From positions 1 to 32,224 of IMG/VR virus record IMGVR_UViG_3300047557_001594: a stretch of 32,224 nucleotides of DNA, one strand, 5' to 3'. The notes beneath the pieces are model-generated. The model was not told the origin of the DNA. It searched no databases and saw nothing but the letters and a program-made list of their open reading frames with translations. The position numbers and the translations under genes are program-made. The number at the start of each line of letters is the position of its first letter. The first letter of the stretch is position 1. This DNA comes from a virus. Positions 1-32,224 of this stretch are shown piece by piece.

Positions 1-185
1 CTAATGTTATTATATTAGATGCTCCTAATGATAATAATTTTGTTCCTTATGATGAATTAACTTTTGAAGATTTTGTTTCATGGATTGAAGCAAAAGTAAA
101 TGTAATTGATTTAGATAATTCATTAAATATAAATTTAGATTTACAAATTAATCCACCAATTATTAATAAACCATTACCATTTTAA
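1..185 (+). CDS. 3' end of small phage protein (5' truncated)
   Basis: An open frame (codons starting at base 3) runs off the left edge and stops with TAA at 183-185, giving about 60 residues. It contains a PYDELTFEDFVSWIEAKV stretch followed by a proline-rich tail ending NPPIINKPLPF. From memory of the family, this matches the C-terminal half of small (about 100 aa) phage proteins encoded just after the tail fibre (DUF7936-like), whose tails typically end in a proline-rich PPW or LPF. The function of the family is not known to me. The right-hand end of the window begins a gene (32180) that looks like the missing N-terminal part. Base composition is very AT-rich, like the end of the fibre gene. 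Confidence 0.7.
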   Translation, partial: NVIILDAPNDNNFVPYDELTFEDFVSWIEAKVNVIDLDNSLNINLDLQINPPIINKPLPF

Positions 186-187
186 TT

Positions 188-598
188 ATGATTTTAGTAA
201 TTATATTTTTTCTTTATTTGATTAGTTGGGTTTATTATCAAAAATTCCAATTTAAAGAAAGGGATTTAGTAAATACATATCCTGACTTAGCATACGAAGC
301 CAATAAAAAATGGCATATTTGGAAAGGAATAAACCAGATAAGTGTTTTTGTTGCAATATGGGCAGCTTTTGGATTCTGGAATATGGTTATTTTTGGAACT
401 TCATTCTGGATTCTATTTGATATACTTTGCAATATTATAGTTTTAAAGCGTCATGCTTTTCATGTTGGTAAGACTGCGGAAACAGATTTATTTATCAAAT
501 GGGCATCCGATAAAATAAAAATTAGCCCAGAAATAACGCAGTTTATCATTAAAGTTGTAATTTTATTGTCATCAATAATTTTAAAACAAATATTATGA
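188..598 (+). CDS. Hypothetical multi-pass membrane protein, 136 aa
   Basis: Starts two bases after the preceding stop. The protein has an N-terminal hydrophobic segment (about residues 2-17), two close hydrophobic stretches at about 50-85, and a hydrophobic C-terminus (about 118-136). The intervening parts are charged, so three to four membrane spans are likely. I recognise no catalytic motif. It lies between the small post-fibre protein and a u-spanin-like lipoprotein, so a role at the host inner membrane late in infection (for example in lysis or superinfection exclusion) is possible but is inference only. Composition is AT-rich like its left neighbour. Confidence 0.75.
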   Translation: MILVIIFFLYLISWVYYQKFQFKERDLVNTYPDLAYEANKKWHIWKGINQISVFVAIWAAFGFWNMVIFGTSFWILFDILCNIIVLKRHAFHVGKTAETDLFIKWASDKIKISPEITQFIIKVVILLSSIILKQIL

Positions 599-741
599 TC
601 ACTTTAAACGAGCAGCAATTAGCAGAATTAGACAAATTTTGTCAAGAGTTACCAACTAAGTATGGAGTTCCTTTGATTCAATGGATTAAGCAAATTCAAG
701 AGGAACAAAAGAAAAAAGACGAAGAGAATGAAAGTCTTTAA
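595..741 (+). CDS. Small hydrophilic phage protein, 48 aa
   Basis: ATG at 595 overlaps the preceding TGA (ATGA), and TAA is at 739-741. The product starts MITLNEQQLAELDKFCQELP and ends in a highly charged Lys/Glu tail. It is small, predicted helical, with no signal peptide or membrane span. I have the impression that similar sub-60-residue proteins beginning with an NEQQL-type helix occur next to lysis lipoprotein genes in Bacteroidota phages, but I cannot name a function. It overlaps the next gene by 14 bases in a different frame, which suggests translational coupling. Confidence 0.7.
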   Translation: MITLNEQQLAELDKFCQELPTKYGVPLIQWIKQIQEEQKKKDEENESL

Positions 742-1210
742 TTTATTTTTAATTCTCTTATTATTTTCCTGTACAAGCCAAAAGAAATTAGCGCAAATAT
801 GTGCTGATCGATTTCCGATTAAAGAAAATGTTAAAGAGATTTTATTAATCGATACGCTGATTAATACAGATACGATTAAAATTGAATACAAAGGCGACAG
901 CATCGTTTTACCTTGCCCCCCGAGTAAAACTATTATCCAGACAAAAGAGGTTCTTAAAACGCTTGAAAATACCGCTAAAATCGAAGCCTTAAAAATCGAG
1001 CATCAAAAAGAAATGCAGGAATATATTAAAGAATATAACTTGCATGAAGAGAAGCATGAAAAAGAAATAGAAAAGTTAAAGAAAGACTTAAATAAGGCAG
1101 AGGAAAAAGTGGAAAGAGTGTCTAAATTTAAGCGGTGGTTTTATTTTTTACTCTTCGGAATTATACTTTATTTTGTAATTCATAATAGTAGGTTTAGATT
1201 CCCTCTGTAA
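728..1210 (+). CDS. Lipoprotein with coiled coil and C-terminal TM (u-spanin candidate)
   Basis: The 160-residue protein starts with a short basic and hydrophobic signal ending in a lipobox-like LFSC (Cys15). A soluble region follows, then a strongly charged coiled-coil stretch (about residues 85-135, rich in Lys/Glu), and one C-terminal hydrophobic segment (about 137-154) followed by a short basic tail. A lipoprotein signal at one end and a membrane span at the other is the defining architecture of unimolecular spanins such as phage T1 gp11, which tether the outer to the inner membrane and fuse them at lysis. Phe at the -2 lipobox position is unusual for enterobacteria but acceptable for Bacteroidota. 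The endolysin and holin-like genes are about 7 kb away. The stop codon sits in the loop of a terminator hairpin. The gene itself is secure; the spanin role is inferred from architecture. Confidence 0.8.
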   Translation: MKVFNLFLILLLFSCTSQKKLAQICADRFPIKENVKEILLIDTLINTDTIKIEYKGDSIVLPCPPSKTIIQTKEVLKTLENTAKIEALKIEHQKEMQEYIKEYNLHEEKHEKEIEKLKKDLNKAEEKVERVSKFKRWFYFLLFGIILYFVIHNSRFRFPL

Positions 1211-1231
1211 GCGCAGGGGGTTTCTTTTTTT
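1201..1231 (+). terminator. Rho-independent terminator
   Basis: CCCTCTG (1201-1207) pairs with CAGGGGG (1214-1220) around a 6-base loop, with one G-T wobble, and is followed directly by TTTCTTTTTTT (1221-1231). It overlaps the last codons and the stop of the u-spanin-like gene and probably ends the late transcript coming through the fibre and lipoprotein genes. Confidence 0.9.
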
Positions 1232-1290
1232 AGTGCATATATCAGCTTAATCCTGATTCCATTACTATATAACGAGTCATAAAAGGCACT

Positions 1291-1330
1291 TATTGAGCGA
1301 TAATTGAGCCGATTATGAGCTTTATTCAGC
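1291..1330 (+). repeat. Four helically phased hexamers (possible operator array)
   Basis: TTGAGC (1293-1298), TTGAGC (1304-1309), ATGAGC (1315-1320) and TTCAGC (1325-1330) are spaced 11, 11 and 10 bases apart, that is, one helical turn each. They lie in the only sizeable non-coding gap of the left half (1211-1412), about 55-95 bases upstream of the early promoter. Same-face spacing is typical of cooperative protein binding sites, so this may be an operator or activator array. It is not part of any gene. The binding protein is unknown. Confidence 0.5.
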
Positions 1331-1384
1331 TTAGTTACGAAAAAAAATCCAGAAAAAATAATTTTTTATTTAAAGTAAAGTTTA

Positions 1385-1392
1385 TATATTTG
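1385..1392 (+). promoter_or_regulatory. Early promoter, Bacteroidota -7 element
   Basis: TATATTTG matches the Bacteroidota primary sigma -7 consensus TAnnTTTG exactly. It stands 21 bases before the ATG of the first gene of the early block and just after a terminator. An upstream TTG (-33) is not evident, only T-rich DNA. The transcript would start near 1399, at a leader AAAACCTA that recurs before three other genes. Confidence 0.65.
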
Positions 1393-1412
1393 GATTCTAA
1401 AACCTATTAATT

Positions 1413-1670
1413 ATGAATTTGAAGCACATCAAAAGCGATGTTTACCAATTCATCGCAGGGGATTACTTGAATGTATTCCTGACAGAAAAAGAATTAATCC
1501 ATTTAATTAAAGACAATGACATTGCGGAAGTGGTAAAAACTCCGATCGGATGGTTCGTACATCATGACGTTGGAAATATACCTTTTCGACATTATTTACC
1601 GATTATGTCGGACGGAGCGCTTGAATTACTTTCAATAACTTTATTAAATATGGATTATGAACAACAATAG
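1413..1670 (+). CDS. Hypothetical protein, 85 aa, first early gene
   Basis: First gene behind the promoter at 1385 and the AAAACCTATTAATTATG leader. The protein is soluble, without recognisable motif; notable is GWFVHHDVGNIPFRHYLP in the middle and an acidic C-terminus. Position directly behind a host-type promoter suggests it is made early, perhaps as a host takeover protein, but this is inference. It overlaps the next gene by 14 bases in another frame. Confidence 0.75.
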   Translation: MNLKHIKSDVYQFIAGDYLNVFLTEKELIHLIKDNDIAEVVKTPIGWFVHHDVGNIPFRHYLPIMSDGALELLSITLLNMDYEQQ

Positions 1671-1857
1671 CTTTTACGCGCCTGTACAAGCTGAAAAATT
1701 TATTCAGCAAACTTTAGGAGATCGAGTATCTTTTGAAATAATTGGAGAAACTACATTAAAAGTAACTTTCATTAATCAAATTAGACCTGAAGACTTATCA
1801 GATATTTTTTTCTCAGGCGCACATTGGGGAGTTGAAGTATTAAAAAATCTAAAATAA
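1657..1857 (+). CDS. Hypothetical protein, 66 aa
   Basis: The start ATG at 1657 lies inside the end of the preceding gene. The product is small and soluble, with alternating hydrophobic positions consistent with a mixed alpha/beta fold (for example TTLKVTFI). I recognise no family. Tight spacing on both sides puts it in the same early transcript. Confidence 0.7.
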   Translation: MNNNSFYAPVQAEKFIQQTLGDRVSFEIIGETTLKVTFINQIRPEDLSDIFFSGAHWGVEVLKNLK

Positions 1858-1862
1858 ACTAT

Positions 1863-2447
1863 ATGAACACAGTTAAAATTAAAGGTAAAGATTACGTACC
1901 TGTACACGAGCGAATCAAATGGTTAAACGAGAATTATGAATATAATATCGAAACCGACTATCAGTATTTCCCAGAAAGGAAAATGTGGGTTGTAAAAGCA
2001 AAGCTTACAATTCATGGATCAGATCGCAATTATATTTATACAGGATTAGCTCAGGAAATAGAGTCAGATAATTACAGAGAGGTAAACCATACCTCAGCAC
2101 TCGAGAATGCAGAAACGAGTGCAGTTGGTAGAGCTTGCGCATTTGCTAACATTGGAATTGATACAGGCATCGCTTCAGCTGACGAAGTACAAAAGGCAAT
2201 CAATCGGGTTGAAGAGATTGATGAAGACGCTCGGCTTTATTTAATTACCTTGCTCGAAAGTACAAGTTACGAAGAGAGGCAAAAAGAGCAATTAGCCGTA
2301 AGGATCGGAAATATTAAAACGCAGGCAGAATATGATAAGGCTTTATCTAACTTGCAAATGAATCAAATTCAAGATAAAGACAGAATTTCAATGGGTTTAA
2401 ATTATTCTCAATCTGATATTAAAAAAACTTTAAAGAATGTTGGATAA
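1863..2447 (+). CDS. Possible single-strand annealing/recombination protein (Rad52/ERF-like), 194 aa
   Basis: The protein begins with a KGKDYVPVHERIKWLNEN segment, followed by beta-rich sequence and a conserved-looking block HTSALENAETSAVGRACAFA (residues 76-95) and NIGIDTGIASADEV. This ETSAxGRA block with a following small-residue helix is familiar from phage proteins of the Rad52/ERF annealing type, which load on single-stranded DNA during recombination and replication. The C-terminal 80 residues are helical and charged. It sits upstream of DnaA-like and replication genes, as recombination proteins often do. The family assignment is from memory of the motif and is moderate at best. It could be another ssDNA-associated protein. 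Confidence 0.5.
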   Translation: MNTVKIKGKDYVPVHERIKWLNENYEYNIETDYQYFPERKMWVVKAKLTIHGSDRNYIYTGLAQEIESDNYREVNHTSALENAETSAVGRACAFANIGIDTGIASADEVQKAINRVEEIDEDARLYLITLLESTSYEERQKEQLAVRIGNIKTQAEYDKALSNLQMNQIQDKDRISMGLNYSQSDIKKTLKNVG

Positions 2448-2802
2448 ATATAACGACCATTACACAAGAATGCTTAAATATCTGGAGCAGCCATTACCAA
2501 AAGAAACTGAAGAGTTAATCGAGCGTCTGAATAATTTATCAATCTTAATGACGAGAGCAGGCAATTACATGACTGAGTGCCAATATAGGATTGACGAGGT
2601 TGTAGATATTGAATGTCAAGTAAATTTAGAATTACTCGATAAATTCTCAGCATCGACTTTTAATATGATGGTCAAAGCAAAGGCGAAAGATTGGACAAGA
2701 TTAAAGACAGGATTTGAGCGCTGTTGCTCAGCTGCCGTACACCAGATTGACGCGATCAGAACTTTAATATCATTCGAAAAAGCAAAAATGCAAATTTTAT
2801 GA
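2437..2802 (+). CDS. Hypothetical helical protein, 121 aa
   Basis: Overlaps the preceding gene by 11 bases. The sequence is almost entirely alpha-helical in character (heptad-like runs, few Gly or Pro). It starts with a charged helix and has a Cys pair in FERCCSAAVHQIDAI. No membrane segment. I recognise no family. Its fixed place after the annealing-type gene suggests a partner in recombination or a small cofactor, which is inference. Confidence 0.75.
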   Translation: MLDKYNDHYTRMLKYLEQPLPKETEELIERLNNLSILMTRAGNYMTECQYRIDEVVDIECQVNLELLDKFSASTFNMMVKAKAKDWTRLKTGFERCCSAAVHQIDAIRTLISFEKAKMQIL

Positions 2803-2999
2803 ACTCTTATCAAAACCTACCGCCACAGGAAAGAATGGTTATCGTTGCGAAAATTTATCACCATATTTGGTATTCAGAGCATCGATATAACGAATTAATG
2901 AACTTGTTGAATGAATGGGATCAAAACCCGACTAAGGAAGCTAAATTTTTAAATGAAATAACAAATGGAACAGAACTCAAAGAATCAGAACTTCGCTAA
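2799..2999 (+). CDS. Hypothetical protein, 66 aa
   Basis: ATGA overlap with the previous stop (ATG 2799, TGA 2800-2802). Soluble, helical, Tyr/His-rich in YHHIWYSEHRYNELM. No recognisable motif. The 3' end overlaps the following gene by 35 bases in another frame. Confidence 0.65.
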   Translation: MNSYQNLPPQERMVIVAKIYHHIWYSEHRYNELMNLLNEWDQNPTKEAKFLNEITNGTELKESELR

Positions 3000-3174
3000 C
3001 GGAATCTATTTAACTAAGAAAGTTGGCAAAACAGGCGGTGAGTATTTAGAACTTTCAATCAAAGAAGGGGAAGCATATAAAAAATATGTTTGCTTTCTGA
3101 GTAAAAAGAAAGATAAATACGGAAATGATTTTTACGTAATCTATAACAAAACAAAAGAAGATTTACCATTTTGA
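2965..3174 (+). CDS. Hypothetical small beta-rich protein, 69 aa
   Basis: The ATG at 2965 is within the preceding gene. The product (MEQNSKNQNFANGIYLTKK...) has alternating beta-type segments, Lys-rich loops and a C-terminal ending EDLPF. An acidic/aromatic tail of this kind, together with a beta barrel-sized body, resembles small OB-fold or ssDNA-associated phage proteins, but no diagnostic residues allow a call. It is part of the replication block and its stop overlaps the TTG start of the next gene. Confidence 0.7.
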   Translation: MEQNSKNQNFANGIYLTKKVGKTGGEYLELSIKEGEAYKKYVCFLSKKKDKYGNDFYVIYNKTKEDLPF

Positions 3175-3605
3175 AACAGGAGTCAACAGCTAAAAACCTT
3201 ACGAGAAATTCTATCCAGAATCTAATTAAACAGCATTATGAAATGATTTCAAAGCTCGAAAAGCTTTTAGATCAATTCCCTGTAATTGAAAGAGTTGCGA
3301 GAAATATGCGACGCCCTGCGGATGAAATAGTTACCGCAGTTAATGAAGTATTTAACACCGATTGTCAAGAGGCTTCGAGAAGGCAAAGAGTAAAAGACGC
3401 GAGGCATTGCGCTGTTTACTTTTTGAGACAATATACCGACCTTACATTAAAAGAAATCGGGGAATATATCAGCGAAGGCGCACATCATACAACGGTCTTA
3501 CATAGCATAAAGGTTTGTAAAAATCTGGTCGAAGTTGATGAGAATTTTGCAGAAAAATTCGCTCAGGCAAAACTTTTAATTGATTCTAAATTGAATATTT
3601 CGTAA
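3171..3605 (+). CDS. DnaA domain IV-like DNA-binding protein, 144 aa
   Basis: The TTG start at 3171 overlaps the previous stop (TTGA). Residues about 47-120 match the DNA-binding domain IV of DnaA: RRQRVKDARHCAVYFLRQ corresponds to the basic loop and first helices, LTLKEIGEYI to the helix-turn-helix, and HHTTVLHSI (105-113) to the DHTTVLHA signature that contacts the DnaA box. The AAA+ ATPase domain is absent, and the N-terminus (residues 1-45) is a separate helical segment. A free-standing domain IV could bind DnaA boxes as an initiator, adaptor or decoy. The following gene carries 18-bp repeats with DnaA-box-like TTATACAAA. A host-type promoter overlaps its stop codon. Confidence 0.85.
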   Translation: MKQESTAKNLTRNSIQNLIKQHYEMISKLEKLLDQFPVIERVARNMRRPADEIVTAVNEVFNTDCQEASRRQRVKDARHCAVYFLRQYTDLTLKEIGEYISEGAHHTTVLHSIKVCKNLVEVDENFAEKFAQAKLLIDSKLNIS

Positions 3606-3610
3606 CTTTG
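3580..3610 (+). promoter_or_regulatory. Bacteroidota-type promoter for the replication gene leader
   Basis: TTG (3580-3582), a 20-base spacer, and TAACTTTG (3603-3610), a perfect match to TAnnTTTG. The -7 box overlaps the TAA stop of the DnaA-like gene. Start of transcription would be near 3616-3618, exactly where the first hairpin of the structured leader begins. Confidence 0.7.
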
Positions 3611-3616
3611 TAAAAC

Positions 3617-3700
3617 GAAGGATGCAGCCTTCAGTAAAAAACATTAATTATCCCTGATGGGTGCGGAACTGCATTTCCAATCCCTTCAGGGATTTTATTT
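3617..3700 (+). ncRNA. Structured RNA with two hairpins and complementary loops
   Basis: Hairpin 1: GAAGG (3617-3621) and CCTTC (3628-3632) enclose the six-base loop ATGCAG. Hairpin 2: ATCCCTGA (3650-3657) pairs with TCAGGGAT (3686-3693), inside it GGG (3659-3661) with CCC (3682-3684), inside that GGAA (3665-3668) with TTCC (3675-3678), leaving the six-base loop CTGCAT (3669-3674). The two loops are perfect reverse complements over all six bases, so they can form a kissing complex. Hairpin 2 is followed by ATTTTATTTT, a terminator-like tail, just before the ATG at 3702. It may be a stand-alone RNA of about 85 nt or a regulated leader of the replication gene. Confidence 0.65.
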
Positions 3701-3701
3701 T

Positions 3702-4424
3702 ATGAATACAGGGCAAATAATAAAAAGTAGATCAACTGAAAGATTTACGACATTACCGAATGAAATAATAAAATCGAAAAGTTTATCGCTCGATGAAAAA
3801 GGATTGTTAAGTTATCTTTTAAGCCTGCCTTCCGATTGGGTTATTTATAAGCAGAATTTATACAATAATTTACCAGACAAAAAAGGATCAATTGATCGAG
3901 CTTTTAAAAATTTGCAAAATAAAGGATATATCATTTCTGTTAAAGTGCATGATTCCTCTTCAGGTAGATTTATCGGTTGGAATCACGTAGTTTATGATAT
4001 ACCTGCCGATATCGACAAAAACCTAAATTCGGAAACACCGAGTTCGGAAATTTCCGATTTCGGTAAAAATGATGTTATACTAAAGACTAATGTTATACAA
4101 AAGACTGATTTAATACAAAAGACTAAGTGTATACAAAATCCCTCTCTTATAGAAGTTGAAAATTATTTTTTAGAAAAAGGCAGTACGATAGAAAAAGCAA
4201 GGCAGGCTTACGAATATTATGAAGTTGCGAATTGGCATGATTCAAAAGGAAAAGCGGTAAAAAATTGGAAGCAAAAAATGTTGGCAGTATGGATTAATAA
4301 CAATAATTTTAACAATAACTTTAAAAAATCTAAAACCGAACAATATGCAGACTGGTTTAACAAACTCACAGCTAATATCGGAAGCGAAAAAGACTCCGAG
4401 ATTGGCAGACTCGGAAACGGCTAA
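3702..4424 (+). CDS. Winged-helix phage replication protein (O-like) containing iterons
   Basis: I chose the ATG at 3702 because the in-frame ATG at 3657 lies inside a hairpin. The 240-residue product has an N-terminal winged-helix region (about 14-85, FTTLPNEII... LSLDEKGLLSYLLSLP... NLQNKGYI) like phage replisome organisers. A low-complexity linker (about 123-146) repeats a six-residue unit of the type NVIQKT. The C-terminal module (about 150-197, FxxxG...Y..YE...W...KAVKNWKQKM...W) is typical of phage replication proteins. The linker is encoded by four 18-bp direct repeats preceded by a palindrome, the arrangement of the lambda O gene and its origin. It overlaps the next gene by 80 bases. 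The function, origin binding and helicase recruitment, follows from architecture and position. Confidence 0.75.
   Translation: MNTGQIIKSRSTERFTTLPNEIIKSKSLSLDEKGLLSYLLSLPSDWVIYKQNLYNNLPDKKGSIDRAFKNLQNKGYIISVKVHDSSSGRFIGWNHVVYDIPADIDKNLNSETPSSEISDFGKNDVILKTNVIQKTDLIQKTKCIQNPSLIEVENYFLEKGSTIEKARQAYEYYEVANWHDSKGKAVKNWKQKMLAVWINNNNFNNNFKKSKTEQYADWFNKLTANIGSEKDSEIGRLGNG
4037..4064 (+). repeat. 28-bp imperfect palindrome upstream of the iterons
   Basis: TCGGAAATTTCCGA (4044-4057) is a perfect 14-bp palindrome. Flanking ACCGA (4037-4041) and TCGGT (4060-4064) extend it to 28 bp with two mismatched positions per arm. TTCGGAAA is also directly repeated at 4029-4036 and 4043-4050. It lies seven bases before the first 18-bp iteron, inside the replication gene. 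Confidence 0.7.
4071..4142 (+). repeat. Four tandem 18-bp iterons (candidate replication origin)
   Basis: Units at 4071-4088, 4089-4106, 4107-4124 and 4125-4142. The second reads AATGTTATACAAAAGACT. The core TATACAAAAGACT is kept with few changes in the first three, and the fourth keeps TATACAAAA. Each contains a sequence close to the DnaA box, for example TTATACAAA at 4093-4101 compared with TTATnCACA. AT-rich DNA follows (4143-4185). Four 18-bp iterons within the initiator gene is the layout of the lambda origin. Confidence 0.7.
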
Positions 4425-5010
4425 AATTTTCGAGATAATTACAAAAGGAATGATTTTACTTGGCGTGAAAGGCGATCGACTGCCGAGCGAATTTGAAATG
4501 AATTATATGTCGCGAATGATGAAAGTTGATTTTGCTAACCTTCCGATAGGGGAGTTCGAATTGGCTTTTGATTTAATGATTAAAAACAAGCTTGATGAAA
4601 GCGCTGAAACTTTTCAAAATTTCTCAGCTCTTTATCTTTCTCGAATGATGTCAAGTTATGCAAGGTGGGCATATAAAAACTATCAACCTGAAGTAATTGA
4701 AAAGCAATTACAAGCGCCTCAGGTTTCAGACGATGAAATCCTAAATACAAGCTTTGAATATTTTAAAAAAAGGCGAGATTGGCAGCACATTTTCAACGGC
4801 TTACGATGCTTCAATATAATTCATAAAAGAGGATTAGTAACGGATTTTGAAGGTACTTTAAAAAGGACTGAAGAGGCATTAAAAGAAAGTTATCGTTACG
4901 CGGATCATAAAGAGAAAAAAGAGCTTTTAAAGAATCTGGATGACGACGAATTTATGGAACTTGCCTGTCGTAGAATGGCAGTTGCTGAATATTTCAAAAA
5001 ATTAATGTAA
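4345..5010 (+). CDS. Phage replication-associated protein (helicase-loader position), 221 aa
   Basis: The start at 4345 overlaps the winged-helix gene by 80 bases. The body (about residues 25-115) has a helical pattern ITKGMILLGVKGDRLPSEFE...M...FANLPIGEFELAFDLMIKNKLD, followed by FSALYLSRMMSSYARW. I associate this pattern with a Bacteroidota phage protein that follows the winged-helix replication gene, in the place where lambda has the helicase loader P. There is no Walker motif, so it is not a DnaC-type ATPase. The C-terminal half is helical with an acidic LDDDEF stretch. The replication role is inferred from position and the pattern; the exact function is unknown. Confidence 0.65.
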   Translation: MQTGLTNSQLISEAKKTPRLADSETAKIFEIITKGMILLGVKGDRLPSEFEMNYMSRMMKVDFANLPIGEFELAFDLMIKNKLDESAETFQNFSALYLSRMMSSYARWAYKNYQPEVIEKQLQAPQVSDDEILNTSFEYFKKRRDWQHIFNGLRCFNIIHKRGLVTDFEGTLKRTEEALKESYRYADHKEKKELLKNLDDDEFMELACRRMAVAEYFKKLM

Positions 5011-5014
5011 ATTT

Positions 5015-5221
5015 ATGCGGTGTAAATTTTGTTTAAAGTACTATTCAGTTACCACGCATAATGGCAAAACAGGAAAAAAAGACTGCCCACATTGTGGAAT
5101 CAGCGAAGGAGTTCAGCGCATCTCAGCTTACGAAATGGGCGAAAGGAGTCGCAGAATCTTACGGAATGCGAATAAATCGCGTGAACAATATTCCTGTGAG
5201 ACGAAGAAAAGGAACGATTGA
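5015..5221 (+). CDS. Small zinc-ribbon protein overlapping the nuclease gene, 68 aa
   Basis: ATG four bases after the previous stop. The protein has C3-x2-C6 and C24-x2-C27 (CKFC ... CPHCG), a standard zinc-ribbon spacing of 17 residues, followed by a basic helical tail. It overlaps the VRR-NUC gene (5061-5420) in another frame for 161 bases, with the second Cys pair inside the overlap. The spacing of two CxxC pairs plus a start directly behind a stop makes a chance frame unlikely, but one of the two starts may be misplaced. No function beyond nucleic-acid or protein binding can be suggested. Confidence 0.5.
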   Translation: MRCKFCLKYYSVTTHNGKTGKKDCPHCGISEGVQRISAYEMGERSRRILRNANKSREQYSCETKKRND

Positions 5222-5420
5222 GAAAGGGTGGTCAGATTTACAAGGATATACATCAAGGGGAGTTTATGTAGCGATCGAAGTTAAAAAAATAGGAGATCGA
5301 TTAAGTAAAGAGCAAATAGAGAGACTTAATGACGTAATTGAATGCGGTGGCGTGGCGTATATATGCACGCAGCAAGGATTAAAACCAATTTTGAATCAAT
5401 GGACAAAAATGGAATTTTAA
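5061..5420 (+). CDS. VRR-NUC-type nuclease (PD-(D/E)XK), 119 aa
   Basis: The centre of the protein reads KGWSDLQGYTSRGVYVAIEVKKIGDRLSKEQ. The Asp of SDLQGY and the E-x-K of AIEVKK give the D...ExK active site of the PD-(D/E)XK fold in its VRR-NUC form, and LNDVIECGGVAYICT is the usual closing strand. VRR-NUC proteins in phages act as structure-specific nucleases, probably resolving replication or packaging intermediates. The family is usually about 90-130 residues, so it is full length. The first helix (LTKWAKGVAESYGMRINRV) must be included, so the start is at or before about 5118; ATG 5061 is used. The upstream part overlaps a zinc-ribbon frame. Confidence 0.8.
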   Translation: MAKQEKKTAHIVESAKEFSASQLTKWAKGVAESYGMRINRVNNIPVRRRKGTIEKGWSDLQGYTSRGVYVAIEVKKIGDRLSKEQIERLNDVIECGGVAYICTQQGLKPILNQWTKMEF

Positions 5421-5902
5421 CCGAGCTGTGGAAATCGAAAGAGATAGATTCCGTCATACAAAAATTTGACCCGATAGAATTACGCGATGACCTGAAAAGT
5501 GAGCTTTTTATGGTATTAGTGGAAATTGAGGAAAGTCAACTTATTGATATGTATAATCGAAAAGTACTTAAATTTTTTATGGTTCGAACAATCCTAAATA
5601 TGATTAAAAGTGACCGAAGTACTTTTTACAATAGATACAGGAATTTTGTAGAATTTGACGCGAATGCTTATAATATTAAATCTCGAATAAATGAAACGCA
5701 AGATGATCACGAAACAATAGATAAACTCACTCAAAATTTAGAGGAAATTCACTGGTATAACGCAGAGATTCTTAAATTATATGCAATCGAAACAGGATTC
5801 AACGCTAAGGAAATAAGCAGGCAAACAGGCATACCTTATATTTCAATAATTCGTACATTGCAGAAAACCAAAAAAGACTTAAAGAAAAAACTAAAGAAAT
5901 GA
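5399..5902 (+). CDS. Sigma-factor-like phage transcription regulator, 167 aa
   Basis: ATG 5399 is preferred over an in-frame ATG at 5342 because the sequence between is simply the nuclease gene read in another frame. Residues about 15-85 resemble sigma region 2 (a helical core with RDDLKSELFMVLVEI and VRTILNMIKSDRSTFYNRYR). An acidic linker follows. The C-terminal helix-turn-helix (about 134-158, ETGFNAKEISRQTGIPYISIIRTL) resembles region 4, ending in a Lys-rich tail. Small sigma-like proteins of this form recur in Bacteroidota phages. It could direct the host polymerase to the phage promoters repeated near 14000 and 14640. Sigma activity is inferred from layout; a plain DNA-binding regulator is the alternative. 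Confidence 0.65.
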   Translation: MDKNGILTELWKSKEIDSVIQKFDPIELRDDLKSELFMVLVEIEESQLIDMYNRKVLKFFMVRTILNMIKSDRSTFYNRYRNFVEFDANAYNIKSRINETQDDHETIDKLTQNLEEIHWYNAEILKLYAIETGFNAKEISRQTGIPYISIIRTLQKTKKDLKKKLKK

Positions 5903-6138
5903 TATTAATTATTTTAACAGCGATAAGTGCGTCATTATTTATTAACGATATACATAACTTACCAATTAAATGGAGAGTCAATTTCAAGCCTTTTAATTGT
6001 GGAAGTTGTTTGGCTGCATGGCTTGGGGCAATATTGTATTTTCTGCCTGAATTAATTCAGAATATTGCAGCCTGTCTTTTTATAAGTGGATTTTTAGCAC
6101 CAATAATAAGTCGCTTAATTTGGAAACTTTGGAAATAA
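5899..6138 (+). CDS. Small membrane protein with CxxC, 79 aa
   Basis: ATGA overlap with the previous stop. There is an N-terminal hydrophobic segment (2-16), a central span with FNCGSCLAAWLGAILYFLP (about 32-50) and a third hydrophobic stretch (about 54-74) ending in a basic WKLWK. The C-x2-C followed by W at the start of a membrane span is reminiscent of DUF1360-type membrane proteins, whose role I do not know. It is probably an inner-membrane protein produced with the replication and sigma-like genes. Confidence 0.7.
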   Translation: MILIILTAISASLFINDIHNLPIKWRVNFKPFNCGSCLAAWLGAILYFLPELIQNIAACLFISGFLAPIISRLIWKLWK

Positions 6139-6139
6139 T

Positions 6140-6457
6140 ATGAAAAAAGAACACATTGATTTTTTAGAAGCCAACATCGGTAATTGGCACACAGCTCAGG
6201 CAGGATTTATAAGGAATCTGGAACTTGACGTTTTAAAAATGTATGAGCATATATTTAGACTCTATTTAGACCCGAATTTTGTTTTGACAATTTGGTGCGG
6301 AGACTGCAAATATGATATGATCAAAAGGCTTTATAAATATTATGAAGCTCAACAATCAAATGCAGTTCCGATCGCATCTTTTACCATTACAGAAACAGGT
6401 CAGGTAACTGATTTAGTAGATGAAAAGCCTAAAAAAAGAGGACGTCCAAAAAAATGA
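6140..6457 (+). CDS. Small protein with C-terminal AT-hook, 105 aa
   Basis: Begins one base after the preceding stop. The body is helical with a CGDCKYDM motif (Cys54-x2-Cys57) in the middle. The C-terminal tail is KPKKRGRPKK, a textbook AT-hook (GRP core flanked by basic residues) that binds the minor groove of AT-rich DNA. I recognise the body as a recurrent hypothetical of Bacteroidota phages but know no function. An AT-hook tail suggests a DNA-binding or nucleoid-like role. It overlaps the glycosyltransferase gene by four bases. Confidence 0.75.
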   Translation: MKKEHIDFLEANIGNWHTAQAGFIRNLELDVLKMYEHIFRLYLDPNFVLTIWCGDCKYDMIKRLYKYYEAQQSNAVPIASFTITETGQVTDLVDEKPKKRGRPKK

Positions 6458-7479
6458 GAATTATCGCCCTTACAAGTAAAGAGTCTGGAGTTGGCTACCA
6501 CAGAATAATGATGCCGTTAGTAAATATGAAAAAAGATTATTTACTAATTACAGATACTATCAGCGACGAATTAATGGAGCAAAAGTTTGATATTCTGGTA
6601 ATGAATAGAATGCTCGTAAACGTTCCGCCTTCAAAACTTGCTGAATATAGAGAAAAGCATGGAACAAAAATTGTAGTTGATAATGACGATTTTTGGCACT
6701 TAGATCCATTTCACGTTTTATATGAAAGATACATTCAAAATAATTTAGCAGAAAAGATCATAAGTTATATTCAAATAGCTGATTTATGCACTTGCACGCA
6801 CGAGAGATTAGCTGATGAAATTTATCAATATAATCAGAATGTCGAGATTTTACCGAATGCGATTCCATACGGAGAAGAGCAATATTTAGAAATAAAAAAA
6901 CCGAGTGAATTAGTTCGCTTATTTTGGTCAGGTAGCGGAACGCATCAAAAAGACCTTGAAATTTTAGCAGGACCGATGAAAAGGATTAATTTTCCTGTAC
7001 GAACAATAATAGCAGGTTATAACAATCAGGAAAAAGAGATTTGGGACAGAATGATTACAAATTTCACAAATGGATTAAAATTAAAACCAACGATATATAA
7101 TTATAGTCCGATAACTGAATACATGGCGAGTTATTGCGATTCAGATATAAGCTTAATTCCTTTACAGGAAACTAAGTTCAACAGCATGAAATCCAATTTA
7201 AAAGTTTTGGAAACTGCATCAAAAAGAAATCCTGCAATCGTATCAAACGTTGATCCTTATAAAAACCTGCCTGTTTGCTATGTAAATTCTCAGAAAGACT
7301 GGTATAAATGGATAAAGCTATTAGTTCATGACGAAGCAGCCAGAAAAGAGATGGGTGAAACTCTTTATAATTACTGCAAAGAAAACTTTAACCTTCATGT
7401 GGTAAATATCAAGCGTTTAGCTATTTATAATAAAGTCTTAGGTAATGCCAGTCTTCAAATGCTCGAACGGAAAATATAG
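6454..7479 (+). CDS. GT-B-fold glycosyltransferase, 341 aa
   Basis: The N-terminal half starts with a beta strand and a GVGYHRI loop. It continues with DILVMNRM and KIVVDNDDFW, and its C-terminal half has LFWSGSGTHQKDLEIL, followed by SDISLIPLQETKFNSMKSNLKVLE, the E-x7-E-like donor-binding region of GT4-type enzymes. The length is normal for a two-domain GT-B enzyme. Such phage enzymes glycosylate modified DNA bases, virion proteins or host surface sugars; the substrate cannot be told here. It sits between an AT-hook protein and a HAD fusion, not beside virion genes, so DNA or host-surface modification is a reasonable inference. Confidence 0.8.
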   Translation: MRIIALTSKESGVGYHRIMMPLVNMKKDYLLITDTISDELMEQKFDILVMNRMLVNVPPSKLAEYREKHGTKIVVDNDDFWHLDPFHVLYERYIQNNLAEKIISYIQIADLCTCTHERLADEIYQYNQNVEILPNAIPYGEEQYLEIKKPSELVRLFWSGSGTHQKDLEILAGPMKRINFPVRTIIAGYNNQEKEIWDRMITNFTNGLKLKPTIYNYSPITEYMASYCDSDISLIPLQETKFNSMKSNLKVLETASKRNPAIVSNVDPYKNLPVCYVNSQKDWYKWIKLLVHDEAARKEMGETLYNYCKENFNLHVVNIKRLAIYNKVLGNASLQMLERKI

Positions 7480-8185
7480 AATTGGAAATGGAGCGTGTAT
7501 TTATGACACCGAAGAGAAAGCCAACAAAGTTTGGGGAGCTATTATCGCGTCTGGAGAATATGCAACTGACTCAAACAAAATAAGTTACGATTACGACGAT
7601 ACATTAAGTACAGAGCGCGGTCTTAAAATGGCAAAAAAAGACATTGCCGAAGGTAAGCAGGTTTATATAATTACAAGACGCCAAAATTCAGCATCCGAAC
7701 AAGTTTACGCAACAGCTGATTTTTTAGGTATTCCACATAACAGAGTGATTTTCACTAATGGTCAATATAAGTGGATCGCTGTGAAGCATTACGGAATAAG
7801 TAAACATTACGATAATAACCCCAGAGAAATCGAATTAATAAAAGAGAAAACGGAAGCTATCGGTGAAAAATTTTCTTTTGTAGAGACTTACAATGATTAT
7901 CCAGAAGCAGCGGTAAATAATGCGAAAAGAGCGCTTGCATGGGTTGAGGAAAATGGTTGGGGATCGTGCGGTGAGGCAACAGGGAAAAAAAGAGCTTCCA
8001 TGTTAGCAAACCGCGAAAATCTCTCACGAGATACAATAGCCAGAATGGCAAGTTTTAAAAGACATCAACAAAATAAAGACGTTCCATACGATCAGGGATG
8101 TGGTGGATTAATGTGGGACGCTTGGGGTGGCGACGCAGGTATCGAATGGGCAATAAGAAAACTCAAAGAAATAGACAATGGATAA
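7445..8185 (+). CDS. HAD-type phosphatase flanked by two virion-associated modules, 246 aa
   Basis: Three parts can be seen. Residues 1-37 (MPVFKCSNGKYRIGNGACIY...) form a small module often found at phage protein termini. Residues 46-135 form a minimal HAD hydrolase: D49-x-D51-x-T53 (SYDYDDTL), T77 of IITRR, and an acidic motif HYDNNPREI with D123. Residues 152-243 (YPEAAVNNAKRALAWVEENG... GKKRA... DTIARMASFKRH... GCGGLMWDAWGG) are a module otherwise attached to phage portal, protease or MuF-type proteins. The combination suggests a nucleotide or polynucleotide phosphatase delivered to or acting at DNA or capsid, which is inference. It overlaps the glycosyltransferase by 35 bases. Confidence 0.8.
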   Translation: MPVFKCSNGKYRIGNGACIYDTEEKANKVWGAIIASGEYATDSNKISYDYDDTLSTERGLKMAKKDIAEGKQVYIITRRQNSASEQVYATADFLGIPHNRVIFTNGQYKWIAVKHYGISKHYDNNPREIELIKEKTEAIGEKFSFVETYNDYPEAAVNNAKRALAWVEENGWGSCGEATGKKRASMLANRENLSRDTIARMASFKRHQQNKDVPYDQGCGGLMWDAWGGDAGIEWAIRKLKEIDNG

Positions 8186-8336
8186 AAATTCAATCGGAAT
8201 GTGCTTTGCCACAATCCTGACCAACATATTTGCTAACTTGACGCTGAGCGAAGTGGGAAATATGGTTACAATTGGCGTTGGAATAACTACAATCGTTTAT
8301 AATTTATATAAAATTAAGCACGAGAAAAAGAAATGA
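8178..8336 (+). CDS. Small holin-like membrane protein, 52 aa
   Basis: ATG 8178 overlaps the preceding gene by eight bases, and TGA is at 8334-8336. The product has a hydrophobic segment at about residues 5-21, a short turn, a second hydrophobic segment at about 27-44, and a C-terminal KIKHEKKK. Two spans and a charged C-terminus in a roughly 50-residue protein directly before an endolysin gene is the usual picture of a small phage holin. There is no sequence family I can name, so the call rests on size, topology and position. Confidence 0.65.
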   Translation: MDKNSIGMCFATILTNIFANLTLSEVGNMVTIGVGITTIVYNLYKIKHEKKK

Positions 8337-8518
8337 AACAATTCTTTACAGAGGATAATGATAGGCTAAGCATGAAGCGACTTTGTGGCTTTATTTGCAC
8401 GCTATCGCTTTGTATTGAATTATTTCACAGGGGTGGCGACGTTTTAGTTACCTCAATCGCTTTTATTGGTGCAGGATATTTAGGTTTAACCACAGCGGAA
8501 AAAATATTTAAAAAATGA
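8333..8518 (+). CDS. Second holin-like membrane protein, 61 aa
   Basis: ATGA overlap with the preceding gene. After a charged N-terminus (KQFFTEDNDRLSMKR) there are two hydrophobic segments (about 17-31 and 37-52) and a basic end (EKIFKK). It is encoded between the 52-residue holin-like protein and the M15 endolysin. It may be the holin itself, an antiholin partner or a pinholin-type helper. Proteins with the N-terminal DND.RLSM pattern are common beside Bacteroidota phage endolysins, in my recollection. Confidence 0.7.
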   Translation: MKQFFTEDNDRLSMKRLCGFICTLSLCIELFHRGGDVLVTSIAFIGAGYLGLTTAEKIFKK

Positions 8519-8979
8519 AACTTAGCGAACATTTAGAACTTGCTGAGGTCATTCGTAGTGAATCAGCAAAAAGAAGAGGTATTAAAAATATGCCAACTGA
8601 AGAGCATATAAAAAACTTAAAGTTAATTGCTGAAAATATTTTCGAGCCTATACGTGCAAATTTTAGGCAACCTATACGTATAAGTAGCGGTTACAGATCA
8701 AAAGAATTAAACGACGCTATCGGTGGAAGCATTACTTCGCAGCATTGTCAAGGGGAAGCCTTAGATATTGATATGGACGGAAGTTTGGTTAAGAACTCAG
8801 AAATATTTAATTTCATTAAAGATAAATTAATATTTGACCAGTTAATTTGGGAGTTCGGAACTAAAGACAATCCAGATTGGGTTCATGTAAGTTACGAGTC
8901 CAATGGTAAGCAGAGGAAACAGATTTTGAGAGCCATAAAAAAAGACGGCAAAACTCAATATATCCCGTATGCCAACTAA
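8515..8979 (+). CDS. Endolysin, peptidase M15 (D-Ala-D-Ala carboxypeptidase type), 154 aa
   Basis: The whole protein is an M15A/M15_3 peptidase: ISSGYRSKELNDAIGG, then SQHCQGEALDID with zinc ligands His77 and Asp84, and a late DWVHVSY with His124. These are the H-x6-D and W-x-H ligands of the LAS metallopeptidases. It cuts the stem peptide of peptidoglycan and so opens the wall at lysis. There is no signal peptide, so it needs the holin encoded upstream. The gene overlaps its neighbours by four and eleven bases, making a compact three-gene lysis cassette placed between replication and modification genes. Confidence 0.9.
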   Translation: MKLSEHLELAEVIRSESAKRRGIKNMPTEEHIKNLKLIAENIFEPIRANFRQPIRISSGYRSKELNDAIGGSITSQHCQGEALDIDMDGSLVKNSEIFNFIKDKLIFDQLIWEFGTKDNPDWVHVSYESNGKQRKQILRAIKKDGKTQYIPYAN

Positions 8980-9700
8980 GCGCAGGCGTTTATTTTTTGA
9001 TATTGAAACTTCACCCAATTTAGGGTTATTCTGGTCCGCAGGATATAAGCAGAATATTGATTATTCAAATATCATAAAAGAGCGTGCAATTATATGTATA
9101 TGTTACAAATGGGAAGAGGAAAAAGAAGTTTACGGACTGAGTTGGGATAAAAAGCAGAATGATAAAAAAATCATACAGCAATTTATCGAAGTGGCTAATC
9201 AGGCAACAGAATTGGTAGGGCATAACGGAGACAAATTTGATTTGGCATGGATTCGGACGCGCTGCTTATATCATAATATTGAAATGTTCCCGAGTTATAC
9301 AACTATCGATACACTGAAAATAGCTCGAAGCAAATTTAGGTTTAATTCTAATCGTTTAAATTATATCGCTAATTATTTGGGAATCGGACAGAAAATTAAA
9401 ACTGAGTTCGATTTATGGAAATCAATTCTTTTAAACAATGATCCTGTTGCAATGGAAAAAATGTTAAAATATTGTAAAATGGATGTTGTACTTTTGGAAA
9501 AGGTTTTTAAGCACTTGAATAATCATATTGAAGCGAAGTCGCATTACGGAGTAATATTCGGTGCGGATCGTGGAAGTTGCCCAGAATGCGGAAGTGATGA
9601 ATTAATTGTTCATGCAAGAAAAACGACGGCATCTGGAGTGAAAAAAATTATTTATCAATGTAAAACCTGCAACAAATTTCATCGTAAAACCGACAAATGA
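8969..9700 (+). CDS. DEDDy 3'-5' exonuclease with C-terminal zinc ribbon, 243 aa
   Basis: RNase H-fold exonuclease: FDIETS (Asp11, Glu13) is Exo I, LVGHNGDKFDLAWI (Asp91) is Exo II, and Y168-C-K-M-D172 is the Exo III YxxxD of the DEDDy class, as in DNA polymerase proofreading domains. A C-terminal ribbon follows with C204-x2-C207 and C231-x2-C234. No polymerase domain is attached. Free-standing enzymes of this kind in phages probably trim DNA ends during replication or recombination or degrade host DNA. It overlaps the endolysin gene by 11 bases. Confidence 0.88.
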   Translation: MPTKRRRLFFDIETSPNLGLFWSAGYKQNIDYSNIIKERAIICICYKWEEEKEVYGLSWDKKQNDKKIIQQFIEVANQATELVGHNGDKFDLAWIRTRCLYHNIEMFPSYTTIDTLKIARSKFRFNSNRLNYIANYLGIGQKIKTEFDLWKSILLNNDPVAMEKMLKYCKMDVVLLEKVFKHLNNHIEAKSHYGVIFGADRGSCPECGSDELIVHARKTTASGVKKIIYQCKTCNKFHRKTDK

Positions 9701-9897
9701 TGTTACCTAAAAAAATAAACAAAATGAGTATTGAAGAGCAAGAAGTTTTTTTAATTAAGAAAATGCAGGAGTTATATAAGAAAGAGGAAGTTTATAGAAG
9801 AGCGTTAGCAAAAGTGAGGGGAAACCATAAAATAGATTTATCAGATTTGGAAAGACCAGATTTAATAGAAATGAAAATTGAACAGGATAAAGGTTAA
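9697..9897 (+). CDS. Hypothetical helical protein, 66 aa
   Basis: ATGA overlap with the exonuclease gene. The product is charged and helical with a Lys/Glu-rich centre (MSIEEQEVFLIKKMQELYKKEE) and no recognisable motif. It overlaps the next gene by 20 bases. It may be a small partner of the exonuclease or of the HExxH protein; the context gives nothing firmer. Confidence 0.65.
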   Translation: MMLPKKINKMSIEEQEVFLIKKMQELYKKEEVYRRALAKVRGNHKIDLSDLERPDLIEMKIEQDKG

Positions 9898-10150
9898 ATA
9901 TAGAAAACTTGGAAAGCATAAAGTTTGGGGTTTTTCCGACAGCTCAGGTTTCGTTGAATTAGACGCAACTTTGAAAGGGAAAAAGCACTTAGAAATTTTG
10001 CTGCACGAGTGTTTGCATTTACTTTATCCAGAGGACAGCGAAGAGGAAATTGTTCAAAAAAGTGTATCTTTAACTAATACTTTGTGGCATGAAAAATATC
10101 GTAGAGTTGATGACAAAGAGGACTTACCAATGCAAGACGGAACGCTATGA
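9878..10150 (+). CDS. HExxH zinc-metalloprotease-like protein, 90 aa
   Basis: Frame starts with TTG at 9878. An acidic beta hairpin part is followed by a helix with LLHECLHLLYPEDSEEEI. HECLH fits the HExxH zinc-binding motif of gluzincin-type peptidases, with acidic residues just downstream as a possible third ligand. At 90 residues it is much shorter than normal metalloproteases and resembles small phage proteins of ImmA-like or minigluzincin type. Activity is uncertain. It is encoded between nuclease genes; a role in cleaving a host regulator is possible. Confidence 0.65.
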   Translation: MNRIKVKYRKLGKHKVWGFSDSSGFVELDATLKGKKHLEILLHECLHLLYPEDSEEEIVQKSVSLTNTLWHEKYRRVDDKEDLPMQDGTL

Positions 10151-10413
10151 AAGAGCATACTAAAATTTATATGAAATATTTCGGTTATGGACTTCAAGAT
10201 TTCATTGGCTGTGAAGTATGCGGTAATAAAGCTGTTGACATTCATCATATTGATTGTCGCGGTATGGGTGGCAGCAAAAATAAAGACAAGATCGAAAATT
10301 TAATGGCAGTTTGTCGAATGTGCCACGAAAAATACGGAGATAAAAAAGAATATATCGAGTTACTAAAAGAAACCCACAGGAGGTTTATTGAAATTTATGG
10401 CAAAATGTACTGA
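10147..10413 (+). CDS. HNH endonuclease, 88 aa
   Basis: C22-x2-C25 and C56-x2-C59 form the structural zinc site. The His33-His34 (DIHHID), Asn51 (IENLMAV) and CH60 positions fit the HNH signature, with GMGGSK as the loop that follows. The whole protein is the HNH domain. Small HNH enzymes of this type often help terminases of HK97-like phages during packaging, or act as homing nucleases. The terminase genes lie 2 kb downstream. The ATG overlaps the preceding TGA. Confidence 0.85.
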   Translation: MKEHTKIYMKYFGYGLQDFIGCEVCGNKAVDIHHIDCRGMGGSKNKDKIENLMAVCRMCHEKYGDKKEYIELLKETHRRFIEIYGKMY

Positions 10414-10927
10414 TAAAGAATTTCTGGAAGCAGAATTAAAAATGGGGATTAGCTTACATAATCCTGATTTCATTGATTTGGCAAAGAATACAATTGCACA
10501 GCTTAATGGTTACGGATCAAAGATTCTGGATTATGGATGCGGAGTAGGTGCATATTCAAAGGCTGCAATGGATTTTGGTTTTGAAACTTACGCTTTTGAA
10601 AAATTTAAAGCACATCAAGATTATCTAAAAGTAAACTTACCTGAATTAAAGGTAGTAAAAAAGCTACCTAAAACGGATATAATGCTGTTCATTGAAACAG
10701 CGGAGCACATGACTGACAATCAAATAGTTTCAATTTTCGAACAAATTAATCCGATCTGGATTTTATTTAGCAGCACGAGTCAAAGAACAGAAAATGATGA
10801 AATGTGGGGTCATATTAATATTAAAGAGCAGCAAGAGTGGGATGATTTTTTTATGAAAATTGGGTATCGAATACACAAAAAAGTATCGCTCCCGACTGAA
10901 TGGTCTAAAATTTATCAGCTTATATGA
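10397..10927 (+). CDS. SAM-dependent methyltransferase, class I, 176 aa
   Basis: ATG 10397 is chosen; a TTG nine bases upstream is in frame but less likely. Motif I is ILDYGCGVGAYS (residues 43-54), followed by the acidic strand end TYAFEKF, and later strands KTDIMLFIETAEHM and PIWILFSSTS. Like many class I methyltransferases (UbiE/DUF-type), it lacks DNA-methylase DPPY or NPPY signatures, so the target need not be DNA. Next come ParB-like and Mom-like genes, so it may contribute to a base-modification pathway. It overlaps the HNH gene by 17 bases. Confidence 0.8.
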   Translation: MAKCTDKEFLEAELKMGISLHNPDFIDLAKNTIAQLNGYGSKILDYGCGVGAYSKAAMDFGFETYAFEKFKAHQDYLKVNLPELKVVKKLPKTDIMLFIETAEHMTDNQIVSIFEQINPIWILFSSTSQRTENDEMWGHINIKEQQEWDDFFMKIGYRIHKKVSLPTEWSKIYQLI

Positions 10928-11046
10928 AAAAGTCAAATTCAGATAAAATAAAAATAAGTTTCGGCAAGCGCAAAAAAGGAAAAGCACAAAAATCATTTAA
11001 CAAACATGATCGCAAAGAACGCAACTATCGTGGTCAAGGCAGGTGA
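10924..11046 (+). CDS. Very small basic phage protein, 40 aa
   Basis: ATGA overlap with the methyltransferase stop; TGA at 11044-11046. The product is strongly basic (MKKSNSDKIKISFGKRKKGK...) and ends SFNKHDRKERNYRGQGR. I recall similar 40-60 residue basic proteins ending in YRGQGR in Bacteroidota phages. The charge suggests DNA, RNA or polymerase binding. Its last 41 bases overlap the ParB-like gene in another frame. Confidence 0.7.
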   Translation: MKKSNSDKIKISFGKRKKGKAQKSFNKHDRKERNYRGQGR

Positions 11047-11611
11047 AATTAAACCTAATCCAAATAACCCGAGAATAGTAAAAGACGAGAAGTTCAAAAA
11101 GCTCGTTCAATCTATTAAAGATTTTCCAGAGATGCTCGAGATAAGACCAATCGTAGTAAATGACGATATGTTTGTACTTGGCGGAAATATGCGTTTAAAA
11201 GCTTGCAAGGAAGCAGGATTAAAAGAAATCCCAATTATAAAAGCTTCGAGCCTTAGCGATGAGAAACAAAAAGAATTTATAATTAAAGATAACTTAGGTT
11301 ATGGAGAGTGGGACTGGAATATGATCGCGAATGAATGGAATAGTGAAGAGCTTGAAGAGTGGGGAATGGATATTCCAGGTTTTACAGATATTGAAGACTT
11401 GGGTGAATCATTTTCTTTACCGAGTGGAGATAAAAGTCCATTTCAGCAAATGACGTTTACTTTAGCGGATCAGCAAGCCGAAGTGATTAAAAATGCAATA
11501 GAGGAAATAAAGAAAAGCGAAGAGTATAAATATTGTGAAACATTCGGCAACGAAAATGGTAATGGAAATGCGCTTTATTTATTGATTTCAAATTTTACTA
11601 ACCAAAGATAG
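11006..11611 (+). CDS. ParB-like nuclease domain protein, 201 aa
   Basis: The N-terminal domain follows the ParB/Srx fold: IKPNPNNPRIVKDEKFKKLV, ... IRPIVVNDDMFVLGGNMRLKACKEAGLKEIPII. The GGNMRLKA motif is the GxxRxxA nucleotide-binding box (CTP or ATP in the superfamily). The C-terminal half is acidic and includes EWDWNMIANEW and a helical domain with a Gln-rich part. In phages this type is usually next to DNA methylase or Mom-like genes, as here, and may locate the modification machinery on DNA rather than act in partitioning. The TAG stop overlaps the GTG start of the next gene by one base. Confidence 0.82.
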   Translation: MIAKNATIVVKAGEIKPNPNNPRIVKDEKFKKLVQSIKDFPEMLEIRPIVVNDDMFVLGGNMRLKACKEAGLKEIPIIKASSLSDEKQKEFIIKDNLGYGEWDWNMIANEWNSEELEEWGMDIPGFTDIEDLGESFSLPSGDKSPFQQMTFTLADQQAEVIKNAIEEIKKSEEYKYCETFGNENGNGNALYLLISNFTNQR

Positions 11612-12303
11612 TGGGCAGAGCAAAAGAAATACAAGTAAAAGTCATCGCATCTAAAATAGCAAATGAATTTGTAAAGCTTCACCATTATTCGGGTAAAGTG
11701 GTACAAAATAGCTCTTTACATTTTGGCGCTTTTTTAGACGGAAAACTGCATGGAGTTTTATCTTTTGGCAGTAGCTTAGATAAAAGAAAGACAATTGGAT
11801 TAGTTGAAGGCACAGGTTGGAATGAATACCTCGAATTGAATCGCATGGCTTTTGATGACTATTTGCCTGCAAATTCTGAGAGTCGCGTTATATCTGTATG
11901 TTTAAAGCTCATAAAAAAGAATGCACCGCACATAAAATGGATTCTTTCGTATGCTGACGGATGCGATTGTGGAGACGGCACAATATACAGGGCGAGTGGA
12001 TTTCATTTAACTATGATAAAAAAGAACAGCGATTTATTCCTGTTACCGAATGGCGATAAAATTCATTCAATGACGATAAAGAGCAGCAGAGAAAGAATGT
12101 CAAAGTATGGTAATTGGTTAAATTATCTTAATACAGAACATGAAGGTTGGAAAAAGCTCGAAGGTTATCAATTTAGATATATTTACCTTATTGATAAAAG
12201 TTGTAAATTAGCTGTGCCCTCAATTCCATTTAGCAAAATAGATGAGGTCGGTGCAGGAATGTATAAAGGAGAAAAAATAAGTTTAAAAGATAGGCGAATA
12301 TAG
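11611..12303 (+). CDS. Mom-like adenine modification enzyme, 230 aa
   Basis: GTG start. The protein fits the Mom family: LHHYSGKVVQNSSLHFGAFL near the N-terminus, GVLSFGSSLDKRKTIGLV, then LELNRMAFDDYLPANSESRV, then ISVCLKLIKKNAPHIKW, and SYADGCDCGDGTIYRASGF. Phage Mu Mom is a GNAT-like enzyme that turns adenine in DNA into a carbamoylmethyl derivative and so protects the DNA from restriction. Length matches Mu Mom (about 230-240). Together with the adjacent ParB-like protein and methyltransferase it forms a modification cluster. The last 10 bases are also the first bases of a tRNA gene. Confidence 0.8.
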   Translation: MGRAKEIQVKVIASKIANEFVKLHHYSGKVVQNSSLHFGAFLDGKLHGVLSFGSSLDKRKTIGLVEGTGWNEYLELNRMAFDDYLPANSESRVISVCLKLIKKNAPHIKWILSYADGCDCGDGTIYRASGFHLTMIKKNSDLFLLPNGDKIHSMTIKSSRERMSKYGNWLNYLNTEHEGWKKLEGYQFRYIYLIDKSCKLAVPSIPFSKIDEVGAGMYKGEKISLKDRRI

Positions 12304-12366
12304 CTTAATGGTAAAGCGGTTTTCATTCCAGAAAACAGAAGGCGGTTCGATTCCGACCTATTCGCT
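12294..12366 (+). tRNA. tRNA-Gly(UCC)-like gene with unusual anticodon loop
   Basis: Acceptor stem GCGAATA (12294-12300) pairs perfectly with TATTCGC (12359-12365), and T12366 is the discriminator. The D arm is GCTT-AATGGTA-AAGC. The anticodon stem is GTTTT with AAAAC, enclosing an eight-base loop CATTCCAG, one base more than standard. The T arm has loop TTCGATT and a stem GGCGG with CCGACC carrying one bulged A. Reading U33 as the first T of ATTCCA gives anticodon UCC (glycine GGA codons). G1-C72, C2-G71 and U73 agree with glycine identity. CCA is not encoded. The extra bases may mean a degenerate tRNA or an expanded-loop one. Confidence 0.7.
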
Positions 12367-12386
12367 CAACAACCGAAGTACTACCG

Positions 12387-12764
12387 ATGGCAAATAAATT
12401 AGACAATTTAAAAAGGGGTGATGGATTTGATACCCACCCAGAAAGAATAAACAGGAATGGCAGACCGAGAAAGTACGTGAGCTTACTCAAAGAGCAGGGT
12501 TATAAACTTTCTGAGATCAATGATACAATTCAAACAATGATGTCAATGAACCTCGATGAATTGGCAGCGGTTTGGAATAATCCAGATGCAACGATACTTG
12601 AAAAGACGATAGCAAATGCAATGAGAAAGAGTCTGCAAAAAGGGAGTCTTTACTCACTTGAAACGTTACTAACGCGAGTGTATGGTAAGCCAAAAGAACA
12701 GATGGACGTAAACATGGACAATAAAGTAGAAATTGTCTTTGTTGAAGGCAAGTCAATTTTATGA
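12387..12764 (+). CDS. Probable terminase small subunit, 125 aa
   Basis: It lies immediately upstream of the large terminase gene with an ATGA overlap. The N-terminus has RGDGFDTHPERINRNGRPRKY, a basic Gly/Arg stretch common in phage small terminase-type proteins. The body is helical with a C-terminal region RVYGKPKEQMDVN. Small terminases recognise the packaging site and feed DNA to the large subunit. No explicit helix-turn-helix can be pinned down, so the call rests mainly on position, size and the N-terminal signature. Confidence 0.75.
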   Translation: MANKLDNLKRGDGFDTHPERINRNGRPRKYVSLLKEQGYKLSEINDTIQTMMSMNLDELAAVWNNPDATILEKTIANAMRKSLQKGSLYSLETLLTRVYGKPKEQMDVNMDNKVEIVFVEGKSIL

Positions 12765-13918
12765 GATTTGAATTTAGCGCTCCACATATTAACCAGAAAA
12801 ATATTCTCGAATGCGATTCGCGCTTTATCGTATTAATGTGCGGACGTCGATTCGGGAAATCTGAATTAAGCCAGATCAAATTAATTAAGACGGCTGCATT
12901 CGGGCAACAGGTAGCTTACATAACGCCCACGTATAAATTAGCAAAAACTTTTTTTTCCAGACTTTCAAAGGCTTTACCTTTTCCCTGTAATCAATCAGAC
13001 CTTAAAATACAATTCCCGAACAATGGATCAGTTGAGTTCTTTACAGGAGAGCGCCTTGATAATTTAAGAGGTCGTCCATTTCACGGAGTTATAATTGATG
13101 AGGCTTCATTTATTCCGAATCTGGAAAGCGGTTGGTTAAATTCAATTAGACCAACTCTTACGGATTATAAAGGATGGGCAGTTTTTCTTTCGACTCCCAG
13201 AGGCAAGAATTTTTTTTACAGCTTATTCCTGAAAGGCGAAGCAGGAGAGAAGGACTGGAAGTCTTTTAAATATACAACTTACGATAACCCTTATATTGAC
13301 CCGCTTGAAATCGAAGACGCTAAAAGGCAGTTACCGCACGCAGTATTTGAGCAGGAATATTTGGCGAATCCAATGGAGAACGCCTCGAATCCTTTCGGGA
13401 TTGATTTTATTAATCGCTGCATAAAACCCCTGAGCCAGAATCCTGTTGCCGTTTATGGAATCGACATCGCTAAGTCGTATGACTGGACGGTAATCATTGG
13501 ACTCGATTCTGAGGGAAATACAGCCTATTTTAAGCGCTTTCAAAAAGATTGGCACTCCACTAAGCAGGAAATATTAAACCTCGAAAAAAAGCCTGTATTA
13601 ATCGATTCCACAGGCGTTGGCGACCCGATATATGAAGACCTGCAAAGAGAGGGCATGAATATACAAGGCTTAAAATTTACGCAAGTATCTAAGCAGCAAT
13701 TAATGACAGGCTTACAAACAGCGATCCAGACGCAGCGGATCGGCTTTCCTCTTGGTACGATCGTTAATGAATTAGAAGTATTCGAGTATCAATATACCGC
13801 AACAGGCGTAAAATATTCAGCGCCTTCGGGATTTCATGATGACGCAGTAATGGCTTTAGCTTTAGCCTACAATAATTTGAGCTTTAAGGCAGGATCGGGA
13901 AAATATTCTTTTTCCTAA
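12761..13918 (+). CDS. Terminase large subunit, 385 aa
   Basis: ATPase domain: Walker A-like GRRFGKS (28-34), adenine-side QVAYITPTYKLAKTFF, Walker B GVIIDEAS (109-116) with catalytic Glu114, and coupling motif STPRG (144-148). Nuclease domain: GIDIAKSYD (Asp235), LIDSTGVGD (Asp282 and Asp288) and FHDDAVMAL (Asp360, Asp361), the RNase H-like metal site of large terminases. It packages concatemeric DNA into the procapsid and cuts it. The protein is short (385 residues against about 420-550) but contains every catalytic element. It is followed by a promoter region, not by the portal gene, which is unusual. Confidence 0.95.
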   Translation: MRFEFSAPHINQKNILECDSRFIVLMCGRRFGKSELSQIKLIKTAAFGQQVAYITPTYKLAKTFFSRLSKALPFPCNQSDLKIQFPNNGSVEFFTGERLDNLRGRPFHGVIIDEASFIPNLESGWLNSIRPTLTDYKGWAVFLSTPRGKNFFYSLFLKGEAGEKDWKSFKYTTYDNPYIDPLEIEDAKRQLPHAVFEQEYLANPMENASNPFGIDFINRCIKPLSQNPVAVYGIDIAKSYDWTVIIGLDSEGNTAYFKRFQKDWHSTKQEILNLEKKPVLIDSTGVGDPIYEDLQREGMNIQGLKFTQVSKQQLMTGLQTAIQTQRIGFPLGTIVNELEVFEYQYTATGVKYSAPSGFHDDAVMALALAYNNLSFKAGSGKYSFS

Positions 13919-13963
13919 ATAGCTGATTTTCAGCATTTTGACCATTCCCAGAAAAAAATATAA

Positions 13964-14018
13964 AAAAAAGTATAAAAAAATGTTGTGATTTGAAATATAT
14001 CATTATCTTTACATCACA
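13964..14018 (+). promoter_or_regulatory. Promoter for moron-type gene, box A
   Basis: TTG (13983-13985), 18-base spacer, TATCTTTA (14004-14011), one base off TAnnTTTG. The region from GTATAAAA through CTTTAC is closely repeated at 14601-14644 with matching spacing, which implies a shared promoter design. The gap 13919-14035 otherwise contains A-rich DNA. Confidence 0.6.
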
Positions 14019-14035
14019 AACAAAAAAAATCTATT

Positions 14036-14239
14036 ATGAAAATGTCAAGAGAATTACTTTTACAAATTGCAGATATTGAAAATACTGCCGATGCTTTTAA
14101 AGTAGCTTATAATATGATGAAAGCTTTAAGAGATGAGCAAATAACTGACAAACAATATAATATGCTTTCTTTTGAATTAGAAATGATTACAAAGTTTCAA
14201 GGCATAGAAACAAAAAATGAAATTTGCTCCCTATTTTAA
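14036..14239 (+). CDS. Hypothetical helical protein, 67 aa
   Basis: Single gene with its own promoter upstream and a hairpin spanning its stop. The protein is helical and soluble (MKMSRELLLQIADIENTADA...), with no motif I recognise. Its isolated promoter-gene-hairpin structure between terminase and tail genes fits a moron, a gene expressed on its own, possibly as a host-directed factor. Confidence 0.7.
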   Translation: MKMSRELLLQIADIENTADAFKVAYNMMKALRDEQITDKQYNMLSFELEMITKFQGIETKNEICSLF

Positions 14240-14251
14240 AACAAGGGGAGC
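14226..14251 (+). terminator. Hairpin at gene end (weak terminator or attenuator)
   Basis: GCTCCC (14226-14231) pairs with GGGAGC (14246-14251) around a T/A-rich loop and includes the TAA stop. An alternative AAGG/CCTT pairing exists just downstream, followed by TTTT. There is no clean U-run directly behind the stronger stem, so it may attenuate rather than end transcription into the next gene. Confidence 0.5.
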
Positions 14252-14275
14252 AATCGCCTTTTAAAACCTACAATT

Positions 14276-14569
14276 ATGAAAAAAATCACAAAAGCAACAA
14301 TTAAAAGCTTCATTAAGAAAAATTCAGGTAAAGTTTATATTCAGCTCGAATCTAAATTCGACGGAATGATTGACGGAATTAGATCAATCAATGACAGATT
14401 TTCAATAGCTCAGCCAGAAAGTAAAAACGAAAAATATACTTTCGGAATTTCAGGCGCTTGGTTCGTAGGGCATTCACGCGATTATTTTAAGGCTTATGAA
14501 GACGAGCAATTCAGCGGATATTATATTTATAACTCTTGCGGAAGTTTCATATTAGCCACAAAGAAATAA
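14276..14569 (+). CDS. Hypothetical moron-type protein, 97 aa
   Basis: Starts behind the leader AAAACCTACAATTATG. The protein begins with a basic helix (MKKITKATIKSFIKKNSGK) and continues as a beta-rich part FDGMIDGIRSINDRFSIAQP and GISGAWFVGHSRDYF. I recall similar small proteins of unknown role in Bacteroidota phages and conjugative elements, with an FDGMxDxV-type strand. No catalytic site is visible. It is followed by its own terminator. Confidence 0.75.
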   Translation: MKKITKATIKSFIKKNSGKVYIQLESKFDGMIDGIRSINDRFSIAQPESKNEKYTFGISGAWFVGHSRDYFKAYEDEQFSGYYIYNSCGSFILATKK

Positions 14570-14570
14570 A

Positions 14571-14592
14571 GAGGGGGGGAAATCCCCCTTTT
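14571..14592 (+). terminator. Rho-independent terminator
   Basis: A run of seven G (14573-14579) pairs with CCCCC (14584-14588) across AAAT, extended by wobble and A-T pairs, then TTTT. It lies four bases... directly after the stop of the 97-residue gene and just before the next promoter. Confidence 0.75.
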
Positions 14593-14652
14593 AAAAAAAA
14601 GTATAAAAATATTTTTTTATTTCAGAATATATCAATAACTTTACTTCATAAT
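14593..14652 (+). promoter_or_regulatory. Promoter for moron-type gene, box B
   Basis: TAACTTTA (14636-14643) is the -7 candidate. AATATATCA (14627-14635 region) directly before it and CTTTAC/TCA after it match the box at 13994-14018 almost base for base. GTATAAAAA 40 bases further upstream is also shared. The leader AAAACCTACAATTATG (14655-14670) follows. Confidence 0.6.
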
Positions 14653-14667
14653 AAAAAACCTACAATT

Positions 14668-15000
14668 ATGACAAACAAAGAAAGAATCTCAGAAATCAGA
14701 AACGAGCTGAAAGCTACCTTTAAAGGATATAAGTTCAGCATTAGAAAGGACAACTGGTATGGAGTGTTTATCAGCATTCTCGAAGCGCCTTATCAGATGA
14801 CTCAGGAAAGATACGAGCAAGTGAATGAATTTTATATCGCTCAGCATTACAGCGGACAGACAAGGGAAGACCTATTAAAGATTAATGAAATCGCTTCCAG
14901 AGGCGTAACGTACAGGGAAACAGGCGATTACGGAACGCAGCCTGACTTTTATGTATCAATCTCAATCGGTAACTTCAACAATCCATTTAAATTAAAATAA
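14668..15000 (+). CDS. LPD29-like hypothetical protein, 110 aa
   Basis: The start at 14668 is chosen because the open frame upstream runs through a terminator and promoter. The protein starts MTNKERISEIRNELKATFKG, followed by KFSIRKDNWYGVFISILEAP and a Tyr-rich middle. The pattern of a helical start and a FSI(R)-D...V.I strand recalls the LPD29-type domain found in polyvalent proteins of mobile elements. The domain's role is not established to my knowledge. It sits in its own promoter-terminator unit, so a host or defence interaction is possible. Confidence 0.75.
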   Translation: MTNKERISEIRNELKATFKGYKFSIRKDNWYGVFISILEAPYQMTQERYEQVNEFYIAQHYSGQTREDLLKINEIASRGVTYRETGDYGTQPDFYVSISIGNFNNPFKLK

Positions 15001-15019
15001 GGGGATAAATTCCCCTTTT
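14999..15019 (+). terminator. Rho-independent terminator
   Basis: AAGGGGA (14999-15005) pairs with TCCCCTT (15011-15017) around TAAAT, followed by TTTTAATTTT. It overlaps the TAA stop of the LPD29-like gene. Confidence 0.8.
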
Positions 15020-15052
15020 AATTTTCTTGTAAACAAATAAAATATAAAAAAA

Positions 15053-15268
15053 ATGACTCCTGTAAAATTTATCAAAGTAAAAGAAAACGCTATTGATTAT
15101 GATATAGTTACATTAATCAATATCTTATCAATTAAGGATGAATTACTTTATTTTTTCATCTGTGAATATGATGTTACGCATAATGGAATAACAACTAATC
15201 AAAAAGAATTAATGCAATTTGATGACTATGAATTTGAAATTATAAATGAAAATTATAAAATAGTATAA
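15053..15268 (+). CDS. Hypothetical small protein, 71 aa
   Basis: Lies between a terminator and a tiny membrane-peptide gene. The protein is rich in Ile, Tyr and acidic residues with beta-type alternation (FIKVKENAIDYDIVTLINIL) and has one Cys. No motif recognised. The upstream stretch 15020-15052 has AT-rich DNA without a clear -7 box, so its promoter is uncertain. Confidence 0.65.
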   Translation: MTPVKFIKVKENAIDYDIVTLINILSIKDELLYFFICEYDVTHNGITTNQKELMQFDDYEFEIINENYKIV

Positions 15269-15269
15269 A

Positions 15270-15356
15270 ATGAAAAAAGAAACATTAAATTTAATTTTGG
15301 TTTTAATTATCGCAGGATTTTTAATCGGATTACTTCAGGATAAATATTGTTTATGA
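15270..15356 (+). CDS. 28-residue single-span membrane peptide
   Basis: ATG two bases after the previous stop, TGA at 15354-15356, overlapping the ATG of the next gene. The product is MKKETLN followed by one hydrophobic span of 15 residues (LILVLIIAGFLIGLL) and a short polar tail QDKYCL. Tight coupling on both sides supports it as a real gene. Such small peptides may modulate host membrane proteins or lysis. Confidence 0.55.
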   Translation: MKKETLNLILVLIIAGFLIGLLQDKYCL

Positions 15357-15709
15357 TTACAAATTTTGAAACAGAAACTTGCCCACTAAGCGAAGAGGAA
15401 AAGCAATTTGTTAAAATAATTATTCGAGGCTTAGAAACTAAGACAAAAGAGAATCCAATAAAGTCCGATGAAATATGTGAAAAGCTTAACGAGAAATTCG
15501 ACTTCGGATGCAAGATGACAGGCGTAAGGCTTAGGAAAATAACGAACTTTATCAGGAGTGAGGGAATATTGCCAATAATCGCAACTTCGAACGGCTATTA
15601 TTGCAGCTATGACAGAAAAGAAATCGAAGACCAGATAAAGAGCCTAAATGAAAGAGCAGAGGCAATAAAAAAAAGCGCTGACGGATTAAAAAAGTTTTTG
15701 CAGTATTAA
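15353..15709 (+). CDS. Winged-helix-like protein with coiled-coil end, 118 aa
   Basis: ATG 15353 is preferred to a TTG at 15347. Residues about 10-80 contain helices typical of a winged helix (PLSEEEKQFVKIIIRGLE... IKSDEICEKLNEKF... TGVRLRKITNFIRSEGILPI) and a wing-like NGYYCSYD. The C-terminal 35 residues form a charged helix. I recognise this as a recurrent Bacteroidota phage DNA-binding type protein with unknown target. It may regulate genes of this moron region. Confidence 0.7.
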   Translation: MITNFETETCPLSEEEKQFVKIIIRGLETKTKENPIKSDEICEKLNEKFDFGCKMTGVRLRKITNFIRSEGILPIIATSNGYYCSYDRKEIEDQIKSLNERAEAIKKSADGLKKFLQY

Positions 15710-15729
15710 AATAAATTTATAAATTTACA

Positions 15730-15744
15730 AAAACCTATATTATG
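15730..15744 (+). promoter_or_regulatory. Recurrent leader AAAACCTA before ATG
   Basis: AAAACCTATATTATG. The same AAAACCTA, three to five bases, then T-ATG is found at 1399-1415, 14263-14278 and 14655-14670. Upstream TAAATTTA (15720-15727 region) is a loose -7 match. Confidence 0.5.
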
Positions 15745-15924
15745 AAAATTGAATTAATTAAAGAAATCGACATTCACGGAAAAACTTGGTATTACATCAC
15801 AAAAGACGGAGAATACCAAAGCGGAACTACAACAACAAATTTAGAAGAGGCGGAATTAAAATTTACCGCAATTTCTGAAAATCGACAGGCGACAAAGGAA
15901 GTAATTAAACAAATAGAAATATGA
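15742..15924 (+). CDS. Hypothetical protein, 60 aa, partner of XRE regulator
   Basis: Behind the AAAACCTA leader and linked to the following XRE-type gene by an ATGA overlap. The product starts with beta-strand-like MKIELIKEIDIHGKTWYYI and ends in a charged helix. Size and pairing with an XRE protein resemble a two-gene toxin-antitoxin or regulator unit, but no toxin motif is visible, so the function is open. Confidence 0.7.
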   Translation: MKIELIKEIDIHGKTWYYITKDGEYQSGTTTTNLEEAELKFTAISENRQATKEVIKQIEI

Positions 15925-16124
15925 TCGGAGAACTATTAAGAACAGAAAGACAAAAATCTAAATTAACCCAGAAACAATTAGCGGAGAAATCAGGAATCAG
16001 TTATGTTTCTATTAACCGAATCGAAAATGGAACAGCGCCACGCCTTTCAGTCATCACGAAATTATTTTCAGCGATGGGCAAAATCGTATCGTTTGAAATC
16101 AAAGATCAAACTCCTGTTATATAG
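15921..16124 (+). CDS. XRE-family helix-turn-helix regulator, 67 aa
   Basis: Residues 3-58 form a Cro/CI-type domain: LLRTERQKSKLTQKQLAEKSG, ISYVSINRIENGTAPRLSVITKL. The TQKQLAEKSGIS...NRIENG pattern is the standard XRE recognition motif. The short strand after it (KIVSFEIK) resembles HipB/HigA-type antitoxins. It is probably an autoregulator of the small operon. By itself it does not show lysogeny. Confidence 0.88.
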   Translation: MIGELLRTERQKSKLTQKQLAEKSGISYVSINRIENGTAPRLSVITKLFSAMGKIVSFEIKDQTPVI

Positions 16125-16221
16125 GATTTGGTTTCCAATTAGCGTTATAATCTGTTTTCCAATTGTAGCGATAGCGATATATTTAAAAATTGAAGAGATA
16201 ATTAAAAATAAAATTCTGTGA
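16093..16221 (+). CDS. Small single-span membrane protein, about 42 aa (start uncertain)
   Basis: An open frame with a membrane span (IWFPISVIICFPIVAIAIYL) and basic flanks ends at 16221. The nearest start is TTG at 16093, giving 42 residues; ATG 16003 and 16027-region are in frame but lie within the XRE gene. The stop overlaps the GTG of the tail chaperone gene. The length and start need support, although the hydrophobic segment is not a plausible chance product of the neighbouring gene's other frame after 16124. Confidence 0.5.
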   Translation: MKSKIKLLLYRIWFPISVIICFPIVAIAIYLKIEEIIKNKIL

Positions 16222-16892
16222 CTTGGCATGATTTAACTTTATGGCAATATCAACAACTGATTCCTTTAATCAGTAAGCCAGACCCGAGTTTATCGGAGTT
16301 GGAATCAGATATTAAAAAAATCATTATTCTGAAAGGAATGACAGAGCATCAAGTTGACAGCCTTTCGATTGATCAATTAAAAAAGCTCAGGCAGGAAATT
16401 AAATTTATTGAAACTGACATTCCTAAAATACCTGCGGAAAAGCACGTTCAAGTAAATGGCAAAAGGTATCGTTTTATTTATGATATTAAAAGTATGCCTT
16501 GTGCAAGATATATTGAAAGCAAAGTATTTAGTCAGGATCACGTGGCAAATATGCACAAAATTAGCGCATCGATGGTCATGCCTCAGAAAAAAACTTTACT
16601 CGGGTGGAAAGACGATAAATATGATGCAAGTAAGCACGAAGAGTATGCGAATGACCTTGCAATGGCGAAGTTCTTGCCTATATATTATCACATGGTTTTT
16701 TTTTATCATCTTTACAGAAATTGGATCGAAGTTTCTCGGGATTATATGGTCGAACAGCTGATGACAGCGAATCTGACGAAGGATCAGGCAACGCAGGTGG
16801 TAACAACTTTATGCGAGTCTATGGATGGCACTATAGTGCCAAACTTGTTGCCGAGTTCGAAAATATCTCTTTTAAGTCAGTATTTGAAATGA
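16218..16892 (+). CDS. Tail assembly chaperone (gpG-like), 224 aa
   Basis: GTG start at 16218. The N-terminus MTWHDLTLWQYQQLIPL and the body with ILKGMTEHQVDSLSIDQLKKL match the Bacteroidota siphophage protein that precedes the tail genes and acts as tail assembly chaperone (binding the tape measure). A second frame overlaps its 3' half and continues beyond it, as for gpG/gpGT in lambda. A run of nine T at 16696-16704, in register as T TTT TTT, may allow -1 slippage. Downstream come a terminator and then neck and tail genes. The tape measure gene is 4 kb away, not adjacent. Confidence 0.72.
   Translation: MTWHDLTLWQYQQLIPLISKPDPSLSELESDIKKIIILKGMTEHQVDSLSIDQLKKLRQEIKFIETDIPKIPAEKHVQVNGKRYRFIYDIKSMPCARYIESKVFSQDHVANMHKISASMVMPQKKTLLGWKDDKYDASKHEEYANDLAMAKFLPIYYHMVFFYHLYRNWIEVSRDYMVEQLMTANLTKDQATQVVTTLCESMDGTIVPNLLPSSKISLLSQYLK
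16696..16704 (+). promoter_or_regulatory. Possible -1 frameshift site (T9)
   Basis: In the chaperone frame the sequence reads GTT TTT TTT TAT, which contains the slippery heptamer T TTT TTT (16697-16703). The -1 frame is open from here to 16984. Slippage would give a fusion of about 255 residues with an acidic Gly-rich linker and the conserved-looking downstream part. Confidence 0.45.
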
Positions 16893-16984
16893 GCACAATA
16901 GAGTTCCTAAATTCTCTCAGTTATATAAAAGCCAAAAATAACTTCGATGCTGAGAATGCAAGGAAATTAAATAGCAAGCGTTAG
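16811..16984 (+). CDS. Second chaperone frame (gpT-like), 57 aa from ATG
   Basis: In the -1 frame relative to the chaperone gene and overlapping it by 82 bases. From ATG 16811 it reads MRVYGWHYSAKLVAEFENIS, then VFEMSTIEFLNSLSYIKAKN, and a basic end. An EFLNxLxYxKxK block like this is familiar from the small gene after the chaperone in Bacteroidota phages. It may be translated from its own ATG or as the end of a frameshifted fusion. The Asp/Gly-rich frame before 16811 is consistent with either a linker or non-coding frame. Confidence 0.6.
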   Translation: MRVYGWHYSAKLVAEFENISFKSVFEMSTIEFLNSLSYIKAKNNFDAENARKLNSKR

Positions 16985-17000
16985 ATTTTCATGGTGTTTG

Positions 17001-17027
17001 ACCCTCTTATTCTTAGGAGGGTTTTTG
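17001..17027 (+). terminator. Rho-independent terminator
   Basis: ACCCTCTTA (17001-17009) pairs with TAGGAGGGT (17014-17022), one wobble, with a TTCT loop, followed by TTTTT. It closes the chaperone unit. Confidence 0.9.
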
Positions 17028-17049
17028 TTGGTATTTTGAGCCTGTTTAG

Positions 17050-17064
17050 CTATTTATTAATATG
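17050..17064 (+). promoter_or_regulatory. Recurrent leader CTATTTAT before structural gene
   Basis: CTATTTATTAATATG. The same CTATTTAT, four bases, ATG appears at 23464-23478 and 26325-26339, each time at the head of a structural gene after a gap. It may be a translation enhancer or part of a late promoter. Confidence 0.5.
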
Positions 17065-17784
17065 AGCGAGCAGAAAAAACAAGCCGAACTTTTAGCGTCT
17101 GGATTCCTTAATCAGATAGGGGAAAAGTACGATATTGTTCAAAATGGCGAGCTGCCTGTCGTAGAAGGTATTTTGGCGAGATACGGAAAGCTTTTCAATG
17201 AAGAGGTACAAAAGCAGCTTGAAAAGAGCGGTGCAATTGCAACAGGAAAGATAGGAGAGTTAGCCGTTCCAGTTATAAATAAATTCGGAAACGATTACGA
17301 GCTATTATTGGGATATAATAAAAACAATCCTGCCGCGATTTATTATAAATATGTAAACAAAGGGGTGAAAGGATATGCAGCGAATCCTGTAAAAGCAAAG
17401 AAAATAATTTCAGATACTCCGTATAAATTCGAGACGCCTTACGTTAATAAAAAAATGGCGACTTCAATTTTGAAGTGGTTTCGTACAGGAAAGGGAGCTG
17501 CAATGAATGAAACGCAGACAAAGAAATTAAGCGCAACGCAAAGAAAAAGTAAAAGATTAAAAAATATCGTAAATAAAGCTGACAATTTAAAGACCTTAGC
17601 TTACGCAACGTCAGCTGCAATCAAAAGAGATGGTTTGAGATCAACTTTATATTTTGATAATGCAATTAAAAAAGTTTTTGATAAAGGATTTTTCGATACT
17701 ATGGCAGTTGCCTTAGGTAAGGACGTTCAAATACAAATTAGACAGATAGGAAATAAACTCGAGAATAATGGCTATAACAATTAA
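17062..17784 (+). CDS. Neck/tail-completion type virion protein, 240 aa
   Basis: The protein has a Lys-rich helical N-terminus and a central YYKYVNKGVKGY segment, then TGKGAAMNETQTKKLSATQRKSK, and ends with IKRDGLRSTLYFDNAIKK and a helical tail. I associate the combination of the FIxxGVxG-like segment with a late GLRST-xFxxD motif with a virion protein of Bacteroidota siphophages that lies among neck and tail genes, possibly comparable to HK97 gp10-like completion proteins. It stands first in the tail operon behind a CTATTTAT leader. The precise place in the virion is inferred. Confidence 0.62.
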   Translation: MSEQKKQAELLASGFLNQIGEKYDIVQNGELPVVEGILARYGKLFNEEVQKQLEKSGAIATGKIGELAVPVINKFGNDYELLLGYNKNNPAAIYYKYVNKGVKGYAANPVKAKKIISDTPYKFETPYVNKKMATSILKWFRTGKGAAMNETQTKKLSATQRKSKRLKNIVNKADNLKTLAYATSAAIKRDGLRSTLYFDNAIKKVFDKGFFDTMAVALGKDVQIQIRQIGNKLENNGYNN

Positions 17785-18982
17785 TAGTACACCCGCAACT
17801 TATCCCTCAATGCACGATGACCTTTGGTTCGTAGCTTCATCTAATAACTCAGGTACAACTAATTTTAAATTTGTGTACGATGTTTATATAAACAACGCTC
17901 AGGTTACGAGAAGCAAGGTTTTTCCTGCTCCGTCGGCAGAGGGAAGTTACGGGGTTTTCAATGCAGCTCCAATGGTTAGAAGTTACATGACTAATTATTT
18001 TGAGCCGTCTGGAAACTCAGTATTAGTTGCATCAAATGATAAAATAAAAGTTGATTATCAAATAAGAATAGGTGAAGAGGTAAGCGGTGCGGTTACTCCG
18101 AATCTTGCAAGCGGAAGTTATTCTGCTTACAATTATTATCCACCATTATTCGGTGATATATTTACTGAGAATGGCGATATACCTTTAGTGCTGAGTAACT
18201 ATTACGATAACTTACTTATTGAAAATTATACAGACGATTGGCTATCAGATCGAGATAATTCAGAAATCACAATCGAGTATGGTGATATTTTTTACATTAC
18301 TTTTTTAAAGATTACAGGCGGAGCATATAAATTGTGGGTTCAAACCTATGATGAAAGCAACGTAGTTGGTACAACGGTAAGTGGAAATATTACTATGTCT
18401 GGACAATATAATTTGTTCAATTTTCAGGCAGCTGCAATCAATGAGTGGGCAGGGCAAACGCTAATTACCGAGAATACTTACGGATATAAAGTTTATATCA
18501 CTTTGGGATCAGCTACAACAAGAGTTTTAAATTTTCGTCATGTATGCAATCCAAAATACAGACAATATAATTTGCATTTCTTAAATAGACTCGGTGGATA
18601 TGATACAATGTCATTCCGTTTAGTAAATAGAAGGCGAAGCGATTTTCAAAGATCAAGTTATAAAAAGAATCCTTATAAATTGTCGGGTTCTGAAATGGTA
18701 AATATTGATAGTTACAATAAGTATAATGAAACTACGTTCAACTTTGCTATACAGCACAGGGATTCTTATACTTTGACGAGCGATTGGGTTAATGAAATGG
18801 ATTTTGCGTGGCTTGCTCAATTAGTTGCTTCACCAATTGTTTACATGGAAGTACAGGGAGCATATTTTCCTGTAACAATAAATTCAAACACTTACGATTA
18901 CAGATATAAAAATGCTGATAAATTATTTAATTTCAATATCGATGTTGAAGTCGGTAAATATATAAACAGCCAATTTAGATAA
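17768..18982 (+). CDS. Tail protein, beta-rich, 404 aa
   Basis: The sequence starts MAITINSTPATYPSMHDDLW and is composed of beta strands with many Tyr, Asn, Ser and Thr residues, as in tail-tip or baseplate proteins. Features include a YGVFNAAPMVRSYM segment and later LHFLNRLGGYDTMSFRLVNRR, which resembles proteins encoded between neck genes and tape measure in Bacteroidota siphophages. No enzyme motif. It overlaps the preceding gene by 17 bases and the next by one base (TAATG), so these tail proteins are made in concert. Confidence 0.7.
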   Translation: MAITINSTPATYPSMHDDLWFVASSNNSGTTNFKFVYDVYINNAQVTRSKVFPAPSAEGSYGVFNAAPMVRSYMTNYFEPSGNSVLVASNDKIKVDYQIRIGEEVSGAVTPNLASGSYSAYNYYPPLFGDIFTENGDIPLVLSNYYDNLLIENYTDDWLSDRDNSEITIEYGDIFYITFLKITGGAYKLWVQTYDESNVVGTTVSGNITMSGQYNLFNFQAAAINEWAGQTLITENTYGYKVYITLGSATTRVLNFRHVCNPKYRQYNLHFLNRLGGYDTMSFRLVNRRRSDFQRSSYKKNPYKLSGSEMVNIDSYNKYNETTFNFAIQHRDSYTLTSDWVNEMDFAWLAQLVASPIVYMEVQGAYFPVTINSNTYDYRYKNADKLFNFNIDVEVGKYINSQFR

Positions 18983-21042
18983 TGACCAGAACTGAGATAT
19001 ACGTTGAAAATAATTTGATTGAACTTTTCGAGGACGTCGGAGCGAGTTTTACTTATACGATTGATGACGTTGTTGATTTTGGTGCTAAAAATACTTCATT
19101 CTCTTTGACTATTTCGATTCCTCAAACTGCAATCAATAACAGGATTTTTGGATATGCTTTTGAAATTGGAATGGCGCATGATCATAACATGGACATTGCA
19201 AACGTAAATACAAACTTTACGCCTTCTCAGGTTGCAAAGTGCGAAATTTATGTCGATAAAATACAGGTATTTAAAGGAGTTATAAAGATTCTGGAAATTA
19301 TCGTTCAAAATGGAACAGGAACATATCAGTGCGCAGTATTCGGTGAGCTGAATGGATTTGTTAGCGAATTAGGAAACAAAAGATTAGAGGACTTAGATTT
19401 TAGCGAACATAATCATACATGGAACGTTACAAACATTCAAAATAGTTGGAACTCAATAACAGGAAATGGTTATTATTATCCTCTAATTGATTATGGCGAT
19501 GTTTCAACGGGTAAAGATGACTTTCATGTTTCAACTTTTCGCCCTGCATTATACGTTAAAGAATATATTGAAAAAATATTCGAAGGCACTTCATATACTT
19601 ATAACAGCGATTTTATTGATAGTGCATTTTTTGAAAAATTAATCATACCTAATAACTCACAGGGAATACAGGGAACTAACGATAGATTTATACTTGCTAC
19701 AATTGCCGCAAATAAAACTATTTTAAACTCGAATACTCCAACAGCAAGGGCAGTCGATTTGGCTTTTGATTCAACTACATTATTGAATTTTACTGAGAAT
19801 GTAGGGAAAAGTCAATTTACTTATACAGACGGAACAAAAACGATAAGAGCAACGGCAACCATTACAGGAACTTACCAAACTGACTCTGCTAACTCTATTA
19901 TTGCAAAATTGTTCATTAATGGAACAGCGGTTCAAACGCTTACTCAGAATACATTTTCAGCGAACAATCCTTTTACATTTAACATTGATTATACAGGCGA
20001 CATCGCTTTAAATAATGTTGTAAAAATAGAAATAAGCGTTCCGAATACTGCGAACACTTACGTGGTTACAATTACAAACGCTACGTTTACTTTTCAGCAA
20101 TTATCAGCGCAGCTTACGAGCGTTGCTTATAATGGTACGGTTTCAATGAATGCGAATTTACCAAAAGGAATATTCCAAAAGGATTTCTTTTTCTCAATTT
20201 GCAAAATGTTTAATCTTTATGTTTATCAAGATACATTAAACGAGAATCAAATAAATATTAAGCCTTATATAGATTTTTATTCTGATTCAAGCGTTGGCGC
20301 TTTGGATTGGTCGCAAAAAATAGACATGAATAATCCGATGTCGATTAAACCGATGTCGCAATTAAACGCACGTTATTATGCTTATAGATATGCGCAGGAT
20401 ACAGATTACTATAACGAAAACTATTTTAAAAAATACGGACAAGGTTATGGTGACAATATATATGATTCTGAATTTGATTTTGTTAAAGATACTGCTACAA
20501 CTCAAATAATATTTGCAGCTTCAGTTTTGGTTTTACATTCTGGACAGGATAAATACCACACTTCAATCTATAAGTTATCAAATTCGAATACAAATGAAGA
20601 CCCGATGGACTCCGTTATAAGAATTTTGATGGCTAAAAAAATAACTGATGTTTCTCAATGGAAAATACAACAAGATGGCGGTGGTACACTTGCAACAATT
20701 ACAAGCTATGGTTACGCAGGGCACTTAGATAACCCAAGTAACCCAACGATAGATATAAATTTCGGAGCGCCTAAGGAATTACAATTCCCTGCTTCGACTT
20801 ACCCAACTAATAACTTATTTAATACATATCATAAACCATATATTTTAGAGATCACAGACATGGAAAGTAAATTGCTTACATGCAGAGTTTATTTATCGAC
20901 TCTCGATATTTATAACTTGGATTTTAGCAAATATATCTGGATAAATGGCGTATTATTTAGATTAAATAAAATCAGCAATTATAACCCTTTGAATTACTCA
21001 ACTACGGAAGTTAATTTACTTAAAGTCATAAATACTCAATAA
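18982..21042 (+). CDS. Large tail protein (distal tail/baseplate type), 686 aa
   Basis: A large beta-rich protein beginning MTRTEIYVENNLIELFEDVG, followed by a domain with VDFGAKNTSFSLTISIPQT... KCEIYVDKIQVFKGVIKILEI... that resembles distal-tail/Tal-type N-terminal domains of siphophages, which sit at the tail tip. The centre contains FRPALYVKEYIEKIFEGTSYTY and the C-terminus is again beta-rich with LSTLDIYNLDFSKYIWING. The gene sits between another tail protein and the tape measure. The role in the tail tip or host attachment is inferred from position and composition. Confidence 0.72.
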   Translation: MTRTEIYVENNLIELFEDVGASFTYTIDDVVDFGAKNTSFSLTISIPQTAINNRIFGYAFEIGMAHDHNMDIANVNTNFTPSQVAKCEIYVDKIQVFKGVIKILEIIVQNGTGTYQCAVFGELNGFVSELGNKRLEDLDFSEHNHTWNVTNIQNSWNSITGNGYYYPLIDYGDVSTGKDDFHVSTFRPALYVKEYIEKIFEGTSYTYNSDFIDSAFFEKLIIPNNSQGIQGTNDRFILATIAANKTILNSNTPTARAVDLAFDSTTLLNFTENVGKSQFTYTDGTKTIRATATITGTYQTDSANSIIAKLFINGTAVQTLTQNTFSANNPFTFNIDYTGDIALNNVVKIEISVPNTANTYVVTITNATFTFQQLSAQLTSVAYNGTVSMNANLPKGIFQKDFFFSICKMFNLYVYQDTLNENQINIKPYIDFYSDSSVGALDWSQKIDMNNPMSIKPMSQLNARYYAYRYAQDTDYYNENYFKKYGQGYGDNIYDSEFDFVKDTATTQIIFAASVLVLHSGQDKYHTSIYKLSNSNTNEDPMDSVIRILMAKKITDVSQWKIQQDGGGTLATITSYGYAGHLDNPSNPTIDINFGAPKELQFPASTYPTNNLFNTYHKPYILEITDMESKLLTCRVYLSTLDIYNLDFSKYIWINGVLFRLNKISNYNPLNYSTTEVNLLKVINTQ

Positions 21043-23441
21043 TGGCAGACGAAATAATTGGTATAAAGGTCACGACAGATGCGCAGTCTGCGGTCGATGC
21101 GATGACCGAGTTAGATCAATCGACTAAAAAGACAGATGAAAGCGTAAAAAGTTTAAGAGCGCAGCTAAAAGAGGCGACAGCGAACGTCGCTATCATGAGT
21201 GATAAATTCGGTTCAGGTAGTAAGCAGGCAACTGAAGCAGCTAAACGTGCAGCCGAATTAAAAGATAGAATAGGAGACGCAAAATTATTAACGGATGCTT
21301 TTAACCCAGATGCAAAATTTAAAGCAGTAGCATCTGCTTTATCAGGAGTTGCAGGTGGATTTTCGGCTGTGCAAGGAGCAATGGCTTTGTTTGGATCAGA
21401 GAATAAAAAAGTTGAACAGGCTTTATTAAGAGTTAACGCAGCAATGGCATTGACTCAGGGATTGAACGCAATAGGTGAAAGCATTGACGCATTTGATGTA
21501 TTAAGTAAAAGAATACAAGCAAATACAACTTTCATGAAGCTAAACAATGCAGCAACTCAAACAGCAGCTGCAGTTACAAAAGCTTTTGGAATATCTGTTG
21601 AAACTACAAGTACAGGTTTTAAAGTATTAAAAGGCGCTATCGTTGCAACAGGTATTGGAGCGCTCGTTTTAGTATTAGGTGAAGTTATTGCTAATTTTGA
21701 CGCAATTAGTAAGTGGATAAAAAGCAGTCCATTAGGAGCGTTGGCAACAGGAGTTGGAAACTTGATCGAAAAGTTTACTGACTTTGTTGGAATTACAAGC
21801 GAGGCACAAAGAAATCTTGACGCTATTGCAAAGTCAACTGCAAGAGGCAACGAAGATATTGCAAATAGAATAAAAATTCTCGAAGCTCAGGGTGGTAAAG
21901 AAAAAGAAATACACGATTTAAAACTACAACAGACTGAAAATGAGCTTAATGTTTTACGCGAATCATTAAAAGTTAAGGGTGAATTAACAGACGAAGAGGC
22001 AAAGAAATTCAGAGATTTAAAAACTCAACAAGAAGTTATAAGCGCTGAGTATAATAAAAAAGTCGCTGACGATGACGCTAAGGCGAGAAAAGAAAAAGAG
22101 GAAAAGGACCAGAAAGCAAGAGAGAAAGCAGCTGAAGCAAATAAAAAGCATCAAGAGGAAATCGCAAAAGATACTGAAACAGGAAATAAACTTTTACTTG
22201 AACTTCAGAATGACAAAGCGTTAGCAGAGATTGAAAGTGAAACAGATAAAGCTAAAAAGAAACTTGAAATTGACGCAGAAGCAAAGAAAAAAGAAATCGA
22301 TTCTTTAAAGATTAGCGAAGATAAAAAAGTTGAATTAAGGAAAGCCGTTGACGATGCGCTCGTGGCACAAAAAGCTGAAGTTGATAAAAAGGCAGCTGAA
22401 GAGCAGAAAAAGAAAAATGAAGAGGAAGAGAAAACAGAAAAGGAGTTCAGAAATAAGATTTCGGACATCAAAATTGCTGCAATTAAAAACGATACTGAGC
22501 AAGCTATTGAAGAGAGAAAAGAGCAATTAAAAAGAGATATTGAAGAGTTAGAAGCGGACAAAGAATTTATAAAGCTATCTGAAGAGGAAAAAGCAAAGAT
22601 TAAAAAAGATTTAATTGTCGCTGCCGAGCAAGATATTCAAAAGGCTAAAAATGATGAAACTAAAAAGGGATTACAAAATGAACTTGAAGTTTTACAGGCG
22701 CAGCAAAAAACTTTATCCGAAGATAGTCGCGAGTTCTGGAAAATAACAAAAGAGATCGAAGAGAATGCGTATAAACAGAAGCTTTTAGACGCAGGTGATA
22801 ACGCGAAAGAGATTGAGAAAATTAACAAAGAGCATAGCGCTAATAACATACAAATAGAAAGAGCTGAAAAGGAAGCAAGATTAAAAATATTAAAAGACAG
22901 GTTAGGTTCAATCGAGCAGTTTGGAAAGGATATTCAAACGTTGGCAGGAAAGAATAAAAAGTTAGCCATTGCAGGTCTTTTGATTGAGCGTGGTGCAGCA
23001 TTGGCTCAGGTTGCAGCAAATACAGGTATCGCATTAACAAAGTCCGTAGCTGCTTCACCTTTAACATTAGGTTTGCCGTGGTCAGCTTTAATCGTTGCAA
23101 GTGGAGTCGCTCAGGCTGCCGTTATTGTAAAGAGTGCAGTTGATAGTATAAAGCAAATTAACGCAGCAGGAACGCAGGCAGGATTAAGTGAAGACGGATC
23201 AATAGGTGGGGCAATGAATGACGTATCAATGCCTTCAGTTGGCGGTGGCGGGGGCGGAGCTTTACCAAGTACAGGCGGTGGTGGCGCACCAAGCACAGAG
23301 CCAGACAGAGGTAATCCTACGCGTCAAGATACAAGCGGTGGTGGATCACCGCAACCAATCAAAGTATATGTAAGTGAAAGAGATATTTCAGATACTCAGG
23401 AAAGAGTTCGAGTGATTCAGGAAAACGCAAGATTTGAATAA
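21042..23441 (+). CDS. Tape measure protein, 799 aa
   Basis: Long, mainly helical protein: coiled-coil N-terminus (about 10-95), an Ala/Gly-rich segment, hydrophobic helix at about 195-218 (LKGAIVATGIGALVLVLGEV), then a very long Lys/Glu coiled coil (about 280-620), a second hydrophobic region (about 645-700) and a Gly/Ser-rich, polar C-terminus. This is the standard look of siphophage tape measures, which set tail length and pass DNA into the cell. Length around 800 residues suggests a tail of about 100 nm by the usual 0.15 nm per residue rule. TAATG overlap with the preceding gene. It is the last gene of the tail module. Confidence 0.92.
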   Translation: MADEIIGIKVTTDAQSAVDAMTELDQSTKKTDESVKSLRAQLKEATANVAIMSDKFGSGSKQATEAAKRAAELKDRIGDAKLLTDAFNPDAKFKAVASALSGVAGGFSAVQGAMALFGSENKKVEQALLRVNAAMALTQGLNAIGESIDAFDVLSKRIQANTTFMKLNNAATQTAAAVTKAFGISVETTSTGFKVLKGAIVATGIGALVLVLGEVIANFDAISKWIKSSPLGALATGVGNLIEKFTDFVGITSEAQRNLDAIAKSTARGNEDIANRIKILEAQGGKEKEIHDLKLQQTENELNVLRESLKVKGELTDEEAKKFRDLKTQQEVISAEYNKKVADDDAKARKEKEEKDQKAREKAAEANKKHQEEIAKDTETGNKLLLELQNDKALAEIESETDKAKKKLEIDAEAKKKEIDSLKISEDKKVELRKAVDDALVAQKAEVDKKAAEEQKKKNEEEEKTEKEFRNKISDIKIAAIKNDTEQAIEERKEQLKRDIEELEADKEFIKLSEEEKAKIKKDLIVAAEQDIQKAKNDETKKGLQNELEVLQAQQKTLSEDSREFWKITKEIEENAYKQKLLDAGDNAKEIEKINKEHSANNIQIERAEKEARLKILKDRLGSIEQFGKDIQTLAGKNKKLAIAGLLIERGAALAQVAANTGIALTKSVAASPLTLGLPWSALIVASGVAQAAVIVKSAVDSIKQINAAGTQAGLSEDGSIGGAMNDVSMPSVGGGGGGALPSTGGGGAPSTEPDRGNPTRQDTSGGGSPQPIKVYVSERDISDTQERVRVIQENARFE

Positions 23442-23463
23442 ACGATAATTAAATAAAAATTAA

Positions 23464-23478
23464 CTATTTATAAGTATG
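23464..23478 (+). promoter_or_regulatory. Recurrent leader CTATTTAT before head module
   Basis: CTATTTATAAGTATG directly before the protease gene; see the copies at 17050 and 26325. Confidence 0.5.
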
Positions 23479-24066
23479 GAAAAGAATTTACCTATATTTT
23501 TGTTGGATATAAGCGAAGATTTAGAAGATGACGCGCAAGTTGATTTTATTTCTCTCGTAGATAGACCCGCAATTCAAAAAAACTGGAATGCTTTCAATGA
23601 GCGTCAAAAATTTGAGATTACAAATGAAGAACGTCGGATTATTTCTGGTCCTATCATGCTATCTAACACTCCTATTTTTCGCAGCGACGAGCATTTTGGC
23701 GATTACTTTGTTGAGTTTACTCCGAATACTATTCTTAAAATTGCTAAAAAGTTTTTCAAAAAGGGATTTCAAAATAATGTTAATTTAATGCACTCTAATC
23801 ATATATTCGAGGACGTTACATTATTTGAAAGTTTCATAACTGATCAGGAAAGGGGAATAATGCCAATGCGAGGTTTTGAAGACGCTCCGATGGGATCATG
23901 GTTCGGTTCAATGATCGTGGACAATGAAGAGGCATGGCAAAAGGTCAAAAATGGAGAAATAAAAGGATTCAGCGTTGAAGGTATCTTTATAAATAAACCG
24001 AAGCAAGTTGCTCAGGCAAGCGATTTAATGAATCAGATAAAGAAAATTTTGTCTGAAGTTAAATGA
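23476..24066 (+). CDS. XkdF-like prohead protease, 196 aa
   Basis: The N-terminus DDAQVDFISLVDRPAIQKNW is the typical start of XkdF-type phage proteases. Then come RRIISGPIMLSNTPIFR, FTPNTILKIAKKFF, NVNLMHSNHIFEDVTLFESFI (His of the MHSN block and Ser of LFESF as probable catalytic residues), and GSWFGSMIVDNEEAWQKVKNGEIKGFSVEG. These enzymes process scaffold and capsid proteins during prohead maturation. Scaffold and capsid genes follow directly. Confidence 0.85.
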   Translation: MEKNLPIFLLDISEDLEDDAQVDFISLVDRPAIQKNWNAFNERQKFEITNEERRIISGPIMLSNTPIFRSDEHFGDYFVEFTPNTILKIAKKFFKKGFQNNVNLMHSNHIFEDVTLFESFITDQERGIMPMRGFEDAPMGSWFGSMIVDNEEAWQKVKNGEIKGFSVEGIFINKPKQVAQASDLMNQIKKILSEVK

Positions 24067-24103
24067 TAACATATAATTTAATTCACTATTTAAAATAAAA
24101 AGC

Positions 24104-24691
24104 ATGAACGCACAAGAGGCAATATCAAAAATTCGTGCATTGTTCGAAGACAATGTTGCACCTGTTGAAATGGAAAAACCAATTGAAACTAAGGTGGAAA
24201 TGAAAGAATATTCATTGGAAGACGGAACAAAAGTAATGATTTCAGCACTTGAAATTGGCGGAGAGGTTAAACTCGAAGACGGATCAGCTGCACCTGTTGG
24301 TGAGCATAAATTGGCTGACGGAAGCTCAATTAAAGTGGATGAAAACGGAATTATTGTTGAAATTTCATCACCCGCTGAAGAGGCTTTGCCTGAAGAGGAA
24401 ATGAAAAAAGAAGAGGACAAGAAAATGCAAGAAATGCAAGATCAAATTAATTCTGAAATCGCTAAACTCAGAGATGAAAAAAGTCAACTCGAAGCTAAGA
24501 TTCAAGAATTGAACGATCAAATGAAAAAAGGATTTAATGAAGTAGCGTCATTGTTCGAAGCAATTACAACGCAGCCTTCAGCTGATCCGATAGAAAAACC
24601 AAACTCTTTTCAGTCTTTTATAACTACGAATGACATTCGTGAGGAAAGACTTTCAAGATATAGAAACGCAATTTTAAACAATAAAAAATAA
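24104..24691 (+). CDS. Capsid scaffold protein with beta domain, 195 aa
   Basis: A beta-rich middle (about residues 35-90: SLEDGTKVMISALEIGGEVKL, ...GEHKLADGSSIKVDENGIIVEI) is followed by a long charged coiled coil (about 95-150) and a C-terminal part TTQPSADPIEKPNSFQSF. The acidic coiled-coil scaffold between protease and major capsid genes is the classic HK97-type arrangement. The beta domain repeats LxDGT/SxIxV and is common in Bacteroidota phage scaffolds. Confidence 0.85.
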   Translation: MNAQEAISKIRALFEDNVAPVEMEKPIETKVEMKEYSLEDGTKVMISALEIGGEVKLEDGSAAPVGEHKLADGSSIKVDENGIIVEISSPAEEALPEEEMKKEEDKKMQEMQDQINSEIAKLRDEKSQLEAKIQELNDQMKKGFNEVASLFEAITTQPSADPIEKPNSFQSFITTNDIREERLSRYRNAILNNKK

Positions 24692-24697
24692 TACAAA

Positions 24698-25651
24698 ATG
24701 GGATTTAATGTATCAGCACTTACAAACTATGTAGAGCAAAACGCAGCTGAGCTGGTTACCTCTTCAGTACTTGGTGCAAAAACTGCGCAATTGATTAAGA
24801 GCGCAGGTAACGTAATGGTGGGTGTAAAGAGTTCAGAAACAATTAACATCATGGAAACTGACGCGATTTTTCAAAGCGGTGGAACATGCGGTTTTAATGC
24901 TTCTGGTTCAACTTCATTCACTCAGAGAACTGTAACCGTTGGTAAGATTAAAGTAAACGAAGCTCTTTGTCCAAAAGACCTCGAAGCTAAGTACTTGCAA
25001 AAGGCTTTGCCAACAGGTTCAATGTATGACAGCATTCCTTTCGAGCAAGAGTATTCACAAAAGAAAGCAAAAACTATCGCAGCTCAACTTGAAACTTCAT
25101 TGTGGCAAGGTGATACAGATTCAGTTAATGTTAACCTCAATAAATTTGACGGGCTTGTTAAACTTATAAATGCTGCATCTGGAGTAGTTGCTGCTAACGC
25201 TTCAACTTACATTTCTGGTGCTCCATTGTCAAGCATTACAGCAGCTAACGTAATTTCAATTTTTGATGGTATTTATCAGGCAATTCCTGCAAAGGTTGTT
25301 GCAGCTGATGACATGACAATTTTCTGCGGTCAAGATTTGTTCAGAACATACACAGTTGCTTTGAAAAATTCTAACCAATTCCATTACAGCGTTGACGTTA
25401 AAGGAGACAGCGAATTTATTTTGCCAGGTACTTTGATTAAAGTTGTAGCGGTTGCAGGTTTGAACGGAACAAACAAAGCTTACGCAATGAGATTGAGCAA
25501 CTTGTTCTTGGGAACTGATCTTTTGAACGAAGAAGAGCGTTTCGAGATGTTCTATGCAAAAGAAGCCGACCAAGTTCGCTTTGTATCTGAGTTCAAGATG
25601 GGTGTTAATATCGCCTTCCCTGACGAGATCGTGAAGTTTGTTTTAGCTTAA
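24698..25651 (+). CDS. Major capsid protein (HK97-fold type), 317 aa
   Basis: The N-terminus is helical (MGFNVSALTNYVEQNAAELV...); then alternate strands and helices including TVGKIKVNEALCPKDLEAKYLQ, an AIPAKVVAADDMTIFCGQDLFRTY segment and a C-terminal YAMRLSNLFLGTDLLNEEERFEMFYAKEADQVRFVSEFKMGVNIAFPDE. The length and position directly after scaffold and before a terminator suit the main capsid protein of Bacteroidota siphophages. Codon use is noticeably more even and tidy than in neighbouring genes, as expected for a highly expressed gene. Confidence 0.9.
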   Translation: MGFNVSALTNYVEQNAAELVTSSVLGAKTAQLIKSAGNVMVGVKSSETINIMETDAIFQSGGTCGFNASGSTSFTQRTVTVGKIKVNEALCPKDLEAKYLQKALPTGSMYDSIPFEQEYSQKKAKTIAAQLETSLWQGDTDSVNVNLNKFDGLVKLINAASGVVAANASTYISGAPLSSITAANVISIFDGIYQAIPAKVVAADDMTIFCGQDLFRTYTVALKNSNQFHYSVDVKGDSEFILPGTLIKVVAVAGLNGTNKAYAMRLSNLFLGTDLLNEEERFEMFYAKEADQVRFVSEFKMGVNIAFPDEIVKFVLA

Positions 25652-25660
25652 TATAAAAAA

Positions 25661-25688
25661 AGGGAGGCGTTAAAAACCTCCCTATTTT
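25661..25688 (+). terminator. Rho-independent terminator after capsid gene
   Basis: AGGGAGG (25661-25667) pairs with CCTCCCT (25677-25683) across a nine-base loop, followed by ATTTT. It lies 10 bases after the capsid stop. Confidence 0.85.
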
Positions 25689-25714
25689 CACTTACAATAT
25701 AAATACATTATAAA

Positions 25715-26236
25715 ATGGCATGCGCACTTACACAAGGATATACACTGGACTGCAGAGATAGTTTAGGTGGTATCGTTGAAGTGTATTTTACCGAAGCAGC
25801 AAACGTTACAAGTACAACCGAAGCAAGTGGAGTTATTACTGCTCTTACTAAGGCGTCTGGAAAGCGTTTCTGGAAATATGAATTGGTAAAAGATACTTCA
25901 ATGATCAACCAGACATTGACATCATCTGTGGCAAACGGAACCGTATTTTATGCACAGGAACTTCAAATTGTTCTCAATAAGTTGCAAGTAAATACGAGAA
26001 ATGAAATTTTGCTTTTGGCTAAAAACAGCCTCGTAGCAGTTGTAAAAGATTCTAACGGACTTTATTGGTATCTTGGTAAAACAAGAGGTATCGATTTGAC
26101 CGCAGGAACTGCAGGATCAGGAACAGCACAAGGTGATAGAAGTGGATTTTCACTTACTTTCACAGGTTCAGAACCTGCGCTTGCACCAAGCGTTCAAGGT
26201 TCAGTTGCAAATGATTTGACTACACCTGGTTCATAG
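25715..26236 (+). CDS. Abundant virion protein (tail tube or head decoration), 173 aa
   Basis: Starts MACALTQGYTLDCRDSLGGI, then VEVYFTEAANVT, RFWKYELVKDTSMINQTL, YAQELQIVLNKLQV and YWYLGKTRGIDLTAGTAG, GDRSGFSLTFTGSEPAL. This is a recurrent Bacteroidota phage virion protein. The small beta-barrel pattern and the DRSGFxLTFTGxE strand fit a tail tube subunit, but its place next to the capsid gene would also suit a head-stabilising protein. The gene is bracketed by two strong terminators, so it is probably made in large amounts. Confidence 0.65.
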   Translation: MACALTQGYTLDCRDSLGGIVEVYFTEAANVTSTTEASGVITALTKASGKRFWKYELVKDTSMINQTLTSSVANGTVFYAQELQIVLNKLQVNTRNEILLLAKNSLVAVVKDSNGLYWYLGKTRGIDLTAGTAGSGTAQGDRSGFSLTFTGSEPALAPSVQGSVANDLTTPGS

Positions 26237-26263
26237 TAGAGTTTTTTCATAGGTTAATAGGTT

Positions 26264-26295
26264 ACCCCCTTGCTTTTTAGTAGGGGGGTTTTTAT
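26264..26295 (+). terminator. Rho-independent terminator
   Basis: ACCCCCT (26264-26270) pairs with AGGGGGGT (26282-26289, one extra G) around a T-rich loop and is followed by TTTTTATTT. It precedes the CTATTTAT leader of the next unit. Confidence 0.88.
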
Positions 26296-26324
26296 TTAAA
26301 ATATGCAATAAATTAACTAATTTG

Positions 26325-26339
26325 CTATTTATAATTATG
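26325..26339 (+). promoter_or_regulatory. Recurrent leader CTATTTAT before third structural unit
   Basis: CTATTTATAATTATG; preceded by TAATTTG (26318-26324), which is one base short of the TAnnTTTG consensus. Third copy of the leader at 17050 and 23464. Confidence 0.5.
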
Positions 26340-26711
26340 ATAAGGCTTACAAAAGGACAAACTCAATCAATGATTTTGACGCTCACGGAAAAGCAGCTTT
26401 TGACGAATCCAAACTATCTTTTTGTTTTCACAAATAGAAGTTCAAACGTTGAAATTAAATTCGTATTATTGAATGCAGCCGATATAAGCCTATATAAAGA
26501 CCGATATAATAAATTCTCAATCACTACAAATACTTATTTTAATACTGCCTTGAATGGTCAGTATAATTATCAGGTTTACGAACAAACAAGTAGCTCAAAT
26601 ACAAACCCGAGTGGCTTAAATATGATTGAATCAGGGATTATGGATTTAGTAGGAACTCCTTTTAACTTTACTGAATATTCAACAACAGATACTTACACAA
26701 TACGAAGCTAA
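26337..26711 (+). CDS. Virion protein of portal unit, 124 aa
   Basis: ATG 26337 is preferred over an in-frame ATG at 26322, because 26337 follows the conserved leader. The product begins MIRLTKGQTQSMILTLTEKQ and continues YLFVFTNRSSNVEIKFVLLN with ISLYKDRYNKFSITTN, a beta-sandwich pattern often found directly before portal genes in Bacteroidota phages. I cannot name its position in the virion. It overlaps the portal ATG by one base. Confidence 0.7.
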   Translation: MIRLTKGQTQSMILTLTEKQLLTNPNYLFVFTNRSSNVEIKFVLLNAADISLYKDRYNKFSITTNTYFNTALNGQYNYQVYEQTSSSNTNPSGLNMIESGIMDLVGTPFNFTEYSTTDTYTIRS

Positions 26712-28498
26712 TGGATATAAGAGTTTTAACATTCGCGGAAGCTAAGCAGCCAACTTTCAGAGAAGAGAAAGGAGAAAATGGCGGTTATATAAAATATGGT
26801 GATCGAAATGATTACCCTAATTACTTGGTTGAATTATTTAATAAATCAGCTAAACATAACGCTATCGTTAAAAGTAAAGTTCACTATATAACAGCAAATG
26901 GTTGGAAAGGAAGCGAAGAGGCAAAGAATTTTATTGAAAAAGTAAATAGAGTTGAATCGCTTAATGACATTACTCGAAAAGTATCTTTAGATACTGAATT
27001 GTTCGGTGGTTATTATTTAGAAATAATTTGGTCTGCAACAGGTCAGTTAGCTGAGATTTGGCACATCGATTATACAAAAGTTAGAACGAATAAAGACAAT
27101 ACTCAGTTTTGGTACAAAGAGGACTGGAAAGATAATAAAGAAAAAGTAAGGGTTTATCCTGCTTTTAATCCGAATTTAGAAGGCAAAACAAGACAGATTC
27201 TTTATGTAAAAGAATATCGCCCAAACATGGGTATTTATAGTTTGCCAGGTTATTTTGGTGCGCTTAATTACATTGAGTCAGATATAGAAATATCAAAGCA
27301 CGTTTTAGGTAATGCGCAGACAGGATTTTCACCGAGTAAATTAATTACTTTACCGAATGGAGAACCGAGCAGCGATGAAAAGAATGTGATTGAAAAAATG
27401 TTTACCAAAAGATTCACAGGATCAGATGGTAAAAAATTTATGTTGGCGTTCGTAAATGATGCGAGTAGAAAACCAATGATCGACGATCTTGGTGCATCTG
27501 ATATAACTAAAGAGGATTTTGCAAGAGTCGATAGCTTAATCCAAACAAATATTTTTAGTGGTCATCAAATTACAACGCCTTCTATTTTTGGAATCGCTGA
27601 GGCAGGTAAATTAGGGACGAGGACTGAGATGCGTGATGGATATGAAATTTTCAAAAATACCTACGTAAATAGTAAACAAATGCACCTTGAAGGTGTCTTT
27701 AATATGCTTGCGAAATTACGCGGTATCGAACAGCCTGATTTATCAATAATTCCAACGGAAGCAGTCGGAATAGAATTTTCAGAAAATATTTTAAGTTCGA
27801 TCGCTCCGAAAGAATGGCTTTTAGAAAAGGCAGGAATTGATTTGAGTAAGTATGAAGTTCCTGTTGCTGCAAAATTCACAATAGAAGAGGACTTCTCTTG
27901 CTTTTATGAATATGGAGAGCCAAAAGAAAATTTTATAGTTTGGAAATCGAGAAAGCGTTTTAATGACGATTCTGATTTTCATTCATTCGCTGAGGTTAGC
28001 CAATTGCAGGCAAACGTTTTGGATTTGATCGCTAAGGATAAAAGAATAACGCCAGAGGTAATCGCTGACGTTTTAGCAACAAGCGCAGAAAATATTCAAT
28101 CTGTAATTGATAATTTAACTGACTTAGGATATTTAGATATAGAGGAATATACCGTTGGTGAAGGCGATGAAGAGAATATAATTATTGAAAGAACTTTAAC
28201 GCAACCATTGAGCGAAATAGTTCAAGCGGTTTCGCCTACAACAAAAGAGCTTTTAATTAGATATTCTTATGAATGGATTGAAGGTTATTCGAATGTAGAT
28301 AAAAAGACAAGCCGTCCGTTTTGCGTGGCGCTTTTAGACGCAGGAAAAATGTATAGCAGGAGTGAAATTGAGCAATTGACGCAAAGGCTTGGTTATTCTG
28401 TATGGGACAGGAGAGGCGGATGGTGGACAAAGCCAGACGGAGTCCATTCTGAGAGCTGCCGACATCAATGGGTTTCAAATATTGTAACAAGAAAATAA
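26711..28498 (+). CDS. Portal protein with C-terminal winged-helix and Cys/His module, 595 aa
   Basis: The first 400 residues are a portal: YGDRNDYPNYLVELFNKSAKHNAIVKSKVHYI, LDTELFGGYYLEIIWS, ISKHVLGNAQTGFSPS, and later FARVDSLIQTNIFSGHQITTPSIFGI and GTRTEMRDGYEIFKNTY. Portals form the dodecameric DNA gate and terminase dock. About residues 425-480 resemble a winged helix (VLDLIAKDKRITPEVIADVL... VIDNLTDLGYLDI). The last 60 residues form a module with Cys538 (RPFC), SRSEIEQL, SVWDRRGGWWT and CRHQW (Cys583, His585), of the type attached to phage minor head proteins. Both additions are unusual for a portal and suggest DNA contact plus a MuF-like function. Confidence 0.88.
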   Translation: MDIRVLTFAEAKQPTFREEKGENGGYIKYGDRNDYPNYLVELFNKSAKHNAIVKSKVHYITANGWKGSEEAKNFIEKVNRVESLNDITRKVSLDTELFGGYYLEIIWSATGQLAEIWHIDYTKVRTNKDNTQFWYKEDWKDNKEKVRVYPAFNPNLEGKTRQILYVKEYRPNMGIYSLPGYFGALNYIESDIEISKHVLGNAQTGFSPSKLITLPNGEPSSDEKNVIEKMFTKRFTGSDGKKFMLAFVNDASRKPMIDDLGASDITKEDFARVDSLIQTNIFSGHQITTPSIFGIAEAGKLGTRTEMRDGYEIFKNTYVNSKQMHLEGVFNMLAKLRGIEQPDLSIIPTEAVGIEFSENILSSIAPKEWLLEKAGIDLSKYEVPVAAKFTIEEDFSCFYEYGEPKENFIVWKSRKRFNDDSDFHSFAEVSQLQANVLDLIAKDKRITPEVIADVLATSAENIQSVIDNLTDLGYLDIEEYTVGEGDEENIIIERTLTQPLSEIVQAVSPTTKELLIRYSYEWIEGYSNVDKKTSRPFCVALLDAGKMYSRSEIEQLTQRLGYSVWDRRGGWWTKPDGVHSESCRHQWVSNIVTRK

Positions 28499-28499
28499 G

Positions 28500-29081
28500 A
28501 TGGGTAAAAATACTTTATTTATATCAGTTCAGACAATTAAAGACAGAACAGGATTGCACGCAAACGTGGATGAAAAATTAGTCTTGCCAGAAATTAAAAC
28601 TGCGCAGGATATGTATATTTTACCTGCACTTGGAACTGCACTTTATGAAGCTTTACAAGATGGAATTGATAATAATAACTTGAATGGAAATGAAACAGCT
28701 TTACTTGATAATTATATCGTGGATTGCTTAGTTTATTTTGTAATGAGTGAGCTTCCGATGGGATTGAGCTATCAGTTTTATAATAAAGGACTTTTAAGAA
28801 AGACTGGTGAGAATACTGAAACTCCCTCAATGAGCGATATGATTGACGTGGCGAATAGATACAGAGCGCGAGCAGAATTTTATAAACAAAGATTAATAAA
28901 GTATTTAAAACAAAATAATAACCTATTCCCTGAATACTTGAACTTCGGAAGCGGAGTGGATGCTATCAAACCAGAAAACGAAGGTTATACAACTTCCGTT
29001 TGGATTGGTGATTTCAGCTGTTGCGGATATGAAGGAAAGTCATTCGAAGAGCGCTATCAGGGGAACATCGGATGCTGTTAA
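28500..29081 (+). CDS. Head-tail connector (gp6-like/DUF6712-type), 193 aa
   Basis: Starts one base after the portal stop. MGKNTLFISVQTIKDRTGLHANVDEKLVLPEIKTAQDMYILPALG resembles the start of phage head-tail adaptor proteins (a helical bundle at the portal). The C-terminus is Gly/Cys-rich (FSCCGYEGKSFEERY...IGCC). Gene position after the portal fits an adaptor ring. The three C-terminal Cys pairs are unusual and may be metal or disulfide sites. Confidence 0.75.
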   Translation: MGKNTLFISVQTIKDRTGLHANVDEKLVLPEIKTAQDMYILPALGTALYEALQDGIDNNNLNGNETALLDNYIVDCLVYFVMSELPMGLSYQFYNKGLLRKTGENTETPSMSDMIDVANRYRARAEFYKQRLIKYLKQNNNLFPEYLNFGSGVDAIKPENEGYTTSVWIGDFSCCGYEGKSFEERYQGNIGCC

Positions 29082-29082
29082 T

Positions 29083-29211
29083 ATGAGCAAAGAAGCAACA
29101 ATTAAAAACCAGATGAAATTAAAAGTATATCTGGAAAAAGTTAAAAAAAATGACGTTAAATCAAATAGTAAAGGAGCTGACAAAATTAGGCAACGACCAC
29201 GAACAAATTAA
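29083..29211 (+). CDS. Small basic protein, 42 aa
   Basis: ATG one base after the previous stop; overlaps the next gene by 62 bases in another frame. Starts MSKEATIKNQMKLKVYLEKV and ends in a basic stretch GADKIRQRPRTN. It is Lys-rich and probably helical, with no motif. Overlap on both sides and placement directly behind a stop favour a real gene over chance. Confidence 0.5.
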   Translation: MSKEATIKNQMKLKVYLEKVKKNDVKSNSKGADKIRQRPRTN

Positions 29212-29599
29212 TTTTGTTTATTTTGGCGATGTTTGGGAAAGACTTTCCAATGGCGAAGTCACTTATCCTGCTATGTTTTTTACTTTGACGAGCGCTCAGG
29301 TTTTGGCTAAAGAAATCACGTATAATTTCAGTTTATATTTCATGGACAGAATGTTAATGGAAGAAACAAACGAAACGGAAGTTTTAAGTGATCAAACATT
29401 GATCGGTCAAGATATTATCGCGCAGCTCAGATACCCTAAAGATTATGCTAATGTAACGTGGACGCTTGGCAATAATATTCCTGTTACGTTTTTTACAGAA
29501 AGTGATCCAGATTATTTAGCAGGCGTGAGAATGGATATAACATTAAGCCTACCATTTATTAACAATAGGTGCGAAGTACCTTCAACATATACGTTCTAA
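29150..29599 (+). CDS. Tail terminator/neck-type protein, 149 aa
   Basis: MTLNQIVKELTKLGNDHEQINFVYFGDVWERLSNGEVTYPAMF is a familiar start of a Bacteroidota siphophage protein in the head-tail interface. EITYNFSLYFMDRMLMEETNETEVLSDQTLIGQDIIAQL and a late ISL strand follow. The alpha/beta pattern and size match tail terminator (gpU-like) proteins, although the family has no confirmed structure that I know of. Its stop overlaps the fibre ATG by one base. Confidence 0.7.
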   Translation: MTLNQIVKELTKLGNDHEQINFVYFGDVWERLSNGEVTYPAMFFTLTSAQVLAKEITYNFSLYFMDRMLMEETNETEVLSDQTLIGQDIIAQLRYPKDYANVTWTLGNNIPVTFFTESDPDYLAGVRMDITLSLPFINNRCEVPSTYTF

Positions 29600-32178
29600 T
29601 GGAAAGTAAAAAGATTAATCAATTAGCGACAGAATTAACACCGAGCTTAACTGACTTAACTATTATCGGTGATCCAACTACAGGAATAAGTAAAAAAATT
29701 ACTTTGAGTCAAATGGCTGCGCTCTTCACAGGAACGGTTGAAGAGTATGCGTCATTTTCGGCTTTCCCTTTAGTCGGAACAGCTGATACAATTTATATCG
29801 CTTTAAATACAAACGTACTTTATCGTTGGGACACTTCTCTCAGCGCCTACGTTGAATTATCGCCTAACATTATCAGCTCGTTGGTATTCAATGACTCGAA
29901 TGGATTTGACGGAACTATCAGCTTAGTTGGATCAACTGCAACGCTTACAATTACTACCACGCTTACTGCGGGTTCAGTTGCTTTTGGCGGTGCAAGTGGA
30001 GCGCTCAGTCAAGATAATGACAATTTCTTTTGGGATAACTCGAATAAGCGTTTAGGAATTGCAACAAAACTTCCAACGACAGCTCTTGACGTTTTTGGAT
30101 CAGGAATAATCGGCAGGCTAAACGCAACAAGCACAAATAACGCTTATTTAGGATTTGCAAGTAATGGAACAAACAGATGGTCTATTGGTAACGTACAAAG
30201 CGATCACAGATTCAGAATATATAATGAAGCAGGATCGTCAGAATTAGTCAGTATATTACCAACAGGCGAATTTGGTATCGGTGTTGCTAACCCAACTACA
30301 AAATTTCACATTGATGGCGGAGCAAGTGCATTAATTATGAACCTCGATGCTGACACTTCAATAGCTAAGTCAATTTCATTCCGTACAAATAACAGCAATA
30401 GATGGAACGTTGAAGTATCAGGAACAGAAAGCGGTTCAAATGCAGGTATGGATTATTTTGTGCGTTCTTATTCAGATGCAGGTGCTTTAATAGAAACTCC
30501 TTTATCAATTGTTAGAAGTACAGGAGTTACGACAATAAAGCAATTAACTTTAACGGGTACATTATCAGGTACAAGTGCAACATTTACAGGAAATTTAAAT
30601 GTAGGTTCTGAAATATTTAGAGGTGTAGATAATAGTTATTTAAGAATTGCAGGTGGAAACCCTGCTGCAACAGGTGGTATTTTGGCATTATATGGTTCAA
30701 CTCATGCTACAAAACCTAATGTAATTGAATTAACTGCAGATAATACAGGTTATATAGCAATGAGTACCGCATCAGTTACGAGATTAACAATTGCAAATAA
30801 TGGTGCAGCAACTTTCACAAATAATATAACATCAAACGGGACTTATTTTATTCAAAATACTGATTACAATACTGGAACTGCAACAGGTACTAATTTTAGA
30901 ATGTTTTTAAATGCTTCAAGTGGTAATACACATACAAGGATGCAAACTTATACTGATGGTGGTAGTACTTATGGAACATTATTAATAAACCCTTTAGGTG
31001 GAACTGTTGGAATTGGTGTAACATCTATAAATACCTCTTTTCTTTTAGATATTTATCAATCATTAACTAATACAACAGCATACGCAAGAATAAAAAATAA
31101 TAGAAATAGAAATGCTGCTTTACAATTAGAAACTAATTTAGGTAATTTTTTATTGGGTGTTGGTATCGGTGTAGATTCTAACAGATTCATGATTTATGAT
31201 AATAACGCATCTGCAACAAGAATAACAATTGATAACAATGGAAATTTCGGTTTAGGAACAACTCCTGCTGCTTGGGTTAGTACTGCAAGAGCATTGCAGG
31301 TTAATGGATATAATTCAATAGCTTCTCAACATAATGGAAGTATGAATTTAGTTCAAGAGGCTTATGAAAATGCTTCTAATAGCTTTGCTTATGGTACAAC
31401 AGGAGGTTATCCTTCACGTATAAATATGAACCCTAATGATGGTGCAATTAGAATATATAATGCAGGAACTGGAACAGCAGGAAATACAATTACATGGAGT
31501 GAAAGATTAACTATTTTAAATAATGGAAAAATTGGAATTGGTGCAGATACACCAGGTTTACCTTTATCAATACATTTTAGTGATTCAACATCATACACTA
31601 CAACATCAAGAGGAAATGGATTAAGGGTATATAATACAAATACAAATTCAAATGTATTTTCAGGAATTGAATTAAACGTTGATGGTCCTGCTAATGGAGG
31701 TGTTGCGGGTATTAATGCTGTTGTAACTGCAAGTGGTAGTGCAGCAATGACATTTTATACAAGGGATAGTAATAATTATTCTGAAAAATTGCGATTAACG
31801 AGTGGTGGAATTATGCAATCAATTTCAGATACTATACAATGGTATGATAAAAAAGCTAAATTTTATAGCACATATACAACTATAAGTGGTGGCTCATCAC
31901 AAAATTTTGATTTTTCTGTTGGCAGCAACTCGCAAATAAGTGTTTTAGTTAGAGCAGGAGGTCGTAGTAATAACCCAGCAGGAGGAATGTATCATGTATA
32001 TGGATATATGTTTCCTAATGGATTTTTAAGTTCATACACTATACATCAAAATCAAATAAGTTTTTCTTATTCATGGGTAAATAGTTATACTATAAGAATA
32101 ACAGTTACAAATTCACAACCAAGTGATGCAGTAAACTTAAATTTACAATTTGAAATAAACTCTCAATATCAACAATAA
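29599..32178 (+). CDS. Tail fibre protein with repeated LGIG modules, 859 aa
   Basis: ATG 29599 is preferred over an in-frame ATG at 29569. The N-terminal 110 residues (MESKKINQLATELTPSLTDL, ...VLYRWDTSLSAYVEL) form a virion attachment module. The middle has at least five copies of a G-x2-G(I/L)G...P...(L/F)xVxG unit, for example RLGIATKLPTTALDVFG, EFGIGVANPTTKFHIDG, TVGIGVTSINTSFLLDI, NFGLGTTPAAW and KIGIGADTPGLPLSIHF. This is the pattern of fibrous beta-structured trimers. It has no S74 chaperone domain and ends in a separate beta domain (about the last 115 residues). From about 30540 the DNA is distinctly more AT-rich, which suggests an exchanged receptor-binding part. Confidence 0.85.
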   Translation: MESKKINQLATELTPSLTDLTIIGDPTTGISKKITLSQMAALFTGTVEEYASFSAFPLVGTADTIYIALNTNVLYRWDTSLSAYVELSPNIISSLVFNDSNGFDGTISLVGSTATLTITTTLTAGSVAFGGASGALSQDNDNFFWDNSNKRLGIATKLPTTALDVFGSGIIGRLNATSTNNAYLGFASNGTNRWSIGNVQSDHRFRIYNEAGSSELVSILPTGEFGIGVANPTTKFHIDGGASALIMNLDADTSIAKSISFRTNNSNRWNVEVSGTESGSNAGMDYFVRSYSDAGALIETPLSIVRSTGVTTIKQLTLTGTLSGTSATFTGNLNVGSEIFRGVDNSYLRIAGGNPAATGGILALYGSTHATKPNVIELTADNTGYIAMSTASVTRLTIANNGAATFTNNITSNGTYFIQNTDYNTGTATGTNFRMFLNASSGNTHTRMQTYTDGGSTYGTLLINPLGGTVGIGVTSINTSFLLDIYQSLTNTTAYARIKNNRNRNAALQLETNLGNFLLGVGIGVDSNRFMIYDNNASATRITIDNNGNFGLGTTPAAWVSTARALQVNGYNSIASQHNGSMNLVQEAYENASNSFAYGTTGGYPSRINMNPNDGAIRIYNAGTGTAGNTITWSERLTILNNGKIGIGADTPGLPLSIHFSDSTSYTTTSRGNGLRVYNTNTNSNVFSGIELNVDGPANGGVAGINAVVTASGSAAMTFYTRDSNNYSEKLRLTSGGIMQSISDTIQWYDKKAKFYSTYTTISGGSSQNFDFSVGSNSQISVLVRAGGRSNNPAGGMYHVYGYMFPNGFLSSYTIHQNQISFSYSWVNSYTIRITVTNSQPSDAVNLNLQFEINSQYQQ

Positions 32179-32179
32179 T

Positions 32180-32224
32180 ATGGGAAATTGGATAATAAAT
32201 TCAGCGGAGGTAATTAGTAAAGAT
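32180..32224 (+). CDS. 5' end of small phage protein (3' truncated)
   Basis: ATG one base after the fibre stop; the frame (MGNWIINSAEVISKD) runs to the right edge. This is like the start of the small DUF7936-type protein that often follows the fibre gene. The 3' part of just such a protein opens the window at base 1, so the two fragments may be halves of one gene. Confidence 0.6.
   Translation, partial: MGNWIINSAEVISKD

Follow-up and report, generated by a model that had tools for sequence, protein, structure and literature searches.

A leader of constant layout (TAnnTTTG, hairpin 1, linker, hairpin 2, T-run and gene) stands before the replication genes in dozens of related Bacteroidota phages, and in it the loops of the two hairpins vary between phages yet remain exact reverse complements of each other over 6 to 8 nt, in about 40 versions. 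Compensated change of both loops on this scale points to loop-loop recognition, as in pT181-type attenuators, and the comparison of related sequences strongly supports both the maintenance of the kissing pair by selection and the RNA nature of the leader. Overall, the explanation that probably fits these data best is attenuation of the replication operon by a terminated leader RNA of about 85 nt, with the kissing loops serving as a specificity code.

Anatomy of the leader and its neighbouring genes

The stretch of viral DNA analysed, hereafter the window, comprises positions 1 to 32,224 of the record IMGVR_UViG_3300047557_001594 on one strand. An earlier reading made from this sequence alone had described two hairpins with complementary loops behind a host-type promoter of the form TTG-N20-TAACTTTG and in front of a U-rich tail, and each of these elements was recovered on the plus strand. 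The predicted Bacteroidota-type promoter (3580-3610), read directly and located as a pattern, consists of TTG (3580-3582), a spacer of 20 nt and TAACTTTG (3603-3610). Hairpin 1 (3617-3632; GAAGG-ATGCAG-CCTTC) has a 5-bp stem and the loop ATGCAG (3622-3627), which corresponds to a variable complementary loop in relatives, and is followed by a single-stranded, A/U-rich linker of 17 nt (3633-3649) that is unpaired in the minimum free energy (MFE) fold. Hairpin 2 (3650-3693) comprises three nested helices (3650-3657/3686-3693, 3659-3661/3682-3684 and 3665-3668/3675-3678) closed by the loop CTGCAT (3669-3674), which is the exact reverse complement of loop 1 at 6/6 bases and covaries with it in relatives. 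The terminator-like U-rich tail, TTTATTTT (3694-3701), abuts the start codon, the ATG at 3702; it was read directly, and a plain terminator scan of the window independently marked the hairpin 2/U-tail site. Both hairpins were contained in the RNA MFE structure of the window leader (-28.6 kcal/mol, z -3.44, with 0 of 200 shuffles equally stable), and the calculated energy of the kiss duplex was -6.2 kcal/mol in the window and ranged from -5.6 to -11.3 kcal/mol across leaders. The 3' arm of hairpin 2 can also fold alone into a small terminator hairpin (AATCCC-TTCA-GGGATT, 3679-3694), and the 5' arm is self-complementary as well, giving two alternative folds at this site.

The gene that starts at the end of the tail, P0001 (3702-4424, plus strand), matched PHROG families of replication initiation proteins (best such match phrog_4707, E 1e-12), consistent with its earlier designation as a replication gene. 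Its product has a winged-helix-like N-terminal domain and a C-terminal domain common to several replication-protein types, and tblastn matches were to phage Rep/DnaD-like genes. Directly upstream of the leader, a small protein (3171-3605, plus strand) consists of the DnaA C-terminal DNA-binding domain only (Pfam PF08299, E 5.4e-13), and its stop codon falls within the leader promoter. Elsewhere in the window, a Mom-like DNA modification gene (11611-12303) adjoins a ParB-like/methyltransferase-like gene (11006-11611), and a tRNA (12294-12365) overlaps the end of the Mom-like gene.

Loop complementarity in one sequence is weak evidence, since a loose hairpin-pair descriptor returned dozens of chance pairs within the 32-kb, A/T-rich window, and the finding therefore rested on relatives.

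Matched loop pairs in related phages

Relatives were viral-contig loci (L numbers), mostly metagenomic, fetched by homology to P0001; searches with the upstream DnaA-domain protein, with two unrelated heads of replication proteins and with a DNA pattern for the scaffold of hairpin 2 yielded further ones. Most related leaders carried TAnnTTTG or TAnnTTCG upstream of hairpin 1, the T-run usually comprised 6 to 8 T within the 8 nt 3' of hairpin 2 across the leader family, and the hairpin 2 scaffold GGGTGCGG..CCAATCCC was kept in near relatives of the window leader. Among 51 leaders, the linker had a median length of 16 nt, and the spacing from loop to loop was 37-49 nt in 43. In a variant represented by four leaders (L117, L119, L126 and L132), loop 1 finds its complement in a 7-nt bulge of the 3' arm of hairpin 2, and not in the apical loop. 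With a Bacteroidota promoter, a kissing pair and a terminator-like hairpin 2 recurring in relatives, the earlier proposal of an RNA of about 85 nt appears well founded.

The leader did not accompany every homolog. No leader was found directly upstream in L018, L040, L136, L139 and L143; in L025 and L141 it lay about 470 nt further upstream, before another gene; and L018 and L020 contained complementary 9-nt stretches with a fold different from that of the leader family. Relatives in bacterial genomes were few, none with a convincing leader. Distant homologs also occur in gut phages (Bacteroides C1_85S2P, Parabacteroides PDS1 and Alistipes AS73P1); these were considered and rejected as carriers, since their genes abut or overlap and leave no space for a leader.

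In addition to ATGCAG/CTGCAT of the window, the loop pairs included GTGGCTT/AAGCCAC, GAGTCAG/CTGACTC, GTTGCAG/CTGCAAC, GTCGGAT/ATCCGAC, GTAGAGG/CCTCTAC, GTCGCAG/CTGCGAC, GGACGAG/CTCGTCC, GTGGAGT/ACTCCAC, TCCGTACA/TGTACGGA, GTAGTATG/CATACTAC and GATAAGGG/CCCTTATC. The count of about 40 derives from an automated listing of 40 sequences, from which CATTGA (L069) and CCGCCAG (L327), not counted as family members, were removed and to which GTGGAACG (mumin phages), GTACGAC (Cellulophaga phi19:1/phi10:1, read by eye) and GCTGCAT (L440) were added; several loops were assigned by eye on printed sequences, and exact complementarity was then verified by script. Variation in loop 1 was lower at the first nucleotides (G in 25 and T in 20 of 30 seven-mers) than at the other positions. 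Alteration of one loop without the other, which the sequence-only reading had named as evidence against its proposal, was approached only by L066, the sole imperfect pair, with 5 contiguous pairs; the other pairs, about 40, stayed matched.

Chance pairing of the loops was ruled out by a permutation test and a reverse-strand control. When hairpin 1 loops were called blind by MFE and compared with the downstream part of their own or another leader, the sum of the longest matches was 154 for own pairs, against a maximum of 124 in 100,000 permutations. Over 2.6 Mb of loci, an automated strict detector (promoter, hairpin 1, complement and terminator; score of at least 17) found 41 distinct leaders on the plus strand, and the reverse strand gave only 6 promoter-bearing matches, all of them genuine leaders on unoriented loci. 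Of the 51 leaders, 50 folded more stably on the plus strand (mean -31.8 vs -24.9 kcal/mol), although the Wilcoxon value of this comparison should not be taken literally because the leaders are related; better folding of the plus strand is expected where G-U pairs are tolerated and thus argues for an RNA. A search of the window and 14 related loci against Rfam 15 returned tRNAs and no family at or above the gathering threshold for the leader, with weak matches to CRISPR repeats far below threshold, and we found no described family for such a leader in the open-licence literature, in agreement with the earlier statement that none was known in Bacteroidota phages.

The kissing letters changed faster than the rest of the leader. 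In 23 non-overlapping nearest pairs of leaders, they differed at 54 of 316 positions (17.1%), vs 199 of 2141 (9.3%) in the scaffold (p 6e-5), and the difference persisted when one side of the kiss only was counted (27/158, p 0.003). Between L013 and L286, for example, 2 of 90 scaffold positions have changed, as against 3 of 6 kiss positions, each of the latter with compensation; L027 and L033, whose loci are 96% identical over kilobases, differ at 4 of 89 scaffold positions and at 3 of 7 kiss positions, again compensated; and L032 and L178 have a common scaffold with almost all kiss letters different. Other close leader pairs retained their loops unchanged, suggesting that loop change comes in bursts. 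Most Lillamyvirus and Muminvirus isolates with a rep-primase module share one identical leader, so diversification is not universal.

Replication modules and cultured phages that carry the leader

The leader precedes at least four unrelated N-termini of replication proteins, of the MNTGQIIK (winged-helix-like), MAKDPAVLFYTSDF, MEQPSWAAV and MEHHFDKDF types. In L013 and L071, an identical leader stands before unrelated replication heads, and the recombination joint between these two loci coincides with the start codon. The leader also occurs among cultured phages of Flavobacterium and Cellulophaga, and strictly lytic replication has been reported for several of these. In isolates of Lillamyvirus, Muminvirus and Hattifnattvirus it is followed by a small gene and then by rep and primase genes, and in the mumin, mymlan and snusmum phages by a small gene and a helicase gene, in a helicase operon. 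Its retention before unrelated heads and before the helicase operon indicates that the leader is tied to the replication module and not to one protein. The loop is GTGAGACG in the rep-primase isolates, GTGAGAAG in morran and GTGGAACG in the helicase-type isolates, with an exact complement in each, so that lillamy, mumin and morran, which have the same host, represent three matched loop types; the elemo phages have the loop TGAGAGC.

A second conserved element, AATAGTTRTMGGT..(small hairpin)..AACC, was noticed between the leader and the start codon, at about 818-860 in L462, 1501-1541 in L480 and 801-846 in L483. It is common to lillamy phages and Cellulophaga phi19:1/phi10:1 and weaker in the crAss-like phage cr55_1, and its small stem appears to covary (AGGT/ACCT vs CGGT/ACCG).

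Proposed mode of action, alternatives and related systems

From its anatomy, the leader quite probably acts as a short terminated RNA that attenuates the replication operon. Transcription from its own promoter would stop after about 85 nt at the intrinsic terminator that hairpin 2 and the U-tail form. With this terminator just before the operon, synthesis of replication proteins would depend on read-through transcripts or on ones that begin further upstream. Loops 1 and 2 would form a kissing helix of 6 to 8 bp, and this contact is most likely also intermolecular, since matched loop pairs diversify at a higher rate than the remaining RNA. As phage copies rise, the terminated RNA may accumulate, and pairing of its hairpin 1 loop with the loop of hairpin 2 on nascent transcripts may favour termination, so that expression of the replication genes would be damped by copy number. 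Co-infecting phages of the same loop type would be damped too, making the loops an incompatibility code, and action in cis and in trans would be compatible if the two partners compete. We give action in trans with phage-specific recognition a little under an even chance. The fuller proposal, put forward tentatively, is an RNA incompatibility code of lytic phages: diversifying selection would act on the matched 7-nt loops, through which a phage would sense its own copy number and block replication of co-infectors of the same loop type. The apical-loop kiss alone does not determine formation of the outer terminator stem.

The sequence-only reading had also suggested a leader that switches between termination and read-through. 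As an either/or choice within one molecule, this was not supported, because we saw no conserved antiterminator helix rivalling hairpin 2; the hairpin at 3679-3694 competes with it, on inspection, in the window and a few relatives and was not found conserved in the family.

It is possible, although somewhat doubtful, that the contact is purely intramolecular, the loops kissing within the molecule and thereby speeding the folding of the terminator or stabilising the RNA, with letters free to drift as long as they match. The narrow loop-to-loop spacing and linker length fit such a kiss and count against action in trans, as a tethered partner should outcompete a free one, and a kissing helix is compatible with a complete hairpin 2 and also with the 7-nt bulge variant of L117, L119, L126 and L132. 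However, under drift alone a segment constrained on both sides would not be expected to outpace its scaffold, or to show bursts of three compensated changes alongside 2-4 scaffold changes, as in L013/L286 and L027/L033. Since each change in the kiss takes two mutations, slower evolution than in the scaffold would be expected; the kiss changes faster, which points to selection for new matched specificities and hence to an interaction between molecules.

The promoter and terminator would make plausible a stable sRNA of the phage with other targets, such as host or phage mRNAs, whose place before the replication genes would be just its locus. This is improbable, however, as the place before replication modules is kept even where the replication genes have been replaced, and no conserved partner of loop 1 was found other than loop 2 of the same leader.

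An immunity RNA of the P1 C4/P4 CI type, also raised by the sequence-only reading, would fit a layout that resembles that of an RNA stopping replication-gene transcription (PMC4825925). In the strict lysogenic sense this fared poorly and is very improbable: the lillamy/mumin group is reported to lack genes for lysogenic replication and to be capable of lytic replication only (PMC7077304), no integrase or repressor match was found among the genes of the window, and no leader was found before the relatives in bacterial genomes. Because of the lytic carriers and the lack of an integrase or repressor match in the window, lysogenic immunity is unlikely as the common function. Least probable of all, a DNA element (hairpins or a cruciform of a replication origin or single-strand initiation site) would suit the adjoining replication initiator and DnaA-domain genes, but is opposed by the strand asymmetry of the fold in 50/51 leaders, the promoter and T-run on one strand, and the absence of a GC-skew switch at the leader site in the window.

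If the preferred reading of an attenuating leader RNA is correct, common aquatic phages would possess an RNA family not described before, whose kissing contact is backed by about 40 compensated versions. Lytic phages would then have a sequence-specific control of replication by RNA whose specificities can be exchanged, a type of control known until now mostly in plasmids and temperate phages. As cultured phages of the same host with different loop types exist, copy control, exclusion of co-infecting phages and RNA orthogonality are directly testable.

By analogy, the leader may represent a variant form of RNA control of replication genes, related in logic to P4 CI, IsrK and pT181. In P4 CI and P1 C4 RNAs, specificity resides in complementary stretches. 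The P4 CI RNA is a short untranslated phage RNA that derives from the leader of a replication gene, is complementary to sites in the same leader and causes premature termination (PMC4825925). The likeness to P4 CI and to P1/P7 C4 thus lies in a short RNA from a replication-gene leader with a complement within that leader; those RNAs, however, have longer pairing and two complements (seqA and seqC), whereas here a loop kiss of 6-8 nt involves one complement, the carriers include lytic phages, the intrinsic terminator stands at the start codon, and no sequence relation was detected. In pT181, a loop-loop contact likewise controls termination before a replication initiator gene, and loop and upper-stem sequences help to set orthogonal specificities (PMC3753616), but the partner comes from an opposite-strand antisense gene, whereas here both partners lie in one sense RNA, so that matched double mutations are required. 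We found the complement on the same strand, better folding of the plus strand and conserved promoters on the plus strand, and thus no antisense gene of the pT181 type; nor did we find the lysogenic or plasmid-state role of P4 CI and P1 C4, or an Rfam match to a known covariance model. The leader is therefore a member of neither system. IsrK of Gifsy-1 activates translation, is not a kissing-loop family before replication genes and has no known sequence relation to the leader. It resembles the leader in that a single promoter gives rise both to a short RNA that terminates and to an mRNA made by read-through, the short form of IsrK acting in trans on the long one (PMC4825925).

Follow-up and report, generated by a model that had tools for sequence, protein, structure and literature searches.

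An in-gene replication origin predicted in the winged-helix initiator gene of an uncultured phage

The replication initiator gene (rep) of the phage studied here very likely carries its own origin, in which an array of CCGANNTCGG sites is predicted to be bound by Rep and AT-rich 18-bp repeats to be opened. The window, i.e., the whole stretch of DNA analyzed, is the entire IMG/VR record of 32,224 bases. DNA-level conservation, a two-part layout with a preferred spacing and exchange of the region as a block were all observed directly. The general design is known; the layout found here and the breadth of its sharing look new. The features of the rep locus are as follows:

3702..4424, + strand: rep, replication initiator of 240 aa (translation, HTH_36, PHROG, AlphaFold)
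Rep residues 1-100, winged helix; about 105-147, disordered linker; 149-198, helical C-terminal domain
3705..4150, + strand: exchange cassette of DNA-binding domain, iterons and AT-rich element (blastn breakpoints)
4006..4063, no strand assigned: candidate iteron array, 16-bp period (same register in relatives)
4006: array copy 1, CCGATATCGA, one mismatch, decayed
4022-4032: array copy 2, CCTAAATTCGG, decayed
4038-4047: array copy 3, CCGAGTTCGG, exact CCGANNTCGG site
4054-4063: array copy 4, CCGATTTCGG, exact CCGANNTCGG site
4037..4064, no strand assigned: 28-bp imperfect palindrome, formed by two intact adjoining iterons
4071..4142, no strand assigned: four 18-bp repeats, AT-rich second element (TRF, stability, GC, codon bias)
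4345-5010: next ORF after rep

By sequence, Rep is an HTH_36 initiator and a relative of TP901-1 Rep, with which it shares 34% identity over the DNA-binding domain (E 3e-12). Its own match to the Pfam profile HTH_36 is weak (20.5 of 25 bits, i.e., below the Pfam cut-off); the domain was found in 30 of the 35 members of the Rep family, and Rep matches the PHROG replication initiation families 4707, 428 and 270. The AlphaFold model has a mean pLDDT of 65, with residues 105-123 and 126-143 under 50. The nearest folds to this model were primosome DnaB (Z 7.4) and RctB domain 1 (Z 6.5), followed by plasmid Rep proteins (Z 5.4-5.9) and DnaD (5.2); these Z values are middling and were used as consistency only. 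Neither Rep nor its family members matched the RepA_N profile in Pfam. In line with the preliminary description of this DNA, which had located the repeats and a palindrome within the linker of a winged-helix ORF, both lie there and the linker is disordered in the model.

The exact 10-bp palindromic word CCGANNTCGG occurs at only two sites in the whole 32-kb window, array copies 3 and 4, the decay of copies 1 and 2 having left these as the intact sites. The palindrome reported previously at 4037-4064 is present, 28 bp long and imperfect, but is better seen as two tandem 10-bp sites 16 bp apart. The array is predicted, with good probability, to be composed of initiator-binding sites. Among loci that have the N-terminal domain, 55 of 57 carry the site (52 with the exact word and three with a 3-base spacer), compared with 0 of the 23 loci having the C-terminal domain alone, in which the exact word was sought; many of the loci behind both counts are near copies. 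One CCGANNTCGG copy each, with the 3-base spacer, was seen in L046-L048; L045 carries a related word, CCGTTAACGG, and no recognisable copy of CCGANNTCGG was found in L050.

That an origin lies within the gene, and that its DNA rather than the encoded peptide is conserved, is well supported by comparison across families. Relatives often have three or four CCGANNTCGG copies at a spacing of 15-17 bp, so that one ten-base sequence is translated in more than one frame. The single word CCGAGTTCGG encodes PSSG, RVR and TEFG in one relative (L007), and over 55 families the sites are distributed across all three codon frames (68/47/20). The word is present in these 55 of the 94 non-redundant initiator families, a share that is no population estimate because the families were partly collected by the CCGANNTCGG pattern, and family counts also depend on the HMM and the non-redundancy cut chosen. 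Linker autocorrelation over the 94 families reached 0.449 at lag 15 (codon-shuffled, 0.303 +/- 0.005) and 0.379 at lag 16 (codon-shuffled, 0.273 +/- 0.004), and the best lag was 15 or 16 in 83 of them; in families with other words, the period is independent of the CCGANNTCGG-based collection. When the window's linker was recoded synonymously, at least two sites arose with P = 1.4e-4; for four relatives that have three sites, this number was not attained in any of 20,000 recodings. Codon choice was biased in both elements (p 1e-4 to 4e-13, values that are optimistic because related genes were pooled).

These data also bear on the reading of the repeats as nothing but a low-complexity expansion of an N/T/K/Q-rich linker peptide, devoid of a DNA role. 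The disorder of the linker in the AlphaFold model would suit such an expansion, as would the 18-bp repeats, which stay in codon register and specify a unit of six residues, as previously described. However, one DNA word occurs in three frames, the 16-bp period is no multiple of 3, codon choice shows synonymous bias and the repeats are exchanged together with the DNA-binding domain, which leaves the peptide reading with next to no probability. The expectation that DNA would be more conserved than peptide was thus upheld in the relatives compared, in which the word is kept in different reading frames; the converse case, a linker peptide kept after loss of the DNA repeats, was looked for in related phages and was not seen.

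The two-part layout recurs with other iteron words. In families with CCGTTAACGG, CCACCGGTGG, CCAGATGTGG and others, too, an AT-rich CTACTAAATACTAAT-like element comes after the array. The commonest gap from the last GG to this element is 11 bp (25 families); in the window's subfamily it is 13 bp and the element reads ATACTAA (11 families). The gap is kept in L273, L174 and L306 though the codon frame differs, and equal spacing in a different codon frame argues for selection on DNA, not peptide. The families include Firmicutes phages or prophages, a Bacteroidota (Alistipes) phage, the actinobacterial Rhodococcus phage Whack and an assembly contig of Persephonella (Aquificota). In this last (L216, a MAG contig), a winged-helix gene contains the CCGANNTCGG array together with a CTACTAAATAATAAT element. 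Shared ancestry confounds the covariation of the recognition helix with the iteron word. While in-gene origins were previously known from a few model phages, the layout (15/16-bp array, gap, AT-rich element) can be read from sequence in most of the 94 families, and could provide a simple predictor of origins and of initiator specificity in uncultured phages.

Regarding the second element, the four tandem 18-bp repeats at 4071-4142 noted in the preliminary description are real: TRF detected them (period 18, 3.7 copies, score 90), and they form the strongest 10-30-bp periodicity among all 72-bp stretches of the window. Lag-18 identity was 0.778, whereas synonymous recodings gave 0.650 +/- 0.038 (p = 0.0006), and the repeat therefore exceeds what the encoded peptide would lead one to expect. 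GC content over 4064-4143 is 24%, and the stability of the repeats falls in the low 3rd-5th percentile of the window. The AT-rich element starts with ATACTAAAGACTAAT at 4077, 13 bp past the last iteron. Hence AT-rich DNA is present, as had been proposed, but it does not simply lie downstream of the 18-bp repeats, which are themselves of low stability and are probably the unwinding element, as predicted here.

The preliminary description had instead taken the 18-bp repeats as initiator iterons of the size found in lambda, with the palindrome as a side feature. Their location in the gene and the four tandem copies, above peptide expectation, speak for that assignment. Yet the 18-bp period is restricted to the nearer relatives and fades with distance, being weak or lost in L027, L030, L040, L044, L051 and L069, where the CCGANNTCGG array is kept; the periodic feature kept across families is the 15/16-bp array, and few parts of the window are less stable than the 18-bp stretch, as expected of an unwinding element. 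We consider the lambda-size iteron assignment unlikely and favor the array that had been described as a palindrome as the likely set of initiator sites.

The exchange of this region in relatives was followed in 11 loci (L058-L068), whose flanks have a blastn identity to the window of 69-90%. In all of them, identity ends with the rep start codon (3704/3705) and begins again at 4147-4155, just beyond the 18-bp repeats. The blocks found instead encode three kinds of DNA-binding domain, and repeats particular to each occupy the linker. In nine loci the N-terminal domain is of the DUF1376 type and comes with AGCATATG repeats of 12-bp period in three to six linker copies; Pfam matches of this type were obtained for L058, L060, L061, L062, L063, L066 and L068, three of which fell slightly short of the Pfam cut-off, and L059 and L065 were placed with this group on the basis of the same initial residues. 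The block of L064 encodes a different HTH_36 domain, again accompanied by its own repeats; in L067 the domain is Lin1244_N and the repeats measure 11 bp. Since some of the nine DUF1376-type loci are near copies, there were at least three independent exchanges, not eleven. Reciprocally, the block is retained as far as 4119-4127 in L023, L024 and L026, which carry the sites and differ in the C-terminus. The sites thus track the DNA-binding domain in both directions, so that domain, iterons and AT-rich element behave as a unit, and, to judge from these alignments, the predicted binder and its sites move together as a block. This natural exchange of predicted binder and sites, with breakpoints at the start codon and past the AT-rich element, suggests a reason for the placement of the origin within the gene, and the 3705-4150 block is a unit suited to portability testing in laboratory phages.

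Upstream of this block, adjoining the origin but outside it, the following features were recognized:

3171..3605, + strand: ORF upstream of rep with a DnaA C-terminal DNA-binding domain only (Pfam Bac_DnaA_C, E 5e-13)
3603..3701, + strand: rep leader (covariation, DNA-only scan)
3603-3610: TAnnTTTG box of the leader
3617-3632: leader hairpin, loop 3622-3627
About 3650-3693: terminator-like leader hairpin ending shortly before the rep start, apical loop 3669-3674

The leader box resembles the Bacteroidota -7 element. Together with the Flavobacterium phages matched by the Rep C-terminal domain, this promoter-like box suggests Bacteroidota as the host phylum; no named close relative was found by nucleotide search with the window or by protein search with its 686-aa ORF. 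The two leader loops are complementary and are predicted to form a kissing loop. Its six pairs are 99% paired in 17 sequences, with a covariation of 0.831, compared to 0.167 +/- 0.05 when shuffled and at most 0.17 when slid. In 15 diverged leaders, complementarity between own loops averaged 7.1 bp vs. 4.6 bp for mismatched partners (permutation p <= 5e-5), a value that is optimistic because the leaders were picked after inspection and L025 and L040, which have no clear hairpin, were left out. A DNA-only hairpin scan recovered 22 loci, all but one in contigs already in the set, and the ORF next after the leader begins like one of the rep types in 21 of these loci. In L440 (8462-8488 and downstream), the rep leader is followed by an unrelated-looking ORF of 158 aa instead of rep, possibly an insertion. 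No Rfam family reached threshold for the leader, and the sub-threshold matches were dismissed as CRISPR-repeat noise. The leader, common to phages with different rep N-terminal blocks, is a candidate new regulatory RNA, acting as an attenuator or through kissing-loop control of rep, and would probably control Rep synthesis. As for the DnaA-C-only ORF, it was seen in 34 of 80 related loci, and there was no DnaA-box cluster near it. Elsewhere in the window, a tRNA-like gene with an unassignable anticodon lies at 12294-12367.

The CCGANNTCGG array could also be an operator for repression of the rep gene by Rep, with no origin involved, in keeping with the palindromic sites and with autoregulation being common in winged-helix proteins. 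Nevertheless, the array stands 300-360 bp into the coding sequence, a preferred spacing links it to the AT-rich element, the covarying leader RNA before rep would already provide a control point, and the homologous layout of TP901-1 is a reported origin (PMC8965321). A purely regulatory array is accordingly very improbable in our judgment, and it is possible that the array serves as both operator and origin.

For the predicted origin, the following mechanism can be proposed, with Rep binding, melting and helicase loading inferred by analogy with TP901-1, Tuc2009 and SPP1. Copies of the Rep winged helix would bind the 16-bp-period CCGANNTCGG array (4006-4063), the bound Rep oligomer would open the AT-rich 18-bp repeats (4071-4142), and the C-terminal domain of Rep, together with neighboring early proteins, would recruit the helicase and the host replisome. 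The sites would occupy codons of a flexible linker, which puts few demands on amino-acid sequence, and, being within the gene of their binder, would travel with it when phages swap replication modules. In several Firmicutes relatives, a DnaC-like loader is encoded next after rep or close behind, a gene order that fits this model. No switch in GC skew was detected at the rep locus, and the phage may have a second origin elsewhere.

In lambda, iterons and AT-rich DNA lie within the initiator gene, and the N-terminal half of O is the sequence-specific part. The proposal of a lambda-type origin for the window holds as regards design, i.e., sites in the gene of their binder beside AT-rich DNA, but fails in detail: the likely iterons have a period of 16 bp, not 18, and the lambda O profile Phage_rep_O (PF04492) was not matched by Rep up to E 0.1 or by the 35 family members up to E 0.01. 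In-gene iterons are also a trait of the RepA_N group. RepA-type plasmid initiators (PDB 4pt7, 4pql and 5kbj) share the winged-helix fold with Rep, a weak likeness at Z 5.4-5.9.

Among the relatives tested, TP901-1 Rep is the closest one for which an origin is known; the organisers of TP901-1 and Tuc2009 are reported to bind repeats that lie within the organiser genes, act as ori and are essential for replication (PMC8965321). Both TP901-1 and the window have the homologous winged-helix domain and in-gene linker repeats followed by an AT-rich element. The TP901-1 linker carries 15-bp-period repeats, CCAGATGTGG, and then CTACTAAATACTAAT, whereas the window has the word CCGANNTCGG at a period of 16 bp and an AT element expanded into 18-bp repeats. 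Further, TP901-1 has the DnaB_2 C-terminal domain of P335-type Rep proteins, while DnaB_2 (PF07261) was not found in Rep up to E 0.1. Direct repeats and an AT-rich unwinding element within the initiator gene are likewise present in SPP1 oriL, in gene 38 (PMC6316719); this likeness is one of layout.

The CTACTAAATACTAAT-like element 11 or 13 bp past the last iteron, which is common to phages with different iteron words and C-terminal domains, might be a phage counterpart of the DnaA-trio/DnaD element, although we regard this as doubtful. In the bacterial BUS, the spacer between boxes and trios peaks at 10-13 bp (PMC8287927), and in B. subtilis the BUS strand reads CTACTATTACTTCTACTA and TnnT motifs bind DnaD (PMC10201434). 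The window's family similarly shows boxes, a short spacer (11 or 13 bp) and a strand reading 5'-CTACTA-like; unlike in BUS, the boxes would be for the phage initiator, not DnaA. The longest NTA run was 3.00, compared to 2.49 when codon-shuffled (mean of 79 families), a slight excess and weak enrichment, and there was no DnaA-box cluster, only a single box with one mismatch (TTATACAAA, at 4093 in the AT-rich element). This weak register excess and the missing box cluster keep the BUS-like reading tentative. If it were true, phage initiators would open DNA in a BUS-like manner, with a phage protein in place of DnaA on the boxes, and the single strand of the AT-rich element would be read by a shared factor of host or phage origin.

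Finally, DNA-only pattern scans, blind to protein, were run in IMG/VR. With the 3-site pattern, 51 of 54 loci were inside a wHTH ORF. The 2-site pattern fell in wHTH ORFs in 75 of 141 occurrences among the matches listed, the remaining listed matches being mostly in GC-rich contigs. In bacterial genomes, five low-GC matches to the 3-site pattern were wHTH genes, and most of the others were discarded as coding minisatellites of GC-rich genomes. The 16-mer CTACTAAATACTAATA from the TP901-1 linker was found in wHTH ORFs, in one codon frame, in 78 of 120 cases among the matches listed; a separate group of matches lies after a terminator in unrelated contigs. There, a terminator hairpin is immediately followed by CTACTAAATACTAATATGAA, where a small ORF begins (L319, L330, L339, L355, L371 and similar viral contigs); this is apparently another conserved element. 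In Streptococcus phage Javan23 (L313, 1516-2069), the rep ORF ends early and is followed by a 15-bp repeat array and ACTAATAAATACTAAT. This array was rejected as a non-coding example, since, a stop aside, the linker can still be read in the adjacent frame; the gene may be decaying and was excluded from the evidence. An identical pair, CCGACATCGGGACTTTCCGACATCGG, was also observed outside any winged-helix ORF in L106 (4795-4820), L129 (2436-2461) and L192 (4158-4183), contigs of about 40% GC.
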